Assembly: GCA_018433765.1 (NCBI GenBank)
Contig: JAHDQO010000005.1
Location: forward strand, 1-64,000
Origin: Tissierellales bacterium
Lineage (GTDB): Bacteria; Bacillota; Clostridia; Tissierellales; Sedimentibacteraceae
Direction of reading: 5' to 3'
Length of the DNA: 64,000 nt
A program made the translations under genes and the position numbers. The notes under the pieces are model-generated. The model saw nothing but the letters and a program-made list of their open reading frames with translations, searched no databases and was not told the origin of the DNA. Below are positions 1-64,000 of this stretch, piece after piece (position 1 is the first letter of the stretch; the number at the start of each line of letters is the position of its first letter).

Positions 1-1
1 A

Positions 2-145
2 GAAGATGCAGTAAAAACACTTTGGAAAAACAATATATATGCAGAAAGTGGAATGGGATGCACAGGACCAATAGTGTTAGTAAACGAAGCAAAACTTAAA
101 GATGCAAGAAAAATATTAGCTGAAGCTGAATTTGTTGCTAATTAA
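2..145 (+). CDS. C-terminal end of a protein resembling glycine/betaine reductase component C alpha subunit (partial)
   Basis: Only the last 47 codons lie in the window; the 5' part is beyond the left edge. The readable end contains ESGMGCTGPIVLVNE followed by a Lys/Ala-rich helix and stops at TAA 143-145. From memory this resembles the C-terminus of the component C alpha subunit (GrdD, a PlsX-like protein) of Stickland glycine/sarcosine/betaine reductases, which makes acetyl phosphate from a carboxymethyl-thioester intermediate. That would fit an amino-acid-fermenting clostridium. The fragment is too short for certainty; the full upstream gene would settle it. A rho-independent terminator follows directly, so this is the last gene of its operon. 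Confidence 0.5.
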   Translation, partial: EDAVKTLWKNNIYAESGMGCTGPIVLVNEAKLKDARKILAEAEFVAN

Positions 146-157
146 AAAACTAATTAA

Positions 158-182
158 AAAAGGGCTTTAAAGTCCTTTTTTA
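158..182 (+). terminator. Rho-independent terminator after the left-edge gene
   Basis: Stem AAAAAAGGGCTT / AAGTCCTTTTTT with a two-base loop and a T-run, 13 bases after the stop codon at 145. Confidence 0.8.
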
Positions 183-258
183 CATACAAATAAAGTAAAC
201 TCTATCTATTTATCCTAGATTTTAGTTTTGCGTATAAATTATTATATAATTAATCACG

Positions 259-272
259 TTACATTAATGTAA
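259..272. promoter_or_regulatory. Perfect 14-bp palindrome in the CGGC gene promoter region
   Basis: TTACATTAATGTAA equals its own reverse complement. A TATAAT-like -10 lies at 290-295, so the palindrome covers the -35 area of the promoter for the 347 gene. This placement suits a dimeric regulator. Which one is unknown. Confidence 0.4.
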
Positions 273-346
273 AAAATGTTTTTTTATGTTATAATTAAAC
301 AAAAATAGTAATTGATTTATATGAATAATTAAAAGAAGGTGTTTAT

Positions 347-790
347 ATGAAGAAGATAGGTATTATTATTTGTGGACGCTACCAAACTTGTGGCGGAGGA
401 AAATGTTTTCGAGCGTTAAGGGAGCATGAAGGAGGCTTTTCTATATATCCAAAAGATGAAGAATTAGTCATCGTTGGATATTCGCATTGTGGAGGCTGCC
501 CCGGAGGAAATATTGAATATGTTCCTGCTGAAATGATAAAGAATGGTGCTGAAGCTATTCATTTAGCTACCGGGATGATTGTTGGTTATCCACCATGTCC
601 AAGAATCAAGCAATTTAAAGAATTTATTGAAAGTTATTACAATGTACCAGTTGTGGTTGGAACACACCCAGTCCCTTTAAAGTATTATGATGCACATAAT
701 AAATTATCTTTTTGGGACAAGATGAAGATGGGTGAAATTGCAAATCATATGCTTGATGAAGATAAAGAAATTATGGAAGCATATAATTAA
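347..790 (+). CDS. CGGC domain-containing protein, putative metal-binding
   Basis: This 147-residue protein has the Cys-rich pattern of the CGGC family: an N-terminal CGRYQTCGGGKC (residues 9-20), then SHCGGCPGG near residues 46-54, and PPCPR near residue 83. The CGGC family is a predicted metal-binding group of unknown function, common in anaerobes. Length matches a single-domain member and there is no signal peptide, so it should be cytosolic. The ATG at 347 follows an AGAAGGTG ribosome site. It is a single-gene unit between a terminator at 158-182 and one at 816-882. A palindrome overlapping its promoter suggests it is regulated, perhaps by metal or redox state (inference). Confidence 0.85.
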   Translation: MKKIGIIICGRYQTCGGGKCFRALREHEGGFSIYPKDEELVIVGYSHCGGCPGGNIEYVPAEMIKNGAEAIHLATGMIVGYPPCPRIKQFKEFIESYYNVPVVVGTHPVPLKYYDAHNKLSFWDKMKMGEIANHMLDEDKEIMEAYN

Positions 791-815
791 TTCTTAAATA
801 ACAATATTAAATATA

Positions 816-882
816 AAACCTCAATTCATTTAGTATTGCATTATTAAGTAATTTATGGTATATCTAAATGAGTTGTGGTTTT
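816..882 (+). terminator. Long-stem terminator of the CGGC gene
   Basis: Arms 816-833 (AAACCTCAATTCATTTAG) and 864-882 pair almost completely (one G-T pair, one mismatch) around a roughly 30-base loop. The right arm runs into TTTTTT. The GTG at 875 lies inside the right arm, which argues against it as the start of the next gene. Confidence 0.7.
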
Positions 883-913
883 TTATTATGCTAAATTTTA
901 TAAGGAGAATGGA

Positions 914-1837
914 ATGACTACTATTAAAGAAAACTATAAAATATATTTAATGATGATTGTTGCTACAATATTTTGGGGTGGTGCTTTTGTAGCTGGAAAA
1001 TATAGTGCAGACTCTATTACACCTGCTATGCTTACATTTTTAAGATTTTTCTTTGCATCTATAATCATGATAATGCTAATGATGAAAAAAGAAAAAAGGG
1101 AAAACTGGGTTATCAAAAAGGAAAATTTACTGCCTTTGATTTTAGCAAGCCTTACTGGAATGGTAGGATATCATCTTCTTTTTTTTACATCATTAAAATA
1201 TACTACTGCTTCAAATGCATCGTTAATTGGAGCTACAAATCCAATAATATCAACTATACTTGCTTCTATATTTGTTGGTGAAAGATTAGAAAAAAGAAAA
1301 TTAGGATTTATATTATTAGCATTTTTTGGTGTCTTTATGATACTAATTGATTGGAATATAGATGCATTAAAAACCTTAGCATTTAATATTGGAGATATTT
1401 TTATGCTAATAGCAGTTTTATGTTTTGGTATATATATGATTATAATTAAAAAATATAAAACTACATGTTCTACACTTGTGTTTTCAACATATATGTTTGT
1501 TCTTTGCTGCTTGTTTATATTACCAATTATAATATATCAAGGATTTCAAAGTATAAGGACGATTACTTCTGAAGGATGGATATCTATAATATATATGTCT
1601 ATTTTTCCAACCGTTATTGGATATATGATACAGCAAAAATCAATAAAAGAAATAGGTGTTGTTAAAACTTCGTTATTTATTAATTTAGTTCCAGTATCAT
1701 CAATGATTTTAGCTGCTTTAATTATAAAAGAAAATATCACATTAACTCAATTACTTAGTGGAGCAATAATAATATTTGCCGTATATATGAATTCTAGAAT
1801 AAGCATAAAACAAACAAAAGATGAATTATCAAATTAA
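914..1837 (+). CDS. EamA/DMT-superfamily transporter (drug/metabolite exporter)
   Basis: A 307-residue membrane protein with about ten hydrophobic segments in two repeated EamA halves. The first half holds FWGGAFVAGKYS near the N-terminus and the typical ASNASLIGATNPIISTIL with FVGERL. The second half ends with the conserved block FINLVPVSSMILAALI, then a short polar tail. EamA proteins export amino acids or metabolites across the cytoplasmic membrane; the substrate cannot be inferred. The open frame could begin at GTG 875, but that codon sits in the previous gene's terminator. ATG 914 follows AAGGAG at 902-907 and is preferred. It appears monocistronic. Confidence 0.9.
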   Translation: MTTIKENYKIYLMMIVATIFWGGAFVAGKYSADSITPAMLTFLRFFFASIIMIMLMMKKEKRENWVIKKENLLPLILASLTGMVGYHLLFFTSLKYTTASNASLIGATNPIISTILASIFVGERLEKRKLGFILLAFFGVFMILIDWNIDALKTLAFNIGDIFMLIAVLCFGIYMIIIKKYKTTCSTLVFSTYMFVLCCLFILPIIIYQGFQSIRTITSEGWISIIYMSIFPTVIGYMIQQKSIKEIGVVKTSLFINLVPVSSMILAALIIKENITLTQLLSGAIIIFAVYMNSRISIKQTKDELSN

Positions 1838-2016
1838 TATATTATAAGAAGTTAAATACATGATTAAAACTCAGAATAATAATATATTGACTTTTGATAA
1901 CATTTATTTTATTAACTAATAACTAGTTCTCATATAAATTATTTGAAAGAGAAATAAGAATAATGTTTTTAATTAAGTAGAATAATTTAATATTATGTTT
2001 GAATAATAAAAAACTA

Positions 2017-2038
2017 GCCTCTTGTTAATACAAGAGGC
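2017..2038 (-). terminator. Terminator of the GH18-SLH gene
   Basis: GCCTCTTG / CAAGAGGC with a six-base loop. On the minus strand it is followed by TAGTTTTTTATT, so it terminates the gene ending at 2065. Confidence 0.85.
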
Positions 2039-2064
2039 TTAGATAGTTGATAAAGTTTACAGGC

Positions 2065-3648
2065 TTAGTCTGTTATCAGATCATTTATTCTTGATAATAA
2101 AGTTGCAATTTCATCTCGTGTTAAAAAATTATTGGGTTTAAAAGTATTATCAGTATAACCCTTAAATATTTTATTTTCGTAGCAAAACATAATATAATTT
2201 TCTGACCAGCTTCCTTTTTCTACGTCTTTAAATATAGACTTATATGAAGTTTCGTATCCATCTAATATTCTATAGAAAACTGCGGAAGCTTCTTCTCTTG
2301 AAATATAATTATTAGGATTAAAGTTATTATTATTTCCTATCATAATGCCATATGATTGTACAGTGTTGATATAATCATATGCCCAGAGTGTCTTGTCAAC
2401 GTCATTAAATGGACTTTTTTCAATTTTATTGATGTTTAAATTTAGTAATCTGCATAAAACAGCAGCCATTTGCGATCTTGTTAAATTTGCTTTTGGAGAA
2501 AATTCTGTGGTATTAATTCCTTCCATTAAGCCATTTACAGTAACATAGTTAATTTCATCGTGTGCCCATGAGTCAGCAGTATCTATGTAATAAGACCCAT
2601 TTAACCAATCATTATAATGTTTCCAAATTGATTCATCTTCTTGTCCTAAAGACCAACTTGCTGTACCTTTTAAATCATATTTTTCGACTAAAATAAGTTT
2701 ACTTTTAATTGAGCTTTCATTTTCATACCATAGAACATAGTTTCCTAAACCCAAAAGATTACCGTATACGTAGAAGTCAGGATCATTTTGGTTGATTTTA
2801 AAAGTTATGTAAGGTGATTTATATATACTATTATAATTATTTTGTATACTATATGTATTAGTTAAAGTATTTATCATACTTAAAGGAAATCCTGATCCAC
2901 CAATAGACTTATCTAAATTCCAATATCGTCCATAGAACGGTATTCCTAGTAGAACCTTATTGGATGGTACTTTTTTAGTAATATGTTTAATAGAATCTTC
3001 AACAAAATCTATACTTGCTACAGGACCGGGATCTGAACCCCAATAGCTTTCATCATATGTCATAAGAACAATGTAATCACAAATCTTGCCTAGCTCTTCA
3101 TAATCATAAGAACCCTGCCAGCCAAAATCAATTTCATATGGATTTGCAGCTACAGCAATAGATAATTCTTTATCTTTAGGCAGTTTATCACGAAGATATT
3201 TTACAAAAGTTAACAACTTATCTTTTTCATTTTTTGTTAGATTCTCTAAATCTATATTAATACCATCTAAATTAAGATCTATGACAGCTTGTACCATTTT
3301 ATCGCATATATTTTTGTAGTTATCTAATGCTTTAATTCCAATTTCTCTGTTCCAGTGATTACTTATAAAAGGAATTATTTTAACATCATTATCATGCATT
3401 AGCTTGACAGTATCTTTGTCAATTACATTTGTTAGTATTAGATCTCCATTTTCATCAATATTGAATAGATTTAAAGTTACCAAGTCTAAACTGTTATTTG
3501 TTGAATTAATTTTAGATTCATATTCTTCTTTTTCAGGAAAATATAAATATGACATATTTATTTTTTCAGTACCAGATGATATGTAGAACATATTAGTCAT
3601 CAGTGTGAAAAGTAATATAAAAAAAATGAATTTCTTAAATTTTAGCAT
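2065..3648 (-). CDS. Glycoside hydrolase family 18 protein with C-terminal S-layer homology domains
   Basis: The 527-residue protein begins with a hydrophobic export segment (about residues 5-25) without a lipobox. A GH18 catalytic barrel follows, with DGINIDLE near residue 130; the Glu is the expected acid/base. This variant, with the final aromatic replaced by Leu, is seen in the YaaH/SleL group that cuts spore cortex peptidoglycan. VLMTYDE near residue 190 and WSLGQEDES near residue 340 are typical barrel strands. From about residue 360 there are three SLH repeats ([48 protein letters not shown]), which anchor proteins to secondary wall polymer. YaaH-like enzymes usually carry LysM, so SLH anchoring is less usual. 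It is divergent from the ger operon and may act on cell wall or spore cortex. Confidence 0.88.
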
Positions 3649-3831
3649 TATGTACCTTCCTTATTAATACCGTATGTTTAATTAAATAATATAATGCTGC
3701 TTTTAAAAATTCAATTCAACAAAAATGGAAAAGGTGGAATAATATCTATTAATTTGAATTGATTGAATAAAATATATCTGATATGTTAAAAATAACTTTA
3801 AAAGAAAAAAATGGTTATGAAAGGATTTAAC

Positions 3832-5433
3832 ATGAATTTTTTTTCTAGAAAATTAGCATATTACAAGTTAAATAAAGAAAATAGTAAAGTTAACGATGAA
3901 AATAAACCAAAAAGTTTATTGGAAAGAGATATTGAAACTAATATAACAAAATTTAAAATAAAATTTAATGAAATGCCTGATGTTACAGTTCGCCAATTTG
4001 AAATTGGTAATGAAAACAAAATTCAGTGTGCAATAATATTTTTACAAGGTATGGTTGATAAAAAAATAGTAAATGAAAGTATATTAAAACCACTTTTATA
4101 TGATAGTTTTTTAAAGCAAGAATCTCAAAAAATTATGCCTAAAAATATTAATTCAATTGATTGGTTTATCAAAAACATTATAAGTATTGATAATGTAAGC
4201 AAATCAAAGGATTTTGATAAAACTGTAATTAAATGTTTATCAGGATATACTATTATGTTAATAGATAGTTATGATGAAGCTATTTTATTAGATACAAAGG
4301 GATGGGAAGGGAGAAGTGTTGAAGAACCAAAAACAGAAAGTGTTGTAAGAGGACCAAGAGAGGGATTTACAGAATCAATTTATACAAATACTCAATTGCT
4401 TCGCCGTAAAATAAAAAATACAAATTTGAAATTAGAGAATATGACTTTAGGAGTACAGTCAAATACTGAAGTGAGTATAGCTTATATCAAAGGTATTGCT
4501 AATACTGATATAGTTGAAGAACTTCGTAAAAGACTAAATAGAATAAAGATAGATGCCATATTAGAATCAGAGTATGTTGAAGAATTTATAGAAGATGCAC
4601 CGTATTCTTTATTTCCTACTGTAGCTCATAGCGAAAAACCAGATGTAATTGCTGCAAAATTATTAGAAGGACGTATAGCAATATTTGTTGATGGAACACC
4701 CTTTGTAATGACAGTACCTATGTTTTTTATTGAAAATTTTCAAGTGTCGGAAGATTATTATTCAAGACCATATTATACAAGCTTTCTTAGAATTTTAAGA
4801 TTTATTTCATATTTGATAGCTTTGTTAGGACCTTGTATCTATGTTGCTTTAACTTCATTTCATCAAGAGTTAATACCAACACCACTTCTAATAACTATGT
4901 TAGGAGCAAGTGAAGGAACACCTTTTCCTACAATATTAGAAACATTAGGAATGATGATAACATTTGAGATTTTAAAAGAGGCTGGTGTGAGGTTACCGCG
5001 AGCTATTGGTCAAGCGATAAGTATTGTTGGAGCTTTAGTTATTGGTGAAGCGGCTGTATCAGCAGGATTTATAGCAGCTCAATTAGTTATTGTAGTAGCA
5101 ATAACAGCTATATGTTCATTTGTAATTCCAGAACAGGTAGATTCAATAACAGTCCTTAGATTAATACTAATTATTATAAGTGGCATTCTTGGGGGTTATG
5201 GAATAATAGTAAGTTTAATATGGATGTATATTTATCTATGCAGCTTAAGGTCTTTTGGAATGCCATATATGTCACCTATTGCTCCTTTTAATCTTAAAGA
5301 TATGAAAGATTTTTTTATACGTGTACCAATTTGGATGATGAATAATAGACCTAAATTAATGACTGAAAATCAAAAAAAACAAGGAGCCGATTTGAAACCT
5401 TCGTTGCCAGAAGATAAAAAAAATAAAGAGTGA
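3832..5433 (+). CDS. gerAA: Spore germination protein, GerA family (germinant receptor A subunit)
   Basis: A 533-residue A subunit of a GerA-type nutrient germinant receptor in the inner spore membrane. The N-terminal half (to about residue 280) is a soluble domain ending with EDAPYSLFPTVAHSEKPD. The C-terminal half has about five membrane segments including YLIALLGPCIYVAL and the conserved FHQELIPTPLL, followed by a charged cytoplasmic tail. Upstream in-frame ATGs at 3811 and 3817 exist, but ATG 3832 has GAAAGGA eight bases before it. The stop overlaps the start region of the C subunit gene, so the two are translationally coupled. In the family the A, B and C subunits together sense amino acids or other nutrients; which germinant is used here is unknown. 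Confidence 0.95.
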   Translation: MNFFSRKLAYYKLNKENSKVNDENKPKSLLERDIETNITKFKIKFNEMPDVTVRQFEIGNENKIQCAIIFLQGMVDKKIVNESILKPLLYDSFLKQESQKIMPKNINSIDWFIKNIISIDNVSKSKDFDKTVIKCLSGYTIMLIDSYDEAILLDTKGWEGRSVEEPKTESVVRGPREGFTESIYTNTQLLRRKIKNTNLKLENMTLGVQSNTEVSIAYIKGIANTDIVEELRKRLNRIKIDAILESEYVEEFIEDAPYSLFPTVAHSEKPDVIAAKLLEGRIAIFVDGTPFVMTVPMFFIENFQVSEDYYSRPYYTSFLRILRFISYLIALLGPCIYVALTSFHQELIPTPLLITMLGASEGTPFPTILETLGMMITFEILKEAGVRLPRAIGQAISIVGALVIGEAAVSAGFIAAQLVIVVAITAICSFVIPEQVDSITVLRLILIIISGILGGYGIIVSLIWMYIYLCSLRSFGMPYMSPIAPFNLKDMKDFFIRVPIWMMNNRPKLMTENQKKQGADLKPSLPEDKKNKE

Positions 5434-5441
5434 GAGAATTT

Positions 5442-6593
5442 ATGAGGAAAAAATGTATCTTAATTATGAATATAATTATTTTTTTAATTTGCTTATCAGG
5501 ATGTTGGAACAGAAGAGAATTAAATACATTAGCAGTATCTATAGGCATAGCAGTAGATTTAACAGAAGAAAGAGAACCATATAAGTTGACATCGCAAATA
5601 GTACTACCATCGAGAACAGAAAAAGAAAGTAATTCAACTAAAAAGCCATATTATAACCTAATGAGTGAAGGAAAAACACTTTTTGATGCTTTGAGAAATG
5701 CAACTCATGAGAGCGGCAGAAAAGTATATCTTCCTCATACTAAAGTGTTATTAATAGGTGAGGAAGCTGCTAAAAGAGGAATAGTTAAGTATTTAGATTT
5801 ATTTTCACGAGACCATGAAACAAGACCTAATTTAAAAATAATAGTAGTTAAAGGAAAAGCCAGTGAAGTGTTAGAAATAGAAAGCAAAATAGAGAAAGTA
5901 CCTGCATTTTCATTAGATAAGCTTACAGAAATGCAAAAAGCTACGTCTCAATCAACAGTTGTTAATTTACTAGAGTTTAATAACAATTTAATTAGTAAAA
6001 CAACTGAACCGACGTGTGGGGTCATAGAAGTTAATAAAAAAAATGGTAATAAAGTAGTTGAAATGTATGGAACAGCTGTTTTTAAAGGTGAAAAACTAGT
6101 TGATTATTTAGATGATGTAGAAACAAGAGGTTTTTTGTGGATAAAGAGCGATGTTAAAAGTGGGATAATAGTTATACCAAGTACAGAAGAAAATGAAAAA
6201 ATATCTGTTGAGATAATTAAAGAAAAAACAAAAATTAAAACTGAAATTAAAGAAAACAATATTGAATTTACTATCAGAATAGAAGGGGACTATAATGTAG
6301 GAGAATTTGTATCTGATAAAAAAATAAATAATTCTGAAACACTTGAGTTAATTAGAGAAGGTGTAGAAAAAGTAATAATATTAGAAATAAAAAGTGCATT
6401 AAATAAAGCGAAAGATTTAAATACTGATATATTTGGGTTTGGAGAAAAAGTACATAAAAAATATCCTAAAGAATGGTCTAGCATTGAAGAACAGTGGAAT
6501 ATGCTATTCCAAGATATTAAAGTAAAATATGAATTTCAAACAAATATTCATGGTGCAGGTACTGTTTCTAATACAGCTATACCAAGAAATTAA
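5442..6593 (+). CDS. gerAC: Ger(x)C family spore germination lipoprotein (C subunit)
   Basis: A 383-residue lipoprotein: hydrophobic signal followed by LICLSGC, with the lipidated Cys at residue 21, then the family hallmark CWNRRELN. The rest matches the three-domain GerAC fold, including the C-terminal HKKYPKEW segment. It is anchored on the outer face of the spore inner membrane and forms the receptor complex with GerAA and GerAB. A GTG at 5430 overlaps the gerAA stop, but ATG 5442 has GAGAG just upstream and gives a standard-length signal peptide. Gene order A-C-B is common in clostridia. No anomaly is seen. Confidence 0.93.
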   Translation: MRKKCILIMNIIIFLICLSGCWNRRELNTLAVSIGIAVDLTEEREPYKLTSQIVLPSRTEKESNSTKKPYYNLMSEGKTLFDALRNATHESGRKVYLPHTKVLLIGEEAAKRGIVKYLDLFSRDHETRPNLKIIVVKGKASEVLEIESKIEKVPAFSLDKLTEMQKATSQSTVVNLLEFNNNLISKTTEPTCGVIEVNKKNGNKVVEMYGTAVFKGEKLVDYLDDVETRGFLWIKSDVKSGIIVIPSTEENEKISVEIIKEKTKIKTEIKENNIEFTIRIEGDYNVGEFVSDKKINNSETLELIREGVEKVIILEIKSALNKAKDLNTDIFGFGEKVHKKYPKEWSSIEEQWNMLFQDIKVKYEFQTNIHGAGTVSNTAIPRN

Positions 6594-6665
6594 ATTCAAA
6601 ATAAATAATTAATTATCAACTATAAATTATCAACTATTAATTTTAAAAAAGGGGTGAGAGTTAAT

Positions 6666-7766
6666 ATGAAGCTTGAAAAAGGTAAAATTTCTAGTAGTCA
6701 GTTAATGTATTTGATGACTGGGTTTATTTTAGGATCTACATTATTGTTATCATTTGTTGCACCAATAACTAAACAAAATACTTGGATTGCTATTTTATTT
6801 GGCGGAGCAGCTGGTTTAATATTAGTGTATATTACTTCTACTTTAGCAATGAAATTTCCAGAAAAAAATCTAGTTCTAATATTAGAAACAGTTTATGGCA
6901 GATATGTTGGAAAAATAATATCTGTTTTGTATATATTATTTTTTTGGATGTTGATAACTTTCAATGTAAAAGGTATCAGTGACTTTTTTGTTACTTTAAT
7001 TATGCCTGAAACTCCTGATATTGTTTTTATTATAATTATAGTTTTACTTTGCGGTTATGCAGTTTCAAAAGGTCTTGAAGTAATTGCAAGAACATCATTA
7101 TTGTTAGTTAGTATATTTATTATAGAGGTTATTTTAATTTTTATATTGCTATATAAAAATTTAGATTTTACAAATTTGCTACCTATTTTTGATATATCAT
7201 TATCTAAGTTAGTTCAAGGTGTTCATACGATTACAGCTATACCCTTTGGTGAAACTGTTGTTTTTTTATTTATTACTGGATATGTATCAAAAATAGAAAA
7301 AGCTAGAAAAGCATCGTTGAGTGCTGTTGTTATAGGTATAGTTATTTTTATTATTATATCTATACGTAATGTTGGTGTTTTAGGCAATTCTTGCTGCACA
7401 ATAAGATATCCAAGTTATCAAGCTGCTCGATTAATAGAAGTTGGTAATATTTTAGAACGAATGGAATTATTATTAGCAATTTCACATATAGCGATAATTT
7501 TTTTTAAAATTACTATATATTATTATGCTACTACAATTGGCGTAGCACAAGTTTTAAATTTAAGATCAAATTTACCTCTAGTGTATCCAATTGGTATTAT
7601 TTCAGTTATAATTTCATCAATAATATTTGTATTTCATTTGGATTCGGTTGAAATTGGTACTAATACTTTTCCTATATTTAGTTTACCCTTTGTTTTTTTT
7701 ATTCCACTAGTAACTTTAATAATTGTAAATATTAAAGAAAAAAATAAAAAGAAAGGTAATATATAA
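6666..7766 (+). CDS. gerAB: Spore germination permease-like protein, GerAB family (B subunit)
   Basis: A 366-residue membrane protein with about ten hydrophobic segments, of the endospore germination permease family related to amino-acid permeases. Recognisable pieces are the N-terminal KGKISSSQLMYLMTGFILG and PFGETVVFLFITGYV in the middle. In characterised receptors this subunit binds the germinant within the inner spore membrane. GTG 6654 is in frame, but the GGGGTGAG ribosome site at 6651-6658 serves ATG 6666. The 72-base gap from gerAC carries TATCAACTAT-type repeat sequence. The next small gene starts directly at the stop codon. Confidence 0.93.
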   Translation: MKLEKGKISSSQLMYLMTGFILGSTLLLSFVAPITKQNTWIAILFGGAAGLILVYITSTLAMKFPEKNLVLILETVYGRYVGKIISVLYILFFWMLITFNVKGISDFFVTLIMPETPDIVFIIIIVLLCGYAVSKGLEVIARTSLLLVSIFIIEVILIFILLYKNLDFTNLLPIFDISLSKLVQGVHTITAIPFGETVVFLFITGYVSKIEKARKASLSAVVIGIVIFIIISIRNVGVLGNSCCTIRYPSYQAARLIEVGNILERMELLLAISHIAIIFFKITIYYYATTIGVAQVLNLRSNLPLVYPIGIISVIISSIIFVFHLDSVEIGTNTFPIFSLPFVFFIPLVTLIIVNIKEKNKKKGNI

Positions 7767-7994
7767 ATGTATTATTTATTAGTAATTATAGTATTTATAG
7801 CTATTGTGTTAATTGAAATACCTGATCTAATAAAAAAGAATTATGTAAGAGAATTATGGACATTTACTATTTTAATGGTTTTTGCTTTTGTTATAAGTAT
7901 AATGTACATAATGGAAGTAAAATTACCTGATCCAACAAATTTGATTACATATATTGTTCATAATTTATTTAAATTAAATTATAATAATTTATAG
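7767..7994 (+). CDS. Small two-helix membrane protein at the end of the ger operon
   Basis: Seventy-five residues with two hydrophobic segments (about residues 2-19 and 30-50) and a short amphipathic tail. ATG 7767 touches the gerAB stop and has AAAGGT nine bases upstream, so it is almost certainly translated with the operon. I do not recognise the family. Small membrane proteins accompany some germinant receptors (the GerD/D-subunit type in bacilli), so an accessory role in the receptor is a reasonable inference, not shown. Confidence 0.75.
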   Translation: MYYLLVIIVFIAIVLIEIPDLIKKNYVRELWTFTILMVFAFVISIMYIMEVKLPDPTNLITYIVHNLFKLNYNNL

Positions 7995-8008
7995 TTAGGT
8001 AAAGAAGT

Positions 8009-8104
8009 TTACCATGTAAATATATCTTTTAAAGCAATATTTAATCCTTCAAAAACATCAGATTCAACAATCATATCTTTCATATATACTTTGTAATTAT
8101 TCAT
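8009..8104 (-). CDS. Possible 31-residue small protein
   Basis: A short frame on the minus strand, beginning MNNYKVYMKDMIVESD and ending in ALKDIFTW, preceded by GAAAGAGAT. It reads like a genuine soluble peptide, being balanced in charge and not low-complexity, but no family is recognised and it could equally be the remnant of a longer gene. It is convergent with the ger operon and lies next to a dispersed repeat. Confidence 0.3.
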   Translation of the reverse strand: MNNYKVYMKDMIVESDVFEGLNIALKDIFTW

Positions 8105-8116
8105 ATCTCTTTCTTT

Positions 8117-8175
8117 AAAAGTTTTTATTTATAAAAACTATCCTTGTTACTTGTTACTAATTACTCGTTTCTTGT
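8117..8175. repeat. Dispersed intergenic repeat, hairpin module plus TTACTCG module
   Basis: A hairpin AGTTTTTATTTATAAAAACT is followed by TTGTTACTTGTTACTAATTACTCG. The reverse complement matches the block at about 19513-19573, where the ACGAGAAACG-type strand precedes the same hairpin. It belongs to the mosaic repeat family described in the findings. Confidence 0.6.
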
Positions 8176-8186
8176 TTTATGTTATT

Positions 8187-8237
8187 TTAGCTATATTATA
8201 TAATAAAATTAGGTAATATTTCAAATAATATAGCTAA
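8187..8237. repeat. 13-bp inverted repeat, possible bidirectional terminator
   Basis: Arms TTAGCTATATTAT (8187-8199) and ATAATATAGCTAA (8225-8237) are perfectly complementary with a 25-base loop. Only a weak T-run follows on either strand. It separates the ger operon from the amidohydrolase gene. Confidence 0.5.
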
Positions 8238-8373
8238 CTTTTAATATTAAATAAGAAAAGAGATAAAAAATATAATTGGAAATAAGTATACAAATGAGGT
8301 AAAATATAAAAAGTAAGACACTAAAAGAAAAAGACTTAAATTACAATATAATATGGTTACTAAGGAGGAAAAA

Positions 8374-9537
8374 ATGATATTAATTAAAAACGGACTAGTA
8401 AAAACTATGGCTGGAGCAAATATAGAAAATGGACAAGTACTAATAGAAGATGGCAAAATAAAAGAAGTAGGAAAAGAAGTTTCTGCACCTGAAAGTGCTG
8501 AAATAATAGATGCAAAAGGATGCATAGTATCACCCGGTTTTATTGATGCACACTGTCATATAGGAATGTGGGAAGAAGGAATAGGATTTGAAGGTGAAGA
8601 TGGAAATGAAGCTGTTGATCCTGTAACACCACAATTAAGAGCAATAGATGCAATAAATCCAATGTGTGTAGCTTTTGAAGAGGCTAGAGAGGGTGGAGTT
8701 ACTACGGCTGTGACAGGACCCGGTAGTGCTAATGTTGTTGGAGGTCAGTTTATAGCTATTAAGACTTTTGGAAAAAGAGTTGATAACATGGTTGTTAAAG
8801 ATCCTGTTGCTATGAAGATAGCATTTGGAGAAAATCCAAAGAGAGTATATGATGAACAGCAAAAATCTCCAATGACAAGAATGGCTACAGCTGCTATTTT
8901 ACGAGAAACTTTATTTAACGCAAAAAAATATTTGGAACAATTGGAAGAGGCAAAAAAAGATCCTGAAAAGAAACCTGATTTTGATATGAAAATGGAAGCT
9001 ATGATTCCAGTTATGAAAAAAGAGATTCCTTTAAAAGCACATGCTCATAGAGCTGATGATATATTTACTGCTATAAGAATAGCTAAAGAATTTGATCTAG
9101 ACGTTACACTAGATCATTGCACAGAAGGTCATCTTATTGTAGATGAATTAGCAAAAGAAGGAAAATGTGCAATAATAGGACCTTCATTAGGAGGAAAAAG
9201 CAAATATGAACTAAAAAACCTTACTTTTGAAACTCCAAAGGTATTAAATGAAGCTGGAATTAAAATAGCCATAATGACTGATTCATCAGTTATTCCACTA
9301 CAATATTTAAGTTTGTGTGCAGGGTTAGCTGTAAAATCAGGACTTGATGAAGAAGAAGCTTGGAAAGCTATAACTATAAATCCAGCTCAAATAACAGGGA
9401 TAGATGACCGAGTAGGAAGCATAGAAGTAGGAAAGGATGCCGACATAGTAATATTAAAAGGTAATCCATTAAGAGATATTGATTATAGAACTGTAATGAC
9501 AATTATTGATGGAAAAATAGTATACCAGAACAGTTGA
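8374..9537 (+). CDS. Amidohydrolase family protein, paralog 1 (metal-dependent hydrolase)
   Basis: A 387-residue amidohydrolase with the usual N-terminal beta-sandwich piece ([11 protein letters not shown]), the first metal motif [11 protein letters not shown] near residue 60, then KAHAHRADD and LDHCTEGH contributing the third and fourth His, an Asp in MTDSS, and the C-terminal [14 protein letters not shown] strand. All ligands for a binuclear centre are present. The group is related to imidazolonepropionase and dihydroorotase; the substrate is unknown, but neighbours (peptide importer, M20 peptidases) point to a cyclic amide or modified peptide or amino acid. ATG 8374 follows TAAGGAGGAAAAA; the upstream ATG 8353 lacks a ribosome site. 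Two paralogs lie at 21268 and 22853. Confidence 0.9.
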
Positions 9538-9700
9538 TAATTGATAATGGATAGTTAATAGTTAGTGGAAGCTTTACTAATGTAAAGCAATAATAACGAG
9601 GGACGAGAAATGAGAAATGAGAATTAAGATTTACGAAGAATGAGTAAATCATCGTTAAATTATCAATTATAAACTGTTAACTATCAACTATATTAAAGGG
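9531..9700. repeat. Composite intergenic repeat downstream of amidohydrolase 1
   Basis: The block begins within the stop codon context (CAGTTGATAATTGATAATGG). Next come a hairpin GCTTTAC-TAAT-GTAAAGC (9571-9588), ACGAGAAATGAGAAATGAGAA, a hairpin GATTTAC...GTAAATC (9628-9650) and TTAACTATCAACTAT. Each module recurs at 20944-21267 and 22411-22852. Confidence 0.7.
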
Positions 9701-9710
9701 AGGACATAAT

Positions 9711-10715
9711 TTGTCGTTAGATATAAGCATAGAAAAAGCAGCGTTGCATATTTTAGATACTTCTTTAGGTATGCCTGTTATAGCTGAAAAGAGCATGACA
9801 TTGGAAAATGAAATAACTGAGTTTATTTCAAAGCATATAGAAAAATGTCTTAAAGATATTGAAATAAAAAAGACAAGATTTGTTACTACAAACAATGAAA
9901 TTTATAATACAGTTCTTGAATATAAAAATAATAACAATTTTATAGAGACATCAAAAAAGGTAGCTGAAAAATATTATGAAACTATGGTCAACTTTTCTGA
10001 AATACCTTTGGCTGACTTAATGATTGTAGATGCTAAGATACATGGAATAAAGCATTTAGTAATACTAAAATTGAATTACAAAAGCAGTTACATACATTTT
10101 ACTGAAAAAAGTGAAGGTATTAAGAACAATATAATAAGACAGCCTTGTTCTCTTCCACTTGAAAGCCAGAAAATTGACGAATTTATTATAATAAATTTAG
10201 AAAGTTTAATTATCTTGGTTAAAGAAAAGAAATATGATTTAAACGGAAAAAAATCAGCATATATTTCTAAACAAATTTTGAAGTGCGATGTAGTAAAGTC
10301 GGATAAAGAAAAAATTAAAATTATTACAAATGTTTCAAATAAACTAATAAAGGAACATTATGATGATGATATAGAGTTAAAAAATAAGGTTAAAACAGTG
10401 ATTAATCAAAACATAGAGGAAAGTAGAAATGTAGATTTACATTATGTAGCAGAACAAATCTTTGAAGATAAAGACATTGTTGATACATGTAAAGAAGAAA
10501 TAAAGAATAAAGGTATAGAAGAGAAAGAAATAAAAGTAAATGAAAATTATGCAAGTAAAATGAAGACTAAGCAGCGTCTTATAACAGAATCAGGTATTGA
10601 AATAAAAGTACCGTACACATATCTAAGAAATAAGGATAAAATTGAATTTATTAATAATAATGACGGAACTATATCTATATTAATAAAAAACATAGATAAT
10701 CTAGACGATAAGTAA
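9711..10715 (+). CDS. Nucleoid-associated protein, NdpA/YejK-like family
   Basis: A 334-residue soluble protein matching the 37-kDa nucleoid-associated protein family. The N-terminus (DISIEKAALHILDTSLGMPVI) and the middle (ADLMIVDAKIHGIKHLVILKLNY) carry the family's patterns, and a C-terminal domain with KIEFINNNDGTISILIKN closes it. In Gram-negative relatives the protein binds the nucleoid; in Firmicutes its function is untested. The start is TTG 9711 with a strong AAAGGGAGG at 9696-9703. It has its own terminator, later split by an inserted element. It is not obviously linked in function to the amidohydrolases beside it. Confidence 0.8.
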   Translation: MSLDISIEKAALHILDTSLGMPVIAEKSMTLENEITEFISKHIEKCLKDIEIKKTRFVTTNNEIYNTVLEYKNNNNFIETSKKVAEKYYETMVNFSEIPLADLMIVDAKIHGIKHLVILKLNYKSSYIHFTEKSEGIKNNIIRQPCSLPLESQKIDEFIIINLESLIILVKEKKYDLNGKKSAYISKQILKCDVVKSDKEKIKIITNVSNKLIKEHYDDDIELKNKVKTVINQNIEESRNVDLHYVAEQIFEDKDIVDTCKEEIKNKGIEEKEIKVNENYASKMKTKQRLITESGIEIKVPYTYLRNKDKIEFINNNDGTISILIKNIDNLDDK

Positions 10716-10724
10716 AATTAATGA

Positions 10725-10752
10725 AGCCCTATTTTGGAAAGAAATAGGGCTT
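10725..10752 (+). repeat. Duplicated terminator hairpin, copy 1 (lacks T-run)
   Basis: Stem AGCCCTATTT / AAATAGGGCTT. This 28-base unit is identical to that at 10903-10930. Here it is followed by AGGCTATTGAC in place of a T-run. Confidence 0.8.
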
Positions 10753-10902
10753 AGGCTATTGACAAACCCGAATTTCATCGTTGTTGCCTCAATCGAGAAT
10801 GCTCACGTATTTTTATATACGCTCCGCTTACTCGTTTTCGGCACGCCTCGAACTTCAAGTTTCTCAAAAGCCTGTCATCTTGTTGACTTTGTCAACAATC
10901 TG
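10753..10902. repeat. Structured non-coding element inserted between two copies of a terminator hairpin
   Basis: About 150 bases, more GC-rich than the surroundings. Its ends carry TTGACAAA (10760-10767) and the complementary TTTGTCAA. Internal hairpins include TTGTTGAC-TTT-GTCAACAA (10880-10898) and CGTAT-TTTT-ATACG. It has no convincing coding capacity. It resembles a type of structured intergenic repeat I recall from other Firmicutes, which I cannot verify here. Confidence 0.55.
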
Positions 10903-10937
10903 AGCCCTATTTTGGAAAGAAATAGGGCTTCATTTTT
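10903..10937 (+). terminator. Terminator of the NdpA-like gene (hairpin copy 2)
   Basis: The same AGCCCTATTT / AAATAGGGCTT stem as copy 1, here followed by CATTTTTATT, so this copy retains the T-run. Confidence 0.75.
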
Positions 10938-11182
10938 ATTGCGCTGCAATGAATGTACAACGTGTACACTGAATTATTATTGTGTTTATTAAAAATACAA
11001 CATATCGTATTTCTAAGTCAAAGAACTAAGCAATACCTTTAAATAACTATGGATTAGAATTTATTATTATTATAAATAAATATGAAAGACATGTAATAAT
11101 ATTAGAAACAAATAATAATAATAGAATTTTGTGGTACAAATTATGTGCAGTAGCAATAAAAACATCATTGAACAATGTATAT

Positions 11183-11210
11183 TTGCACATAGCATAATAT
11201 GCTGTAAAAT
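11183..11210 (+). promoter_or_regulatory. Probable promoter of the DUF1177-transporter operon with a palindrome in the spacer
   Basis: TTGCAC (11183-11188), a 16-base spacer and TAAAAT (11205-11210). The spacer contains AGCAT-AAT-ATGCT (11191-11203), placed where a repressor would block polymerase. Confidence 0.45.
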
Positions 11211-11248
11211 TATAAAATTTTTATTATATAAATTTAGGGAGGTTGTTA

Positions 11249-12181
11249 ATGTTATTAAAGCAAGTATTAGAAATATATGATCTGTTGGACAGATATGATT
11301 CATCAGGAGAACTAGTTGAAAAATTTATTAAACAGCGTGGCGGAGATGACGTTACTGTTACTCCTGTGTTAGGAGAAGAAGGAAAAACTGACTTTATTAA
11401 AATAGTTATCAAAGGTAAAAATGGTAAAAGTAAAGGCGGCGATGCTCCAACTTTAGGCATTATAGGTAGACTTGGAGGCATTGGTGCTAGACCAGAAGTT
11501 ACAGGTTTTGTATCTGATGGCGATGGCGCTTTAGCTGCATTATCAGCTGCTTTAAAGCTAATAGATATGAAAGAACATGGAGATATATTAGAAGGAGATG
11601 TTATAGTAACAACTCATATTTGCCCTAATGCTCCAACACAAGAACATTATCCTGTTCCATTTATGGGATCACCAGTTAATATGGATCAAATGAATAATGT
11701 AGAAGTTATAGATGAAATGGATGCAGTATTATCAATTGATACTACTAAAGGAAATGAAATTATAAATTATAATGGATTTGCAATTTCACCTACTGTAAAA
11801 GAAGGTTATATTTTACCTGTTAGCTATGATTTATTACAAGTAGTAAAAAGAGTAACGGGAAAATTACCTAATGTATTTGCCTTATCTACACAAGATATCA
11901 CACCTTATGCTAATGACTTACAACATGTAAATAGTGTATTACAACCAGCTATAGCTACTGATTCACCAGTAGTAGGAGTTGCTATAACTACAGAAATAGC
12001 TGTAGCAGGATGTGCAACAGGTGCTTCTCATGCAATGGATATAGAATCTGCTGCAAGATTTGCAATAGAAGTTGCTAAAGACTACACAACAAAAAAATGC
12101 AGTTTTTACGATAAAGAAAATTTTGATAAATTACTACAATTATATGGTGACTGCAAAATATTCCAAACAGTGGGTAAATAA
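11249..12181 (+). CDS. DUF1177 domain-containing protein
   Basis: A 310-residue soluble protein that matches the DUF1177 family along its whole length. Its hallmarks are APTLGIIGRLGGIGARPEV, HICPNAPTQEH, PVPFMGSPV, LSIDTTKGNEIINYNGFAISPTVKEG and GCATGASHAMDIE. The function is unknown. Conserved His, Asp and Cys suggest an enzyme, possibly a metal-dependent hydrolase or a relative of M20/M28-type folds (speculation). It is the first gene of the operon ahead of the peptide-binding protein. The family is, to my knowledge, repeatedly linked to AroM proteins and peptide transporters, and an AroM gene lies downstream at 25773. ATG 11249 has AGGGAGG six bases upstream. Confidence 0.88.
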   Translation: MLLKQVLEIYDLLDRYDSSGELVEKFIKQRGGDDVTVTPVLGEEGKTDFIKIVIKGKNGKSKGGDAPTLGIIGRLGGIGARPEVTGFVSDGDGALAALSAALKLIDMKEHGDILEGDVIVTTHICPNAPTQEHYPVPFMGSPVNMDQMNNVEVIDEMDAVLSIDTTKGNEIINYNGFAISPTVKEGYILPVSYDLLQVVKRVTGKLPNVFALSTQDITPYANDLQHVNSVLQPAIATDSPVVGVAITTEIAVAGCATGASHAMDIESAARFAIEVAKDYTTKKCSFYDKENFDKLLQLYGDCKIFQTVGK

Positions 12182-12351
12182 TGTTTATTAGCATTTTAAT
12201 TAATGCTATATATAAAAACTTCATTTAAGTACAATATATTTTTATTTATATATTATACTTGAATGTTGCTATATCCAAAAGTTGGTTAACTTACTGCAAC
12301 AATATGGTAATTGCCTTCTGATGGATAATAATAAATCAAGGGAGGAAAAGA

Positions 12352-13995
12352 ATGATTAATAAAAGAAAATTATTAGCTATTTTATTAGTTATTGTGCTTA
12401 GTGTAACAATGTTAGCTGGTTGTGGTAGTAAACCAGCAGAAAATCCTGATGATGGTGGTAAAGACAATGAAGCACCAGCAGAAGAACCTGGTTCAAATGA
12501 GCCTGTATCAGAAGAAGATAAGTTTGGTGGAGTTATGACTGTAGCTTTATCATCATCACCAAAAAATTTAGATCCAGTTAAATATACAGGTGTTTATGAA
12601 GGTAATGTAATTTCAAGTATTGCAGATACTCTTGTAAAATATAAGCAAGACTTGAGTGAAATTGTTCCAAGTTTAGCTACTGAATGGACAACCAGTGATG
12701 ATGGAAAAGTATATACTTTTAAATTAAGAGATGATGTATATTTCCAAAAAGGAGAATACCAAGACGGTAGACAAATGACAGCAGCAGATGTTAAATATGC
12801 TTTAGAAAGATCTGCAACTGAATCAGCTATGAATAGATTAGGTATGCTTGACCATGTTGAGATAGTTAATGATTTTGAAGTGAAATGCTACTTAAAAGAG
12901 CCTAATTCAGCATTTTTAACAGTTTTAACAGATGCAGGTAATGTTATAGTACCTCAAGAAGAAGTTGAAGGCTGGGGAGATTCATTTGGTTCTCATCTAG
13001 TAGGTACTGGACCTTTCTCAATAAAAGAGTTTAAAAAAGACCAAGAAGTTGTTCTAGAAAGAAATGAAAATTACTGGGCAACTAAACCGTATCTAGAAGG
13101 GCTTGTTTATAAAATCATAACAGATCCTAATCAAATGACTAATGCATTAAGAACTGGTGAAATAGACATAGCAACAGATTTAGGTGGAGAAAGTGTTAAA
13201 ATTGTAAAAGACGATGCTAAACTAACTATTCAAGAAGTACCAGGACTTCATGTTGCATATTTATATATGAATTTAATGAATGGTCCTACAGCAGATATAA
13301 AAGTTAGAGAAGCTATTATTAAAGCTATAGATATAGAAGAAATGGTAAAAGGTATTTATCAGTATGATGAAGCTCAAAGAGCTTATTTACCACTTCCTCC
13401 GGGATCATGGGGATATGATGAGACATTAGAAGATTCTATACCTACTTATGACCCTGAGAAAGCTAAAGAGTTATTAACTGAAGCAGGATATCCAGATGGA
13501 TTCTCACTAGAAGTTTATGTTTCAAATAAACCTGCTAGAGTTAAAATGTGTACAATTATTCAAGCATATTTGAAACAAAATTTAAATATAGATCTTGAAA
13601 TAAAAACAGCTGAGTGGGGAACATTTAGTGAAGTAGCTTCAAGTGGAGAGGCTGACATGTATGGTATGTCATGGACTTGGTATCCAGATCCATTCTTCTT
13701 CTTAAATAAAATGTTCCATAGTTCAGAAATAGGAGCTTTAGGAAATGGACAAGGATTTAACAATCCAGATGTTGATAAATTACTAGATGAAGCTTTAGTT
13801 ATTTCTGATACTGAGCAGCGTGCAGAATTGTACAAGCAAGCTTTAAAACTTATTACAGAAAACTATTCTAGAATTAACTATTCAAATGAAAAAGTAATAT
13901 ACGGATTTAATCCAGAAGTTCAAGACTTTGTAATGAGAGCAGATAATAAGATAGTTGTTTGTTCACCAGAAGTTAATGTTTGGATGAAACATTAA
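12352..13995 (+). CDS. Peptide ABC transporter substrate-binding lipoprotein (SBP family 5), system I
   Basis: A 547-residue extracellular solute-binding lipoprotein. The signal peptide ends with the lipobox LAGC (Cys24), followed by an acidic Pro/Glu-rich linker and a family 5 domain starting at FGGVMTVALSSSPKNLDP. Family motifs include KYKQDLSEIVPSLATEWTTSDDGKVYTF and GTGPFSIKEFKKDQ. It captures peptides, or a peptide-like compound, outside the membrane and delivers them to the permeases at 14132 and 15095. AGGGAGG precedes the ATG. A stem-loop at 14007-14037 separates it from the permease genes, as usual for more highly expressed binding proteins. Confidence 0.94.
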   Translation: MINKRKLLAILLVIVLSVTMLAGCGSKPAENPDDGGKDNEAPAEEPGSNEPVSEEDKFGGVMTVALSSSPKNLDPVKYTGVYEGNVISSIADTLVKYKQDLSEIVPSLATEWTTSDDGKVYTFKLRDDVYFQKGEYQDGRQMTAADVKYALERSATESAMNRLGMLDHVEIVNDFEVKCYLKEPNSAFLTVLTDAGNVIVPQEEVEGWGDSFGSHLVGTGPFSIKEFKKDQEVVLERNENYWATKPYLEGLVYKIITDPNQMTNALRTGEIDIATDLGGESVKIVKDDAKLTIQEVPGLHVAYLYMNLMNGPTADIKVREAIIKAIDIEEMVKGIYQYDEAQRAYLPLPPGSWGYDETLEDSIPTYDPEKAKELLTEAGYPDGFSLEVYVSNKPARVKMCTIIQAYLKQNLNIDLEIKTAEWGTFSEVASSGEADMYGMSWTWYPDPFFFLNKMFHSSEIGALGNGQGFNNPDVDKLLDEALVISDTEQRAELYKQALKLITENYSRINYSNEKVIYGFNPEVQDFVMRADNKIVVCSPEVNVWMKH

Positions 13996-14006
13996 GAATA
14001 ATTTTC

Positions 14007-14037
14007 GAAAACTCTGTATACTAAGTGCAGAGTTTTC
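14007..14037 (+). terminator. Intercistronic stem-loop between binding-protein and permease genes, system I
   Basis: GAAAACTCTG / CAGAGTTTTC with an 11-base loop and no strong T-run. It probably acts as a partial terminator or an mRNA 3'-stabilising hairpin that lets the binding protein be made in excess. Confidence 0.65.
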
Positions 14038-14131
14038 GATTATATATGAAATATCAAATAAATAAGATAAGAAGATAAAAGATAAAATTGATTTTTTATC
14101 TTTTATGTACCTATTAAGTGGAGTGAAGAAT

Positions 14132-15094
14132 ATGATAAAGACAATTTTGCAAAGAATTCTACAGCTCATTCCTATCCTATTTATTGTTTCTACAATAGTT
14201 TTTGTTTTGACAAGAATTATTCCTGGTGATCCAGCTGTAACTATGCTTGGACCTCAGGCTCCAGTAGAAGCAGTAGAAGAGCTGAGAGAAGAGTTAGGAT
14301 TAAATAAAAGTATTGGAGAACAGTATATACTTTATTTAAAGAATGTATTAAAAGGTGATTTTGGTAAATCATATGCATACAACGAGCCTGTTACTAAATT
14401 AATTTTCGAAAGATTTCCAAATACTCTAATCCTTACTGCTATTAGTTTAATTTTAGCAATTATAATAGCAATACCTATAGGTATTATTTCTGCTACAAAA
14501 CAGTATTCTATATTTGATTATGTATCAATGATTGGTGCATTAGTTGGAGTATCCATGCCTATATTTTGGCTGGGACTTATGCTTGTACTAGTATTCAGTG
14601 TAAACTTATCATGGCTTCCATCAATAGGAATGGGGAGTCTAGAAAATGGAATTTGGGACTATGTTAGCCATTTAATTCTTCCAAGTGTCTGTTTAGCAAC
14701 TATTCCTGCTGCAACTTTTGCAAGAATCACTCGTTCGAGTATGCTTGATATAATAAAGCAAGATTATATAAAATCACTAAGATCAAAAGGATTAAAAGAA
14801 AGAATAGTAATATGGAAACATGCATTAAAAAATGCGTTACCTCCAATAATTACAGTTATTGGACTTCAAATATCAACTTCTTTATCAGGAGCAATTTTAA
14901 CAGAAACAATCTTTGGATGGCCTGGTATGGGTAGAATGATAGTAGATGCTATAGAAAATAGAGATTATGCACTAATTCAAGGAACTGTATTGTTTATAGC
15001 ATTCCTATTTGTATTTATTAACCTAATTGTTGATATTATATATTTATATGTTAATCCAAAGATTAATTATGAAGGAAAGAAAGGAGGAGAATAA
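14132..15094 (+). CDS. Peptide ABC transporter permease, OppB/DppB type, system I
   Basis: A 320-residue inner-membrane permease with six helices. It starts with the OppB-type ILQRILQLIPILFIVSTIVFVL and RIIPGDPA, then the periplasmic loop ELREELGLNKS. The coupling (EAA) loop is MLDIIKQDYIKSLRSKGLKERIVIWKHALKNALPP. ATG 14132 is preferred over 14105 because GTGGAGTGA lies just upstream of it. It pairs with the 15095 permease. Confidence 0.94.
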   Translation: MIKTILQRILQLIPILFIVSTIVFVLTRIIPGDPAVTMLGPQAPVEAVEELREELGLNKSIGEQYILYLKNVLKGDFGKSYAYNEPVTKLIFERFPNTLILTAISLILAIIIAIPIGIISATKQYSIFDYVSMIGALVGVSMPIFWLGLMLVLVFSVNLSWLPSIGMGSLENGIWDYVSHLILPSVCLATIPAATFARITRSSMLDIIKQDYIKSLRSKGLKERIVIWKHALKNALPPIITVIGLQISTSLSGAILTETIFGWPGMGRMIVDAIENRDYALIQGTVLFIAFLFVFINLIVDIIYLYVNPKINYEGKKGGE

Positions 15095-15988
15095 ATGTCA
15101 AATAGATCTTTAGATTTAAAAAGTCAAGAAGAAATGCTTAAGAAAGAAAGAAAAGCAAATAATGCATGGAATAAATTGAAAAGAAACAAAACAGCTATGA
15201 TTGGATTAGTTATTGTTGTAATAATGACACTGATGGCATTATTTTCTCCTCTTATTGCACCAAGCGACCCAAATGAATTAAGTCTTTCTGAAGTACATTT
15301 AAAACCTGGAGAAAAAGGACATATATTTGGTACAGATGAGTACGGAAGAGATTTATTTAGCCGTATAATTTATGGTTCTAGAATATCTATTATTGTAGCA
15401 GTAGGAGGTACAATAGTTGGTGGTATTATTGGTATACTATTAGGTTTAATAGCAGGATTTAAAGGTGGAATTGTTGATTCAATAATTATGCGACTTATGG
15501 ACGGAATGTTTGCTTTTCCATTTGTACTTTTATCAATAGTTTTAATGACTGTACTGGGTAGTGGAACAAAAAATTTGATATTAGCAATAGGTATTGCCAA
15601 TGTACCTAGCTATGCACGTATTGTAAGAGGGCAAGTACATGTTGTTAAAAACGAGGAGTATTGTAATGCTGTTAGAGCTTTGGGTGCATCTGACAATAGG
15701 CTGTTGTTTAGTCACATACTTCCAAATATAATATCTCCTATAATTGTATATGCAACCTTAAATGTTGCAGGTGCCATTATCTCTGAAGCATCTTTGAGCT
15801 TTTTAGGACTTGGTATAAAGCCTCCTACAGCGTCTTGGGGAAATATATTAAGAGCAGGAAAAGACTGTTTAAATACTGCACCTCACGTAGCAACTATATC
15901 AGGTTTGTTTATACTCATAACTGTTTTAGGATTTAATTTGCTTGGTGATGGTATTAGAGATGTACTTGATCCAAAGATGAAACGATGA
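15095..15988 (+). CDS. Peptide ABC transporter permease, OppC/DppC type, system I
   Basis: A 297-residue permease. Its N-terminal cytoplasmic segment leads into AWNKLKRNKTAMIGLVIVV, typical of OppC. GTDEYGRDLFSRIIYGSRIS is the conserved loop, and the coupling region reads CNAVRALGASDNRLLFSHILPN. The start ATG follows AAAGGAGG within the end of the preceding gene and abuts its stop, indicating coupled translation. Confidence 0.94.
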   Translation: MSNRSLDLKSQEEMLKKERKANNAWNKLKRNKTAMIGLVIVVIMTLMALFSPLIAPSDPNELSLSEVHLKPGEKGHIFGTDEYGRDLFSRIIYGSRISIIVAVGGTIVGGIIGILLGLIAGFKGGIVDSIIMRLMDGMFAFPFVLLSIVLMTVLGSGTKNLILAIGIANVPSYARIVRGQVHVVKNEEYCNAVRALGASDNRLLFSHILPNIISPIIVYATLNVAGAIISEASLSFLGLGIKPPTASWGNILRAGKDCLNTAPHVATISGLFILITVLGFNLLGDGIRDVLDPKMKR

Positions 15989-16146
15989 TAAAAATGCTTA
16001 AAATGCAAAATATAAAATTTAAATAGTAAAGTAATTTTAGTTAATTTAGAATAATTAATAGTGAGATACTAGTAATAATAAAGATAATTGTAAGTAGAAA
16101 GATAAAAGTGAAAAGCTTAAAGATATTGAAAGGAATTGCTTTTATT

Positions 16147-17334
16147 ATGAATGTTGAATGTTATAAAAAAATTGTACAGGATAAAGTAGAAGAGATTTCA
16201 GAAGATTTATATGATTTGTCTGACTATATATTTAGCAATCCAGAATACTGTTTTAAAGAATATTTAGCTTGTGAAAAGATGATAGAATATCTTGAAGAAT
16301 ATGGATTTACTGTTGAAAAAAATGCAGCTGACCTTGAAACTGCTATTAAGGCTACTTATGACAGTGGAAAAGAAGGCTATCATATAGGAATATTTGGGGA
16401 ATATGATGCAGTACCAGGTATGGGACATTCATGTGGACATAATTTAATGGCTGCTATGGCATTAGGTTCTGGTGTGGCAATTAAATCAGTTATTGATGAA
16501 ATAGGTGGAAAAATAAGTGTTTTTGGAACTCCTGCTGAAGAAGGAGGAGGGGGAAAAATCCTTATGCTTGAAAAAGGAGTATTTAAAGACTTAGATACAG
16601 CAATGATTTTACATCCTGCAAATGAAACTGTAGTAAATGACATTTCATATTCTATGACTGACATTGTAGTAAATTTTTATGGCAAAAAATCTCATGCTGC
16701 GACATTTCCTAATGAAGGTATTAGTGCCTTAAATGCTGTAATTGAATTGTTTAATATAATTAATGGTATGAGACTAGAATTAATGGATACAGGAAAGATA
16801 TTAGGAGTTATTACTAAAGGTGGAGAAAACCCTATATATATTCCTGATCACTGCCAAGCAAAATTTACAGTAAGATCATTTGATATGAAAGTAAAAAAAC
16901 AGTTAGTAGAAAGATTAATTGAAACATGTGAATATGTTTCTAAAATAACAAGAACTAAATTTGAATATGAATTTTATAGATTATCATATGAAGATATTAG
17001 AAATAATGAAATTATTGAAAAATTACTGGAAGATAATTTAACAACGCTTGGAGAAAATGTAATGCCTAGGGAAAAAGAATTAGGTATAGGATGTACTGAT
17101 ATGGGTAATGTAACTCATGAAATACCCGGACTTCAATCATATATAAAAGTAGCACCCGATATGAGAGGACATACAATAGAGTTTGAACAAGCTTGTGGAG
17201 ATGAAAGAGGAAAAAGAGCGTTAATAGTTGGTGCTAAGGCTTTAGCTATGACAGCTATTGATTTACTAATAGATAAAGAAAATATGAAAAATGTTAAGAA
17301 TAATTTTAAAATAATGAAAGAAAGATATGAATAG
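16147..17334 (+). CDS. M20 family metallopeptidase/amidohydrolase (M20D-like), embedded in transporter operon I
   Basis: A 395-residue zinc hydrolase. The metal and catalytic motifs are GEYDAVPGMGHSCGHN (residues about 85-100), PAEEGGGGKI with the catalytic Glu pair, and a dimerisation domain starting at VVNFYGKKSHAA. This is the aminoacylase/aminobenzoyl-glutamate hydrolase (AbgB-like) branch, cytosolic. It lies between the permease and ATPase genes of one transporter, so it probably deacylates or cleaves the imported compound (inference). GTG 16108 is in frame, but ATG 16147 gives the usual family length; AAAGGA lies somewhat far upstream (about 12 bases), so the start is less certain. Confidence 0.9.
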   Translation: MNVECYKKIVQDKVEEISEDLYDLSDYIFSNPEYCFKEYLACEKMIEYLEEYGFTVEKNAADLETAIKATYDSGKEGYHIGIFGEYDAVPGMGHSCGHNLMAAMALGSGVAIKSVIDEIGGKISVFGTPAEEGGGGKILMLEKGVFKDLDTAMILHPANETVVNDISYSMTDIVVNFYGKKSHAATFPNEGISALNAVIELFNIINGMRLELMDTGKILGVITKGGENPIYIPDHCQAKFTVRSFDMKVKKQLVERLIETCEYVSKITRTKFEYEFYRLSYEDIRNNEIIEKLLEDNLTTLGENVMPREKELGIGCTDMGNVTHEIPGLQSYIKVAPDMRGHTIEFEQACGDERGKRALIVGAKALAMTAIDLLIDKENMKNVKNNFKIMKERYE

Positions 17335-17346
17335 GGAGGTGGAAGA

Positions 17347-18351
17347 ATGAGTGATAGTATAATTTCAGTTAAAGATTTAAAAACATATTTTTACCTTTCC
17401 ACCGGTATAGTAAAAGCAGTGGATGGTGTAAGTTTTACTTTAAGTAAGGGAGAAACTATGGGTATAGTTGGAGAATCTGGATCTGGAAAAAGTGTTACTG
17501 CTTCTTCAATTATGCGACTTATACAAAAACCTATAGGTAAAATTGTAAATGGAGAAATTATATTTGAAGGTAAAGATATATTAAAAATGAAAAATAAAGA
17601 GCTTCTTGACTTAAGAGGTAAAGATATATCAATGATTTTTCAAGATCCTATGACATCACTAGATCCTGTTTACAAGATAGGACAGCAGATAATAGAGGTT
17701 ATAAAAGTACATCAAAATGTATCGAAAGAAAAAGCAAAAAAGATAGCTATAGAAGCACTAGAGATGGTTGGTATACCTGAAGCAGAAAGTAGAATGAATG
17801 CTTATCCACATGAATTTTCAGGTGGTATGAGGCAAAGAGTTATGATTGCAATGGCTATAGTATGCAATCCTAAACTAATAATAGCTGATGAACCAACTAC
17901 TGCATTAGATGTTACTGTACAAGCACAGGTGCTTGATTTATTAAAAGACCTACAAAAGAAAATGGGAACATCTATTTTAATAATTACACATAATCTAGGT
18001 GTTATTTGGGACATGTGCGATACTGTAATGGTAATGTATGCGGGTAAAACTGTAGAATATGCTAAAACTGCTACATTATACGAGCAACCTCTACATCCAT
18101 ATACATGGGGACTTCTTGATTCTATGCCAAAATTAAGTCAAGATACAGAAAAACCTTTAAAAGCTATTAAGGGTACACCACCAGATTTAAAACTAACTGG
18201 AAATGCATGCAATTTTCATAATAGATGTCCGTATGCTCAAGAAATTTGTAAGAATAAAGCTCCTGAGCTTATAGAGATTGAAGAAGGACATTTTGCAGCT
18301 TGTCATTTTCAAACTAAAGATAAGAAACTAAAAAGGAAGGAGGAAGTTTAA
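17347..18351 (+). CDS. Peptide ABC transporter ATP-binding protein, OppD/DppD type, system I
   Basis: A 334-residue ATPase with Walker A GESGSGKS, Q-loop QDPMTSLDPVYKIG, signature FSGGMRQRVMIAMAI and Walker B LIIADEPTTALD. The C-terminal oligopeptide-transporter domain carries Cys residues in NACNFHNRCPYAQEIC...ACHF. In this family that Cys set can bind an Fe-S cluster in some members; here four Cys are present. AGGGAGG precedes the ATG and the gene overlaps its partner ATPase by one base. Confidence 0.94.
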   Translation: MSDSIISVKDLKTYFYLSTGIVKAVDGVSFTLSKGETMGIVGESGSGKSVTASSIMRLIQKPIGKIVNGEIIFEGKDILKMKNKELLDLRGKDISMIFQDPMTSLDPVYKIGQQIIEVIKVHQNVSKEKAKKIAIEALEMVGIPEAESRMNAYPHEFSGGMRQRVMIAMAIVCNPKLIIADEPTTALDVTVQAQVLDLLKDLQKKMGTSILIITHNLGVIWDMCDTVMVMYAGKTVEYAKTATLYEQPLHPYTWGLLDSMPKLSQDTEKPLKAIKGTPPDLKLTGNACNFHNRCPYAQEICKNKAPELIEIEEGHFAACHFQTKDKKLKRKEEV

Positions 18352-19319
18352 TGGAAAAATCTGTACTTAAAGTAAATAATCTTTCTAAAATATTTAAAGT
18401 TAAAAGTAATAAACTCTTTGACAAGCCTAAAATGCTTAAAGCTGTTAATGATGTTTCTTTTGAAGTTTTAGAAGGTGAGACTTTAGGAGTAATAGGAGAA
18501 TCAGGATGTGGTAAATCTACATTAGGAAGATGTATAATCCAATTGTTACAAACATCATCTGGTGAAGTTTTGTATAATGATGCTAAAATAAATGACTTAA
18601 ATTCATCCGAACTAAAAAAAATTAGAAAAGATATTCAGATAATTTTTCAAGACCCTTATTCTTCCTTAGATCCTAGAAAAACTGTTGGTGCCATTATAGA
18701 AGAACCTATGATTATACACAATATAGGAAAACATGAAGATAGAAAAAATAAAGTAATAGAACTTTTAAAAGAAGTAGGTTTAGATACATTTCATGTAAAT
18801 AGATATCCACATGAATTTAGTGGAGGACAGCGTCAAAGAATAAATGTAGCTAGAGCTTTAGCTCTTAATCCTAAAGTTATAGTATGTGACGAACCCGTAT
18901 CTGCTCTAGACGTTTCTGTTCAAGCACAGGTATTAAATTTATTAAAAGATTTACAAAAGAAATTTAACTTAACTTATGTTTTTATTTCACATGATTTAAG
19001 TGTAGTTAAATATATAAGTGATAGAATAGCAATAATGTACCTGGGCAAAATTGTAGAAATTGGAGATGCAAAGAATATTTATAAAGAGCCAAAGCATCCA
19101 TATACTAAAGCACTATTTTCTGCTATTCCCCCGGAAAGTCCATTTGAGAACAAGCAGAAACTAGTTTTAGAAGGAGATGTTCCAAGTCCTTTAAATTTAC
19201 CAAGTGGTTGTCCTTTATCTACAAGGTGTCCTAATTATATGGAAAAATGTTCAAAAACTGTTCCAGAATTGAAAGATATAGGTGATAATCATCAAGTTGC
19301 ATGTTTCCTATATAAATAA
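18351..19319 (+). CDS. Peptide ABC transporter ATP-binding protein, OppF/DppF type, system I
   Basis: A 322-residue partner ATPase. Walker A is GESGCGKST, the Q-loop FQDPYSSLDPRKTVG, the signature FSGGQRQRINVARAL and Walker B VIVCDEPVSALDVS. The C-terminus has the oligopeptide-type Cys motif (CPLSTRCPNYMEKC ... ACF). It completes a five-component transporter with an internal peptidase gene. Unlike systems II and III, no small membrane protein gene follows. Confidence 0.94.
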   Translation: MEKSVLKVNNLSKIFKVKSNKLFDKPKMLKAVNDVSFEVLEGETLGVIGESGCGKSTLGRCIIQLLQTSSGEVLYNDAKINDLNSSELKKIRKDIQIIFQDPYSSLDPRKTVGAIIEEPMIIHNIGKHEDRKNKVIELLKEVGLDTFHVNRYPHEFSGGQRQRINVARALALNPKVIVCDEPVSALDVSVQAQVLNLLKDLQKKFNLTYVFISHDLSVVKYISDRIAIMYLGKIVEIGDAKNIYKEPKHPYTKALFSAIPPESPFENKQKLVLEGDVPSPLNLPSGCPLSTRCPNYMEKCSKTVPELKDIGDNHQVACFLYK

Positions 19320-19677
19320 GTGTTAATTAGTTAAAAAGTTGGAAGACATTCTAGATAATAATTGAAGTAAAAAGTTATAAAAACTTTATTTGCGAAAATT
19401 AATTGATTTAAAGTAACAAAATATAAAATTAATTTTTTAGCTTTCATTTGGGTGTGTAAGTTTGGGACTATTAAGGCCTAGTCATTGGAGGGAATTATGT
19501 AAAGCTAAGAAAACGAGAAACGAAAAACTAGAAATTAGAAACATGGATAGTTTTTATAAATATAAAAACTTTTAATAATAATTAAAATAATTTTTTAAAT
19601 GAAAATTTATACCATGTTACTCGTTGTTCGTTATTACTTTTTCGTTTATCTTATATGTAAAGATTGGAGTGATTTAA
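19320..19677. other. Intergenic region with mosaic repeats between system I and the second M20 gene
   Basis: The first 180 bases show nothing recognisable. From about 19505 there is an AAAACGAGAAACG-type module, a hairpin module (19545-19573) with ATGGATAG before it, the AAAATTTATACCATG end of another repeat module (about 19602-19616), and TTACTCGTTGTTCG. The ribosome site GGAGTG lies before 19678. Confidence 0.6.
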
Positions 19678-20943
19678 ATGAGCGAAAGTATTAAAGAAGA
19701 ATTATGGCAAATTATAGATGATAGAAAAGATGAGCTTGTTAATTTAGTGTCAAATTTAATTAAAATACCTAGTGAAAATCCAACTAGCAATGTTGAAGAA
19801 ATCACTGAGTTTATATCAGAATATTTAGAACAAAATAAAATTGAATATGAAATTATAAGATCAGAACCTAAATATCCGAATATTGTTGCGAAGTTAGGTA
19901 ATGATGAAGGTAAAACTATTGTTCTTAATGGTCATGCAGATGTTGTTCCAGCAGGGGATAGAAACAAATGGGATTTCGACCCTTTCTCTGGTGAAATTAC
20001 TGATACACAAATATTAGGAAGAGGAACTTCTGATATGAAAGCTGGTCTTGCAGGAATAATATTTGCTACAAAAATTTTAGCTGAGAAGAAAGCTAAATTG
20101 AAAGGAAAAATAATTTTACATGTGGTACCAGACGAAGAGACAGGTGGAGACAAAGGTTCAAAATGGCTGATAGAGAATGGATATGCACGTAATGCAGATG
20201 CATGTTTGGTTGCAGAACCTACTTCATATAGCAATTGTGAAGTTGGTCAAAAAGGTTCGTTATGGATTAAAATTAAATCTTATGGTAAATCTGCACATGG
20301 AAGTATTGGTAATTATGTCGGAGAAAATGCAATTACTAAAATAATAAAAATACTAGATAAAGTAGAAGACCTTACTCAACTAAAAGGTAAATATAAAGAA
20401 AGTCAGCTTAAAGTATTAGAAGATTCAAAAATGATAGCTAAAGGTGCTTTAAAAGCTGAAGGAGTTGAAAATGTAATAGATCATGTTGCTGTAAATGTAG
20501 GTACAATTAATGGTGGTATAAAAACTAATATGGTTGCAGACTATTGTGAGGCAGCAATAGATGTAAGAATGCCAATAGGAGTTAAAGCAGCGGATATAGA
20601 AAGAGAGTTTAATAAAATTGTCGATGGATTAAATTTACAAGGTATAGATTATGAATTCAATTGGAATTCAGAAGCAAATTATACTGATGCAAATGAACCA
20701 TTAGTTAAATCTGCTGTAAATAATGCAGAAAAAATCTGGAATAAAAAAGTAGTACCAGCATATCAATGGGCATCTAGTGATGCAAGATACTATAGATATA
20801 ATAATATACCAACAATACAATACGGTCCAGCAAATACAGAAGGTATTCATTCCTACAATGAAACAGTTGATATAGAAGACGTTATAAACTCAACTAAAGT
20901 TTATTTAGGAATTTTAACAGATTTACTAGAAATAGAAATTTAG
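19678..20943 (+). CDS. M20 family peptidase, ArgE/DapE/carboxypeptidase branch
   Basis: A 421-residue cytosolic zinc peptidase of the ArgE/DapE branch. It shows VLNGHADVVPAGD (first metal His and catalytic Asp), GRGTSDMKAG (bridging Asp), PDEETGGDKGS (catalytic Glu pair) and a lid domain starting at KIKSYGKSAHG. A C-terminal His (EGIHSYNE) completes the centre. The substrate is unknown; the context suggests trimming imported peptides or N-acylated amino acids. It differs clearly from the M20D-like enzyme at 16147. It is flanked on both sides by composite repeats, so it may be transcribed on its own. Confidence 0.92.
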   Translation: MSESIKEELWQIIDDRKDELVNLVSNLIKIPSENPTSNVEEITEFISEYLEQNKIEYEIIRSEPKYPNIVAKLGNDEGKTIVLNGHADVVPAGDRNKWDFDPFSGEITDTQILGRGTSDMKAGLAGIIFATKILAEKKAKLKGKIILHVVPDEETGGDKGSKWLIENGYARNADACLVAEPTSYSNCEVGQKGSLWIKIKSYGKSAHGSIGNYVGENAITKIIKILDKVEDLTQLKGKYKESQLKVLEDSKMIAKGALKAEGVENVIDHVAVNVGTINGGIKTNMVADYCEAAIDVRMPIGVKAADIEREFNKIVDGLNLQGIDYEFNWNSEANYTDANEPLVKSAVNNAEKIWNKKVVPAYQWASSDARYYRYNNIPTIQYGPANTEGIHSYNETVDIEDVINSTKVYLGILTDLLEIEI

Positions 20944-21267
20944 TAAGATAAAAGATAATAGTTATGGAAGCTTTACTAGCGTAAAGGACGCGTCATCCTG
21001 AGCTAAACGGAGTGAAGTCGAAGGATCTTGTATAAAATTAGAAGTTAGTAAGTTTGAAAGTAGAAAGTTGGTAAGGTGGAAGATTTTAAAGATAAGAGTT
21101 AAAAGTGTAAAGTTTAAGAAATTTTACTAACATAAAAACAATAATTAATAAAAAATTTACGAATTAATATGAGTAAATTAACTAAAACTTTTATCTTTTA
21201 TCTTTTAGTTTTTAACTTAAATTATACACTATTAACTATCAATTGTTTTTTGATTGGGGTGGATAAA
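20944..21267. repeat. Composite intergenic repeat between M20 peptidase and amidohydrolase 2
   Basis: Holds the hairpin GCTTTAC-TAGC-GTAAAG (20970-20986), a CATCCTGAGC...GAAGGATC unit (20992-21028), reiterated AGAAAGT/TAAAAGT sequence, the module AATTTAC...GTAAATT (about 21154-21179), and TATCTTTTATCTTTTAG and AACTATCAATTG tracts. An open frame runs from 21169 through this repeat into the next gene but is not thought to be translated. Confidence 0.65.
20992..21028. repeat. CATCCTGAGC...GAAGGATC intergenic repeat unit
   Basis: Reads GTCATCCTGAGC, then an extra segment with GGAGTGAAGTC, then GAAGGATCT. Units with these ends are, as I recall, scattered in intergenic regions of many unrelated bacteria; their function is not known to me. 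Confidence 0.5.
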
Positions 21268-22410
21268 ATGTCTATATTAATAAAAAATGGTCGAATATTT
21301 GATGTTCATAAGGGATTTTTTACTCAAAATGATATTCTAATTTCGGGTTCAAAAATAAAAAAAATAGATAAATGTATAAGCTATGGAAAAGTAGATAAAA
21401 TAATTAATGCTGATAATAAAAACATATTCCCTGGGTTTATAGATGCACACACTCATATAGGTATGTGGACTTACACTAATAATGGAAATGATGCAAATGA
21501 GTGTGTGGCACCTGTTACCCCCCTGATGAGAGCTATAGATGGTGCTAATCCTAAAGATAAATGTTTTAAAGAAATACTTGCTTCTGGATTCACCACAGCT
21601 ATGATAACTCCGGGAAGTGGCAATGTTATTGGGGGACAAGCTGCTATAATAAAAACATTTGGCAGTTCTATTCAAGAAATGATTGAAAAGCCTTATGCTG
21701 CATTGAAAATTGCTTTAGGAGAAAACCCTAAGAATGTATATGGCTCTATAGGAAAATCTCCTTCAAGCAGAATGTCTACTTCAGCAATACTAGAAGAAGA
21801 GTTTACAAAAGCGATACTATATAAAGAAAAAAAGGAAAAAGGAAATGTTGATGAAAGTTTTTATTGGGAAACTTATATGCCGGTTATTAACAAGGAAATC
21901 CCTTTAAAAATTCATGCACATAGAGCAGATGATATTTTATCAGCTGTGAGAATAGCTGAAAATTTTGGTTTTAAGTATACTTTAGATCATTTTACAGAAG
22001 GTTACTTAATAGATGAAGAATTAATCAACAAAGATGTTCCCTTATTAATTGGACCTCCTATGCTGTTTAAATCAAAACAAGAAGTCAAGAATTCTTCTAT
22101 AAATTCTGCTAAAATACTATCAGATAGAGGATATAATGTTTCAGTAATATCTGATCATCCTTTTGCTAATGCCAGCTATCTTTCTGCATTTGTAGGACTA
22201 ATGGTTAAAGAAGGACTTGATTATATAAAAGCCATACGCATGTTGACTATTAATCCAGCTAAAGCGTTGGGTATAGATGATCTAGTAGGAAGTATAGAAG
22301 AAGAAAAAGATGCAGATATAGTAATATTTGATGGAGATCCACTTGAAATAAGAACAAATGTAATAACTACAATAGTAAAAGGTAAAATAGCATACAATAA
22401 CTACAGTTGA
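21268..22410 (+). CDS. Amidohydrolase family protein, paralog 2
   Basis: A 380-residue paralog of the 8374 product. All metal ligands are retained: DAHTHIGMW, KIHAHRADD, LDHFTEGY and the Asp in ISDHPF. The tail GSIEEEKDADIVIFDGDPL is also preserved. It is expected to be an active binuclear amidohydrolase on a related but different substrate, since pocket positions differ (TDSS in paralog 1, SDHP here). The frame extends upstream to 21169 through repeat DNA; ATG 21268 has GGGGTGG before it and aligns with the paralogs' starts. The stop codon falls in a TTGATA-type repeat, as in paralog 1. Confidence 0.9.
   Translation: MSILIKNGRIFDVHKGFFTQNDILISGSKIKKIDKCISYGKVDKIINADNKNIFPGFIDAHTHIGMWTYTNNGNDANECVAPVTPLMRAIDGANPKDKCFKEILASGFTTAMITPGSGNVIGGQAAIIKTFGSSIQEMIEKPYAALKIALGENPKNVYGSIGKSPSSRMSTSAILEEEFTKAILYKEKKEKGNVDESFYWETYMPVINKEIPLKIHAHRADDILSAVRIAENFGFKYTLDHFTEGYLIDEELINKDVPLLIGPPMLFKSKQEVKNSSINSAKILSDRGYNVSVISDHPFANASYLSAFVGLMVKEGLDYIKAIRMLTINPAKALGIDDLVGSIEEEKDADIVIFDGDPLEIRTNVITTIVKGKIAYNNYS
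22378..22396 (+). repeat. 19-bp direct repeat flanking composite repeat, copy 1
   Basis: AAAGGTAAAATAGCATACA, part of the last codons of amidohydrolase 2. An identical copy is at 22590-22608. Confidence 0.85.
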
Positions 22411-22492
22411 AAGTTGATAATTGATAGTTGATAGCTAATGGTGACTTTACTGACGTAAAGTTTATGAAATGAGAAATGAGAATGGAGGATTA

Positions 22493-22560
22493 ATGGTAGT
22501 TTTGCATATGCAAAACAATCTATTAATAAAAAAATTTTCTGAAAAGAAAATTTATACCAT
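22493..22560. repeat. 68-bp two-hairpin repeat unit (plus orientation)
   Basis: Ends ATGGTA and TACCAT are complementary. Inside lie the perfect palindrome GTTTTGCATATGCAAAAC and a second AAATTTTC/GAAAATTT hairpin. A close copy lies inverted at 29615-29682. Confidence 0.75.
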
Positions 22561-22589
22561 TAATTATCAATTATACACTATCAATTATC

Positions 22590-22608
22590 AAAGGTAAAAT
22601 AGCATACA
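22590..22608 (+). repeat. 19-bp direct repeat flanking composite repeat, copy 2
   Basis: Identical to 22378-22396, 212 bases away. This copy is outside the gene and is followed by GTTAAATAAATTC. Confidence 0.85.
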
Positions 22609-22852
22609 GTTAAATAAATTCAAAATTAAAAATTAAAAATTAAAAATTAAAAATTAAGTATGAACGAGTGATGAGAAGCTAGTAACGAGAAACATGGATA
22701 ATTTTTATAGATAAAAATTTAAACAATGTTATTCGTTACTAATTATTTATTACTAATTTATCAATAAGATTTACGAAGTATGAGTAAATCATCAATGTTA
22801 CTCGTTTCTAGTTATTCATTACTCGTTTTTAATTTATTATGGAGTGATAAAA

Positions 22853-23998
22853 ATGCTAATTTTAAAAAACGGAAAGATATTCACTTTAGATAATGGAAAA
22901 ATATTATATAGTGATATATTAATAAAGAATGGAAAAATACAGGCTATTGATTCTAATATATCTGTAACAGGTGCAAAGATTATAGATCTTCATAAAAGTA
23001 TTGTTATGCCGGGCTTTATAGATAGCAGTACTTCTTTAGGTCTTATAGAATCAGGTGTTAGAACAGAAGGAAATGATGCAGATGAAAAATATAGTAATAC
23101 AATAGCTAATATGAGAACAATAGATGGTGTTTATTATAAAGATGAATATTTTAAACATGCAGCTGCTTCAGGTGTAACAACTGTAGTAGTAAATTCAGGG
23201 AAATTAAATGTTTTAGGAAGTCAGAGCTGTGCTCTAAAAACAGTTTCAAAAACTTATAAAAAAGCAGTAATTTCATCATATATAGATTTAAACTGTACTA
23301 TTGCTGATTATCCTAAAAAGTGGAATCAAAACAGACAAGAAACGCCTTTATCAAGAATGGGTATTATAAATGTTATTAGAGAAAATTTATATAATGCAAG
23401 ATTGTATTTAGCAAAGAAAGAAAATGACAAAATTTGTTTAGACAATTACAACAGTATATATGAAAGTTTAATACCTGTTTTAAAGAACGAAGTACCATTA
23501 AAGATAACAGCTAATAGGATACAAGACATTCTAAAAGCTATAGAAATAAAAGATGAATTTAATATAAATATTATATTAAACTATGCTTCTGAAAGTTATG
23601 AAGCAGTTGAAGAAATTACTAGGAGAAACATACCTGTAATATTAAGTTCATGTTTAGATGACGATTCAAGTATAGAACTTCAAAATAGAAGATTAGATAC
23701 AGCAAAATTTTTATCAGAGAGAGGTATATTAACAAGCATATCAACAAATCATCCGGATGTAGTTGTAAATTTACTGTTGTTATCAGTTTGTCTATGTGTT
23801 AAGAATGGTATGTCCTATGAGGAAGCCTTAAAATCAATAACAATAAATCCTGCCAAAACATTTGGATTAGACAATAAAATTGGAAGTTTAAAAGTTGGAA
23901 AAGATGCAGATATAGTTGTTTTTAATGGTGATCCATTGAAAAGTATGACAAAAATTAATATGACTATTATTAATGGAAATGTTGTTTATGAGAGATAA
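22853..23998 (+). CDS. Amidohydrolase-like protein, paralog 3, lacking metal ligands (probable pseudoenzyme)
   Basis: A 381-residue protein alignable over its full length with the other two amidohydrolases, including the N-terminal ILKNGKIFTL strand, PLSRMGIINVIREN and the tail [19 protein letters not shown]. Yet every metal motif has changed: DAHxH has become DSSTS, HAHRADD is TANRIQD, DHxTEGH is NYASESY, and only an Asp in TNHPD remains near the last ligand. The frame is intact and codon use is normal, so it is a maintained protein and not a decaying gene. It may be a regulatory or structural partner of paralog 1 or 2, or may bind without hydrolysing (inference). ATG 22853 follows TGGAGTGA. 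Confidence 0.85.
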   Translation: MLILKNGKIFTLDNGKILYSDILIKNGKIQAIDSNISVTGAKIIDLHKSIVMPGFIDSSTSLGLIESGVRTEGNDADEKYSNTIANMRTIDGVYYKDEYFKHAAASGVTTVVVNSGKLNVLGSQSCALKTVSKTYKKAVISSYIDLNCTIADYPKKWNQNRQETPLSRMGIINVIRENLYNARLYLAKKENDKICLDNYNSIYESLIPVLKNEVPLKITANRIQDILKAIEIKDEFNINIILNYASESYEAVEEITRRNIPVILSSCLDDDSSIELQNRRLDTAKFLSERGILTSISTNHPDVVVNLLLLSVCLCVKNGMSYEEALKSITINPAKTFGLDNKIGSLKVGKDADIVVFNGDPLKSMTKINMTIINGNVVYER

Positions 23999-24040
23999 AG
24001 ACATACAGCGATGACTAATAAGTCTACTATATGTCTTTAT
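23996..24040. terminator. Bidirectional terminator between amidohydrolase 3 and the PucR-type regulator
   Basis: Arms ATAAAGACATA (23996-24006) and TATGTCTTTAT (24030-24040) enclose GATGACTAATAAGTC. The regulator's last codons lie inside the structure, so the two convergent genes share it. Confidence 0.65.
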
Positions 24041-25661
24041 CATCGTTTTGTTCAATCATATTTATAATATGACCGAACTTTACACCTAGCTGTAATAATA
24101 ATCTTGTTTCAGATTTTTTAAGGGACATTCTTATTATTGATTCTATTTTATTTAATCTCTGATATAGTGTATTTCGATGTATAAATAGATTATCAGCGGT
24201 TAATTTGTAATTAAAATTATTGTCTATTAGAATTGTCAAAGTATTTAATAATATATCATTCTTTTTGTTATCATGTATTTCAATTTGTCGTATAGTATTA
24301 TTATAAAGTCTTTTAATAATAGGGTTATCTATTTGATTATATAATAAATGATAAATTAGTAAATCATTATAATTGAAGATATTTTTTGTATTATGAAATA
24401 TTTTTTTACCTATGGATATACTAAATACTGCATCTTCATAAGCATTCTTTAATTCATAAAGACTTGGATAAGCCCTGCTAAATCCAATATAGAATCTATA
24501 TTCTGGAAATTGCAGTTCTAATATATCAAGAATTTTTAGATATTTAGGCCATTCAACTTCATCAGGAGTGTCATCTTTTATCTGTATTGATATTATTTGC
24601 GTACTTTCAGTTAAAAATATGTTATTGTAAAAGTGTTTTTCAGATAAATTTTTAGCATACGTTATTATTTGATTAGCTATATTAGTATTAGTAATGTCCT
24701 TATTACTATCGAGGGGCTCAATCCTTAAAATCCATACGTATCTATTTAAATAATATTCAAAATCAAAATTTGCTGCTTCACGCTTTAATTCAGAAGAATC
24801 GGTTATAAAACCATATAATGTGCTTTGTAAAAACTCTTCAAAGGATTTGCGGCGAAATACTTTTGTTTTAGAGTAATGTACTATGCAAATTATATAATAA
24901 GGTAGTAATTCAGATGTATTAACTACACTAAGATGATTCCATAAAGGATGTATGTCTTCTATGCATAAATAACCTAAAATATTTGTTTCTGACTTTAAAG
25001 GAAAACAAAGAAATATTTTCTCATCTAAATATAAATTGACAGGGTCTAGTGAATAAGATGCAGTCTTATTCCATTTTGATAATACTTCAGACCATTGTAC
25101 TAATGGAATGTTACTGTTGATTTCAGTTTTGAAATATTTTCCCTGATATAATAAATTATAGTTAGAAGACAGCAGATAAATTTCTCTATGTAAAAAAATA
25201 CTAACTAAATCGGTTAGATTTTTTTCATTAAAATATGAGCTGTTCATTAAGCATATAATATTATTTTTTAATTGAGAAAATAAAAAATTTTGTACATCAA
25301 TACTTCTTTTATAAGATTTAAATACAGTATTCCATAAATCTGAAATATTATCAAAATCATCATAAGTAAAGAGCGGTAGATTGAAGTTTTTGCATATATT
25401 TACATTTATTTCAGTTATCCTTTGATTTGAAATAAAACAGCATCCAACTATCTTTTTATTAATAAGAGATCTAAGTATAGAACTAATATCATCTTGATTA
25501 ATAAAATTAGATAATATAAATACAAAAGCACCGCTTTCTACCCAATAAAAATTACCTGGAGTGACAACTATAGAAATTTTAGTAATTTCTTCCTTAGAGC
25601 TGCACAGTTTAGGTATTAATGAATTTGTTTTTGGTAATTTGGAAAAATCATATATGTTCAT
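24027..25661 (-). CDS. PucR family transcriptional regulator
   Basis: A 544-residue regulator. The N-terminal part (residues 1-130) resembles the PucR purine-catabolism sensor domain. A central GAF-like region follows, and the C-terminus carries the PucR helix-turn-helix: LTILIDNNFNYKLTADNLFIHRNTLYQRLNKIESI near residues 485-520. Family members usually activate neighbouring catabolic genes in response to the substrate. Here it is convergent with amidohydrolase 3 and divergent from aroM, so the amidohydrolase, peptidase and AroM genes are its likely targets (inference). The 110-base gap to aroM holds AT-rich palindromic sequence (TTAATTAAGTTAATTAA) suitable as an operator. Confidence 0.85.
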   Translation of the reverse strand: MNIYDFSKLPKTNSLIPKLCSSKEEITKISIVVTPGNFYWVESGAFVFILSNFINQDDISSILRSLINKKIVGCCFISNQRITEINVNICKNFNLPLFTYDDFDNISDLWNTVFKSYKRSIDVQNFLFSQLKNNIICLMNSSYFNEKNLTDLVSIFLHREIYLLSSNYNLLYQGKYFKTEINSNIPLVQWSEVLSKWNKTASYSLDPVNLYLDEKIFLCFPLKSETNILGYLCIEDIHPLWNHLSVVNTSELLPYYIICIVHYSKTKVFRRKSFEEFLQSTLYGFITDSSELKREAANFDFEYYLNRYVWILRIEPLDSNKDITNTNIANQIITYAKNLSEKHFYNNIFLTESTQIISIQIKDDTPDEVEWPKYLKILDILELQFPEYRFYIGFSRAYPSLYELKNAYEDAVFSISIGKKIFHNTKNIFNYNDLLIYHLLYNQIDNPIIKRLYNNTIRQIEIHDNKKNDILLNTLTILIDNNFNYKLTADNLFIHRNTLYQRLNKIESIIRMSLKKSETRLLLQLGVKFGHIINMIEQNDDKDI

Positions 25662-25772
25662 GTTAACACCTCAAAAAAATAACTTTTTTTAAGTATAAAC
25701 TTTTATTGTAAATGATGCAAGGCTTTACAAATAATTAATTAAGTTAATTAAATATTGAAAGTGAGGAAAATA

Positions 25773-26450
25773 ATGAGTAAACAAAAAAAACTAGGATTTA
25801 TCACTATAGGGCAATCACCTCGTATAGATATTATTGAAGATATAAATAAATTCATTGGAGATGATATTGAGATTTTGGAGAGAGGTGCGCTAGATAAATA
25901 TACATATGAAGATATAAAAGATAAATTATCTCCATCTAAGGAAGATACATTTTTGGTTAGCAGAATGAGAGATGGGAGACAAGTAGAAATTGCTGAAGAA
26001 AAAATTCATTTTTTGTTACAAAATTGTGTGGACGAATTAAATCGAGAAAATTGTAGTGCTATAATAATAATGTGCACTGGTACTATACCAAAACTTAAGT
26101 CAAGTTCTTTATTAATAAGTCCCCAAAAAGTATTACATAATATAGTTAAAAATATAGGTATAAGTGGTAAAATTGGAGTTTTTGTTCCAGAGCTAGATCA
26201 AAAACATGATATACAAAAAGCTTGGGGTGACATGGGTATAGAAATTGAGACAGTATTTGCATCTCCTTATTCAAGTATAGAAAACATAAAAAATGAAGCT
26301 GAAAAATTTAACAAAGATAGTATTAAGTTGATTTTTATGGATTGTATGGGATATTCAGAGAAAATGAAAGCTGTAGTAAGAAAAATTACTAATAAACCTA
26401 TAATTATACCTAGAACTTTAATTGTAAAAATTGCATTGGAAATAATTTGA
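25773..26450 (+). CDS. AroM family protein
   Basis: A 225-residue protein whose N-terminus KKLGFITIGQSPRIDII is the AroM signature; ERGALD, CTGTIPKL and MDCMGYS are further conserved blocks. AroM was named for linkage to aromatic genes in enterobacteria; its biochemical role is unknown, though the fold resembles the Asp/Glu racemase superfamily, with Cys in the conserved CTG and DCMGY motifs. TTG 25755 is in frame, but GTGAGG precedes ATG 25773. DUF1177 and AroM both occur in this island, which supports a common pathway. Confidence 0.9.
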   Translation: MSKQKKLGFITIGQSPRIDIIEDINKFIGDDIEILERGALDKYTYEDIKDKLSPSKEDTFLVSRMRDGRQVEIAEEKIHFLLQNCVDELNRENCSAIIIMCTGTIPKLKSSSLLISPQKVLHNIVKNIGISGKIGVFVPELDQKHDIQKAWGDMGIEIETVFASPYSSIENIKNEAEKFNKDSIKLIFMDCMGYSEKMKAVVRKITNKPIIIPRTLIVKIALEII

Positions 26451-26528
26451 TCAAGAGTTTTTCCTTTTTGACTAATAAATTAGCTTTATATATAATAATT
26501 ATAAAATAAAAGGAAAGAGGGTAAAATT

Positions 26529-27401
26529 ATGTATAATGAAACTAACAAAATGCTTAATTTGTTATATGAAAGAGGCAGTGTAAGAGCATACAAAGATAAA
26601 GAAGTTTCAGAAAAAACTCTAGAAAAAGTACTTTTAGCAGGCAAACATGCTGCATCTGGTGGAAATCTTCAACCAGTCAGCATTATAATAGTAACGGACA
26701 AAGATAAGAAGGATGAACTTGAAAAACTAAATTTATTTCCTGTTAAAAACATACCTGTATTAATGTTTTTCTGCATAGATTGGTATAGAACAAAGCATTG
26801 GGCAGAACTTGAACATATGGCTTATACTGCTGATAAAAGTATAAGGCATTTTATTATTTCTTTTCAGGACATGATGTGCCATATGCAGTCAATCTGTACA
26901 GCAGGAGATGCATTAGGATTGGGGTCTTGTATTTATGGAACTCCTAAAGAAGCTATTCCACAACTTAGAGAAATATTTAAACTTCCTGAAGCTGTTTTAC
27001 CTATTAACCTCGTAACAATGGGTTATCCCAAAAAGAAACCACCTATTAGAAAAAAACTGGATTTAGAAATGCTTTGTCATAAGAATGAGTATACACAATA
27101 TTCTGACGAAGAATTTTTAGAAAAAATTTATAAAAAGCATGATAAAAAATTACCACTTGAAGAAAATTACTTAAACGAAATATATGAGGTATGTAAAAAT
27201 GTAGAAGGAGAAGACTTTGCAAAAGAAACAAGGCAATACTTAAAAGAAAAAGGGTATATTCCTGACGTGTGTAGATATTTTGGTTATAAAAAATATAATG
27301 CTGATGTTTTTGCTAATCAAAACAAAAAATTTATAAAAGACATTGAAGATGCAGGCCTTAGAATATTTGATGACTATGATTTTAGTGGAGGAGAACTGTA
27401 G
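26529..27401 (+). CDS. Nitroreductase family protein
   Basis: A 290-residue flavoprotein. The N-terminal 190 residues are a nitroreductase domain: LLYERGSVRAYKDKEVSEKTLEKVLLAGKHAASGGNLQP is the FMN-binding start, and GDALGLGSCIYGTPKEA the middle motif. The last 90 or so residues (from YTQYSDEEF) are an extra Lys/Glu-rich extension not found in the simplest members. It probably reduces a substrate with NAD(P)H in the cytosol; no more can be inferred. AAAGAGGG precedes the ATG. It sits 78 bases after aroM and may be co-transcribed with it. Confidence 0.88.
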   Translation: MYNETNKMLNLLYERGSVRAYKDKEVSEKTLEKVLLAGKHAASGGNLQPVSIIIVTDKDKKDELEKLNLFPVKNIPVLMFFCIDWYRTKHWAELEHMAYTADKSIRHFIISFQDMMCHMQSICTAGDALGLGSCIYGTPKEAIPQLREIFKLPEAVLPINLVTMGYPKKKPPIRKKLDLEMLCHKNEYTQYSDEEFLEKIYKKHDKKLPLEENYLNEIYEVCKNVEGEDFAKETRQYLKEKGYIPDVCRYFGYKKYNADVFANQNKKFIKDIEDAGLRIFDDYDFSGGEL

Positions 27402-27409
27402 ATATTAAT

Positions 27410-27446
27410 AAGGACTTGAAACAATTAGAATTTCAAGTCCTTTTCA
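27410..27446. terminator. Bidirectional terminator between nitroreductase and MinD-ferredoxin genes
   Basis: AAGGACTTGAAA / TTTCAAGTCCTT with a nine-base loop, followed by TTTTCATTT on the plus strand. Confidence 0.85.
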
Positions 27447-27447
27447 T

Positions 27448-28308
27448 TTATTTAATTAATTTTTGAACAAATTCATTAAATCCTATCTTTTCAAAAAAGT
27501 CTTTTTCATATAATGACGGAATTTCTTTTTTAGTGATTGCTTCTACCATTTTTCTATTGAAAGGTATTTTAAGTGCAATCTCTAAATTTTCTTTTTCACA
27601 ATATTCCTCAATTTTTTCAGCTTGTTCTTTTGATAAATCATACTTATTTATTACTACATATATTTTTAAATTAAATTTATCTGCTAACTTATATACTTTT
27701 TCTAAATCATGCAGACCAGATAATGTTGGTTCAACAACTATAACAGCTTTTGATACACCTGTTATAGAAGCTATAACGTTACATGCTATTCCGGGAGAAC
27801 CATCTATGATAATATTATTAATATTTTTATCATTTGCAAGTTCTTTTGATCTTTTTCTGACTTCAGTTACTAACTTTCCAGAAGTTTCTTCTCCAGGTAT
27901 TAGCCTTGCATGTACCATTTCTCCATATTTGGTATCTGATATAAATACTTTACCTACAACAGAATCTTTCATTGTTATAGCATTTACTGGACAAATAAAT
28001 TCACAAACTCCGCAGCCTTCACATTTAGATTTACTAATTTCAATATCTTTAGTAATTGCATTAAATTTGCATTTTTCATAACAAAGTCCACAATTTGTAC
28101 AAATATCTTTATTTAAATCAGCTCTTTGTAAACCTATAAATTCATCTTCTGCTTTTACAGTATTTCCAAACAAAATATTTAAATCAGGAGCATCAACATC
28201 ACAGTCAGCTATAACTGTTTTTCCTAGAAAAGGGACTAGTGAAGCAACTAATGTTGTTTTACCAGTTCCACCTTTTCCTGATATTACCACTATTTCATTT
28301 ATTTTCAT
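27448..28308 (-). CDS. MinD-superfamily P-loop ATPase with inserted 2[4Fe-4S] ferredoxin domain (1)
   Basis: A 286-residue protein. The deviant Walker A motif SGKGGTGKTT lies at residues 8-17. A ferredoxin insertion follows at about 60-115 with two four-Cys sets (CTNCGLCYEKC and CEGCGVCEFIC), then the ATPase resumes (IIDGSPGIACNVIASITG). Such proteins are ParA/Mrp relatives in anaerobes. A pair of them belongs to the Desulfovibrio ORP complex (DVU2103/DVU2104). The in-frame Met at 28335 lacks a ribosome site, whereas AAGAAGGTG precedes ATG 28308. It is the last gene of a minus-strand cluster. Its role may be Fe-S or metal-cluster handling (inference). Confidence 0.9.
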   Translation of the reverse strand: MKINEIVVISGKGGTGKTTLVASLVPFLGKTVIADCDVDAPDLNILFGNTVKAEDEFIGLQRADLNKDICTNCGLCYEKCKFNAITKDIEISKSKCEGCGVCEFICPVNAITMKDSVVGKVFISDTKYGEMVHARLIPGEETSGKLVTEVRKRSKELANDKNINNIIIDGSPGIACNVIASITGVSKAVIVVEPTLSGLHDLEKVYKLADKFNLKIYVVINKYDLSKEQAEKIEEYCEKENLEIALKIPFNRKMVEAITKKEIPSLYEKDFFEKIGFNEFVQKLIK

Positions 28309-28340
28309 TATTTTCACCTTCTTGTGCAGAAACAAATAAA

Positions 28341-29165
28341 TTAAGCTATTTTACTTAAAATTGTCATTATTTTTTCTTTATAAGATTCTATTTCGTAGCT
28401 TAATAAATCTCCAGAAGCATACAGCTTAGCTATTTTTTCATCAAATGGTATTTCTTCTAAAATATCAATGTTTTCTGATTTGCAGTAATCATAAATTTCA
28501 TCGTCACCAAGCCCTGCTTTGTTAATTACTACACCAAATTTTATATTCATTCTTCTCAACATTTCTACAACCATTTTCATATCACTTACTCCAAATGGTG
28601 TAGGTTCAGTTACTATTACTGCAAAATCTATATCTTCTATTGCTGCAACAGTAGCACAAGAAGTGCCGGGAGGAGAATCTATAAAAACAACTTCTTCATT
28701 TTTAGTCATGTCTTTTAATTTTTCAATAATTCTAACTCCTGATACTTCTCCAACATTTAAATCACCATATTTCATATTTATATCATATTTTGTTTTTCCA
28801 CAGTGAATTTTACCTATTTCCCTTTGCTTATAACTTATAGCACCTGTTGGACAAACTAGTTCACATCCTCCACAGTCATGACATATTTCTTCGAAAACTA
28901 GTACGTTATTTTTAGCTGGAAGAATGGCATTGTATCTGCAAAAAGTGCCGCATTTGCCACAAAGTGTACATTTATCAGTATCAACAACAGGATAGTTGAC
29001 TTTAACAGCAATATTTTCTTCAATATTTGGTTTCATAAAAATATGACTGTTTGGTTCTTCTACATCAGTATCAATAAGTATTGAATTTTTCTTATTAGCT
29101 GCTAAATTTGTAGCTATTGTAGTTTTTCCTGTTCCGCCTTTTCCACTTAAAACAGCAATTCTCAT
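28341..29165 (-). CDS. MinD-superfamily P-loop ATPase with inserted 2[4Fe-4S] ferredoxin domain (2)
   Basis: A 274-residue paralog of the neighbouring ATPase. Walker A SGKGGTGKTT is at residues 6-15, the ferredoxin insertion has CTLCGKCGTFC and CHDCGGCELVC, and FIDSPPGTSCATVAAIED is the switch II region. In this family the two ATPases form a hetero-pair with NifX-like small proteins. AGAGGAGAT precedes the ATG. The 32-base gap to the next gene suggests one operon. Confidence 0.9.
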   Translation of the reverse strand: MRIAVLSGKGGTGKTTIATNLAANKKNSILIDTDVEEPNSHIFMKPNIEENIAVKVNYPVVDTDKCTLCGKCGTFCRYNAILPAKNNVLVFEEICHDCGGCELVCPTGAISYKQREIGKIHCGKTKYDINMKYGDLNVGEVSGVRIIEKLKDMTKNEEVVFIDSPPGTSCATVAAIEDIDFAVIVTEPTPFGVSDMKMVVEMLRRMNIKFGVVINKAGLGDDEIYDYCKSENIDILEEIPFDEKIAKLYASGDLLSYEIESYKEKIMTILSKIA

Positions 29166-29188
29166 AAAAACATCTCCTCTAATACGTC

Positions 29189-29563
29189 TTAAGCTCTATG
29201 AAGTCCATGTTTACTATTAGTTGTGCTTGTTATAAATTTTTCTAAAGATCCATCTTTATATTTATTTATAGCATCTTCTACAGTTTTAACATCGTTAAAT
29301 CTATAAGCTTCTATACCAAATGCTCTTATTGCATCAACTGCTTTAGGTCCTAATTCTGGTGCAAGTACAACTTCAACTTTATTTTCACTTAATAATCTAG
29401 TAGCACTTCCGCCAGCTCCAGATGGTTCATTTTTTGCACTATTTTCAATAGTTACAGCATTTCCTTCTTCAGTATCATATATTACATAATTTTCTGCTCT
29501 TCCAAATCTGTTATCAACCTCAGATTTTAATCCTTCATTTTTAGCACATACAGCTATTTTCAT
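29189..29563 (-). CDS. NifX/NifB-type dinitrogenase iron-molybdenum cofactor domain protein (ORP-like)
   Basis: A 124-residue single-domain protein: MKIAVCAKNEGLKSEVDNRFGRAENYVIYD is the family start, GGSATRLL and VVLAPELGPKAVDAI follow, and the C-terminus is His-containing. Relatives bind metal clusters; the orange protein of Desulfovibrio carries a Mo-Cu cluster. With the two ferredoxin-ATPases downstream it forms the core of an ORP-like set. AAGGAG precedes ATG 29563. The gap upstream contains an inverted copy of the two-hairpin repeat, which may separate it from the DUF134 gene's transcript. Confidence 0.88.
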   Translation of the reverse strand: MKIAVCAKNEGLKSEVDNRFGRAENYVIYDTEEGNAVTIENSAKNEPSGAGGSATRLLSENKVEVVLAPELGPKAVDAIRAFGIEAYRFNDVKTVEDAINKYKDGSLEKFITSTTNSKHGLHRA

Positions 29564-29585
29564 AATACACACTCCTTTTATATAA

Positions 29586-29719
29586 TTAATAGTTGATAGT
29601 TTATATTTAATAATTAGTTGTATAAATTTTCTTTAGAAAATTTATTTTATTATAGATTGTTTTGCGTATGCAAAACTACCATAACTTTTCACTTTAAACT
29701 TTTCACTTTTATCTTATTA
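29586..29719. repeat. Composite repeat between the NifX and DUF134-NifX genes
   Basis: Contains TTAATAGTTGATAGTTTA and, at 29615-29682, the inverted copy of the 22493-22560 unit with GTTTTGCGTATGCAAAAC (one changed central base pair) and TTTTC...GAAAA arms, then AACTTTTCACTTTAAACT. Confidence 0.7.
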
Positions 29720-30379
29720 TTAATGTTGGCAAGGTGAACCTTTTGACTCTAAATCTCCACCTAAATATTCATTTAAGTTATCTTCAATTTTTCCTCTTGC
29801 ACCTAGTATTACTTCAATTTCTTGAGATTTAAATAAATCTATTGCTCTTTGTCCCATGCCACCTGTAATAATTACATTAACATTAAGATCACCTAAGAAT
29901 CTTGGCAATAATCCCGGTTGATGAGGTGGTGCTTTTACATATTCTGTTGAGATGATTTTGTTATCCTTAACGTTATAAAGTGCGAAGTAAGCACAGTGTC
30001 CGAAATGTTCATCTACGTTAATCTTATCACTTGTAGGCAAAGCTATTTTAAGTTCATTTTTTAAATTAGTTTTCATATTGTTTTCTCCTTTTAATTTTAT
30101 ATTATGAGTCTCATTCTTTATATTAATGATTTTGGAATGTAAAAAAGCATCTAAAATTTTTACTCTTCCTGATTGAAGCAGTCTTTGAACGGTAGCTCTA
30201 GAAACTTCCATATCTTTGCTTGCTTCAATTTGACTCATTCCTTCATAATCGCATAACCTCATGGCTTCAAATTCATCTAATTCGATATATATTTCGTCAA
30301 GAGTGTCTGTAATGCCAATTGGTTTATAAACTTTTGAATCTTCTAATCTTCTACAAAATCTTTTTTTCTTACATTTCAT
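29720..30379 (-). CDS. DUF134 (HTH) - NifX fusion protein
   Basis: A 219-residue two-domain protein. Residues 1-90 are DUF134: a Lys/Cys-rich start (KCKKKRFCRR), then a sigma-70 region 4-like helix-turn-helix (DEFEAMRLCDYEGMSQIEA, VSRATVQRLLQSGR). After a short linker, residues about 105-219 are a NifX-type domain with DEHFGHC and the Gly-rich ITGGMGQRAIDLF, ending in a Cys/His tail. The linker encodes an internal ATG (30076) with a strong AAAGGAG, so the NifX part may also be made alone (118 residues). ATG 30379 has AAGGA upstream. A probable autoregulator of the ORP-like cluster, whose promoter carries a palindrome (inference). Confidence 0.85.
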   Translation of the reverse strand: MKCKKKRFCRRLEDSKVYKPIGITDTLDEIYIELDEFEAMRLCDYEGMSQIEASKDMEVSRATVQRLLQSGRVKILDAFLHSKIINIKNETHNIKLKGENNMKTNLKNELKIALPTSDKINVDEHFGHCAYFALYNVKDNKIISTEYVKAPPHQPGLLPRFLGDLNVNVIITGGMGQRAIDLFKSQEIEVILGARGKIEDNLNEYLGGDLESKGSPCQH

Positions 30380-30404
30380 AATAACTAAATCCTTTTCAAA
30401 AGTA

Positions 30405-30420
30405 ATGTGCATATGCACAT
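30405..30420. promoter_or_regulatory. Perfect 16-bp palindromic operator over the DUF134 transcription start
   Basis: ATGTGCATATGCACAT is self-complementary and lies just downstream of the -10 box of the minus-strand promoter, where a bound repressor would block initiation. Confidence 0.6.
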
Positions 30421-30424
30421 TTAC

Positions 30425-30453
30425 ATTCTAATCCAAAATTTAATAGTTGTCAA
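30425..30453 (-). promoter_or_regulatory. SigmaA promoter of the DUF134-NifX gene
   Basis: On the minus strand: TTGACA, a 17-base spacer, TAGAAT. The expected start is near 30418, inside the 16-bp palindrome. Confidence 0.75.
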
Positions 30454-30516
30454 TAGTTTTTATAAAATTAATTTATAAAAAATAAATAAGCCAAATTATT
30501 GTATCAGTAACTATTA

Positions 30517-30545
30517 TTGACATTATAAGATAAAAATATTATGGT
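30517..30545 (+). promoter_or_regulatory. Probable sigmaA promoter of the sigma-54 activator gene
   Basis: TTGACA (30517-30522), a 17-base spacer and TATGGT, about 30 bases before the gene. Confidence 0.5.
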
Positions 30546-30576
30546 GTATATATAAACTTATAGAAAGGATACTATA

Positions 30577-32643
30577 ATGAAAAAGAAAATTACTATCATT
30601 GGATATACTTTGAAATCATTAGTAGATATCTGTGGACAACTTAGTAGTATATTTAAAGAGAATGTTCATATTAAAAAAGTAGCTGTAAATAACTTAAATA
30701 AACTAGTGGACATACGTTCAGACCTTATTATAATTCCAACTTACAGCTTATATAATCAAGTTAAAAACATATTAAAGACAGAAGAAGATATAGTTATAAT
30801 GAGCAGAACAATTTCAAAAGAAGGATATCTTAAATTAAAAGATATTGCTTCAAATAAACATGCTTTTATTAAAGATGAAACGAATGACATGTGTGAAGAA
30901 ATGTGTGCTGTTATTAATCAATTAGGAATAAAAAATCTAAAAATAAGTCCTTTTTCTCAAACTGACAAAGACAGCCATGATAATTTAATCATAACTTTAC
31001 AAAACAATGATGATAATTATGATAAAACTATAAACATAGGAAATGCATTATTAGATATTGATACTATTATTGAAATAGGTATAAGATTAAACTTATATCA
31101 CATTTTAAGTATAACAGATTTAAGAAGAGCATATAAAGAAATAGTAACGCCTAAAACAGGTTTAGCTTATGTTTTGAATAAGATAAACAGTTTTGAAAGT
31201 CAAATAAAAGTTTTCTTAGATTCAACAGATGATGGAATAATAGAACTAGATCATGAAGGGAAAATAACAGTATGTAATGATAATGCTTTAAAAATAATAA
31301 ATTATAAGAAACAAAGAGTCATTAATTCATTTGGAAAATATATATTTCCAAACATCTCATTTTCAAAAGTATTTATGAATAAAGAAATAATTAAAGATGA
31401 GTTAGCTAAAATAAATAATAAAGATGTAATAATATCAGTATATCCTATGATAAACTCGGGTAAATTTTATGGTGCAGTTGCTGTAGTTAAGGAGTTTGAT
31501 GAAGTAGAGAAAAAACAACATGAAATTAGAAAAAAATTAATAAGCAAAGGACATAGAGCAAAATATACATTTAAAGATATAATAGGTAATAGTAAAGTTA
31601 TAAAGGAATGCAGGTCTATAGCAAAAAGAATGGCTAAATCTAATTCATCAGTAGTAATAACAGGAGAAACAGGTACAGGTAAGGAACTATTTGCTCAAGC
31701 TATTCACAATGCATCAAATAGAAGAACATATCAATTTGTAGCAGTTAACTGCGGTGCACTTCCTGAGAATATATTAGAAAGCGAACTATTTGGATATGAG
31801 GAAGGAGCTTTTACAGGAGCAAGAAAGGGTGGAAAAAGAGGATTATTTGAAATTGCTCATAAAGGAACTATATTTTTAGATGAGATAAGTGAAATGCCAT
31901 ATAGTATTCAGATTAAATTTTTAAGAGTTTTACAAGAGAAGGAAATAATGAGATTAGGAAGTGACAGAATTATAGATATAGATATAAGAGTTATTGCAGC
32001 GACTAATAAAAATCTTGAAGAACTAGTGAATAAGAATAAGTTTAGAGAAGACTTATATTTTAGGCTTAAAGTTTTACCTCTTAATATTCCGCCTCTTAGG
32101 ACAAGACTTGAAGACATTTCTTTAATCATTGATTATTATAAAAAAGAATTTGGAGGCAACTTTGAGTTGAGCAGTAAAGCAAAAGAAGCTCTATTAAAAT
32201 ATAATTGGAAGGGAAATGTTAGAGAACTTAGAAATTTTGTTGAATATTTTGTTTACTTAGGTAAAGATGTTATAGATACTCAAAACATACCATTGATGTA
32301 TAGAGATGATAGTATTGTTAATAGTGATGATAATATGGAAAACAGCATTAAGAAATTTATTAAATTTGCTGGAAAAAATGTTGATAAATATATCTTTGTA
32401 TTAAGAATATTAAAAAATAGCTTTGATAATAAGGAAAGAACAGGGCGGAGAAGTATTCATAAAGAAGCTGTAAAGAACAATGTATATTTGAGTGAACAGG
32501 AGATTAGAAGAATTTTAAATGAATTAGAAAAATATTATTTTATTAAAATTAATAAAGGACGTGGAGGTAGTATTATCACAGATTATGGTAAAGATTTATT
32601 AAATATACTCGAGAACAAATGTAAAAAACAACAAATGGGGTAA
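30577..32643 (+). CDS. Sigma-54-dependent transcriptional activator (PAS-AAA-winged helix)
   Basis: A 688-residue enhancer-binding protein. An N-terminal sensor region (1-200) of unrecognised type precedes a PAS domain (about 205-320, FLDSTDDGIIELDHEGKITVC). The AAA+ domain has Walker A GETGTGKE near residue 363, the sigma-54 contact loop GAFTGA near 409 and FLDEISEMP as Walker B. The C-terminus does not look like the usual Fis-type helix-turn-helix. It seems to be a winged helix (about 620-675: IHKEAVKNNVYLSEQEIRRILNELEKYYF). A sigma-54 promoter before the next gene (32970) makes that symporter the obvious target. In Desulfovibrio an enhancer-binding protein also controls the ORP operons, but no -24/-12 sequence was found before the minus-strand cluster here. 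Confidence 0.93.
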   Translation: MKKKITIIGYTLKSLVDICGQLSSIFKENVHIKKVAVNNLNKLVDIRSDLIIIPTYSLYNQVKNILKTEEDIVIMSRTISKEGYLKLKDIASNKHAFIKDETNDMCEEMCAVINQLGIKNLKISPFSQTDKDSHDNLIITLQNNDDNYDKTINIGNALLDIDTIIEIGIRLNLYHILSITDLRRAYKEIVTPKTGLAYVLNKINSFESQIKVFLDSTDDGIIELDHEGKITVCNDNALKIINYKKQRVINSFGKYIFPNISFSKVFMNKEIIKDELAKINNKDVIISVYPMINSGKFYGAVAVVKEFDEVEKKQHEIRKKLISKGHRAKYTFKDIIGNSKVIKECRSIAKRMAKSNSSVVITGETGTGKELFAQAIHNASNRRTYQFVAVNCGALPENILESELFGYEEGAFTGARKGGKRGLFEIAHKGTIFLDEISEMPYSIQIKFLRVLQEKEIMRLGSDRIIDIDIRVIAATNKNLEELVNKNKFREDLYFRLKVLPLNIPPLRTRLEDISLIIDYYKKEFGGNFELSSKAKEALLKYNWKGNVRELRNFVEYFVYLGKDVIDTQNIPLMYRDDSIVNSDDNMENSIKKFIKFAGKNVDKYIFVLRILKNSFDNKERTGRRSIHKEAVKNNVYLSEQEIRRILNELEKYYFIKINKGRGGSIITDYGKDLLNILENKCKKQQMG

Positions 32644-32664
32644 TTGGTACTTATGGGTTGATAA

Positions 32665-32680
32665 AAACGGTACACCGTTT
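32665..32680. promoter_or_regulatory. Candidate enhancer (UAS) for the sigma-54 activator
   Basis: AAACGGT-AC-ACCGTTT, with outer GGGTT (32655-32659) and AACCC (32681-32685). It lies about 150 bases upstream of the -24/-12 promoter and just past the activator gene. It could instead be a hairpin at the activator's 3' end, but no T-run follows. Confidence 0.5.
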
Positions 32681-32813
32681 AACCCAATATAAATTTTAAA
32701 TAAGATGTATAGAAATTAAAATAAAAAAAATGTAATTTTATAGAATATAAAGGCATTTATAATTCTAGGATTCTAAATTCTTTATCTAATAAATGTCAAA
32801 ATCTTATAAAAAA

Positions 32814-32829
32814 TGGCATGCTATTTGCA
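32814..32829 (+). promoter_or_regulatory. Sigma-54 (-24/-12) promoter of the symporter gene
   Basis: TGGCATGCTATTTGCA matches TGGCAC-N5-TTGCA, with GG and GC exactly 12 bases apart. Located 140 bases before the symporter start. Confidence 0.85.
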
Positions 32830-32969
32830 CATATAATGCTAAAGGCCTTTTATTTTTACATTTCATATTATCTAAATTCTTAGAGAATTTAACTAATCTG
32901 GAATCTATTATAGCAATACTGATTCGCATTTTTTCAAATTTATTAAAATCTATATGAGGAGGAAATTTT

Positions 32970-34337
32970 ATGGATAAATCTACTCTTAAAAAAGTAGATA
33001 AAAGAGATCATTTTAATTCTAGAATAGGATTTATTTTAGCTGCTGCGGGTTCAGCAGTAGGACTAGGTAACATATGGAAGTTCCCTTATCAAGTAGGCCA
33101 AAACGGTGGTGGAGCATTCGTTTTTGTTTATATTATTTTCATTATATTTATTGGATTAAGTGTAGCAATAACTGAAATGGTTATAGGTAGAAGTGGTAAA
33201 TCAAATGTTATAGGGTGCTATGGAAAGTATAATAGTAAATTTAAAATTGTAGGATGGTTTGGAATGATAGCTTCATTACTATTGTACGCATATTATGCTG
33301 TAGTAGGAGGTTGGACAATTTTCTACCTTGTAAAAGCAGTTACTGGTCAATTTGGTGCAGCAAGTGTTGGTTCTTTTGAAACTATGTTTGATAGTTTTTG
33401 TCAAAGTCCTATTCAACTTATTATATACCAAATAATTTTTCTAGTAATTACAGCTTTTATAATTTCTAAAGGTATTTCTGGTGGAATTGAAAAGTACTGT
33501 AAAGTATTGATGCCGGGATTATTTATTATGCTAATTATTATGGCTATACGTTCAATAACACTTCCAGGAGCATTAAAAGGTGTTGAATGGTATTTGAAAC
33601 CTGATTTTTCAAAAATCAAAGGTTCAGTATTAGTTAGTGCTATGGGACAAGCTTTCTTTACTCTTAGTCTAGGTGTAGGTACTATGGTTACATATTCAAG
33701 CTATTTAAAAAGCGATGAAAATATAGGTACTACTTCAATTTCTGTAACTATATTTGATACACTTGTTGCTTTAGTAGCAGGTTTTGTTATTTTACCAGCA
33801 GTGTTTGCATTTAATCTTGAGCCGTCAGAAGGACCGGGACTTGTATTTGAAACTTTACCTCATGTTTTTTCTCAAATGCCTTTTGGAACTTTGTTTGCAA
33901 TAATATTCTTTGCATTGCTAATTATAGCTGCTGTAACTTCTTCAATATCGATGCTTGAAATATCTACTACTTTTGTAGTAGAAAAAACTAAAATGAATAG
34001 AAAAAAAGCTACATGGCTTTTAACATTATTAATTTTCCTTTTAGGCATTCCAGTTGTTATGGGTTTTGGACCATGGAGACATGTACAATTAGCAGGAAAG
34101 ACTTTCTTTAATATTTATGATTATTTTGTTTCAAATATTACTATGCCTTTAGTTGGTTTATTTGGAACAATCTTAGTTGGACACATTATGAAAAAAGATA
34201 TTGTTATGAATGAATTAACTAACAATGGAACAATAAACGTTAAATTAAAGATGGTATGGTATACACTTGTAAGATGGGTAATACCTATAATTCTGTTTTT
34301 AATTTCATTACAATCTCTTGGAATATTAAAAATATAA
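32970..34337 (+). CDS. Sodium-dependent amino-acid transporter (neurotransmitter:sodium symporter family)
   Basis: A 455-residue LeuT-fold transporter with about eleven to twelve helices. The first helix has the family signature GSAVGLGNIWKFPYQVGQNGGGAF, carrying the Na+ and substrate backbone sites. Helix 6-8 sequences (GQAFFTLSLGVGTMVTYSSYL and SSISMLEISTTFVVE) are also characteristic. It imports an amino acid with sodium; which one cannot be told. AGGAGGAAA precedes the ATG. Expression should depend on sigma-54 and the activator encoded upstream. A terminator shared with the convergent dipeptidase gene follows. Confidence 0.93.
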   Translation: MDKSTLKKVDKRDHFNSRIGFILAAAGSAVGLGNIWKFPYQVGQNGGGAFVFVYIIFIIFIGLSVAITEMVIGRSGKSNVIGCYGKYNSKFKIVGWFGMIASLLLYAYYAVVGGWTIFYLVKAVTGQFGAASVGSFETMFDSFCQSPIQLIIYQIIFLVITAFIISKGISGGIEKYCKVLMPGLFIMLIIMAIRSITLPGALKGVEWYLKPDFSKIKGSVLVSAMGQAFFTLSLGVGTMVTYSSYLKSDENIGTTSISVTIFDTLVALVAGFVILPAVFAFNLEPSEGPGLVFETLPHVFSQMPFGTLFAIIFFALLIIAAVTSSISMLEISTTFVVEKTKMNRKKATWLLTLLIFLLGIPVVMGFGPWRHVQLAGKTFFNIYDYFVSNITMPLVGLFGTILVGHIMKKDIVMNELTNNGTINVKLKMVWYTLVRWVIPIILFLISLQSLGILKI

Positions 34338-34372
34338 ATAAGTTTAGACTTAATTTTAATTTCACTTAATAT

Positions 34373-34410
34373 AAAGCTCTTTTAGTTATTAGAGGTACTA
34401 AAAGAGCTTT
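34373..34410. terminator. Bidirectional terminator between symporter and dipeptidase genes
   Basis: AAAGCTCTTTTAGT / ACTAAAAGAGCTTT with a ten-base loop; A/T-rich tails on both sides. Confidence 0.85.
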
Positions 34411-34426
34411 ATTAGTTATAAATTTA

Positions 34427-35398
34427 TTATACTAAAGTTTCTTTTATAATACGGAAAAAGTTTTTATAAGATATTTTTTCAATATCTTCTTGAGAAAAAC
34501 CTCTTTTGCTAAGTTCTCTGACAATATTAAGTGTCTTTGAACAATCTTCTAATCCTTTAGTGAAAGAAGTTTCTTGATTACTAAATGAATTTACTGAACT
34601 ATCATCAAGAAAGTCACAGAAATCAAATCCTAGTCCTACATGATCAATTCCCATAATATTAGCCATATAAATAATATGATCTACAAGAGTTTCTACAGTT
34701 TGTTTACTTTGATATTCATGTACAAATTGATTAAATGAGTTTATACCTACAATACCACCCAATCTCTGTATTTCTTTTAATTGATTATCAGTCAAATTAC
34801 GAGGAACATCACAGATAGATTTTGAATTTGAGTGTGAAGCAATTATAGGTTTGTCTGCAATATCTATAATATCCCAGAATGATTTTTCATTTAAATGAGA
34901 TACATCAAAAATCATATTCTTACTTATTATTTTTTTGTATGCTTCTTTTCCTAAAGCTGTAAGTCCTCTAACTGGATTACCTTTAACTCCAGTTGCTAGT
35001 AAGTTTTCTTCATTCCAAGTCAAACTTGCATGTCGTGCTCCAAAATCATAATAATTATCTATAAGACTAAGGTTATTACCTATAGAGCTTAAACCTTCAA
35101 GACCAATTATAATAAAGAATTTATTATTTTGTAAAGCTATGTTAATTTCATCAAAGGACTTAACAATAGCTATATCGCTACAAGATTCTGTTTCTTTTAC
35201 AATACTGCTCATTATCTCCTGTGTTCTTTTATATGGGTTCATATCATGAGGGGGATCAATCCATATAACAAAAATACTTCCTGAAATATTTCCTTGTTTT
35301 AGTTTATCTAAATGATAAGTTTTTAAAATATTAGTTTCTCCATTTAACAATCTAGTTGTTACATCTGTCCAAATATCAGAATGTCCATCAAATATCAT
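34427..35398 (-). CDS. Dipeptidase, peptidase family M19 (membrane dipeptidase-like)
   Basis: A 323-residue binuclear zinc dipeptidase. The N-terminal FDGHSDIW supplies the HxD pair, IIGLEGLSSIG the bridging Glu, SHLNEKSFWD and ASHSNSKSICDVPRNLTD the further His ligands, and HVGLGFDFCDF the C-terminal Asp motif. M19 enzymes split L-Xaa-D/L-Xaa dipeptides; there is no signal peptide, so it acts in the cytosol. It follows the DUF819 permease gene by 17 bases, indicating import of a substrate and its cleavage by one operon (inference). Confidence 0.92.
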   Translation of the reverse strand: MIFDGHSDIWTDVTTRLLNGETNILKTYHLDKLKQGNISGSIFVIWIDPPHDMNPYKRTQEIMSSIVKETESCSDIAIVKSFDEINIALQNNKFFIIIGLEGLSSIGNNLSLIDNYYDFGARHASLTWNEENLLATGVKGNPVRGLTALGKEAYKKIISKNMIFDVSHLNEKSFWDIIDIADKPIIASHSNSKSICDVPRNLTDNQLKEIQRLGGIVGINSFNQFVHEYQSKQTVETLVDHIIYMANIMGIDHVGLGFDFCDFLDDSSVNSFSNQETSFTKGLEDCSKTLNIVRELSKRGFSQEDIEKISYKNFFRIIKETLV

Positions 35399-35415
35399 TT
35401 TATTCGTCCTTTCAT

Positions 35416-36624
35416 TTACATTAAAATATTACCAATAAATACACCAAAGTAGTTTCCTATTACATAACCTAAAGTACCTACAAGCATTATAGGAGCAATT
35501 AGTTTAGTCCATCCTTTTGAAATTGCCATAGCAGCAGCTGTTGTAGGGCCTCCTATGTTTGCATTTGATGCTAAAATTATTTCTTCAAGATTAAAATTAA
35601 GTAATTTACCAAATCCAAAGGTTACAACCATATTAAACAGTACCATTATAGCACAATAAACTAATAGTAATGGTGATTTTTGAATTATTAAAGAAATTGA
35701 TGCTGGTACACCAATTACAACAAAGAATAAGTATATTAAAAAAGTTCCTATTTCTTGAGTTCCTCTGATTTCTCCAAAGAAATCTGATTTAAATGTAGCT
35801 AATAACATAGATAAAGTAGTAATAATAAGATATTCATTACCAAATAATCCATTTAGCAATTCAAGTCCAAAATTAGTTGTAGGTATAATTTCATTAAATA
35901 CATTTGCTATTTCTTTAGATAGTGCAACAACAATAAAACTAGTTGCAACTGCATAAGCAATGTCTTTTAAAGAAATTTCTTTACGAGACCAGTAAGATGC
36001 TGCTATTGTTTTATCAGCTTCATTACTTTCATGCTTTTCAACTTCATTTACATGAGGATGCTTATAAAACTTTCTAAAAAATGCTGTTGATGGAATAATT
36101 ATTAATACAAAGAAATACAAAGCCATCAGCAAATTATCTGAAACAACTGCTGCTGAAACTAGTTCTCCGGGTGCTTCAAATGATTTAGACATAGCAACAA
36201 AGTTTACACCACCGCCAATATAAGAACCAGACATCATTGCAGCAACTTTTGATAAATCAGGCACAACGTTTTTTAACATTATATAACCAAGTGTAGCACC
36301 TATCATAGTTCCAATTGAACTTATTAAAAAGATAATAAGGATTTTGCCGCTTTCTTTCCAAATCTTTTTAATGTTACATTGCATTAATAAAAGAGGTATA
36401 GCTAATGGAACTACATAATTCCAAACTTGATCATATACAGGTGATTCTATAGGAATAATTTTTAAGTTAGATAATATAAGTGCTCCGACAAGTGCTATTA
36501 TTGCTCCTGATGCTTTTGCTGCCCATTTATATTTTTGTTCTAGATAAATACTTACAGCAGCCCATCCTGTAATTATTGCCCAAAGTAACCATGTGCTGTC
36601 TGGACTAATTAAAGAATTTGACAT
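35416..36624 (-). CDS. DUF819 family membrane protein (putative permease)
   Basis: A 402-residue integral membrane protein with about ten to eleven helices, matching DUF819 (YjcL-like). Typical blocks are AIPLLLMQCNIKKIWKESG, MMSGSYIGGGVNFVAMSKSF and NANIGGPTTAAAMAISKGW. The family is uncharacterised, but the architecture suggests a transporter of small anionic or amino compounds. It is the first gene of an operon with the M19 dipeptidase, facing the XRE-cupin regulator across a region with repeated operator-like sequences. AGGAGG precedes its ATG. Confidence 0.92.
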   Translation of the reverse strand: MSNSLISPDSTWLLWAIITGWAAVSIYLEQKYKWAAKASGAIIALVGALILSNLKIIPIESPVYDQVWNYVVPLAIPLLLMQCNIKKIWKESGKILIIFLISSIGTMIGATLGYIMLKNVVPDLSKVAAMMSGSYIGGGVNFVAMSKSFEAPGELVSAAVVSDNLLMALYFFVLIIIPSTAFFRKFYKHPHVNEVEKHESNEADKTIAASYWSRKEISLKDIAYAVATSFIVVALSKEIANVFNEIIPTTNFGLELLNGLFGNEYLIITTLSMLLATFKSDFFGEIRGTQEIGTFLIYLFFVVIGVPASISLIIQKSPLLLVYCAIMVLFNMVVTFGFGKLLNFNLEEIILASNANIGGPTTAAAMAISKGWTKLIAPIMLVGTLGYVIGNYFGVFIGNILM

Positions 36625-36647
36625 AAAAAACCTCCTAATTTTTTTAT

Positions 36648-36803
36648 ACTATTTCAATATAGTGAAATAATACATTAATATTATAAACATATTGAACAAA
36701 AATGTCAATATTCTAAAAAAAATATCAAAATAATCAATATGTTGAATAAATTAATAATGTTTTCTATTTAAAAATGAATTAATATATGTTAACATATTGC
36801 TAT
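36648..36803. promoter_or_regulatory. Divergent control region with repeated TCAATATGTTGA-like operators
   Basis: Four related sites: TTTCAATATAGTGAAA (36652-36667), AACATATTGAAC (about 36687-36698), TCAATATGTTGA (about 36737-36748) and TTAACATATTG (about 36788-36798). They sit between the DUF819 and XRE-cupin genes and are probably bound by the XRE-cupin protein. Confidence 0.5.
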
Positions 36804-36822
36804 ACAAAAGAAGGAGAAATAG

Positions 36823-37371
36823 ATGGAAATTAATATAGGAAATAAACTACGAGAACTTAGGAAAGAAAAGAAAATCAGTATAGCAGTATTATCTAAAGAG
36901 TCTGGAGTTAGCACAGGTCTTATTAGTCAAATAGAAAGAGGTATAGTTGTTCCTTCTGTGGTTAATCTATGGAAAATTTCACAAGCATTAGATATTAATG
37001 TTGGTTATTTTTTTGAAGAAGGCAGCGAAGAAAATAAAATAGTTGTAAGAAAAGAAGAGAGAAAGAAAATAGTGATTAATCGAAGTAAAGGAATATATGA
37101 ATTACTTACTCCAGATTTGAAAGGAAAGATAGAATTCTTACAAATTACACTTAAAAAGGGTGAATATTCAAGTAATGAATTGATAACTCATGAGGGTGAA
37201 GAATGTGGTATAGTAATAAAGGGAACAATGACAGTTAAAATCAATAATAAGGATTATGTACTAAATGAAGGGGACAGCATTTATTTTAACAGTACAATAC
37301 CACATAAATATTTAAATGAAGGTGAAGAAGAATGTATATCTATTTGGGCTATGACACCACCGTCTTTTTAG
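36823..37371 (+). CDS. XRE family transcriptional regulator with C-terminal cupin domain
   Basis: A 182-residue two-domain regulator. Residues 5-60 form an XRE helix-turn-helix (LRELRKEKKISIAVLSKESGVSTGLISQIERG). Residues about 105-178 are a cupin_2 barrel (SSNELITHEGEECGIVIKGTMTVKINN, NEGDSIYFNSTIPHKYLNEG), with His/Glu positions able to bind a metal or ligand. Such proteins sense a small molecule and usually repress divergent transport or catabolic genes; here the DUF819-M19 operon is the natural target. AGAAGGAG precedes the ATG. Confidence 0.93.
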   Translation: MEINIGNKLRELRKEKKISIAVLSKESGVSTGLISQIERGIVVPSVVNLWKISQALDINVGYFFEEGSEENKIVVRKEERKKIVINRSKGIYELLTPDLKGKIEFLQITLKKGEYSSNELITHEGEECGIVIKGTMTVKINNKDYVLNEGDSIYFNSTIPHKYLNEGEEECISIWAMTPPSF

Positions 37372-37405
37372 ACAAATAAAAGTAGACATATAACTTTTTA
37401 TGATT

Positions 37406-37452
37406 AAGCATATTCACAAGAAAAAATATTTTGCTGTGAATATGCTTTTTTA
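37406..37452 (+). terminator. Terminator of the XRE-cupin gene
   Basis: AAGCATATTCACA / TGTGAATATGCTT with a 16-base loop and a T-run. Confidence 0.85.
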
Positions 37453-37546
37453 TTTATATACATAAAAATTATAATAAAGCTTTATGTTATTAGTAAAGTT
37501 CTAAATAATCTCTAATTATATTAAGTTACTATAAATATAATAATTA

Positions 37547-37575
37547 TTGACAAAATATTCAATAATATGTATAAT
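37547..37575 (+). promoter_or_regulatory. Consensus sigmaA promoter with no assigned gene
   Basis: TTGACA, a 17-base spacer and TATAAT, both boxes perfect. It points towards the RiPP genes, whose first start codon is about 600 bases away, across an antisense transposase fragment. Confidence 0.7.
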
Positions 37576-37651
37576 AAATGCATAATACACAAAAAAATAA
37601 CAGTAAAAATAGAACAAAAATGTTAATCCATATATATTCTTTAATTTCATA

Positions 37652-37963
37652 TTAAATAAGATTCATAATACTACTTAAATATAAAATTGCATAAATTTCC
37701 CTAGATTCAAGGAGTATGCTAACTTTCATAGAACAATACTCTTTTACTTTTTTAATAGTAGAAACAGCCTTTTCTAGAGAATCTAAACTGTCATGAAGTA
37801 CTTTAAAAAGGTTTATGAACAGATTTATGATCAGGTGTAAGTATTGAACATAACTAAAATAAACACCGACATCAATTCCAACTCTAATTAAATCAAAATA
37901 ATACATTTGTGTTGCTTCTTTCAAAAGTAGATATATAAGAGATCCATTAAACATTGAGTACAC
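37652..37963 (-). pseudogene. Fragment of an IS110-family transposase (N-terminal part)
   Basis: About 103 codons. From residue 20 the frame reads MYYFDLIRVGIDVGVYFSYV and then FKVLHDSLDSLEKAVSTIKKVKEY and MKVSILLES. This matches, from memory, the N-terminal RuvC-like domain of IS110-family (DEDD) transposases: the Asp in GIDVG and the Glu in LLES are catalytic positions. After LLES the sequence loses the usual TGHY motif and soon stops, so the remaining roughly 300 residues, including the Serine-containing C-terminal domain, are absent. It is a decayed remnant, showing past insertion next to the RiPP genes. Confidence 0.7.
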
Positions 37964-38185
37964 AAGTGATTAACCTAGGAGGTGATTATTTATCCTCTTA
38001 TTCAATTAAAAGATTAGTATAAAAATTGACTGATGTAAAACTGTAAATATTTAATAAGTTAAATAAGATAACAACTTGAATATTAGCTTTACAAAAACAG
38101 TAAATAATTCGGGTGATTAACTTATAGAAAGTAAAAAACTATGTAACTTTATGTTACAAATATTTTGTACTAGGAGGTAAATATT

Positions 38186-39478
38186 ATGAAAGAATCTTAC
38201 TACAATTTTTTTTATCCATATGAACATGAAGAGGGGAAATATGTAGCTTATAATGCTAGATCAAATGCTTTAGCACTAATAGAAGAGAAAAATTATAAAA
38301 AATTAGTAAATTTTAGAGAAAAGAATTATGAAATTGATGATGAAAAATTAATAGAAGATTTAAAGAAGGGGTTTTTCTTAATTGATGATGATGATGATGA
38401 ATTAGCATTAATTAGATATAACTTATTGAGAAACAAATATTCAACAAATAGATTAGGACTTACTATAGCGCCTACATCTGATTGTAATTTCAGATGTATT
38501 TACTGTTACGAAAAGAATAGCATTAATACCTCATATATGTCAGAAGAAACACAGAAAAACCTAATAAACTTTATTAAAAATCAACTCAATAATATAAGAT
38601 ATCTCTCAATTTTGTGGTATGGTGGAGAGCCGTTATTAGCAATAGATATTATAGAAAAGCTATCAAATGAAATTATTGAATTGTGCAATAAATATAATGT
38701 AGTATATAACTCAGATATGATATCAAATGGTTATTTATTATCTAAAAAAAATATTGAAACAATAAATAAATGTGAAATTAAATCTATTCAAATTACTTTG
38801 GATGGACCTCCTAAAATACATGATCAACGTCGCTTTTTAGAAGGTGGTAAAGGAACATTTGAAAAAATTATTTATAATTTATATGAATACAAAAATATTA
38901 TTCCTCCCGTAGCTCTTCGAATTAATGTTGACAAGAAAAATGTTGATTCTATTAATGAAATTATCCAAATTTTAAAAGATAAAAATTTATTGGACAAGGT
39001 AAATCCTTATTTAGGTTATGTTGAAAACATTGATGATATATATGATAATAATAACTGTTTAAAATATAATGAATTTTCAAAATTAGATTTCTCGTTTAAT
39101 AATAGTGAATTAAATAGTTCTACTATTACTGATAAATATCCAACAATACTATCTAGTTTTTGCGCAGCCGATAAGCAAAATAGTATTGTTATCAATTCGG
39201 ATGGGAAAATGTATAAATGTTGGAATGATATTGGAATAAAAGAAATGAGTGTAGGAGATTTAAATAATAGTAATTTTAAGCCAAGCAAAATATTATATGA
39301 CTACATGTTATACGATCCGACAAAGGATAATGTGTGTTCAGTATGCAAATTTATGCCTATATGTATGGGAGGGTGTCCGAGCAGACGAATAAGAAAAAAT
39401 GCAGATAGATGTAGCAGGTATAAATATACTATAAATGAATATATACAAACTATTGCACATTATATAAAAATGAGATAA
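38186..39478 (+). CDS. Radical SAM/SPASM domain RiPP maturase
   Basis: A 430-residue enzyme. The SAM-binding [4Fe-4S] motif CNFRCIYC has Cys100, Cys104 and Cys107, followed by WYGGEPLL (the GGE motif). The C-terminal SPASM domain holds the Cys sets FCAADKQN, KCWND and CSVCKFMPICMGGCPSRR, for auxiliary Fe-S clusters. The N-terminal 90 residues, with a run of Asp, may recognise the leader peptide. SPASM enzymes next to Cys-rich peptides make thioether or related side-chain crosslinks. The nearest named groups I can think of are the Clo7bot and CLI_3235/CcpM-type maturases; I cannot decide between them. The ATG follows AGGAGG. The peptide gene starts 104 bases downstream. Confidence 0.92.
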   Translation: MKESYYNFFYPYEHEEGKYVAYNARSNALALIEEKNYKKLVNFREKNYEIDDEKLIEDLKKGFFLIDDDDDELALIRYNLLRNKYSTNRLGLTIAPTSDCNFRCIYCYEKNSINTSYMSEETQKNLINFIKNQLNNIRYLSILWYGGEPLLAIDIIEKLSNEIIELCNKYNVVYNSDMISNGYLLSKKNIETINKCEIKSIQITLDGPPKIHDQRRFLEGGKGTFEKIIYNLYEYKNIIPPVALRINVDKKNVDSINEIIQILKDKNLLDKVNPYLGYVENIDDIYDNNNCLKYNEFSKLDFSFNNSELNSSTITDKYPTILSSFCAADKQNSIVINSDGKMYKCWNDIGIKEMSVGDLNNSNFKPSKILYDYMLYDPTKDNVCSVCKFMPICMGGCPSRRIRKNADRCSRYKYTINEYIQTIAHYIKMR

Positions 39479-39509
39479 GAAAGTTTAAAATTGTTATTAA
39501 TAGTAGTTG

Positions 39510-39787
39510 TTAACAAAGTGCATAGCTTGTTTTACAATTTTAATTACCTTAAAACAATAAAAAGATAGAAAGGTGGAATAACATGGAATATCTAGTTAAT
39601 GGAATAACTTCAACATCAGCCAATTATATTTTTGAATGTGATGAATGTGATCAGTATTCACCTAAGAATACTAGGTGCTGGTTGTATTGCCCAGGTAATT
39701 GGTGCCCAAATGTCACACCAAGATAATAAATAGTAGTAAGTATATAATCTAAGTTTAGATATAATTAAAGCTAATGTACTTTGTTAA
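39510..39787. repeat. Inverted repeat flanking the precursor peptide gene
   Basis: TTAACAAAGTGCATAGC (39510-39526) and GCTAATGTACTTTGTTAA (39770-39787) are complementary apart from one inserted base and one transition. They enclose the peptide gene with about 240 bases between them. Confidence 0.5.
39583..39726 (+). CDS. Cys/Trp/Pro-rich RiPP precursor peptide (47 residues)
   Basis: A short gene with the ribosome site AGAAAGGTGG, between the radical SAM and ABC exporter genes. The peptide starts MEYLVNGITSTSANY, a plausible leader. The core is IFECDECDQYSPKN, then RCWLYCPGNWCPNVTPR. It has five Cys (19, 22, 32, 36, 41), two Trp (33, 40) and four Pro. There is no double-Gly cleavage site. Position, size and composition mark it as the substrate of the 38186 enzyme. 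CDECD fits a Cys-X3-Asp spacing like that used for thioether links in freyrasin, which is only a hint. Family membership is unclear; it may be a new precursor type. Confidence 0.82.
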   Translation: MEYLVNGITSTSANYIFECDECDQYSPKNTRCWLYCPGNWCPNVTPR

Positions 39788-39875
39788 TATAAAAAAAGAG
39801 GATAATAATTAATAAAATAAATGTTTAATTTTATTATAGTAGAGCTAGGTAATAATAAACAACAGAGGTTCATTA

Positions 39876-41495
39876 ATGAAAATATTTAAATTTTGTAAAA
39901 AGTATTTATTAAAACACAAAGTTATGTTATTAATTTATATAATGATAGGCATTTTAATAAATATTATATCACTCGTTATACCATATATTTCAGGACAATT
40001 TATTGACAATTTGGTTGAAGAGAAAAACATACAGTTTTTGATTAAATATTCTGTTATGTTTGCTGTTCTAAATATAAGTAGTATAATTTTAGGTTATGTT
40101 TTCAATATGATTTATGTTCAATATCAAACAACTGCTGGTTTTGAGCTTAATAGTGATATATTAAACCATTTAAAAAAAGTGTCAATATCATATTTTAGTA
40201 AATCAGATACCGTTTATCTTAATCAGCGTATAAACAATGATTCTAATGGACTTATTATATTTAGTATGAATATAATTTTAGACGTATTTATTAATATACT
40301 AATTATTATATTTACTTCACTAATACTAATTAAATTGAATATTAAAATTACAATAGTTCTAATTATTTTACTATGTGTATATTTTCTTGTTTATCTGTTA
40401 TTTAAGAATACTATATTTACTAAAAGCTTTGAATTAAAAGAAGCTCAAGATAAATTTTTCTCAAAGCTTAATGAACAATTATTCAAAGTAAAATTTATAA
40501 AAATTCATGCAGTTAACAATTTATTTTGTCTAAGATTGAATAAGAGCTTTATGCATTTGTTATCGAAAGCTTTAGGATATCAGAAAATTTCATATATATT
40601 TTCAGGACTGGATAATACAATAATGGTTTTTGCTAAGATTACATTGTATGTAATAGGAGGATTGGAAATAATAAAAGGTAATTTAACTATTGGTTTTTTT
40701 ACTATTATTCTTTCTTATTTTAGCAAATTGTTGAATTCAATGAAATACTTTTTTAATTTAGGAAAAATATATCAAGATAATTTTGTATCTTATAAAAGAC
40801 TGCAGGATTTATTAAAGCTAAATAAGGAAACCAATGGTGAAAAATTAATAGATTCAATTAAGTCGATACAAATAGATAAACTGTCTTTTTCTTATAATAA
40901 TAAAGTTATTTTCCAAGATTATTCGAAACAATTTTTAAAAGGAAAAGTCTATTGTATTATAGGAGATAATGGTGTAGGAAAAACTACATTAGTTAATCTT
41001 TTGTTAGGTTTATATATAGATGAATTCGAAGGTAATATTAAGTATAATGATACTGATATAAAAGATATAAATATGTACAATATGAGACATGAATTAATAG
41101 GTGTTTTAGAGCAAGAACCAATATTATTAAATGATACAATATTGTATAATTTAAGCTTAGATAGTAATTGTATTGAACATAATAAGCTAAAAGAATTTAT
41201 AGAGATATTAAATTTTAATAAGTATTTTAATACGCTTACTAAGGGTTTTGAAACAGTTATTAATGAAAAATCAAATAATATATCTGGTGGAGAAAAACAA
41301 AAAATTGCGCTTATAAGAGTACTTTTAAAAGATATGGATTTAATGATATTAGATGAACCTACTTCAGCTCTAGATATTCATAGTAAAGAGAAATTTATTA
41401 ATTACATAAATAGTATAAAAAAAGATAAAATAATTATTTTTATTACACATGATAAGAGTTTAGTTAAAATGAGCGATGAAGTTATACAGTTATAA
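39876..41495 (+). CDS. ABC transporter, fused membrane and ATPase domains (RiPP exporter)
   Basis: A 539-residue half-transporter. About six helices fill residues 1-300 (LLIYIMIGILINIISLVIPYISG first). The ATPase follows: Walker A GDNGVGKTT near residue 368, signature NISGGEKQK and Walker B LMILDEPTSALD. There is no N-terminal C39 peptidase domain, so the leader must be removed elsewhere. It probably works as a homodimer exporting the modified peptide, or as self-protection. AGAGGTT precedes the ATG. A strong terminator follows, ending the cluster. Confidence 0.9.
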   Translation: MKIFKFCKKYLLKHKVMLLIYIMIGILINIISLVIPYISGQFIDNLVEEKNIQFLIKYSVMFAVLNISSIILGYVFNMIYVQYQTTAGFELNSDILNHLKKVSISYFSKSDTVYLNQRINNDSNGLIIFSMNIILDVFINILIIIFTSLILIKLNIKITIVLIILLCVYFLVYLLFKNTIFTKSFELKEAQDKFFSKLNEQLFKVKFIKIHAVNNLFCLRLNKSFMHLLSKALGYQKISYIFSGLDNTIMVFAKITLYVIGGLEIIKGNLTIGFFTIILSYFSKLLNSMKYFFNLGKIYQDNFVSYKRLQDLLKLNKETNGEKLIDSIKSIQIDKLSFSYNNKVIFQDYSKQFLKGKVYCIIGDNGVGKTTLVNLLLGLYIDEFEGNIKYNDTDIKDINMYNMRHELIGVLEQEPILLNDTILYNLSLDSNCIEHNKLKEFIEILNFNKYFNTLTKGFETVINEKSNNISGGEKQKIALIRVLLKDMDLMILDEPTSALDIHSKEKFINYINSIKKDKIIIFITHDKSLVKMSDEVIQL

Positions 41496-41565
41496 GATTA
41501 TATGTATTGAAAAATTCTGTATTTATTATAAGTACTTTGCTAATATATATAATACTTAATAATAA

Positions 41566-41604
41566 ACATTAGTTTAATGATATATTATTAAACTAATGTT
41601 TTTT
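41566..41604 (+). terminator. Terminator of the RiPP cluster
   Basis: AACATTAGTTTAAT / ATTAAACTAATGTT with a seven-base loop and TTTT. Confidence 0.85.
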
Positions 41605-41752
41605 AAGTTAATGATTTTTATTGTAAATTATTTCTTTATTTAATATTTTATTCTTTTAGTTCTCTTGAATTTTAAATTACATATGATATTATTTATAGAG
41701 TAAATATATATAACTTATTATTATATAAATAAAAGTAAATCTGGAGGTAGTT

Positions 41753-42994
41753 ATGAATAAAGATTTTTTCACAAATAATAGAAAAAAGTTTATGGAGAAA
41801 ATGGAAGATAACTCTTTAGCAGTATTTTTTTCAGGTAAACCTTCAAGGGGATCTGCAGATCAGTTTACAGAATTTGAAGTGGATAGAAACTTTTATTATT
41901 TAACAGGAATTGAAAGAACAGACATGATGCTTGTTATGACAAAAGAATTAGGTAATACAACAGAAACTCTGTTTATTCCGCCTATAGATGAGCATTACGA
42001 AAAATGGATAGGTATTCTTATGCGTAAGAATGAAGCATCTGAAACCTCAGGTATACAGAATATACAAGATAATATTGCTTTTGAAAAAACACTTGCATCT
42101 TTTATAGGATCAAGGATACGACCTGAAAACATATATCTTTTGTTCTATTATTCAGAACTTAATGAAAGTTTAAATCAATATATGGTATTAGCATCTAAAA
42201 TAAGAGATAGATTTCCATCTTTAAATATTAAAAATTCTCTTAATATTATGACTGAACTTAGAAGTGTAAAAACACCTGAGGAAATACAAAAAATAAGAGA
42301 ATCAATTAAAGATACTAATAAAGCTCTTGAAAATGTTATGTCAAATTTAAAACCTGATACATATGAATATGAAGCTAGGTATTATTTTGAAAGTTATCTT
42401 CTTAAGAGAAATATTAGAAAAGGTTTCACAACAATAGCGGCATCAGGAAAGAATGGGGTTATACTACACTATGATAATCCAATAAAGAAAATGAAATCTG
42501 GAGATCTTTTAATGCTTGACTTAGGATCGTTAACATCTTTATATTCTTCAGATATATCAAGAACATATCCTGTTAATGGTAAATTTACTGATAGACAAAA
42601 AGAAATATACAATATAGTACTTGAAACTCAAAAACTAGCTATGTCAGAAATGAAACCGGGAATTACAGAAATGGAATTAGAAAAGAAAGTTATAAAATTT
42701 TATGCTAAGGCATTAAAAAGCATAAAACTTATTAAAGACGAAAGCGAAGTTTCCAGATACTATTATCATAGTATTGGGCATCCATTAGGACTAGATGTTC
42801 ATGATCTAAGAAGGAAAGATAGAACTCTTGTTGAAAATGGAGTGTATACTGTTGAACCGGGATTATATATTGCGGAAGAAGGTATAGGAATAAGAATAGA
42901 AGATGATGTTCTTCTAACAAAAAATGGAGCAGAAAACTTATCTATTGAAATAATAAAAGAAATAAATGACATAGAGAATTTTATGAAACACTAA
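41753..42994 (+). CDS. Xaa-Pro aminopeptidase (M24B family, aminopeptidase P N-terminal domain)
   Basis: A 413-residue pita-bread metallopeptidase. The N-terminal domain (1-165) has FFSGKPSRGSADQFTEFEVDRNFYYLTGIE, typical of aminopeptidase P. The catalytic domain has LDLGSLTSLYSSDISRTYPV (two Asp), IGHPLGLDVHD (His), EPGLYI (Glu) and IRIEDDVLLT (Glu), the full dinuclear Mn/Co set. It removes N-terminal residues preceding proline in the cytosol, in keeping with peptide nutrition. TGGAGGTAG precedes the ATG. It stands alone between two terminators. Confidence 0.93.
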   Translation: MNKDFFTNNRKKFMEKMEDNSLAVFFSGKPSRGSADQFTEFEVDRNFYYLTGIERTDMMLVMTKELGNTTETLFIPPIDEHYEKWIGILMRKNEASETSGIQNIQDNIAFEKTLASFIGSRIRPENIYLLFYYSELNESLNQYMVLASKIRDRFPSLNIKNSLNIMTELRSVKTPEEIQKIRESIKDTNKALENVMSNLKPDTYEYEARYYFESYLLKRNIRKGFTTIAASGKNGVILHYDNPIKKMKSGDLLMLDLGSLTSLYSSDISRTYPVNGKFTDRQKEIYNIVLETQKLAMSEMKPGITEMELEKKVIKFYAKALKSIKLIKDESEVSRYYYHSIGHPLGLDVHDLRRKDRTLVENGVYTVEPGLYIAEEGIGIRIEDDVLLTKNGAENLSIEIIKEINDIENFMKH

Positions 42995-42999
42995 AAATA

Positions 43000-43042
43000 A
43001 AAAGGCTGCGGCAAATTAATCTATTTTTGTCACAGCCTTTTT
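43000..43042. terminator. Bidirectional terminator between M24 peptidase and hisS
   Basis: AAAAAGGCTG / CAGCCTTTTT around a loop of about 23 bases, T-rich on both strands. Confidence 0.8.
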
Positions 43043-43056
43043 ATTTATTATTAATA

Positions 43057-44310
43057 CTAATCAAGGTTTTTCATTTTTGTATCATCATTTTCAAAGATAG
43101 CGAATTTAGTAAATCCAAAAGATTTCAATTGATTTAACTGTTTACCTATTTTTTTTGCTTTCTTATAAAGAGTAATTGAAAAACCATTATTTCTTAGTTC
43201 TTCTGCTTTGCTTAAAACACAAGATAGATTATCACTCTTATCATCATACAAAAGAACACCTTTTTCTAAATTTGGAACTTTAAAATTTTCTTCTATTAAC
43301 TCATTGACAAGTCTTTCAAAACCTATTGAAAAACCTATAGCTGGAATTTTTTCTCCAATAAAATTACCTATCATTTCGTCATATCTACCTCCGCCTCCAA
43401 TAGAGTAGCCAAGGTCTTTATAAGAAATCTCAAAAATAGTACCAGTATAATATCCCATACCTCTTACAAGAGTAAAATCAAATTTAATTTCAAACTTTCC
43501 TTTTGAAAATTCTTTTACTATACTTATTATACTGCTTACATTTTCAGCAACTTCTTTTTCAACTCCATAAGTAGTTAAGCATTCAGTTCCTTTAAGGTTA
43601 ATTTCTTTTAGTGCTGAAATTATATTATTTATATTTTCTTTATTAAAATCTTTCTTTATAAGTTCTTTTTCTACGCCATCCATTCCAATTTTGTCAAGTT
43701 TATCTAGAGTAATACAAACACTTTCAAAATTATTTTCATTGAAACCGCAGCTTAGAACAACATTCTTTAATATTCTCCTATCATTTATTCTAAAAGAAAA
43801 ATTACTTACATTAAGAGCTGTTAATGCTTTAGCAGTAGTAATAATTAATTCAATTTCAGCTGTTTTACTAGGTTCGCCAATTATATCAATATCACACTGT
43901 TTAAAACTTCTGTATCTTCCTTTTTGAGCTCTTTCTGCTCTAAAAACATTTCCTACCTGTAGTGATTTAAAAACAGGAAGTAGCTTTGATTTGTTATTGC
44001 AGTAAAATCTACTTAATGGTACAGTAAGGTCATAGCGGAGACCTAAATCAGCTAAGTCTACTTCATTTAGATTATCTCTTGTTAAATCGAGTTTTTCTCC
44101 TCTTTTCATAATCTTATAAATTAGTTTTAGATTTTCGCCGCCTTTACTTCCTAATAATCTTTCAATATTTTCAACAACTGGAGTTTCTATTAGTTGAAAT
44201 CCATTTTGTTTATAAGTATTAATTATTATTGTTTCTACATAATCTCTAATTTCCTTTTCATTGGGTAGAAAATCTCTCATACCCTTTACAGGATTAACAT
44301 TAACTTTCAT
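43057..44310 (-). CDS. hisS: Histidyl-tRNA synthetase
   Basis: A 417-residue class II synthetase. KGMRDFLPNE opens the catalytic domain, RYDLTVPLSRF follows, motif 2 is FRAERAQKGRYRSFKQCDIDIIG, and the histidine-specific blocks are LVRGMGYYTGTIFE and SIGGGGRYDEMIGNF. Motif 3 is AIGFSIGFERL, then the anticodon domain (about 330-417). LVRGMGYYTG differs from the usual LVRGLDYYTG in one pocket position, suggesting a divergent but probably functional enzyme. HisZ is less likely because the anticodon domain and histidine motifs are present. ATG 44310 follows GAAGGAG; an earlier in-frame Met at 44337 has no ribosome site. Confidence 0.92.
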   Translation of the reverse strand: MKVNVNPVKGMRDFLPNEKEIRDYVETIIINTYKQNGFQLIETPVVENIERLLGSKGGENLKLIYKIMKRGEKLDLTRDNLNEVDLADLGLRYDLTVPLSRFYCNNKSKLLPVFKSLQVGNVFRAERAQKGRYRSFKQCDIDIIGEPSKTAEIELIITTAKALTALNVSNFSFRINDRRILKNVVLSCGFNENNFESVCITLDKLDKIGMDGVEKELIKKDFNKENINNIISALKEINLKGTECLTTYGVEKEVAENVSSIISIVKEFSKGKFEIKFDFTLVRGMGYYTGTIFEISYKDLGYSIGGGGRYDEMIGNFIGEKIPAIGFSIGFERLVNELIEENFKVPNLEKGVLLYDDKSDNLSCVLSKAEELRNNGFSITLYKKAKKIGKQLNQLKSFGFTKFAIFENDDTKMKNLD

Positions 44311-44395
44311 AAAATTTCTCCTTCCAAATAAGCTCATTTTCTATTATAAATGTTATGTACTTTTTAATAGTTCAATATTGCTAAGTGATGATTTT

Positions 44396-45073
44396 TTATA
44401 TCTCAAAAACATTATAACTATTTGTTAATAAATCAATATATAATAATTTATTTCTAAGAGTTTCACCTTTATTTAATAAAACTTTTATAGCTTCTGAAAC
44501 TTCAATTGAAGCAATTAAAGGAGGTATAAAAGAAGGGTTGCCTAATTCTGTTTCTATGCCTTTTTCTTTTTGATTTTGATAAATCCGAGTAAGAGTATCG
44601 TCACCGGGAATTATTACTGAAACTTGACCATACCATCCTGCTACAGCTCCATGTATCAATGGGATATTCAATTCTAAACAAGTTGTTTGAATTAAAAGAC
44701 GAGTGGAGGTATTATCTACAGCATCTATTACTATATCGTGTCCTGATATTATTTTTGTAGCATTATCTTTTGTTAATTTTTCTATAACAGGTTTAAAATT
44801 AATTTCTGGATTGATAATTTTTACTCTGTTACGTGTTTCTAAAGCTTTTTTGCATCCTAAATTTTGTGTATGTGATATAAGTTGCCTATTTAAATTAGTG
44901 GCATCAAATACATCATTATCTACACCAGAGATGTATCCTATACCTAATCTTGCTAGCATTTCAATTATGTAGCCTCCAAGCCCGCCGCAGCCTACAACGC
45001 ATACTTTAAAATCTCTCAGTTTTTTATTTTCTTCTTTCGTAATTGAGTTCATATTTTTAATATATCTATCCAT
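44396..45073 (-). CDS. HesA/MoeB/ThiF family adenylyltransferase-like protein
   Basis: A 225-residue E1-like protein. It has the nucleotide-binding VVGCGGLGGY at residues 26-35, DVFDATNLNRQL, and DAVDNTSTR with the catalytic Asp. It lacks the CxxC zinc pairs of full-length MoeB and ThiF and is shorter at the C-terminus, like the compact members found in clostridia. It would adenylate the C-terminal glycine of a ThiS/MoaD-type carrier, but no such carrier gene is nearby. Alternatively it may act on tRNA (TcdA-like), though it lacks that family's extension. It is a lone gene; function uncertain. Confidence 0.85.
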   Translation of the reverse strand: MDRYIKNMNSITKEENKKLRDFKVCVVGCGGLGGYIIEMLARLGIGYISGVDNDVFDATNLNRQLISHTQNLGCKKALETRNRVKIINPEINFKPVIEKLTKDNATKIISGHDIVIDAVDNTSTRLLIQTTCLELNIPLIHGAVAGWYGQVSVIIPGDDTLTRIYQNQKEKGIETELGNPSFIPPLIASIEVSEAIKVLLNKGETLRNKLLYIDLLTNSYNVFEI

Positions 45074-45099
45074 AAAAACTCCCTAATATTAAACATCTA

Positions 45100-45140
45100 A
45101 TAATATTTAAATTTTGCATTTTTAATTTTACATTAATTAA
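45100..45140. repeat. ATTTTGCATTT-type intergenic repeat, upstream of the ThiF-like gene
   Basis: AAATTTTGCATTTTTAATTTTACATT. Related tracts lie at about 15998-16024 (inverted), 45474-45540 and 63533-63565, each beside a gene end or start. Confidence 0.5.
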
Positions 45141-45221
45141 GTATATCATAAAGAGATATATCTAACTACTGTATTTTAAAAATAGGTACAAATAAGATTT
45201 AGTAATATATGCATTAAAAAT

Positions 45222-45245
45222 AAAGGTAGCATATAAACTACCTTT
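45222..45245 (-). terminator. Terminator after system II and its small membrane protein gene
   Basis: AAAGGTAG / CTACCTTT with an eight-base loop; on the minus strand it is followed by ATTTTTAAT. Confidence 0.75.
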
Positions 45246-45276
45246 ATTTATTAATAATATTTATATTAATTTGATA

Positions 45277-45456
45277 TCAATGAAAAAGCAGTAAGATTAT
45301 GATTGCTATAACTGCAAATGCTGCAAGTACAACAGGTAAAAAAACAGTGGCAGATGCAATAAACATAGCTAAGAAATCATTTTTTTCAAATTCTAAATTT
45401 TTTCCTATTTCAGGATCAATCTCTTTTTTTTCTAATAGTGCTCTAAGCTTACCCAT
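45277..45456 (-). CDS. Small single-helix membrane protein after transporter operon II
   Basis: Fifty-nine residues: an N-terminal charged part (MGKLRALLEKKEIDPEIGK) and one long hydrophobic helix (FLAMFIASATVFLPVVLAA...IIILLLFH). GAAAGGAATG precedes ATG 45456. It follows the last ATPase gene of system II by 84 bases, a gap made of ATTTTGCATTT repeats. It resembles the 45-residue product at 53897-54034, which lies in the same position after system III: both have KND/KDI before the helix, an LP in its middle and an L-rich end. I do not know the family. A small accessory subunit of the transporter is a plausible inference. Confidence 0.65.
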   Translation of the reverse strand: MGKLRALLEKKEIDPEIGKNLEFEKNDFLAMFIASATVFLPVVLAAFAVIAIIILLLFH

Positions 45457-45473
45457 GTAAACATTCCTTTCAA

Positions 45474-45540
45474 TTTTACATTTTAAATTTTGCATTTTGC
45501 ATTTAGAATTTAAATTAGCATTTTGAACTTTGCATTCAAA
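45474..45540. repeat. ATTTTGCATTT-type intergenic repeat, between system II and the small membrane protein
   Basis: Tandem-like TTTTACATTTTAAATTTTGC, ATTTTGCATTTAGAATTT and ATTTTGAACTTTGCATT. It fills the gap between the 45277 gene and the OppF gene. Confidence 0.55.
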
Positions 45541-46521
45541 TCATATTTCACCAGCAAAATGGCAAGCACAAAAATGGTTTTTTTCGACCTCTTTAGTTGG
45601 AGGATCTTCTTCTTTACAAATTTCTTTGACAAAAGGACATCTAGCGTGAAATTTGCATCCTTTTGGTAAGTCTACATTGTCAGGAATTTCACCTTCAATA
45701 AGACCTAAATTTTTTTTAAAATCAGGATTTGGCACAGGTATTGCTGATAATAATGCTCTGGTATAAGGATGAAGAGGATTTTTATAAATATCTTCTTTAT
45801 CAGCAAGCTCAATTATAGAACCTAAATACATAACCCCAATCCTTTGGCTAATATGTTTAACGACACTTAAGTCATGAGATATAAATAAATATGATAATCC
45901 AAGTTTGTCTTGTAAATCCATCATAAGATTAAGAATTTGAGATTGTATAGAAACATCAAGAGCAGATACAGGTTCATCACAAACAATAAATTTAGGATTT
46001 AAAGCTAATGCTCTTGCAATCCCAATACGCTGCCTTTGTCCACCTGAAAATTGATGCGGGTATCTATATATGTGATAAGGAGAAAGTCCACATTCATCCA
46101 TTACATGCTGTACATATTCTTCTAATTCAGGTCCTTTATTTGCTATTTTATGCTCAATTACAGCTTCCCCAATAATTGAAAAAACATTCAGCCTTGGATT
46201 TAAAGAACTATATGGGTCTTGAAATATTATCTGCAAGTCCTTTCTGATATGTTTCATTTTCTTTTCGTTATACTCTAAGATATTCTCTTCATTATATATA
46301 ACTTCACCTGCTGTTGCATCATATAATTTAATTATAGTCCTTCCTAAAGTAGATTTGCCGCATCCAGATTCACCAACTAATCCTAATGTTTCACCTTCAT
46401 ATATTTTAAAAGATACATTGTTTACAGCTTGAACATAACTTTTAGGCTTAAAGAGTTTAGTAGATTTTATCGGGAAATGTTTAGTTACATTTATTACTTC
46501 TAATAATTTATTTTCAGACAT
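45541..46521 (-). CDS. Peptide ABC transporter ATP-binding protein, OppF type, system II
   Basis: A 326-residue ATPase with Walker A GESGCGKST, FQDPYSSLNPRL, signature FSGGQRQRIGIARAL and Walker B FIVCDEPVSALDVS. The oligopeptide C-terminal domain reads LPKGCKFHARCPFVKEIC and ends in ACHF, with its Cys set intact. Start and stop overlap the OppD partner by eight bases, so the pair is coupled. It is closer to the system III copy (54074) than to system I. Confidence 0.94.
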   Translation of the reverse strand: MSENKLLEVINVTKHFPIKSTKLFKPKSYVQAVNNVSFKIYEGETLGLVGESGCGKSTLGRTIIKLYDATAGEVIYNEENILEYNEKKMKHIRKDLQIIFQDPYSSLNPRLNVFSIIGEAVIEHKIANKGPELEEYVQHVMDECGLSPYHIYRYPHQFSGGQRQRIGIARALALNPKFIVCDEPVSALDVSIQSQILNLMMDLQDKLGLSYLFISHDLSVVKHISQRIGVMYLGSIIELADKEDIYKNPLHPYTRALLSAIPVPNPDFKKNLGLIEGEIPDNVDLPKGCKFHARCPFVKEICKEEDPPTKEVEKNHFCACHFAGEI

Positions 46522-47524
46522 TTTTTTGTACCTCCCTAGCTAAATGCTCTTTTTCAACTGCATCACTGTACAAAAAGCATCTTACATCATGATTTTCTGA
46601 ATATTCTGCAATATCAGGCATCTTATTTTTACATTCAGGTTTTGCAAATTCACATCTAGGTTCAAAATAGCATCCATTAGGAAGTTCAAACGGACTTGGT
46701 ACGATACCTTTAATGGTGTGAAGTCTACCTTTATCTTGATCTAGACTAGGAATTGAAGCAAGAAGACCTTTGGTATAAGGATGCTTAGGATTTAAGTATA
46801 ATTCTCTTACAGGTGCTGATTCAACAATTTTACCAGCATACATTACAATAACATGATCTGCCATTTGGGCTACAACTCCTAAATCATGAGTAATGAGCAT
46901 TATAGCAGTTTTTGTTCTTTCCTTTAAGTCATTCATAAGTTTTAATATTTGAGCTTGTATGGTAACATCTAGAGCGGTTGTTGGTTCATCAGCAATAAGC
47001 ATTTTAGGATTGCATGCAAGAGCCATTGCAATCATAACTCTTTGACGCATACCGCCGCTTAGTTGATGAGGATAATCATTTGCTACTTCGCTTGGCCTTG
47101 GTATTCCAACTGTATCTAGCATTTCAATAGCTACTTTTTTAGCTTTTTCCTCATTCATATTCTGATGCAACATTAAAGGTTCCATGATTTGATAAGAAAC
47201 TTTGAATACAGGATTTAAAGAAGTCATAGGTTCTTGGAAAATCATAGAAATATCATTTCCTCTTATTGACCTAATTTGTCTATCATCCATAGCTATAATA
47301 TCTTTACTGTCAAAGGTAATATCTCCAGTAACAATTTTACCTGGTTTTTCAATTAGTTTTAAAATCGACATAGCTGTTATGCTTTTTCCACAACCTGATT
47401 CACCAACGACTCCTAACGTTTTACCTTTCTGCATATTAAAAGATACACCATCTACTGCTTGTACTATGCCTCTGTCCGTATAAAAATAAGTTTTCAAATT
47501 ATTAACTTCTAATAAATTATCCAT
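46514..47524 (-). CDS. Peptide ABC transporter ATP-binding protein, OppD type, system II
   Basis: A 336-residue ATPase with Walker A GESGCGKS, FQEPMTSLNPVFKVS, signature LSGGMRQRVMIAMAL and Walker B LIADEPTTALD. The C-terminal Cys motif is NGCYFEPRCEFAKPEC...RCF. A GTG at 47533 directly follows the permease stop codon, but AAGGTAGGTG is well placed for ATG 47524. All five components lie on the minus strand in the order A-B-C-D-F. Confidence 0.94.
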   Translation of the reverse strand: MDNLLEVNNLKTYFYTDRGIVQAVDGVSFNMQKGKTLGVVGESGCGKSITAMSILKLIEKPGKIVTGDITFDSKDIIAMDDRQIRSIRGNDISMIFQEPMTSLNPVFKVSYQIMEPLMLHQNMNEEKAKKVAIEMLDTVGIPRPSEVANDYPHQLSGGMRQRVMIAMALACNPKMLIADEPTTALDVTIQAQILKLMNDLKERTKTAIMLITHDLGVVAQMADHVIVMYAGKIVESAPVRELYLNPKHPYTKGLLASIPSLDQDKGRLHTIKGIVPSPFELPNGCYFEPRCEFAKPECKNKMPDIAEYSENHDVRCFLYSDAVEKEHLAREVQKNV

Positions 47525-47533
47525 AGTCAACAC

Positions 47534-48469
47534 CTACCTTATTTCCTTTGGATCAAAGGCATCTCGTAAGCCTTCACCAAGAAGATTAATACTAACAACT
47601 GTAAGAACTATCATAATTCCTGGTGGTATCCAAAGCCATGATATGTTGTTGAATACATAGCTGTCTCTAGCTCTTTCTATCATATTTCCCCAAGTTGGTG
47701 TTGGAGGAATAACTCCAAGACCTAAGAAAGATAATCCCGCTTCTGTCAAGATTGCACGAGCCATTCTAAGCATACCATTAACTATAATATAAGAAAGTGT
47801 GTTAGGTAAAAGGTGTTTGAAAATTTTAGATCTTGTAGAAAGTCCTAATGCTTTGGTTGCAACCATAAAATCCTGTTCTCTTAAAGAAAGTATTTGTCCT
47901 CTAACAAGACGAGCAAGTCCGGGCCAGGAAATTATAGCTAAAATAAACATAACGGCATACATTTTTTGTTCTGATGATACTCTCCACATAAGAGCAAAAG
48001 ACAAAGTAATCAAAATAGGTAAGAAGGGTAGAGAATAAATTGTTTCTGCAAATCGCATCAATATATTATCTACTTTCCCACCATAAAAACCAGCAATAGC
48101 TCCTATAGAAGCTCCTATTATTACTGTAACAATAGATGTCATTAATCCGATAAGTATAGATATCCTACCTCCTAAAAAAAGTCTCAAAAAAACGTCTCTT
48201 CCTTGTTCATCGGTACCTAACCAATTGTCTCTTGATGGAGGCTGATTTTTATTTTCTAGCTCAAATTCACTTAATTCATAGGGAGATAAAATAGGTACTA
48301 TTATAACTAATAGTACAATAACAATAAATATTGTTGTACCGATAATTGCAATTCTATTCTTTTTGAATCTTTCCCAAGCTATTTTCCAAGGACCCATAGC
48401 CTGAGCTTCCTTCTTTATTTTTCTTTTATTTTGAGGATCTTTATAAATTGATTTTGCTTTTTGTGTCAT
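47534..48469 (-). CDS. Peptide ABC transporter permease, OppC type, system II
   Basis: A 311-residue permease with a 40-residue cytoplasmic N-terminus leading to AWERFKKNRIAIIGTTIFI. It carries GTDEQGRDVFLRLFLGGRIS and the coupling loop FMVATKALGLSTRSKIFKHLLPN, and six helices, as in the family. GGAGGGAG precedes the ATG; 14 bases separate it from the preceding permease gene. Confidence 0.94.
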   Translation of the reverse strand: MTQKAKSIYKDPQNKRKIKKEAQAMGPWKIAWERFKKNRIAIIGTTIFIVIVLLVIIVPILSPYELSEFELENKNQPPSRDNWLGTDEQGRDVFLRLFLGGRISILIGLMTSIVTVIIGASIGAIAGFYGGKVDNILMRFAETIYSLPFLPILITLSFALMWRVSSEQKMYAVMFILAIISWPGLARLVRGQILSLREQDFMVATKALGLSTRSKIFKHLLPNTLSYIIVNGMLRMARAILTEAGLSFLGLGVIPPTPTWGNMIERARDSYVFNNISWLWIPPGIMIVLTVVSINLLGEGLRDAFDPKEIR

Positions 48470-48483
48470 ATTTTTTCTCCCTC

Positions 48484-49464
48484 CTATTCTAATTTTACTC
48501 TTGGATCAACTGCAGCATAAGACACATCTGATACAAAATTACCAAGTACTGTCAATAAAGCATAAAATGTATTAGAAGACATTACTAACCAAATATCTCT
48601 GTTCATAACACCTGAATACAGCATTTTACCGATTCCTGGCCAAATAAATACTGTTTCTAATAATATTGATCCTCCAAATAAAGTAGGAATGTATAATCCT
48701 ATTAAAGTAACAACAGGTATTAAAGCATTTCTAAAAGCATGTCGATAAATTACAACCTTTTCTGATAACCCCTTAGAACGAGCAGTTCTTATATAATCTT
48801 GATTTATTACATCTATAACACTATTTCTTACATATCTAATTAGACTTGCTAAACTTATAATAGTTAAAACAACTACAGGTAAAATCATATGTCTTAATAT
48901 ATCAAGTATTTCTGCAAAGAAGTTTTCATATCCTAAAGCAGCTTTAAGTGGATCTTGCATTAAGTTTAAAGGAAAAAAATCTATAGGAACTGCTATAAAG
49001 AATATAAGTAAAAGTGCAAAGAAGAACGAAGGCATACCCATACCTATAAGTGAAAAAACAGTCCAGAAATTATCAAATTTTCCATATTTATTAACAGCTG
49101 ATTTTATACCTACAGGTATTGCAATAGCAAAAGCTAAAACAAGAGAAACAATATTTAATAAGAAACTGTTCCAGATATAAGTACCTATAATTTCTTTCAC
49201 AGGTTTTCTGTATTGTATAGAACTTCCAAAGTCACCTTTTAATGTTCTGCCAATCCAGTTAAAGTACTGAACTACTGGACTTTTATCTAATCCTAATTGT
49301 GCTCTAATACGTTCCTGCTGCTCTGGGGTTGTCTTACTTCCTTGACCTAAATAAGCATTAACAGGATCACCAGGCATTAATTGAAGTAAAACAAAAAGAA
49401 TTAATGTAATTATAAGTAAAACGGGGATTAGACTAAGTACTCTTTTAATCACAAATTTTAACAT
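48484..49464 (-). CDS. Peptide ABC transporter permease, OppB type, system II
   Basis: A 326-residue permease starting FVIKRVLSLIPVLLIITLILFVL with LMPGDPVNAYLG. The coupling loop is VIDVINQDYIRTARSKGLSEKVVIYRHAFRNALIPV. It carries the typical extracellular RAQLGLDKSPVVQYFNWI. The gene follows a stem-loop after the binding-protein gene, and a TGAGGTGA-type ribosome site precedes its ATG. Confidence 0.94.
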   Translation of the reverse strand: MLKFVIKRVLSLIPVLLIITLILFVLLQLMPGDPVNAYLGQGSKTTPEQQERIRAQLGLDKSPVVQYFNWIGRTLKGDFGSSIQYRKPVKEIIGTYIWNSFLLNIVSLVLAFAIAIPVGIKSAVNKYGKFDNFWTVFSLIGMGMPSFFFALLLIFFIAVPIDFFPLNLMQDPLKAALGYENFFAEILDILRHMILPVVVLTIISLASLIRYVRNSVIDVINQDYIRTARSKGLSEKVVIYRHAFRNALIPVVTLIGLYIPTLFGGSILLETVFIWPGIGKMLYSGVMNRDIWLVMSSNTFYALLTVLGNFVSDVSYAAVDPRVKLE

Positions 49465-49496
49465 TTAATCACCTCAAATTTAGTCTAATGTAAATT

Positions 49497-49526
49497 ATAA
49501 TGTCCCACTTATGAGTAGGACATTAT
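49497..49526 (-). terminator. Intercistronic stem-loop, system II
   Basis: ATAATGTCC / GGACATTAT with additional inner pairs ACT/AGT. It lies between the binding-protein and OppB genes and probably acts as a partial terminator or stabiliser. Confidence 0.65.
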
Positions 49527-49558
49527 ACATAAAGTTTATTAAAATCAAAACTTATAAT

Positions 49559-51310
49559 TTACTCCTCTATATAAACATCTTTAAGTACTTTTGACCAATT
49601 AAATATAGGAGTGGTTTTTAAATTTTTAATTTTTTTGTCATATAAATCAAATGAAGTATTAGCATATACTGGCATAATAGGTGCTTCTTTGTTTAGTATC
49701 TTACAAATTTCTTGATAAATAGTTTTAGCCTCTTCTACGTCTGTAATAGCTTTACCTTCATCAAATAATTCATCAATTTTATCATTTCTATATCTACAAG
49801 TATTATCCATACCACTTCCAATATGTTTACTATGGAACATAGAGTATGCTTCATGTGGATCAGGTGTATAGAAAGTAGTAGCTAAAAAGAATAAACTCCA
49901 CTCATTAACATGTGCATCTGAATCATATATAACATAATCTAACATGGTATTGAATTCCATATAAGCTATATCAAGCTTGATATTTAGGCCTTCACCCCAG
50001 TCTCTCTGCCACATAGGAATTAAAGTAGCTAATATATCATGATCAGGCATTGCAGCAACTTTAAGCTCTAATACTTCTCCGTCTTTTTCACGGTATCCAC
50101 TGTCTCCAACTTTCCAGCCTTCTTCATCTAAAATATCTTTTGCTTTGGCTAAATCAAAATCATAATTTACTAAAGTTTTATTAAACTCTTCGTCCATAAT
50201 CCATGAAATTTGTGAAAATGGATGATACTGTACACTAGCTGTAACTTTACCTGTTGTTTCATCTTTGTAATAACTATTTACAAATTCTTTAATATTAAAT
50301 GAATAATATAAAGCTTGACGTACTTTCATAGATGCTGTTGGACCTGATTCACAATTTAATTTTATATATCCATATCCACTTCTGTCATAAGCATTTTCTG
50401 TAAGAAAATCTTTTTCTCTAGCTTGATTTACTTTTTTAATTTCTACAACAGCAGGAAGTAAATCTATATTTCCAGAAGTTAATTCTTGAATGTCAGTAGT
50501 TTGCTCAACAAATTTACAGACTATGTTTTCAATATAGTATCCTTCTCCCTTATATAAAGGATTCTTTTTCAGTGATGCAAATTGTTCATCTACATATTTA
50601 TCTAGTACATAAGGTCCTGAACCTATAGGTTTATTAGTTATGCTTGCTATTCCAGATGTATCTCCAGGTTTAAAATTAGCACCATAGTAATGTTTAGGAA
50701 GTATTTCTACAGCACAGTTTTTAATGTTAACTCTTAAAGGATCTTTAAAGTTAATTTTGATAGTATATTTATCAATTACCTCAAGACCTTTAAATACATC
50801 TGTTTCACCATTAGCATACTCATCGTAACCAACCATATCGGCTACAACTTCACCATTTCTTCCAGTATAAGATGGGTCTGCAATGCCTAAAAAAGTAAAT
50901 TCTACATCTTCAGCAGTTAAAGGTTCACCATCTGAGAATACAATATCTTCTCTTATTTTGAATGTTATACTTTTACCATCTTCTGAGAATTCATAGTCTT
51001 TAGCTACTGTTGGTTCATAGATACCTTCAGTATTTAATGTTACTAATTGTTGAAACACTAAATCTACAACATATCCATCATATGCAGATGAATAATATTG
51101 GGGATTAAAGTTTCCAGACATTTCAGTTGCACCAACAACTAATGTTCCACCGTATTTATCATCAGGTTTTTCATCAGGCTTTTCACCTTCCTCTTTTACC
51201 TCTGGATTACTGCTAACAGGCTGTGGTGGTTCTTCTTTGTTGTCGCAACCTACAGCTAATGTAAATAACATTACAACTGTAAGCAATAAACAAATTAATT
51301 TTTTACTCAT
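49559..51310 (-). CDS. Peptide ABC transporter substrate-binding lipoprotein (SBP family 5), system II
   Basis: A 583-residue lipoprotein: signal peptide with AVGC (Cys22), an acidic Pro/Glu-rich linker, then the family 5 domain from YGGTLVVGATEMSGNFNPQYYSS. FSDGEPLTAEDVEFTF and IGSGPYVLDKYVDEQ are family motifs. It is similar to the system III protein and less so to system I, suggesting duplication of a whole operon. Its promoter lies about 290 bases upstream, leaving a long leader. The ligand is unknown. Confidence 0.94.
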   Translation of the reverse strand: MSKKLICLLLTVVMLFTLAVGCDNKEEPPQPVSSNPEVKEEGEKPDEKPDDKYGGTLVVGATEMSGNFNPQYYSSAYDGYVVDLVFQQLVTLNTEGIYEPTVAKDYEFSEDGKSITFKIREDIVFSDGEPLTAEDVEFTFLGIADPSYTGRNGEVVADMVGYDEYANGETDVFKGLEVIDKYTIKINFKDPLRVNIKNCAVEILPKHYYGANFKPGDTSGIASITNKPIGSGPYVLDKYVDEQFASLKKNPLYKGEGYYIENIVCKFVEQTTDIQELTSGNIDLLPAVVEIKKVNQAREKDFLTENAYDRSGYGYIKLNCESGPTASMKVRQALYYSFNIKEFVNSYYKDETTGKVTASVQYHPFSQISWIMDEEFNKTLVNYDFDLAKAKDILDEEGWKVGDSGYREKDGEVLELKVAAMPDHDILATLIPMWQRDWGEGLNIKLDIAYMEFNTMLDYVIYDSDAHVNEWSLFFLATTFYTPDPHEAYSMFHSKHIGSGMDNTCRYRNDKIDELFDEGKAITDVEEAKTIYQEICKILNKEAPIMPVYANTSFDLYDKKIKNLKTTPIFNWSKVLKDVYIEE

Positions 51311-51603
51311 TAATACTCCTCCTTAAAAAATTGGTTTATTTATGTATTTTTAAGAGCTTATTCACATTTTCTTAAATCATATAAATATAATAATTCATAA
51401 TAAAACTAGAAAAGGAGAATAAAGCTCTGTGGAAACTCAATAAATATTTTAATAGCTTAGTAAATGAGTATGTATAATTCAATGCTCTTATGATATATTA
51501 TTAATTGCTTTGCATTAAATTTAAATTATTAAGAACAGTATAAACATGTTAGTTATCGACAAGTATTTATTAGTCATAAATATGAAACAATACAATTATG
51601 AAT

Positions 51604-51632
51604 ATAATAGCATTAAATACACAAATTGTCAA
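51604..51632 (-). promoter_or_regulatory. SigmaA promoter of transporter operon II
   Basis: On the minus strand TTGACA, a 17-base spacer, TATTAT. The transcript would start near 51597, about 290 bases before the first gene. Confidence 0.7.
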
Positions 51633-51807
51633 TTAAGATAAAAAATACAAAATATAACAAAAACAAACAAATCTTAACAAATATAAACAAAAAATTACAA
51701 ATAATGTACCAAAGATAATGTAGAAATTTGTAAAATTTAGTAATAAATTTTATTAAAAAAATAGTTTATATAATAAAATTTTAATTCGAAAATAAATCAC
51801 TTAGACT

Positions 51808-51835
51808 TTGATAAATCAACTTTTTATGGTACAAT
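51808..51835 (+). promoter_or_regulatory. SigmaA promoter of nadE
   Basis: TTGATA, a 16-base spacer and TACAAT, about 50 bases before the gene. Confidence 0.6.
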
Positions 51836-51886
51836 TAATTTTAAATGAGTTAGTATGATTACTATAAATAAGGAGGCAGACATATA

Positions 51887-53839
51887 TTGAAAGAATATGG
51901 ATATGTTCGTGTAGGAGCGGCTGTACCTGAAATAGAAGTTTCAAATTGTAATTATAACGTTAAAAATATAATTAAATTAATTAAAAGAGCAGAAAAAAAC
52001 AATATAGAAATATTAGTATTTCCAGAATTATGTGTAACGGGTTACACATGTGGAGACTTGTTTCATCAAGAAATTCTTATAAATGAAAGCGAAAAAGCTG
52101 TTTCTAGAATTGTAGACTTTTCAATAGATAAAGAAATGCTAATAGTAGTAGGTGCTCCTATTAGAGTAGGACATCAATTATTTAATTGTGCTGTAGTAAT
52201 AAATAATGGTAAAATCATAGCTGTAATACCTAAAACATTTTTACCAAATTATAATGAATTTTATGAAAAAAGGTGGTTTTCATCATCAGTAAAAAGCGAA
52301 GAAAGATTTGTACATTACTGCAACAATTTAATTCCTTTTGGTACTGATATTATATTACAGCATGAAAGCATTAAAGAACTTTCCATAGGAATTGAAATTT
52401 GTGAAGATTTATGGGCAGTAATACCTCCAAGTTCAATATATGCTAAGGAAGGAGCTAGCTTAATATTAAATCTATCGGCTTCAAATGACTTAGTAGGTAA
52501 AGCTGAATACAGGAAATCTTTAGTAGCACAGCAGTCAGCAAGATGTATATCTGGTTATGTTTATAGTTCAGCAGGTTTTGGAGAGTCATCTACAGACCTT
52601 GTATTTGGCGGACATTCTATGATTTTTGAAAATGGAAGTTTATTGATAGAAAATAAAAAATATTCATTAGAAGAACAGCTAATTTATAATGACATAGATG
52701 TAGAAAAATTGTATCATGATAAAATGAAAGTTAATACATATTCTGATGAATTAAGTCAAATATTATTAGCTAAGAATGTTTTAAGAAAGATATACTTTAA
52801 TGTAAACTCAACGACTGTATCTTTAGAAAGAAAAATTAATCCTCAACCATTTGTACCTAATGACGAAAAAGTTAGAGATGACAGATGTGAAGAAATATTT
52901 AATATACAAACTAATGGGTTAATAAAGCGAATAAAGCATATAGATACAAAAGGTCTCGTAATAGGAATTTCTGGAGGTCTTGATTCAACACTTGCATTGC
53001 TAGTATGTGTAAAAGCATGTGATAAATTAGGGATAGATAGAAAATTTGTTAAAGCAGTAACTATGCCGGGTTTTGGTACGACTGATAGAACTTATGGCAA
53101 TGCTGTTAGTCTTATCAATATGTTAGGAGTAGAATTTTATGAAATATCTATAAAAGAAGCTTGTTTACAGCACTTTAAAGACATTGACCACAAAGAACAT
53201 ACTCATGATGTTACTTATGAAAATACTCAGGCAAGAGAACGAACTCAAATATTAATGGATAAAGCAAATCAAATTAATGGCATAGTTATAGGTACAGGTG
53301 ATTTATCAGAGATAGCTTTAGGATGGGCTACATACAATGGAGATCATATGTCTATGTATGGTGTGAATGCAGGAATTCCTAAAACATTAGTAAGATATCT
53401 TGTAAAATGGATAGGTGATAATCAAGTGGATAAAGATGTTAAAAATATTTTATATGATGTACTTGATACACCTGTAAGTCCTGAACTTTTACCTCCTAAT
53501 GAGGTAGGCGAAATAGACCAAAAAACAGAAGAAGTTGTAGGTCCGTATGAACTACATGATTTCTTTTTATATAATATTGTTAGATTTGGGTACAGACCTA
53601 AAAAATTATATTATCTTGCTTGTATAGCATTTAAAGATAGCTATGAAAAAGATGTTATATATAAATGGTTAAAAAATTTTTACAAAAGATTTTTTATGCA
53701 GCAGTTTAAACGTTCATGTATGCCTGACGGTCCTAAAGTAGGTACTATTTGTTTATCACCTCGAGGAGATTGGAGAATGCCAAGTGATGCATCGGTAAAA
53801 TTATGGATGGATGAAGTTGATAATATTATTACAAAATAA
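51887..53839 (+). CDS. nadE: Glutamine-dependent NAD+ synthetase
   Basis: A 650-residue two-domain enzyme that amidates nicotinic acid adenine dinucleotide using glutamine. The N-terminal nitrilase-type glutaminase domain (1-300) has the catalytic triad in VFPELCVTGY (Glu), IPKTFLPNY (Lys) and GIEICEDLW (Cys). The C-terminal synthetase domain has the pyrophosphatase loop GISGGLDST near residue 362, GTGDLSEIALGW, and PPNEVGEIDQKTEE. The length fits the long bacterial form. The start is TTG 51887 with AAGGAGG ten bases before. It is a single-gene unit between its own promoter and terminator, convergent with system III. Confidence 0.95.
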   Translation: MKEYGYVRVGAAVPEIEVSNCNYNVKNIIKLIKRAEKNNIEILVFPELCVTGYTCGDLFHQEILINESEKAVSRIVDFSIDKEMLIVVGAPIRVGHQLFNCAVVINNGKIIAVIPKTFLPNYNEFYEKRWFSSSVKSEERFVHYCNNLIPFGTDIILQHESIKELSIGIEICEDLWAVIPPSSIYAKEGASLILNLSASNDLVGKAEYRKSLVAQQSARCISGYVYSSAGFGESSTDLVFGGHSMIFENGSLLIENKKYSLEEQLIYNDIDVEKLYHDKMKVNTYSDELSQILLAKNVLRKIYFNVNSTTVSLERKINPQPFVPNDEKVRDDRCEEIFNIQTNGLIKRIKHIDTKGLVIGISGGLDSTLALLVCVKACDKLGIDRKFVKAVTMPGFGTTDRTYGNAVSLINMLGVEFYEISIKEACLQHFKDIDHKEHTHDVTYENTQARERTQILMDKANQINGIVIGTGDLSEIALGWATYNGDHMSMYGVNAGIPKTLVRYLVKWIGDNQVDKDVKNILYDVLDTPVSPELLPPNEVGEIDQKTEEVVGPYELHDFFLYNIVRFGYRPKKLYYLACIAFKDSYEKDVIYKWLKNFYKRFFMQQFKRSCMPDGPKVGTICLSPRGDWRMPSDASVKLWMDEVDNIITK

Positions 53840-53856
53840 TTATCATAATAAATATC

Positions 53857-53884
53857 GAAGATTTGCATTATTGTGCAAATCTTC
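53857..53884 (+). terminator. Terminator of nadE
   Basis: GAAGATTTGCA / TGCAAATCTTC with a six-base loop, then TGTTTTAT. Confidence 0.85.
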
Positions 53885-53896
53885 TGTTTTATATAC

Positions 53897-54034
53897 TTAT
53901 AGCCAAGTGAATAATAACATTAAAAATAATATACTTAAAATCAATAATATAGTATAGGGCAAAGCTATTTCAAAGAATGCAATTGTTAAAGCAAATATAT
54001 CTTTCCAAGTAATTTTAGTTTTCTCATTTTCCAT
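53897..54034 (-). CDS. Small single-helix membrane protein after transporter operon III
   Basis: Forty-five residues: a charged start (MENEKTKITWKDIFAL) and a long hydrophobic helix with LP in the middle (FFEIALPYTILLILSILFL). GGAAGGA lies about 12 bases upstream; an in-frame ATG four codons earlier is also possible. It begins 39 bases after the OppF stop of system III. Pattern and position match the 59-residue protein after system II. It was too short for routine gene calling and is unassigned to a family. A conserved transporter-associated small protein is the working inference. Confidence 0.6.
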   Translation of the reverse strand: MENEKTKITWKDIFALTIAFFEIALPYTILLILSILFLMLLFTWL

Positions 54035-54073
54035 ATTAACGCACATTCCTTCCATTATATCTTAGTCCACTAA

Positions 54074-55042
54074 CTAAAACAGATGGCATGCAACATAGTG
54101 ACCACTGCTTACTTCTTTATATTTAGGTGTTTCTTTTTTGCATTTAGGTTTAACATTAGGACATCTAGTATGGAACCTACAGCCAGAAGGAGGATTTGCA
54201 GGACTTGGAATATCTCCCTCTAATAAAACTCTTTGTTTCTTAATTTTAGGATCAGATGTTGGTATTGCAGATAATAATGCTTTAGTATATGGATGTAGAG
54301 GCTTGTTAAATAGTTCATTCTTATCAGCGTACTCAACCATTTTACCTAAATACATAACACCTATGTTGTTGCTAATATGTTTTACAACACTTAAATCATG
54401 TGAAATGAATAGGAAAGTTAAATCCATTTCTTCTTGTAAGTCCATTAATAAATTAATAATTTGTGATTGGATTGAAACATCAAGAGCTGACACAGCTTCA
54501 TCAGCTACAACAAATTTTGGATTTAGTGCTAATGCTCTTGCTATACATATTCTTTGTCTTTGACCTCCGCTAAACTCGTGAGGATATCTTTTTAGATGAT
54601 ATTTTCTAAGACCGCATTTAGAAAGTATATTAATTACTGTTTCCTCTAGTTCTTTACCCTTACATATACCATGTTCTTTTAAAGCTTCACCAACTATCTC
54701 ACCGACAGTTAATCTAGGATTTAGAGAACTGTATGGATCTTGAAAAATAATCTGCATTTCTGTTCGTAATTTTCTCATTTGTTTTTTTTCTAATTCAAAT
54801 ATATTTCTATTATTAAAATAAACTTCTCCATCAGTGGGTTTTAAAAGTCTAAGCAAAGTTCTTCCAGTAGTAGATTTTCCGCATCCTGATTCTCCAACTA
54901 AACCAAAAGTTTCACCTTTTTTTATTTCAAAAGATAAATCATCAACAGCATAAATATTACCAACTTGTTTATGAAATACTCCAGCTTTTATTGGGAAATA
55001 TTTTTTTAAATTATTAACTTTTAATAGTGTATTACTACTCAT
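54074..55042 (-). CDS. Peptide ABC transporter ATP-binding protein, OppF type, system III
   Basis: A 322-residue ATPase with Walker A GESGCGKST, FQDPYSSLNPRLTVG, signature FSGGQRQRICIARAL and Walker B FVVADEAVSALDVS. The Walker B Pro is replaced by Ala (DEA in place of DEP), an unusual but tolerated change. The C-terminal Cys motif is intact (SGCRFHTRCPNVKPKC, ACHLF). The ORF extends to 55066, but GGGAGGTG is correctly spaced from ATG 55042. It overlaps the OppD gene by eight bases. Confidence 0.94.
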   Translation of the reverse strand: MSSNTLLKVNNLKKYFPIKAGVFHKQVGNIYAVDDLSFEIKKGETFGLVGESGCGKSTTGRTLLRLLKPTDGEVYFNNRNIFELEKKQMRKLRTEMQIIFQDPYSSLNPRLTVGEIVGEALKEHGICKGKELEETVINILSKCGLRKYHLKRYPHEFSGGQRQRICIARALALNPKFVVADEAVSALDVSIQSQIINLLMDLQEEMDLTFLFISHDLSVVKHISNNIGVMYLGKMVEYADKNELFNKPLHPYTKALLSAIPTSDPKIKKQRVLLEGDIPSPANPPSGCRFHTRCPNVKPKCKKETPKYKEVSSGHYVACHLF

Positions 55043-56027
55043 TGTTTTGTACACCTCCCTCTTCACAAAGCCAGCATCTTACTTTTCTGTTTTTACCTAT
55101 GGTTCTTAATTTTGGTTCTTTTTCTTTGCATATATCCATTGCATATTCGCATCTGGGACTAAACATGCATCCTTTAGTTTTTTTAAGTAAGTTTGGAACC
55201 ATTCCTTTAATAGCATATAATCTATTTTGTGATTGATCAATGCTTGGTTTAGATTTCATAAGACCTTTAGTATAAGGATGTAAGGGATTATCAAATAAAT
55301 CTATAACATTAGCTTCTTCAACTACTTTACCGGTATACATAACAATAACTCTGTCCGCCATCTCTGCAATTACACCTAAATCATGTGTAATGAACATTAT
55401 TGATGTATTGAAATCTTTTTGTAATTTTTTCATTAAGTCAAGAATTTGTGCTTGTATGGTAACATCTAGTGCAGTAGTAGGTTCATCAGCAATTAATAGT
55501 TTAGGATTACAAGCTAATGCCATTGCTATCATTGCTCTTTGTCTCATGCCACCGCTTAATGAATGTGGGTATTCATTTATTACATTTTCTGCTCTTGGAA
55601 TACCAACTGTTTTAAGCAATTCAATACTATTTTTCTGTGCTTTATCTTTCGACATATTTCTATGAAGCATAAGAACTTCGCTTACTTGGTCTCCTATAGT
55701 AAAAACTGGATTTAATGAAGTCATTGGTTCTTGAAATATCATAGATATATCATTCCCTCTTATATGCATCATTTCTCTTTTATTAATTTCTAGTATTTTC
55801 TTATTTAAGAAAGTAATATCTCCGTCTACTATTTTTCCGGGAGGATTAGGAATCAATCTAAGTATAGACATAGCAGTAACACTTTTCCCACATCCTGATT
55901 CTCCTACTATACCAAGAGTTTCTCCCTTATTTATATGAAAATCAACACCATTAACAGCAGGTACTGTGCCATCTTCTGTGTAAAAATAAGTTTTTAAATT
56001 TTTAACTTCTACTAACAAATCAGACAT
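55035..56027 (-). CDS. Peptide ABC transporter ATP-binding protein, OppD type, system III
   Basis: A 330-residue ATPase with Walker A GESGCGKS, FQEPMTSLNPVFTIG, signature LSGGMRQRAMIAMAL and Walker B LIADEPTTALD. The C-terminal Cys motif is KGCMFSPRCEYAMDIC...RCW. TTG 56039 abuts the permease stop, but GGAGGA precedes ATG 56027, the chosen start. Confidence 0.94.
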   Translation of the reverse strand: MSDLLVEVKNLKTYFYTEDGTVPAVNGVDFHINKGETLGIVGESGCGKSVTAMSILRLIPNPPGKIVDGDITFLNKKILEINKREMMHIRGNDISMIFQEPMTSLNPVFTIGDQVSEVLMLHRNMSKDKAQKNSIELLKTVGIPRAENVINEYPHSLSGGMRQRAMIAMALACNPKLLIADEPTTALDVTIQAQILDLMKKLQKDFNTSIMFITHDLGVIAEMADRVIVMYTGKVVEEANVIDLFDNPLHPYTKGLMKSKPSIDQSQNRLYAIKGMVPNLLKKTKGCMFSPRCEYAMDICKEKEPKLRTIGKNRKVRCWLCEEGGVQNNE

Positions 56028-56039
56028 ATTATCCTCCAA

Positions 56040-56939
56040 CTATTTCTTTAATTTTGGATCGACTGCATCTCTAAGTCCATCTCCTAGGATGTTAAGGCTC
56101 ATAACAGTTATAAATATTGCAAGTCCGGGTGGTATCCAAAGCCACCATTGATTCTCAATAACATATTGTTTTTGAGCTGCTTGTAACATGTTACCCCAAG
56201 TAGGAGTTGGAGGGCTTACGCCTAGTCCTAAATAGCTTAAAGATGACTCTGTAAGAATTGCACTAGCAATACTTATAGTAGACCATACAATGATAGATGC
56301 TAGCGTATTAGGCAGTAAGTGCCTTGTTATTTTTCTAAAATCACTTAATCCTAAAGCTTCAGTGGCTTCCATAAATTCTTGTTCTCTTAATGAAAGTATT
56401 TGTCCTCTGACTATTCTTGCTATACCTGTCCATCCGAGAAAACCTATGACAAGCATGACATTGTACATGCTTGGACCGAGAACAGAAACTACTGTTATAG
56501 CAATAATTAAGAACGGAAAGCTCATAAAGATATCCGTTATTCTCATTATTATTGAATCGATAATTCCACCGTAAAAACCTGCTATTCCTCCTAGTATTAC
56601 TCCGAGAGTAACTTCAATAATTACGGCAACAATACCAACAGAAAGAGAAACTCTTCCTCCATATAGTAACCTCGTATATATATCTCTTCCTAAGTCATCT
56701 GTTCCTAATATGTGTGTTCTGCTTGGAGACTCTTCGTAAGCTTCAAAATCAATACCGTCTCTTTCATATGGTGTAAATAAAGGTGCAAAAGCTGACATAA
56801 TAATAAATATACACAATATTACTAAGCTTACCATAGCTAACTTATTTCTACGCAATCTTTTAAAAATTATTTTCCATGGTGAAATTATTTTTTCTTCTTC
56901 TTTTTCTATATTTATATTTTTTTCAACAACTTTTTCCAT
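56040..56939 (-). CDS. Peptide ABC transporter permease, OppC type, system III
   Basis: A 299-residue permease. A cytoplasmic Lys/Glu-rich start leads to IFKRLRRNKLAMVSLVILC. It has GTDDLGRDIYTRLLYGGRVS and the coupling loop FMEATEALGLSDFRKITRHLLPN, and six helices. GGTGGAGAAA precedes the ATG; 15 bases separate it from the preceding permease gene. Confidence 0.94.
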   Translation of the reverse strand: MEKVVEKNINIEKEEEKIISPWKIIFKRLRRNKLAMVSLVILCIFIIMSAFAPLFTPYERDGIDFEAYEESPSRTHILGTDDLGRDIYTRLLYGGRVSLSVGIVAVIIEVTLGVILGGIAGFYGGIIDSIIMRITDIFMSFPFLIIAITVVSVLGPSMYNVMLVIGFLGWTGIARIVRGQILSLREQEFMEATEALGLSDFRKITRHLLPNTLASIIVWSTISIASAILTESSLSYLGLGVSPPTPTWGNMLQAAQKQYVIENQWWLWIPPGLAIFITVMSLNILGDGLRDAVDPKLKK

Positions 56940-56954
56940 ATTTTCTCCACCTTT

Positions 56955-57914
56955 TTAGTCATATCTTATTCTTGGATCGGCAACTCCATATAATATATCT
57001 GCTAATAAATTTCCGATTAGAGTTAATATTGCCAAGAATAAATTTACTCCTAATATTAGTGAGTAATCTCTATACATTACTCCCATATAACCCATTTTTC
57101 CCATACCTGGCCATCCAAAAACAGTTTCAGTAAGAAGTGCACCTGAGAATAAAAATCTTATCTGAAAACCAAGTAAAGTTATTACAGGTATTAAAGCATT
57201 TCTAAGCGCATGTTTGTAAATTACAACTTTTTCTTTTAAACCCTTTGACCTAGCTGTTCTGATATAATCCTGTCTAATAACTTCTAACATGCTAGAACGT
57301 GTGTATCTCATAAAGGATGCACAGCTTCCTAACCCTAAAACAATAGCAGGTAAAACAGAATGCCATGCAATATCTTTAAAATTAGAAAAACTTATTGGGT
57401 TACCTGGAGTAACCATACCTGAAATAGGTAATAATTTCAAATTAACTGAAAATATCAAGATTAAGATTAATGCAAAGAAAAAAGCTGGTATAGATAATCC
57501 AAACAAAGCAAATATAGTGAATCCATAATCAAGTCCCGAGTACTGCTTTGTTGCTGAAATAATTCCTATAGGAATACCTATAACTAAACTAAGAATTAAA
57601 GAAACTATACTTAAATAAAATGTGTTCCACATATGTTCTTTTATAACATCTTTTACAGGTTGTCCATATTTAGTTGACTGTCCCATATTACCTCTTAATA
57701 TTTCTGTTATCCAATTTAAATATTGAACAGGTAGCGGTTTATCAAGACCCATTTTAGCTTCTATTCTTGCTCTTTCATCTGGTGTCATTTTAGGATCTAT
57801 AACATGAGCAGTAGGACTACCCGGTGCTGCATGAACAATTAAAAATAAAAATATTGAAATACCTATTAAGACGGGAATACTTTGTAGTATTCTCCTAATA
57901 ATAAATTGTCTCAT
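56955..57914 (-). CDS. Peptide ABC transporter permease, OppB type, system III
   Basis: A 319-residue permease beginning FIIRRILQSIPVLIGISIFLFL with AAPGSPTAHV. The coupling loop is MLEVIRQDYIRTARSKGLKEKVVIYKHALRNALIPV. Organisation and sequence are like system II, supporting a duplicated operon. GGAGGTTAA precedes the ATG. Confidence 0.94.
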   Translation of the reverse strand: MRQFIIRRILQSIPVLIGISIFLFLIVHAAPGSPTAHVIDPKMTPDERARIEAKMGLDKPLPVQYLNWITEILRGNMGQSTKYGQPVKDVIKEHMWNTFYLSIVSLILSLVIGIPIGIISATKQYSGLDYGFTIFALFGLSIPAFFFALILILIFSVNLKLLPISGMVTPGNPISFSNFKDIAWHSVLPAIVLGLGSCASFMRYTRSSMLEVIRQDYIRTARSKGLKEKVVIYKHALRNALIPVITLLGFQIRFLFSGALLTETVFGWPGMGKMGYMGVMYRDYSLILGVNLFLAILTLIGNLLADILYGVADPRIRYD

Positions 57915-57940
57915 TTATTAACCTCCATATAAATATTAGA

Positions 57941-57967
57941 AATAACCCAGCGTTTTGCTGGGTTATT
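57941..57967 (-). terminator. Intercistronic stem-loop, system III
   Basis: AATAACCCAGC / GCTGGGTTATT with a five-base loop, between the binding-protein and OppB genes. Confidence 0.7.
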
Positions 57968-57970
57968 ATC

Positions 57971-59677
57971 TTAATATTCTACTTCTACTTCATTAATATA
58001 ATAAACCCAAGTTTCATAAGGTGTAATATTTAAATTCTTAACTCTATTATTAATTGCGAATAATTCATCTCTGTAAGCTAAGAAAAGATATGGAAGTTCT
58101 TCATTAGCGATTTCTGCCCATCTTTGGTATAATTTTTTTCTCTTTTCTGTATCCATCTCAAGCTTTCCTTCAGCAATTATTTGTTCTGCCTCATCATTGT
58201 GGAATCCTCCGCAGTTATATCCTCCTACTACATCAGATGCTCCATCAAATATACCAGTTGGATCAGGATCTATAGACAAACTCCATCCCATATTATACAT
58301 TTCGAAATCTCTCTCATTACGAGTTTTATTATCTACAGCAGTAAATTCCATCAATTCACAATCAAGCTGTATGCCTATATCTTTCCAGTTTTCTTTTGCA
58401 ACTGCTATAAGTTTTTGTGGCCATTCTACATCTGTATAAGTAGTCCACATTATAGTAAATTCTTCTCCATCTTCGTTTTCTATCCAATTATCATCATCTC
58501 TGTCTTCCCATCCAGCTTCTTTAAGCAGATCTTTAGCTTTTTCAGGATCAAAATCATATTTATTTACATTATCAGTGTATGCCCAAGAAACAGGTGATAC
58601 AGCAGTATTACATGGACGAGCATAACCTTGGTATACAACTTCTATGAATTTTTGTCTGTTTAATCCATACATTAATGCTTGCCTTACTCTTTTATCTTTA
58701 AATTTGTCAAGTCTTAAGTTAAAACTAGCATAATTATATCCATTACCAACTTGTTGATGTATTGTAGCTAAGTTAGATTTAGTAGCAATTTCAACTTGTT
58801 TAGGGTCAGCAGTAAGCTGAGCTACATCAATTTCACCTGCTTGAATTTGAGCAGCTTTTGTTTCGTCCGGAACTATTTTAAATATAACACCGTCAAGTTT
58901 AGCTCTACCATCAAAATAATCATCAAAAGACTCCATTTCAACGTATTGTCCAACAACGTAATTAACAAATTTCATTGGACCGCATCCCATAGGTTTTTGA
59001 TTTAGAGCTGTGAAGTCTTCAAAATTTTCAAATTTATAATAATGTTTTGGAAGTATACCATATCCAAAGTCACCAGCACCAAATTTAGCAGCATTTACAT
59101 CTTTTACTGTAAAACTTATTGTATAATCATTTATTATTTTGATACCTTCTATTGAATCAACTTCGCCGTTTCGATATTCTTGAGCACCTACTACGTCAGC
59201 AACAGCTGACCATCTAGGTCCAGTATAATCTGGATCTGCCATTGTGTAATATGTAAATTCAATATCTTCAGCAGTCAATTCTTCTCCATCGTGGAATTTA
59301 ATTCCTTCATTTAAATAAAAAGTATAAGTCTTACCATCATCTGATAATTTCCAATCTTTAGCAACCATAGGAGTTGGATCACCAGCAGTATTATTTGATG
59401 CTAAACCTCTAAAAATCAAGTCATTTATGTAACCATCATATACATTTGATCCCATTATTGGATTAAACAAACCATCAAGGCTTGATTCTCCAAAAGTTAA
59501 AACATTTCCTCTTGCTAATGCAGGATTCTCAGGTTCTTTTGGTTTTTCTTCATTTGCAGACTGTTTGTCATCAGCTTCTCCGCCAACAGGTGCAGGTTCA
59601 TCTTTTTGACAACCTACTAAAGCTATACTAAATACTAAGGCTAAAACTAAAATTAATGAAATTAATTTCTTTGACAT
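57971..59677 (-). CDS. Peptide ABC transporter substrate-binding lipoprotein (SBP family 5), system III
   Basis: A 568-residue lipoprotein. The signal ends in LVGC (Cys23), followed by a Glu/Pro-rich linker and a family 5 domain from NVLTFGESSLDGLFNPIMGSNVYDG. FHDGEELTAEDIEFTYYTM and MGCGPMKFVNYVVGQ are family motifs. Extracellular, membrane-anchored; the ligand is unknown. A promoter lies about 315 bases upstream. Its leader is nearly as long as that of system II. Confidence 0.94.
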   Translation of the reverse strand: MSKKLISLILVLALVFSIALVGCQKDEPAPVGGEADDKQSANEEKPKEPENPALARGNVLTFGESSLDGLFNPIMGSNVYDGYINDLIFRGLASNNTAGDPTPMVAKDWKLSDDGKTYTFYLNEGIKFHDGEELTAEDIEFTYYTMADPDYTGPRWSAVADVVGAQEYRNGEVDSIEGIKIINDYTISFTVKDVNAAKFGAGDFGYGILPKHYYKFENFEDFTALNQKPMGCGPMKFVNYVVGQYVEMESFDDYFDGRAKLDGVIFKIVPDETKAAQIQAGEIDVAQLTADPKQVEIATKSNLATIHQQVGNGYNYASFNLRLDKFKDKRVRQALMYGLNRQKFIEVVYQGYARPCNTAVSPVSWAYTDNVNKYDFDPEKAKDLLKEAGWEDRDDDNWIENEDGEEFTIMWTTYTDVEWPQKLIAVAKENWKDIGIQLDCELMEFTAVDNKTRNERDFEMYNMGWSLSIDPDPTGIFDGASDVVGGYNCGGFHNDEAEQIIAEGKLEMDTEKRKKLYQRWAEIANEELPYLFLAYRDELFAINNRVKNLNITPYETWVYYINEVEVEY

Positions 59678-60248
59678 TAAATAATATCCTCCTTATAATA
59701 ATAAATTATTAGTTTGATTTAGAGATTAAAATTAGTATTAAAAGAATCGTTTTTAGAAATGCACAAATTATATTGTCTTATGAAAAGCTTTAATGTGTGT
59801 AAGATATTTTTTAAAAAAATTATTTATAAAAAATTATTTTTTATACTGTTTTCCTCCTTTCAATTATATAAAAATTTTAAGCAATTTATTATGAAAAGAT
59901 TAAAAAACTATATGCATAAAAAATTACGTATATAATATTTATGCAAAAAATTGTTAAAAACAATAAATAAAATAAATTTTTACCAATTTCGACATTATAT
60001 TAACATACATTATATAAAATGTCAATTGTTCTAAATAATAACTAGCAATAAATACTAATGTTGTAATAACTTATTTTGAATTTGTAAATAAATATAAAAT
60101 TTTTTTAATCGAATAGCCTAAATACAGATAATTAATTTAAATATTCTATAATAAACGTAAAAAAAATATATATATTAATAAAGAATAAAATGTATAAATG
60201 CTAATGTTATAATATATTTATTATTCTAACGAAAGGAAATGTTTATTT
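59678..60248. other. Divergent AT-rich intergenic region between system III and an unknown secreted protein
   Basis: Contains a roughly 310-base leader of system III, its minus-strand promoter (59997-60025) and, on the plus strand, AT-rich sequence with a TATAAT-like box near 60208 and GAAAGGAAA before 60249. Several long A/T tracts occur but no defined structure was recognised. Confidence 0.6.
59997..60025 (-). promoter_or_regulatory. SigmaA promoter of transporter operon III
   Basis: On the minus strand TTGACA, a 17-base spacer, TAATAT; start near 59990. Confidence 0.7.
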
Positions 60249-60914
60249 ATGTTAAAAAAAAGCATAATATTAATAATAATTTTACTTATTACTTATATGG
60301 GAATAGATAATAATATAAATTTATCTAAAAATGATATAGGTATAAATTATGATGTTAAAAATTTATTAGAACCTAAAAAGGATATTATGTATATGCAACA
60401 TGAAAAAGAAAAGGCTTATGAAGATAATACATGTTTAGCAGAAATACAAATTCATGAAGAAGAACCAGTATTAATTAAAGAAATTGTTTCAATTAATGGA
60501 AAAGGATATATTAAGTTTGTTAATAATGAAAAACAAAACATTGCTAAAAATACAGAAACTAAAATAGAAGAGCAAATTGTAGAAGTTGTTAAAGAAGAAA
60601 AAAAAGAAATAGAGTTAAACAAAGAAATTACTACTTTTGTAGAGAATGATATAACAAAAATTAATGAAGTTGCTATAGGAAATAAGAAATATTCAGCAAA
60701 TGATATTAGAAAGCAGATAAGCTTTAGAGATCAGTTATATGGTATACGACTAGCATTTAAAGTAAACGTACCATATTTAATTTCAGTTATGAAAAATGGG
60801 ATTAATGATGATACAAAAGAAAAAGTAAAAATACATTTAAAACAGAAACTTACACCAGAAGAATATAAAAGAGTTGAAGACTTAGTAGATAGATACATAT
60901 ATTTAATAGAATAA
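60249..60914 (+). CDS. Secreted or membrane-anchored protein of unknown function
   Basis: A 221-residue protein. One hydrophobic segment at residues 4-17 (SIILIIILLITYMG) is a signal or anchor. The middle (70-150) is a Lys/Glu-rich, probably extended or coiled region. The C-terminal 70 residues (KKYSANDIRKQISFRDQLYGIRLAFK ... LTPEEYKRVEDLVDRYIYLIE) look like a compact helical domain. I do not recognise it. AACGAAAGGAAA precedes the ATG. Surrounding genes offer no clue; it seems to stand alone. Confidence 0.75.
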   Translation: MLKKSIILIIILLITYMGIDNNINLSKNDIGINYDVKNLLEPKKDIMYMQHEKEKAYEDNTCLAEIQIHEEEPVLIKEIVSINGKGYIKFVNNEKQNIAKNTETKIEEQIVEVVKEEKKEIELNKEITTFVENDITKINEVAIGNKKYSANDIRKQISFRDQLYGIRLAFKVNVPYLISVMKNGINDDTKEKVKIHLKQKLTPEEYKRVEDLVDRYIYLIE

Positions 60915-61127
60915 AAATTATTAAACATATTGTATATTATGTTGAAAACTAATGTTAATAAATATATACTTACTTATGTAAGAATTTTAATTATTTAAAA
61001 GTGCATTTCTAAATGGAATAAAAAGTCATTCATTGATGAATGTTCTGGATAACTCTTTATAATAGGTTTTAATATACTATAGGTAAGTTATATCATTAAT
61101 CTATAAGTGAATAATAAAGGAGAAAGA

Positions 61128-62111
61128 ATGAAAAATATATTAAAAACAAAGGCAGATAAAATGTTTGATTTATATTTACAAATTGAAAAACAATTTAAAT
61201 GGGAGCACAACTTGTCTAATCATTTTGCTGCATTAACATATATACAGAAAGAAAAAGAATTTGATAAAGATAAAATTAAAAGTGTTATAAATTATATAAA
61301 AGAAAATACAGGTGTTTTTTCTAATTATAGAAGTAACGCTATGTATATACTAGCTATGTTATTATGCAGTGAATATGATAATCCTAAAGAAAAATTTTCT
61401 ACGATGATGATTTATGATAAAAAATTAAAAGAAGCTGGATTTAAAAGTAATACATATTTACCTATAGCTAATTATGCTTTACTTTTAACATGTGAAGAGA
61501 ACTTGATTGATTATAGAGTAAAAAAAGCTTTTGAAATATATAGTGAAATGAAGAAAAATCATCCTTGGATAACAAGTGGAGATGATTATGCTCTAAGCAT
61601 TTTGCTTGCAGGATTTAATAAATCTGTAAATGATATAGAAAAATACTATATGAGTTTAAACAATGTAGGATTTAGTAAAGGAAATGGGCTGCAATTACTT
61701 TCTCATATTTTGTCTTTCAGTGATTCAAACATAGAAATAGTTACTAGAAAATGCAGAGATTTATATATTAAATTAAAGGAAAATAAATTGAAAATAGGTT
61801 CAGATTATTATGCATCACTTGGTTTAATATCTTTATTAGATGATGATAGTGGTACAGCTGCTAGTGACTTGATTGAATTAGCTAAATATATTAATGGATT
61901 AAAAAAATATAAATGGCTGGGTAAAGGTATGAATGTTTTAATAGCTTCAGCTATGGTTAGTAGTGAATATATAAATGAAAGAAAACAAAATAATTTAATT
62001 GATACAACTATAAGTATATCTATAGAAGCACTTATTGCAGCTCAAACTTCAGCAATGATTGCAGCGGCTACTGCTTCTTATATTGCAGTGTATTCAACTT
62101 CATCTAATTAA
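61128..62111 (+). CDS. DUF4003 family protein
   Basis: A 327-residue helical protein matching the DUF4003 family of Firmicutes. It starts KADKMFDLYLQIEKQFKWEHNLSNHFAAL and contains YRSNAMYILAMLL, TYLPIANYALLL and WLGKGMNVLIASAMV. The last 60 residues are Ala/Ser/Ile-rich and may touch a membrane. Its function is unknown. GTG 61107 is in frame, but AAAGGAG lies correctly before ATG 61128. No linked pathway genes. Confidence 0.85.
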   Translation: MKNILKTKADKMFDLYLQIEKQFKWEHNLSNHFAALTYIQKEKEFDKDKIKSVINYIKENTGVFSNYRSNAMYILAMLLCSEYDNPKEKFSTMMIYDKKLKEAGFKSNTYLPIANYALLLTCEENLIDYRVKKAFEIYSEMKKNHPWITSGDDYALSILLAGFNKSVNDIEKYYMSLNNVGFSKGNGLQLLSHILSFSDSNIEIVTRKCRDLYIKLKENKLKIGSDYYASLGLISLLDDDSGTAASDLIELAKYINGLKKYKWLGKGMNVLIASAMVSSEYINERKQNNLIDTTISISIEALIAAQTSAMIAAATASYIAVYSTSSN

Positions 62112-62188
62112 AAATAACAACTTATAAAATTAGAAAATATGGTAAACTTATTATAAGAATAATTTATTTCATAATAAGGAGTTATTAA

Positions 62189-62995
62189 ATGCAATGGAAG
62201 AAAGATTTTATTAATTTATTTGAAAATGATGAAATAGATGAAGCTTATAAACTAAAACATAAAAAAATACCTAGTAAACTATATAAATATTTACCATTTA
62301 ATTCAGATAATTTAAAAAGTACATTAAACAATGAAATATGGTTTTCTATCCCCAAAAGATTTAATGATCCTTTTGACTGTATGGGAATATATTGGGATAG
62401 TAAAGAAATGATTGATTATGTTTCAAAAAAGAATAGCAATAAAAAAGTTCTTAGTATAGAAGATATAAACAAAATACTAAAAAGTACAATTCAATCGTTA
62501 ACATATCATATAAAGGTTTCTTGTTTTACAGAAGATTTATACAGTATGCCAATGTGGGCAAATTATTCAGAAAATCATAGTGGGTTTTGTATAGAATATG
62601 ATTTTAGTAAGCTTAGTTATAATGATAATTTTTCAAAATATCTTTTTCCTGTAGCTTATGAGTCCAATAAATATGATATAACAGAATTGTTTAAAATAAT
62701 ACTAAATAACACTAATGATCACAGGGTTTTCTTACTATTTTTTTTAATGCAGACTAAACACATTAGCTGGAATTATGAAAAAGAGTGGAGAATTTTTAAT
62801 ATTGAACATTCAATTATTAGTGGATCAATAAAATGTCCTGTAAAACCAACAGCTATTTATCTAGGATTCAAATGCAATTCAGAAGATACCAAGATGGTAT
62901 TAAAACTGAAAGAACACAATAAAATAGAATGTCCTATTTATTCATTAAAACAAACAGAAACAAAATTTTTTGATTTCGAGATAATTGAAAAATAG
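62189..62995 (+). CDS. DUF2971 domain-containing protein
   Basis: A 268-residue protein with the DUF2971 pattern: LYKYLPFNSDNLKSTLNNEIWFSIPKRFNDPFDC in the first quarter, VSCFTEDLYSMPMWANYSENHSGFCIEYD in the middle, and HISWNYEKEWRIF later, with the conserved Trp, His and Glu. The biochemical role is unknown; family members appear near phage or stress genes in some genomes, but no defence genes are visible here. AAGGAGT precedes the ATG. Confidence 0.85.
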   Translation: MQWKKDFINLFENDEIDEAYKLKHKKIPSKLYKYLPFNSDNLKSTLNNEIWFSIPKRFNDPFDCMGIYWDSKEMIDYVSKKNSNKKVLSIEDINKILKSTIQSLTYHIKVSCFTEDLYSMPMWANYSENHSGFCIEYDFSKLSYNDNFSKYLFPVAYESNKYDITELFKIILNNTNDHRVFLLFFLMQTKHISWNYEKEWRIFNIEHSIISGSIKCPVKPTAIYLGFKCNSEDTKMVLKLKEHNKIECPIYSLKQTETKFFDFEIIEK

Positions 62996-63093
62996 GGATA
63001 TATTATTACAAAATTGTGGACAACTTTTATAATTTTTTATATGCTGAGTATAAAAGTAAAATAATATCTTTAGAACCAAAGGAGGAAATAGCT

Positions 63094-63492
63094 GTGAAAT
63101 TTTATTCAAAACGTGATATTTGGACAGGTGTTTTTTTATTAGTACTTGTAGCATCGATATTAGTTACAGCATTAAGAAACTCAACTTTTTCAATATGGCA
63201 CATTGCAGTACCATTAGTATTTTTAATATTATATTGGATATTAGCCGGTACAAAATTCATAATTGAAGAAGATAATCTATTTATTAAATCAGGCCCTTAC
63301 AAATATAAAATAAAAATATCGGAAATTATCTATATTAACATGTCAAGAAAAACAGTATCTTCACCATCATTATTATTTGGACGTATAGAAATAAAATCTG
63401 AATACAAATATATAGTAACTTCACCTCCTAATAACAAAATATCTTTTTTGAAATTATTAGAAGAAAAAAATCCTAATATTAAATTCAACTAA
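63094..63492 (+). CDS. PH domain-containing membrane protein (bPH_6/YyaB-like)
   Basis: A 132-residue protein: two helices (about residues 9-30 and 36-55), then a bacterial PH-like domain (GTKFIIEEDNLFIKSGPYKYKIKISEI, SSPSLLFGRIEIKSEY). It matches the small YyaB-type proteins of bacilli, whose role is unknown. An open frame extends upstream to GTG 63016 but has no ribosome site there. AAAGGAGG at 63079-63086 serves GTG 63094, and KFYSKRDIWTGV is the usual family start. A bidirectional terminator follows. Confidence 0.85.
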   Translation: MKFYSKRDIWTGVFLLVLVASILVTALRNSTFSIWHIAVPLVFLILYWILAGTKFIIEEDNLFIKSGPYKYKIKISEIIYINMSRKTVSSPSLLFGRIEIKSEYKYIVTSPPNNKISFLKLLEEKNPNIKFN

Positions 63493-63496
63493 CCAA

Positions 63497-63531
63497 AAAA
63501 GGAATTCATTTATAAAAAACGAATTCCTTTT
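63497..63531. terminator. Bidirectional terminator between the PH-domain gene and ilvN
   Basis: AAAGGAATTC / GAATTCCTTT with a 13-base loop and A/T tails. Confidence 0.8.
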
Positions 63532-63532
63532 A

Positions 63533-63565
63533 ATTTTGCATTTTGCATCTTAAATTTTAAATTTA
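63533..63565. repeat. ATTTTGCATTT-type intergenic repeat near ilvN
   Basis: AATTTTGCATTTTGCATC followed by TTAAATTTTAAATTT, directly after the shared terminator. Confidence 0.55.
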
Positions 63566-63570
63566 TAAAA

Positions 63571-64000
63571 TCATCCTCTTTCAATAGCAGTAAGTCCAGT
63601 TCTGGTTATTTCTATTATTCCATAAGGTTTAACAAGTTCAAGAAATCCTGAATTCTTGCTTTCGTCGCCTGTAATTTGAATTGTTATACTTTTGGCACTT
63701 ACATCTACTATATGTGCTCTAAAAATATTTGCAATTTGAGTTAGTTCACTTCGAGTAGAAGTTGTACAGCTTATTTTAACGAGCATTAATTCTCTTAAAA
63801 CAGAAGCACATTCAGTTAGATTTGTAATTTTTATTACATTAATTAACTTATTGAGCTGTTTTGTTATCTGCTCAAGTACATATCCATCTCCTGTTACGGT
63901 AACTGTAATTCTAGATATTTTAGGATCTTGAGTTTCAGCAACATTTAACGTATCAATATTATAACCTCTTCTGCTGAACAATCCAGCAACTTTACTTAAT
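63571..64000 (-). CDS. ilvN: Acetolactate synthase small (regulatory) subunit, 5'-truncated by the window
   Basis: The reading frame continues unbroken to the right edge: upstream of the first in-frame TTG the codons give LSKVAGLFSRRGYNID, the conserved ACT-domain start of IlvN/IlvH. About 15-20 N-terminal residues are missing. The ACT domain continues with TLNVAETQDPKISRITV and VTGDGYVLEQITKQLNKLINVI, and the C-terminal domain has ELMLVKI and AHIVDVSAKSITIQITGD. It regulates acetolactate synthase by valine binding in branched-chain amino-acid synthesis. The catalytic subunit gene is presumably just outside the window, upstream on this strand or nearby (inference). Confidence 0.92.
   Translation of the reverse strand, partial: LSKVAGLFSRRGYNIDTLNVAETQDPKISRITVTVTGDGYVLEQITKQLNKLINVIKITNLTECASVLRELMLVKISCTTSTRSELTQIANIFRAHIVDVSAKSITIQITGDESKNSGFLELVKPYGIIEITRTGLTAIERG

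Follow-up and report, generated by a model that had tools for sequence, protein, structure and literature searches.

A Three-Gene Radical SAM/SPASM Cluster of a Tissierellales Bacterium and a Family-Wide Bias of the Residue Three Places after Cysteine

Introduction

Linked residue pairs have been described for several systems close to the one treated here. Streptosactin contains the links Cys25-Ser28 and Cys31-Gly34, which are alpha-carbon bonds according to excerpts of a review (PMC8172795). The product of CteB is described as a gamma-thioether in excerpts of two articles (PMC8326336, PMC11002830). PapB links Cys-X3-Asp and accepts other spacings (PMC9413430, excerpt), and NxxcA links Asn20-Cys23 (PMC8326336, excerpt). 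For Clo7bot and its models TIGR04333 and TIGR04334, as well as for TIGR04463, no mention was found in the open-licence literature searched. Here, we describe a cluster in a 64-kb window (the whole stretch of 64,000 nucleotides that was analyzed), whose three genes very probably make, crosslink, and export a 47-residue Cys-rich peptide. What is new is a family-wide bias of the residue at Cys+3, denoted Cys-X2-Z.

Results and Discussion

Gene Cluster and Surrounding DNA

The following features were located in the window.

38172..38178, + strand: maturase ribosome-binding site AGGAGGT (read in the sequence)
38186..39478, + strand: radical SAM/SPASM peptide maturase, 430 aa (ORF, domain searches, alignments, and structure model)
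39569..39576, + strand: ribosome-binding-like site of the peptide gene, AAAGGTGG (read in the sequence)
39583..39726, + strand: very probable precursor peptide, 47 aa, MEYLVNGITSTSANYIFECDECDQYSPKNTRCWLYCPGNWCPNVTPR (ORF and leader profile)
39583..39603, + strand: leader motif MEYLVNG, residues 1-7 (comparison with relatives)
39864..39869, + strand: ribosome-binding-like site of the exporter, AGAGGT (read in the sequence)
39876..41495, + strand: ABC exporter half-transporter (TMD and NBD), 539 aa, without a C39 peptidase domain
41564..41601, + strand: hairpin resembling an intrinsic terminator, with a T run after it (folding against shuffles)

The maturase, the Cys-rich peptide, and the ABC exporter (430, 47, and 539 aa) follow one another on one strand, an arrangement that the first-pass annotation had read correctly, frames included, and this order was also observed in locus L057. 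The terminator that it placed at the end of the cluster was borne out by a hairpin just past the exporter (17 bp, −16.6 kcal/mol), which gave a z of −5.5 in the folding test with none of 200 shuffles equal to it, and which sits outside the end at 41495 given there. A simple scan missed this hairpin because its stem is A+T-rich, and the sole scan match lay inside the maturase gene. For neither intergenic gap of the cluster did folding surpass that of shuffled sequence (z −0.36 and 1.06). The three genes are presumably carried on one transcript. A search for known RNAs near the cluster gave only one sub-threshold match, to an animal microRNA (E 1). A phage or plasmid origin was rejected on DNA, protein, and viral-contig searches: the plasmid DNA matches (7 records) were short ATPase stretches covering 3–5% of the query, the maturase protein matched 143 plasmid records, all below 60% identity, and 29 phage records, the best at 39% in an unverified, unannotated record, and a scan of viral contigs found no close maturase relatives.

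Maturase

The SPASM domain is recognized by the spacing C-X9-15-G-X4-C, CX2CX5CX3C, and a further C. The maturase contains CX3CX2C at residues 100–107 together with such a 7-Cys motif (C326-X13-G-X4-C345, C384-X2-C387-X5-C393-X3-C397, and C409), which together identify it as a radical SAM/SPASM maturase; these catalytic and SPASM cysteines did not vary in either of two alignments (16 and 40 sequences), each of which included the window's own sequence. It scored 56.6 bits against the SPASM model TIGR04085 (cut-off 27) and 15.3 bits against Pfam SPASM, under the cut-off of 21.5. The structure model (pLDDT 93.6) gave the best fold matches to 5WHY (Z 26.1) and 5WGG (Z 25.8), which we take to be CteB, with as many as 398 residues aligned between model positions 4..427; the match to anSME equaled the top value (Z 26.1), and TigE came next (Z 23.8). 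By sequence, 5WGG is the nearest solved maturase. Residues 1–84 of the model form a β3-α3 N-terminal domain, which was taken as a putative leader-binding RRE; in the whole-model comparison, the fold alignments start at model residue 4 for 5WGG and 1 for TigE.

In the tree, the window maturase belongs to a supported clade separate from the Clo7bot maturases. This clade is a 20-row fork with support 87/83 (not starred), which includes an inner 14-row fork (95/97); L046, L056, L068, and L091 (broken or odd frames) and the duplicates L065 and L081 were skipped. Related enzymes (E up to 1e-60) were detected in 23 of the 249 genomes of the order, counting that of the window, and the best 80 of 458 loci include more distant relatives from many phyla. 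Judged by sequence, the cluster is part of a large, already known enzyme superfamily.

Precursor Peptide

The 47-aa peptide has five Cys (19, 22, 32, 36, and 41), two Trp, and four Pro and contains the string CWLYCPGNWCPN, in agreement with the composition first noted for this frame. The Cys count alone is not above chance, as at least five Cys are present in 8 of the 234 window ORFs of 30–120 aa. The frame is instead set apart by its leader and by its position between the maturase and the exporter. In a leader profile, it ranked first of 542 window starts (score 6.81, runner-up 4.81). This profile was built, with the window excluded and no leader criterion, from 70 candidates at 50 loci beside related maturases, of which only 36 fit a broad leader pattern, so that some are chance frames. 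Similar starts were found in relatives, namely MEYLING (L038 and L039), MEYLVHP (L139, whose peptide has 12 Cys), and MEYLVKP (L058). The ribosome-binding-like site ends 6 nt 5' of the peptide ATG; it is weaker than most and, in our reading, would fail the 4-base-run filter applied to the relatives.

The small frame might alternatively be a chance ORF or not the substrate, with the true precursor located elsewhere. Such a reading draws on the commonness of Cys-rich ORFs noted above and on the lack of peptide homologs in plasmids and in 26 other genomes of the family (a search of 27 matched its own genome only); the precursor also gave no NCBIfam match at E up to 1. The leader rank, the ribosome-binding-like site, and the location shared with L057 argue against it, and we regard it as extremely unlikely. 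On the sequence evidence, this 47-aa frame very probably encodes a genuine precursor. Its pairing with the maturase as substrate, which the first-pass annotation had proposed, is likely in view of the leader rank, the position, and the comparable small frames in 18 of 19 clade relatives. This count is our own reading, with L062 as the exception and the frames of L060 and L045 lying approximately 1.9 and 3.3 kb away. An absence of small homologous frames beside related maturases had been named as grounds for dropping the pairing; that objection fails because related maturases do adjoin such frames.

Residue Bias Three Places after Cys

A class Z of 12 of the 20 residues, those with larger side chains, was chosen on the clade set, in which it occupied 135 of 166 Cys+3 positions (z 8.5, 24 peptides). 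The bias was also detected in a hold-out of 41 peptides from other clades (150/191, z 6.8) and in a third set of 8 later peptides (42/50, z 4.5), and 614 chance Cys-rich ORFs gave a control value of 1232/2268 (z 0.6). The clade set derives from 29 peptides, including those from loci of a wider 26-row fork, after removal of near copies and extra members (L018c, L038, L047b, L053, and L140). The hold-out combines 31 script-selected peptides (four or more Cys, a ribosome-binding match run of 4 bases, the leader motif M-x-[FYWLIV]-[LIVM], within 600 bases) with 10 Clo7bot-type peptides added by hand; the third set was picked by eye for the leader motif, and frames with a leader-like start were excluded from the control. 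Z at +3 exceeded the peptide's own base in 24/24 clade and 37/41 hold-out peptides. A class-free divergence over 73 peptides was also maximal at +3 (0.360 bits, z 28.8), followed by +4 (z 7.4) and +2 (z 4.2), where Pro and Thr are raised and Z is lowered. Spacing to the next Cys was rejected as the source, since the bias persists without Cys at +4 (94/117 and 96/123); position −1 without Cys at −4 is near base (58/125 and 74/146). The window genome's SCIFF and three other radical SAM precursors lack the bias (6/27).

The peptide of the window alone is not significant, with Z at three of its four non-Cys +3 residues (base 0.56), and the last Cys of the clade peptides shows no bias (10/23). The C19-X2-C22 pair of the window peptide makes it atypical, as the clade disfavors Cys-X2-Cys spacing (7 observed vs. 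15.7 expected). The core, for which the first-pass annotation could name no precursor family with confidence, is unusual in detail, yet it fits the family-wide Cys-X2-Z pattern in part.

These statistics suggest a fixed register in which every Cys bonds to the third residue after it, probably through beta-thioethers. Alternatively, the enrichment at +3 may reflect a turn or recognition by the enzyme and not the acceptor. The argument for the beta carbon is weakened by Z members without enrichment at this position (in the clade, Phe, Trp, and Met; Glu, 2 vs. 7.0, and Leu, 9 vs. 10.6, in the hold-out) and by Val, which lies outside Z and is not depleted (10 vs. 8.5; 18 vs. 11.5). Tolerated Val would suit sactipeptide chemistry, in which identical i-to-i+3 rings are closed by sulfur on the alpha carbon, and the review excerpts on streptosactin provide a precedent for this un-nested topology (PMC8172795). 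Streptosactin, however, uses Ser and Gly, and the +3 position here is poor in Gly, Ala, Ser, Thr, and Pro (seen vs. expected in the clade: G 7 vs. 16.2, S 5 vs. 14.7, T 2 vs. 15.1; in the hold-out: G 3 vs. 19.0, S 4 vs. 15.0). The nearest solved enzyme by sequence, moreover, yields a gamma-thioether in the excerpts cited above (PMC8326336, PMC11002830). The alpha-carbon bond is hence rather unlikely. A ranthipeptide of the PapA or NxxC type would pair Cys19-X3-Asp23 or Asn29-X2-Cys32, each motif being present once in the peptide and each having its precedent in the PapB and NxxcA excerpts (PMC9413430, PMC8326336). In the 29 related peptides, however, Cys-X3-Asp is under-represented (4 vs. 8.2 shuffled) and Asn-X2-Cys occurs about as often as by chance (14 vs. 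12.3), which led us to reject both as a family motif; Z is at base for offsets +4 and −3, and the PapB model NF047865 gave 135.6 bits against a cut-off of 340. We thus consider this pairing very unlikely. Carbon-carbon or cyclophane crosslinks involving Trp or Tyr, for which the two Trp and two Tyr of the Cys-rich part and a distant similarity to the cyclophane maturase YhhB (74 bits) might speak, are highly improbable given the YhhB cut-off of 445 bits and the Cys-centered family signal in the offset statistics, which were counted from Cys.

Exporter and Leader Removal

The exporter matches ABC_membrane and ABC_tran, and none of the 15 Pfam families listed for it is a C39 peptidase, so that it differs from a PCAT; the Pfam search thus agrees with the original claim. 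A homologous same-strand exporter of nearly full length is present in 12 of 19 clade loci. Leader removal may depend on a protease encoded elsewhere. An S41 peptidase lies nearby in 5 of 19 clade loci, counting only homologs of the L038, L039, and L139 proteins; none occurs within the 64-kb window, and the genome encodes an unlinked S41-type, lipoprotein-like enzyme. A limited literature search and one review examined by keyword gave no S41 peptidase removing leaders of bacterial radical SAM RiPPs. The Xaa-Pro aminopeptidase at 41753–42994 was rejected as a cluster member, since 23 of the 27 family genomes carry it, and at the aminopeptidase loci examined in 11 relatives (9 with approximately 1.5 kb upstream, 2 with under 300 bases), no maturase, precursor, or exporter adjoined it; it could nevertheless act on the peptide in trans.

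Proposed Pathway

Three crosslink units were predicted from the +3 statistics.

39646..39657, + strand: predicted crosslink unit C22-X2-Y25
39676..39687, + strand: predicted crosslink unit C32-X2-Y35
39688..39699, + strand: predicted crosslink unit C36-X2-N39

The proposal was built on the computed genes, families, leader similarity, gene order, and Cys-X2-Z statistic. Translation would yield the 47-residue precursor, the putative recognition domain at the N-terminus of the maturase would bind its N-terminal leader MEYLVNG, and the radical SAM/SPASM enzyme would then link core Cys to the residue three places downstream. The bond is most likely a sulfur-to-beta-carbon thioether, which would produce small un-nested four-residue rings. 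In the window peptide, the links C22-Y25, C32-Y35, and C36-N39 are predicted to change the mass by about −6 Da, and C19 and C41 may be free or disulfide-paired. The ABC exporter would carry the product out, and a protease from another locus, possibly the unlinked S41-type enzyme, would cut the leader. We infer the bond type, the exact links, export, and the protease from these features, as well as a role as a signal or antimicrobial. As a whole, this small RiPP operon with leader recognition, i-to-i+3 beta-thioethers, export, and a protease in trans is assigned a probability of approximately 0.5.

More tentatively, and at somewhat under even odds, the Clo7bot/TIGR04463-like superfamily may obey one rule, in which each Cys is joined to the beta carbon of the +3 residue with broad acceptors (Asn, Lys, Tyr, Arg, Gln, His, Asp, and partly Leu), generating chains of four-residue thioether rings. 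No such rule was found in the literature searched. Under this rule, the window peptide would be a small example with three rings, closed on two Tyr and one Asn. With a sequence rule that assigns a partner to each Cys, testable structures could be drawn for many Cys-rich peptides that are now unassigned, and a broad-acceptor, fixed-register thioether enzyme would help make cyclic peptides.

Comparison with Known Systems

Like the CcpM/CLI_3235 systems, the cluster combines a clostridial Cys-rich peptide with a radical SAM enzyme. Membership was rejected, since the maturase scored only 102 bits against TIGR04068 (cut-off 500) and the genome carries a separate CcpM scoring 518.5 bits; of the two candidates originally suggested, Clo7bot is the nearest named family by maturase score, and CLI_3235 is not supported. 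A SPASM enzyme with a Cys-rich substrate is shared with the ranthipeptides SCIFF/thermocellin (CteB) and freyrasin (PapB). Unlike PapB ranthipeptides, the peptide has a single Cys-X3-Asp motif and no array, and unlike SCIFF (TIGR03973, six Cys in 45 residues), it has five Cys and no precursor match, with the maturase at 80.8 bits against TIGR03974 (cut-off 425). Predicted un-nested i-to-i+3 rings resemble streptosactin (GggB), but the alpha-carbon bonds to Ser and Gly in the excerpts of that review (PMC8172795) differ from the avoidance of these residues at +3 here. The TIGR04463 family of radical SAM/SPASM RiPP maturases was matched at 270.4 bits over residues 6–421, missing the cut-off of 525.

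Clo7bot differs in that, at its locus L011, seven annotated Clo7bot peptides lie upstream, in contrast to the one precursor 3' of the maturase here, and in its separate maturase clade. Full membership is not supported, as the maturase stays under the cut-off of 600 and the precursor has no TIGR04333 match; as positive controls, the Clo7bot member L011 scored 731.6 bits and the Clo7bot-type peptide of L052 50.3 against a cut-off of 31. The likeness to Clo7bot consists of a maturase similar from end to end (TIGR04334, 316.4 bits, residues 2–422), a Cys-rich core following a short leader of the MKYIVKP kind, and ABC genes nearby, as in L011.

Organization and Distribution of the Gene Cluster

The genes lie on one strand, each ORF having a ribosome-binding-like site ahead of it, and almost certainly constitute a RiPP system.

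38186–39478, + strand: radical SAM/SPASM enzyme, 430 aa
39583–39726, + strand: Cys-rich peptide, 47 aa
39876–41495, + strand: ABC exporter, 539 aa
41564–41601, + strand: 17-bp hairpin followed by a T run (−16.6 kcal/mol, z −5.5)

The Cys, Trp, and Pro composition given for the peptide in the first-pass annotation is exact, and its description of an exporter without a C39 domain agrees with our search, in which a membrane domain and an ATPase domain were detected but no C39. The cluster is accessory: a homolog search located the precursor in 1 of 27 genomes of the host family, and of 249 genomes across the order, 23 carry the maturase (E up to 1e-60), among them, from the host family, the window's genome alone. 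The neighbouring downstream gene for Xaa-Pro aminopeptidase is present in 23 of the 27 family genomes, and it stands without the cluster beside it in all 11 relatives' loci examined. G+C contents of the maturase (0.253) and exporter (0.213) are both below that of the window (0.281); the value for the peptide gene is 0.354. A perfect TTGACA-N17-TATAAT match is located at 37547–37575 (+), approximately 610 bases upstream of the maturase start; the interval contains no listed + strand ORF of at least 30 aa. Either the transcript would carry a long untranslated leader, or the promoter is unrelated. Promoter-like matches overall were at chance level (63 vs 61.5). A 103-aa ORF without a Pfam or NCBIfam match (37652–37963, −) lies inside the 800-base gap.

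Identification of the Probable Precursor

At least five Cys occur in 8 of the 234 window ORFs of 30–120 aa. Such frames are not rare, and the leader was therefore compared with those beside related maturases. In 50 of 101 related loci, a search reaching 600 bases found a frame that combined four or more Cys with a 4-base run of ribosome-binding match. The profile built from residues 2–7 of 70 such candidates, which were chosen without any leader criterion and excluded the window, placed the window peptide first among 542 window starts (6.81; runner-up 4.81). By our reading, its own ribosome-binding-like site falls short of the 4-base-run filter. The leaders of the nearest relatives begin MEYLING (L038 and L039, GTG start), MEYLVHP (L139), and MEYLVKP (L058). 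Contrary to the refuting case named in the first-pass annotation, comparable small frames do stand beside related maturases: in the 20-row tree fork around the window (support 87/83, hereafter the clade), a leader-type Cys-rich frame was read in 18 of the 19 other loci, of which L057 shares the maturase–precursor–exporter order.

Classification of the Maturase

Alignments of 16 and of 40 sequences show no variation at the cysteines of the radical SAM and SPASM motifs. By sequence, the solved enzyme closest to the maturase is 5WGG (CteB, the SCIFF ranthipeptide enzyme). When the predicted model (pLDDT 93.6) was compared by fold, 5WGG and anSME tied (Z 26.1 each), followed by TigE (23.8). Its N-terminal 84 residues are modeled as three strands and three helices, consistent with a putative leader-binding RRE. 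NCBIfam scores (bits/cut-off) were 316/600 for Clo7bot (TIGR04334), 270/525 for TIGR04463, 222/600 for CefB, 136/340 for PapB, and 102/500 for CcpM, all under the cut-off; the maturase therefore reaches none of these families. The initial proposal of Clo7bot or CLI_3235 as nearest candidates holds for Clo7bot, the top of the listed scores though below its cut-off, and is not supported for the other, given the CcpM value. The closest relatives share 49–50% identity. The window falls within a supported 14-row group (95/97) alongside L057 and L139, and L011, a true Clo7bot maturase, belongs to a separate 10-row group (99/98). This is very probably a RiPP cluster of an unnamed subfamily related to Clo7bot systems.

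Other Radical SAM Systems

About five radical SAM peptide systems are counted in this genome, namely the window and four loci. L003 (G000:C33:6157-10452, 830–1415) carries a maturase whose best NCBIfam model is CefB (172/600 bits), adjoined by two GCGCGC-repeat peptides, one of which was scanned and gave no NCBIfam match. On the same contig, L009 (G000:C33:2733-6158) contains a RumMC-like maturase (493/720 bits), a 79-aa peptide with Cys, and a gene that by eye resembles an ABC ATPase. In L006 (G000:C33:28783-32355), a 69-aa Cys-rich peptide accompanies a CcpM maturase that exceeds its cut-off (518.5 bits); L008 (G000:C36:261835-265995) is a SCIFF pair, both above cut-off (668.5 and 83.8 bits). 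Elsewhere, related radical SAM genes adjoin an ABC transporter on an 11.5-kb plasmid (L013, NZ_CP051759.1) and an MFS transporter on a 10-kb plasmid (L012, NZ_CP051762.1) of Sarcina sp. JB2, neither having a gene annotated as precursor. In another genome (L149/L151, G922:C1:547562-555083), an 8-kb stretch holds three related maturases, two of which flank a 43-aa peptide with five Cys.

Leader Removal, Export, and Role

A homologous exporter, near full length and on the same strand, accompanies 12 of the 19 clade loci. S41/tricorn-like peptidase genes lie near the Clo7bot-like maturases in five, of which L038 and L039 are close copies.

L038, 4479–5777: S41 peptidase, confirmed by Pfam
L039, 4441–5742: S41 peptidase homolog
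L139, 4402–5844: S41 peptidase, confirmed by Pfam
L045 and L061: S41 peptidase homologs

In part of the family, these peptidases may be the enzymes that remove the leader; none of six S41-type terms appears in a review of RiPP leader proteases (PMC10885120). No S41 homolog was detected across the 64-kb window at E up to 1e-5. The window's genome encodes an unlinked lipoprotein-like S41 protein (L143), 33% identical to that of L038, and one protein above the C39 cut-off. Signalling may be as likely a role as killing, because in Clostridium beijerinckii, as a review reports (PMC8102284), sporulation genes went down and the agr locus went up when the SCIFF ranthipeptide genes were disrupted.

A Cys-X2-Z Pattern in the Predicted Substrates

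In the 24 clade peptides, adjacent Cys are absent (0 vs 20.5 expected) and Cys-X2-Cys is rare (7 vs 15.7); Cys-X3-Cys (48 vs 13.4) and Cys-X4-Cys (31 vs 11.7) are common. Three places after Cys, these peptides favour Leu, Arg, His, Gln, Asn, Lys, and Tyr, and avoid Gly, Ala, Ser, Thr, Ile, and Pro. Class Z (LRHQNKYFWMDE), residues with an unbranched β-methylene and further atoms, was set on these peptides and then tested elsewhere, counting non-Cys partners only. Z occupied +3 in 135/166 cases in the clade (z 8.5), 150/191 in 41 hold-out peptides of other clades (z 6.8), 42/50 in 8 later-found peptides (z 4.5), and 1232/2268 (z 0.6) in a control set of 614 chance Cys-rich ORFs. It exceeded the peptide's own base in 24/24 clade and 37/41 hold-out peptides. 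The bias is independent of a Cys at +4 (94/117 and 96/123 without one, respectively), and Z was near base at the residue before Cys when −4 held no Cys (58/125 and 74/146). A class-free measure over all 73 peptides, discovery set included, peaked at +3 (0.360 bits, z 28.8), followed by +4 (z 7.4) and +2 (z 4.2). The bias was absent from four other radical SAM precursors of the window's genome, SCIFF included (6/27). In the hold-out, Leu was not enriched at +3, Glu was depleted, and Val was somewhat enriched; Val is tolerated, and a methylene is therefore not strictly required.

Proposed Crosslinks and Comparison with Known Systems

We read the pattern as the reaction register of a maturase that would join Cys i to residue i+3, a reading somewhat more likely than not. 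That the +3 bias reflects a recognition or turn preference instead of a bond site would explain the same data and is the weaker reading. Under the i-to-i+3 register, our best explanation is a RiPP operon with such a maturase, ABC export, and a protease encoded elsewhere, to which we assign a probability of about 0.5. In the window peptide, C22–Y25, C32–Y35, and C36–N39 fit Cys-X2-Z; the other two Cys, C19 and C41, whose partners would be C22 and V44, fall outside it. With Z at 3/4 of its non-Cys +3 positions against a base of 0.56, this peptide alone is no proof of the pattern. Exactly these three links are a tentative prediction, and attachment through the β carbon is, on residue preferences, slightly less tentative.

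Among known enzymes, PapB joins Cys-X3-Asp (excerpt of PMC9413430); this motif was not enriched in 29 related peptides (4 vs 8.2). Other ranthipeptide bonds are described in parts of PMC8326336 and PMC11002830. Bonds to the α carbon in the same register have a precedent in the i-to-i+3 rings of streptosactin, and seem unlikely here; the β carbon is tentatively favoured because Gly, Ala, Ser, and Thr are avoided at +3. Streptosactin resembles the proposed product in its i-to-i+3 rings, but its α-carbon acceptors are Ser and Gly (excerpt of PMC8172795), both of which are avoided at +3 in the present family.
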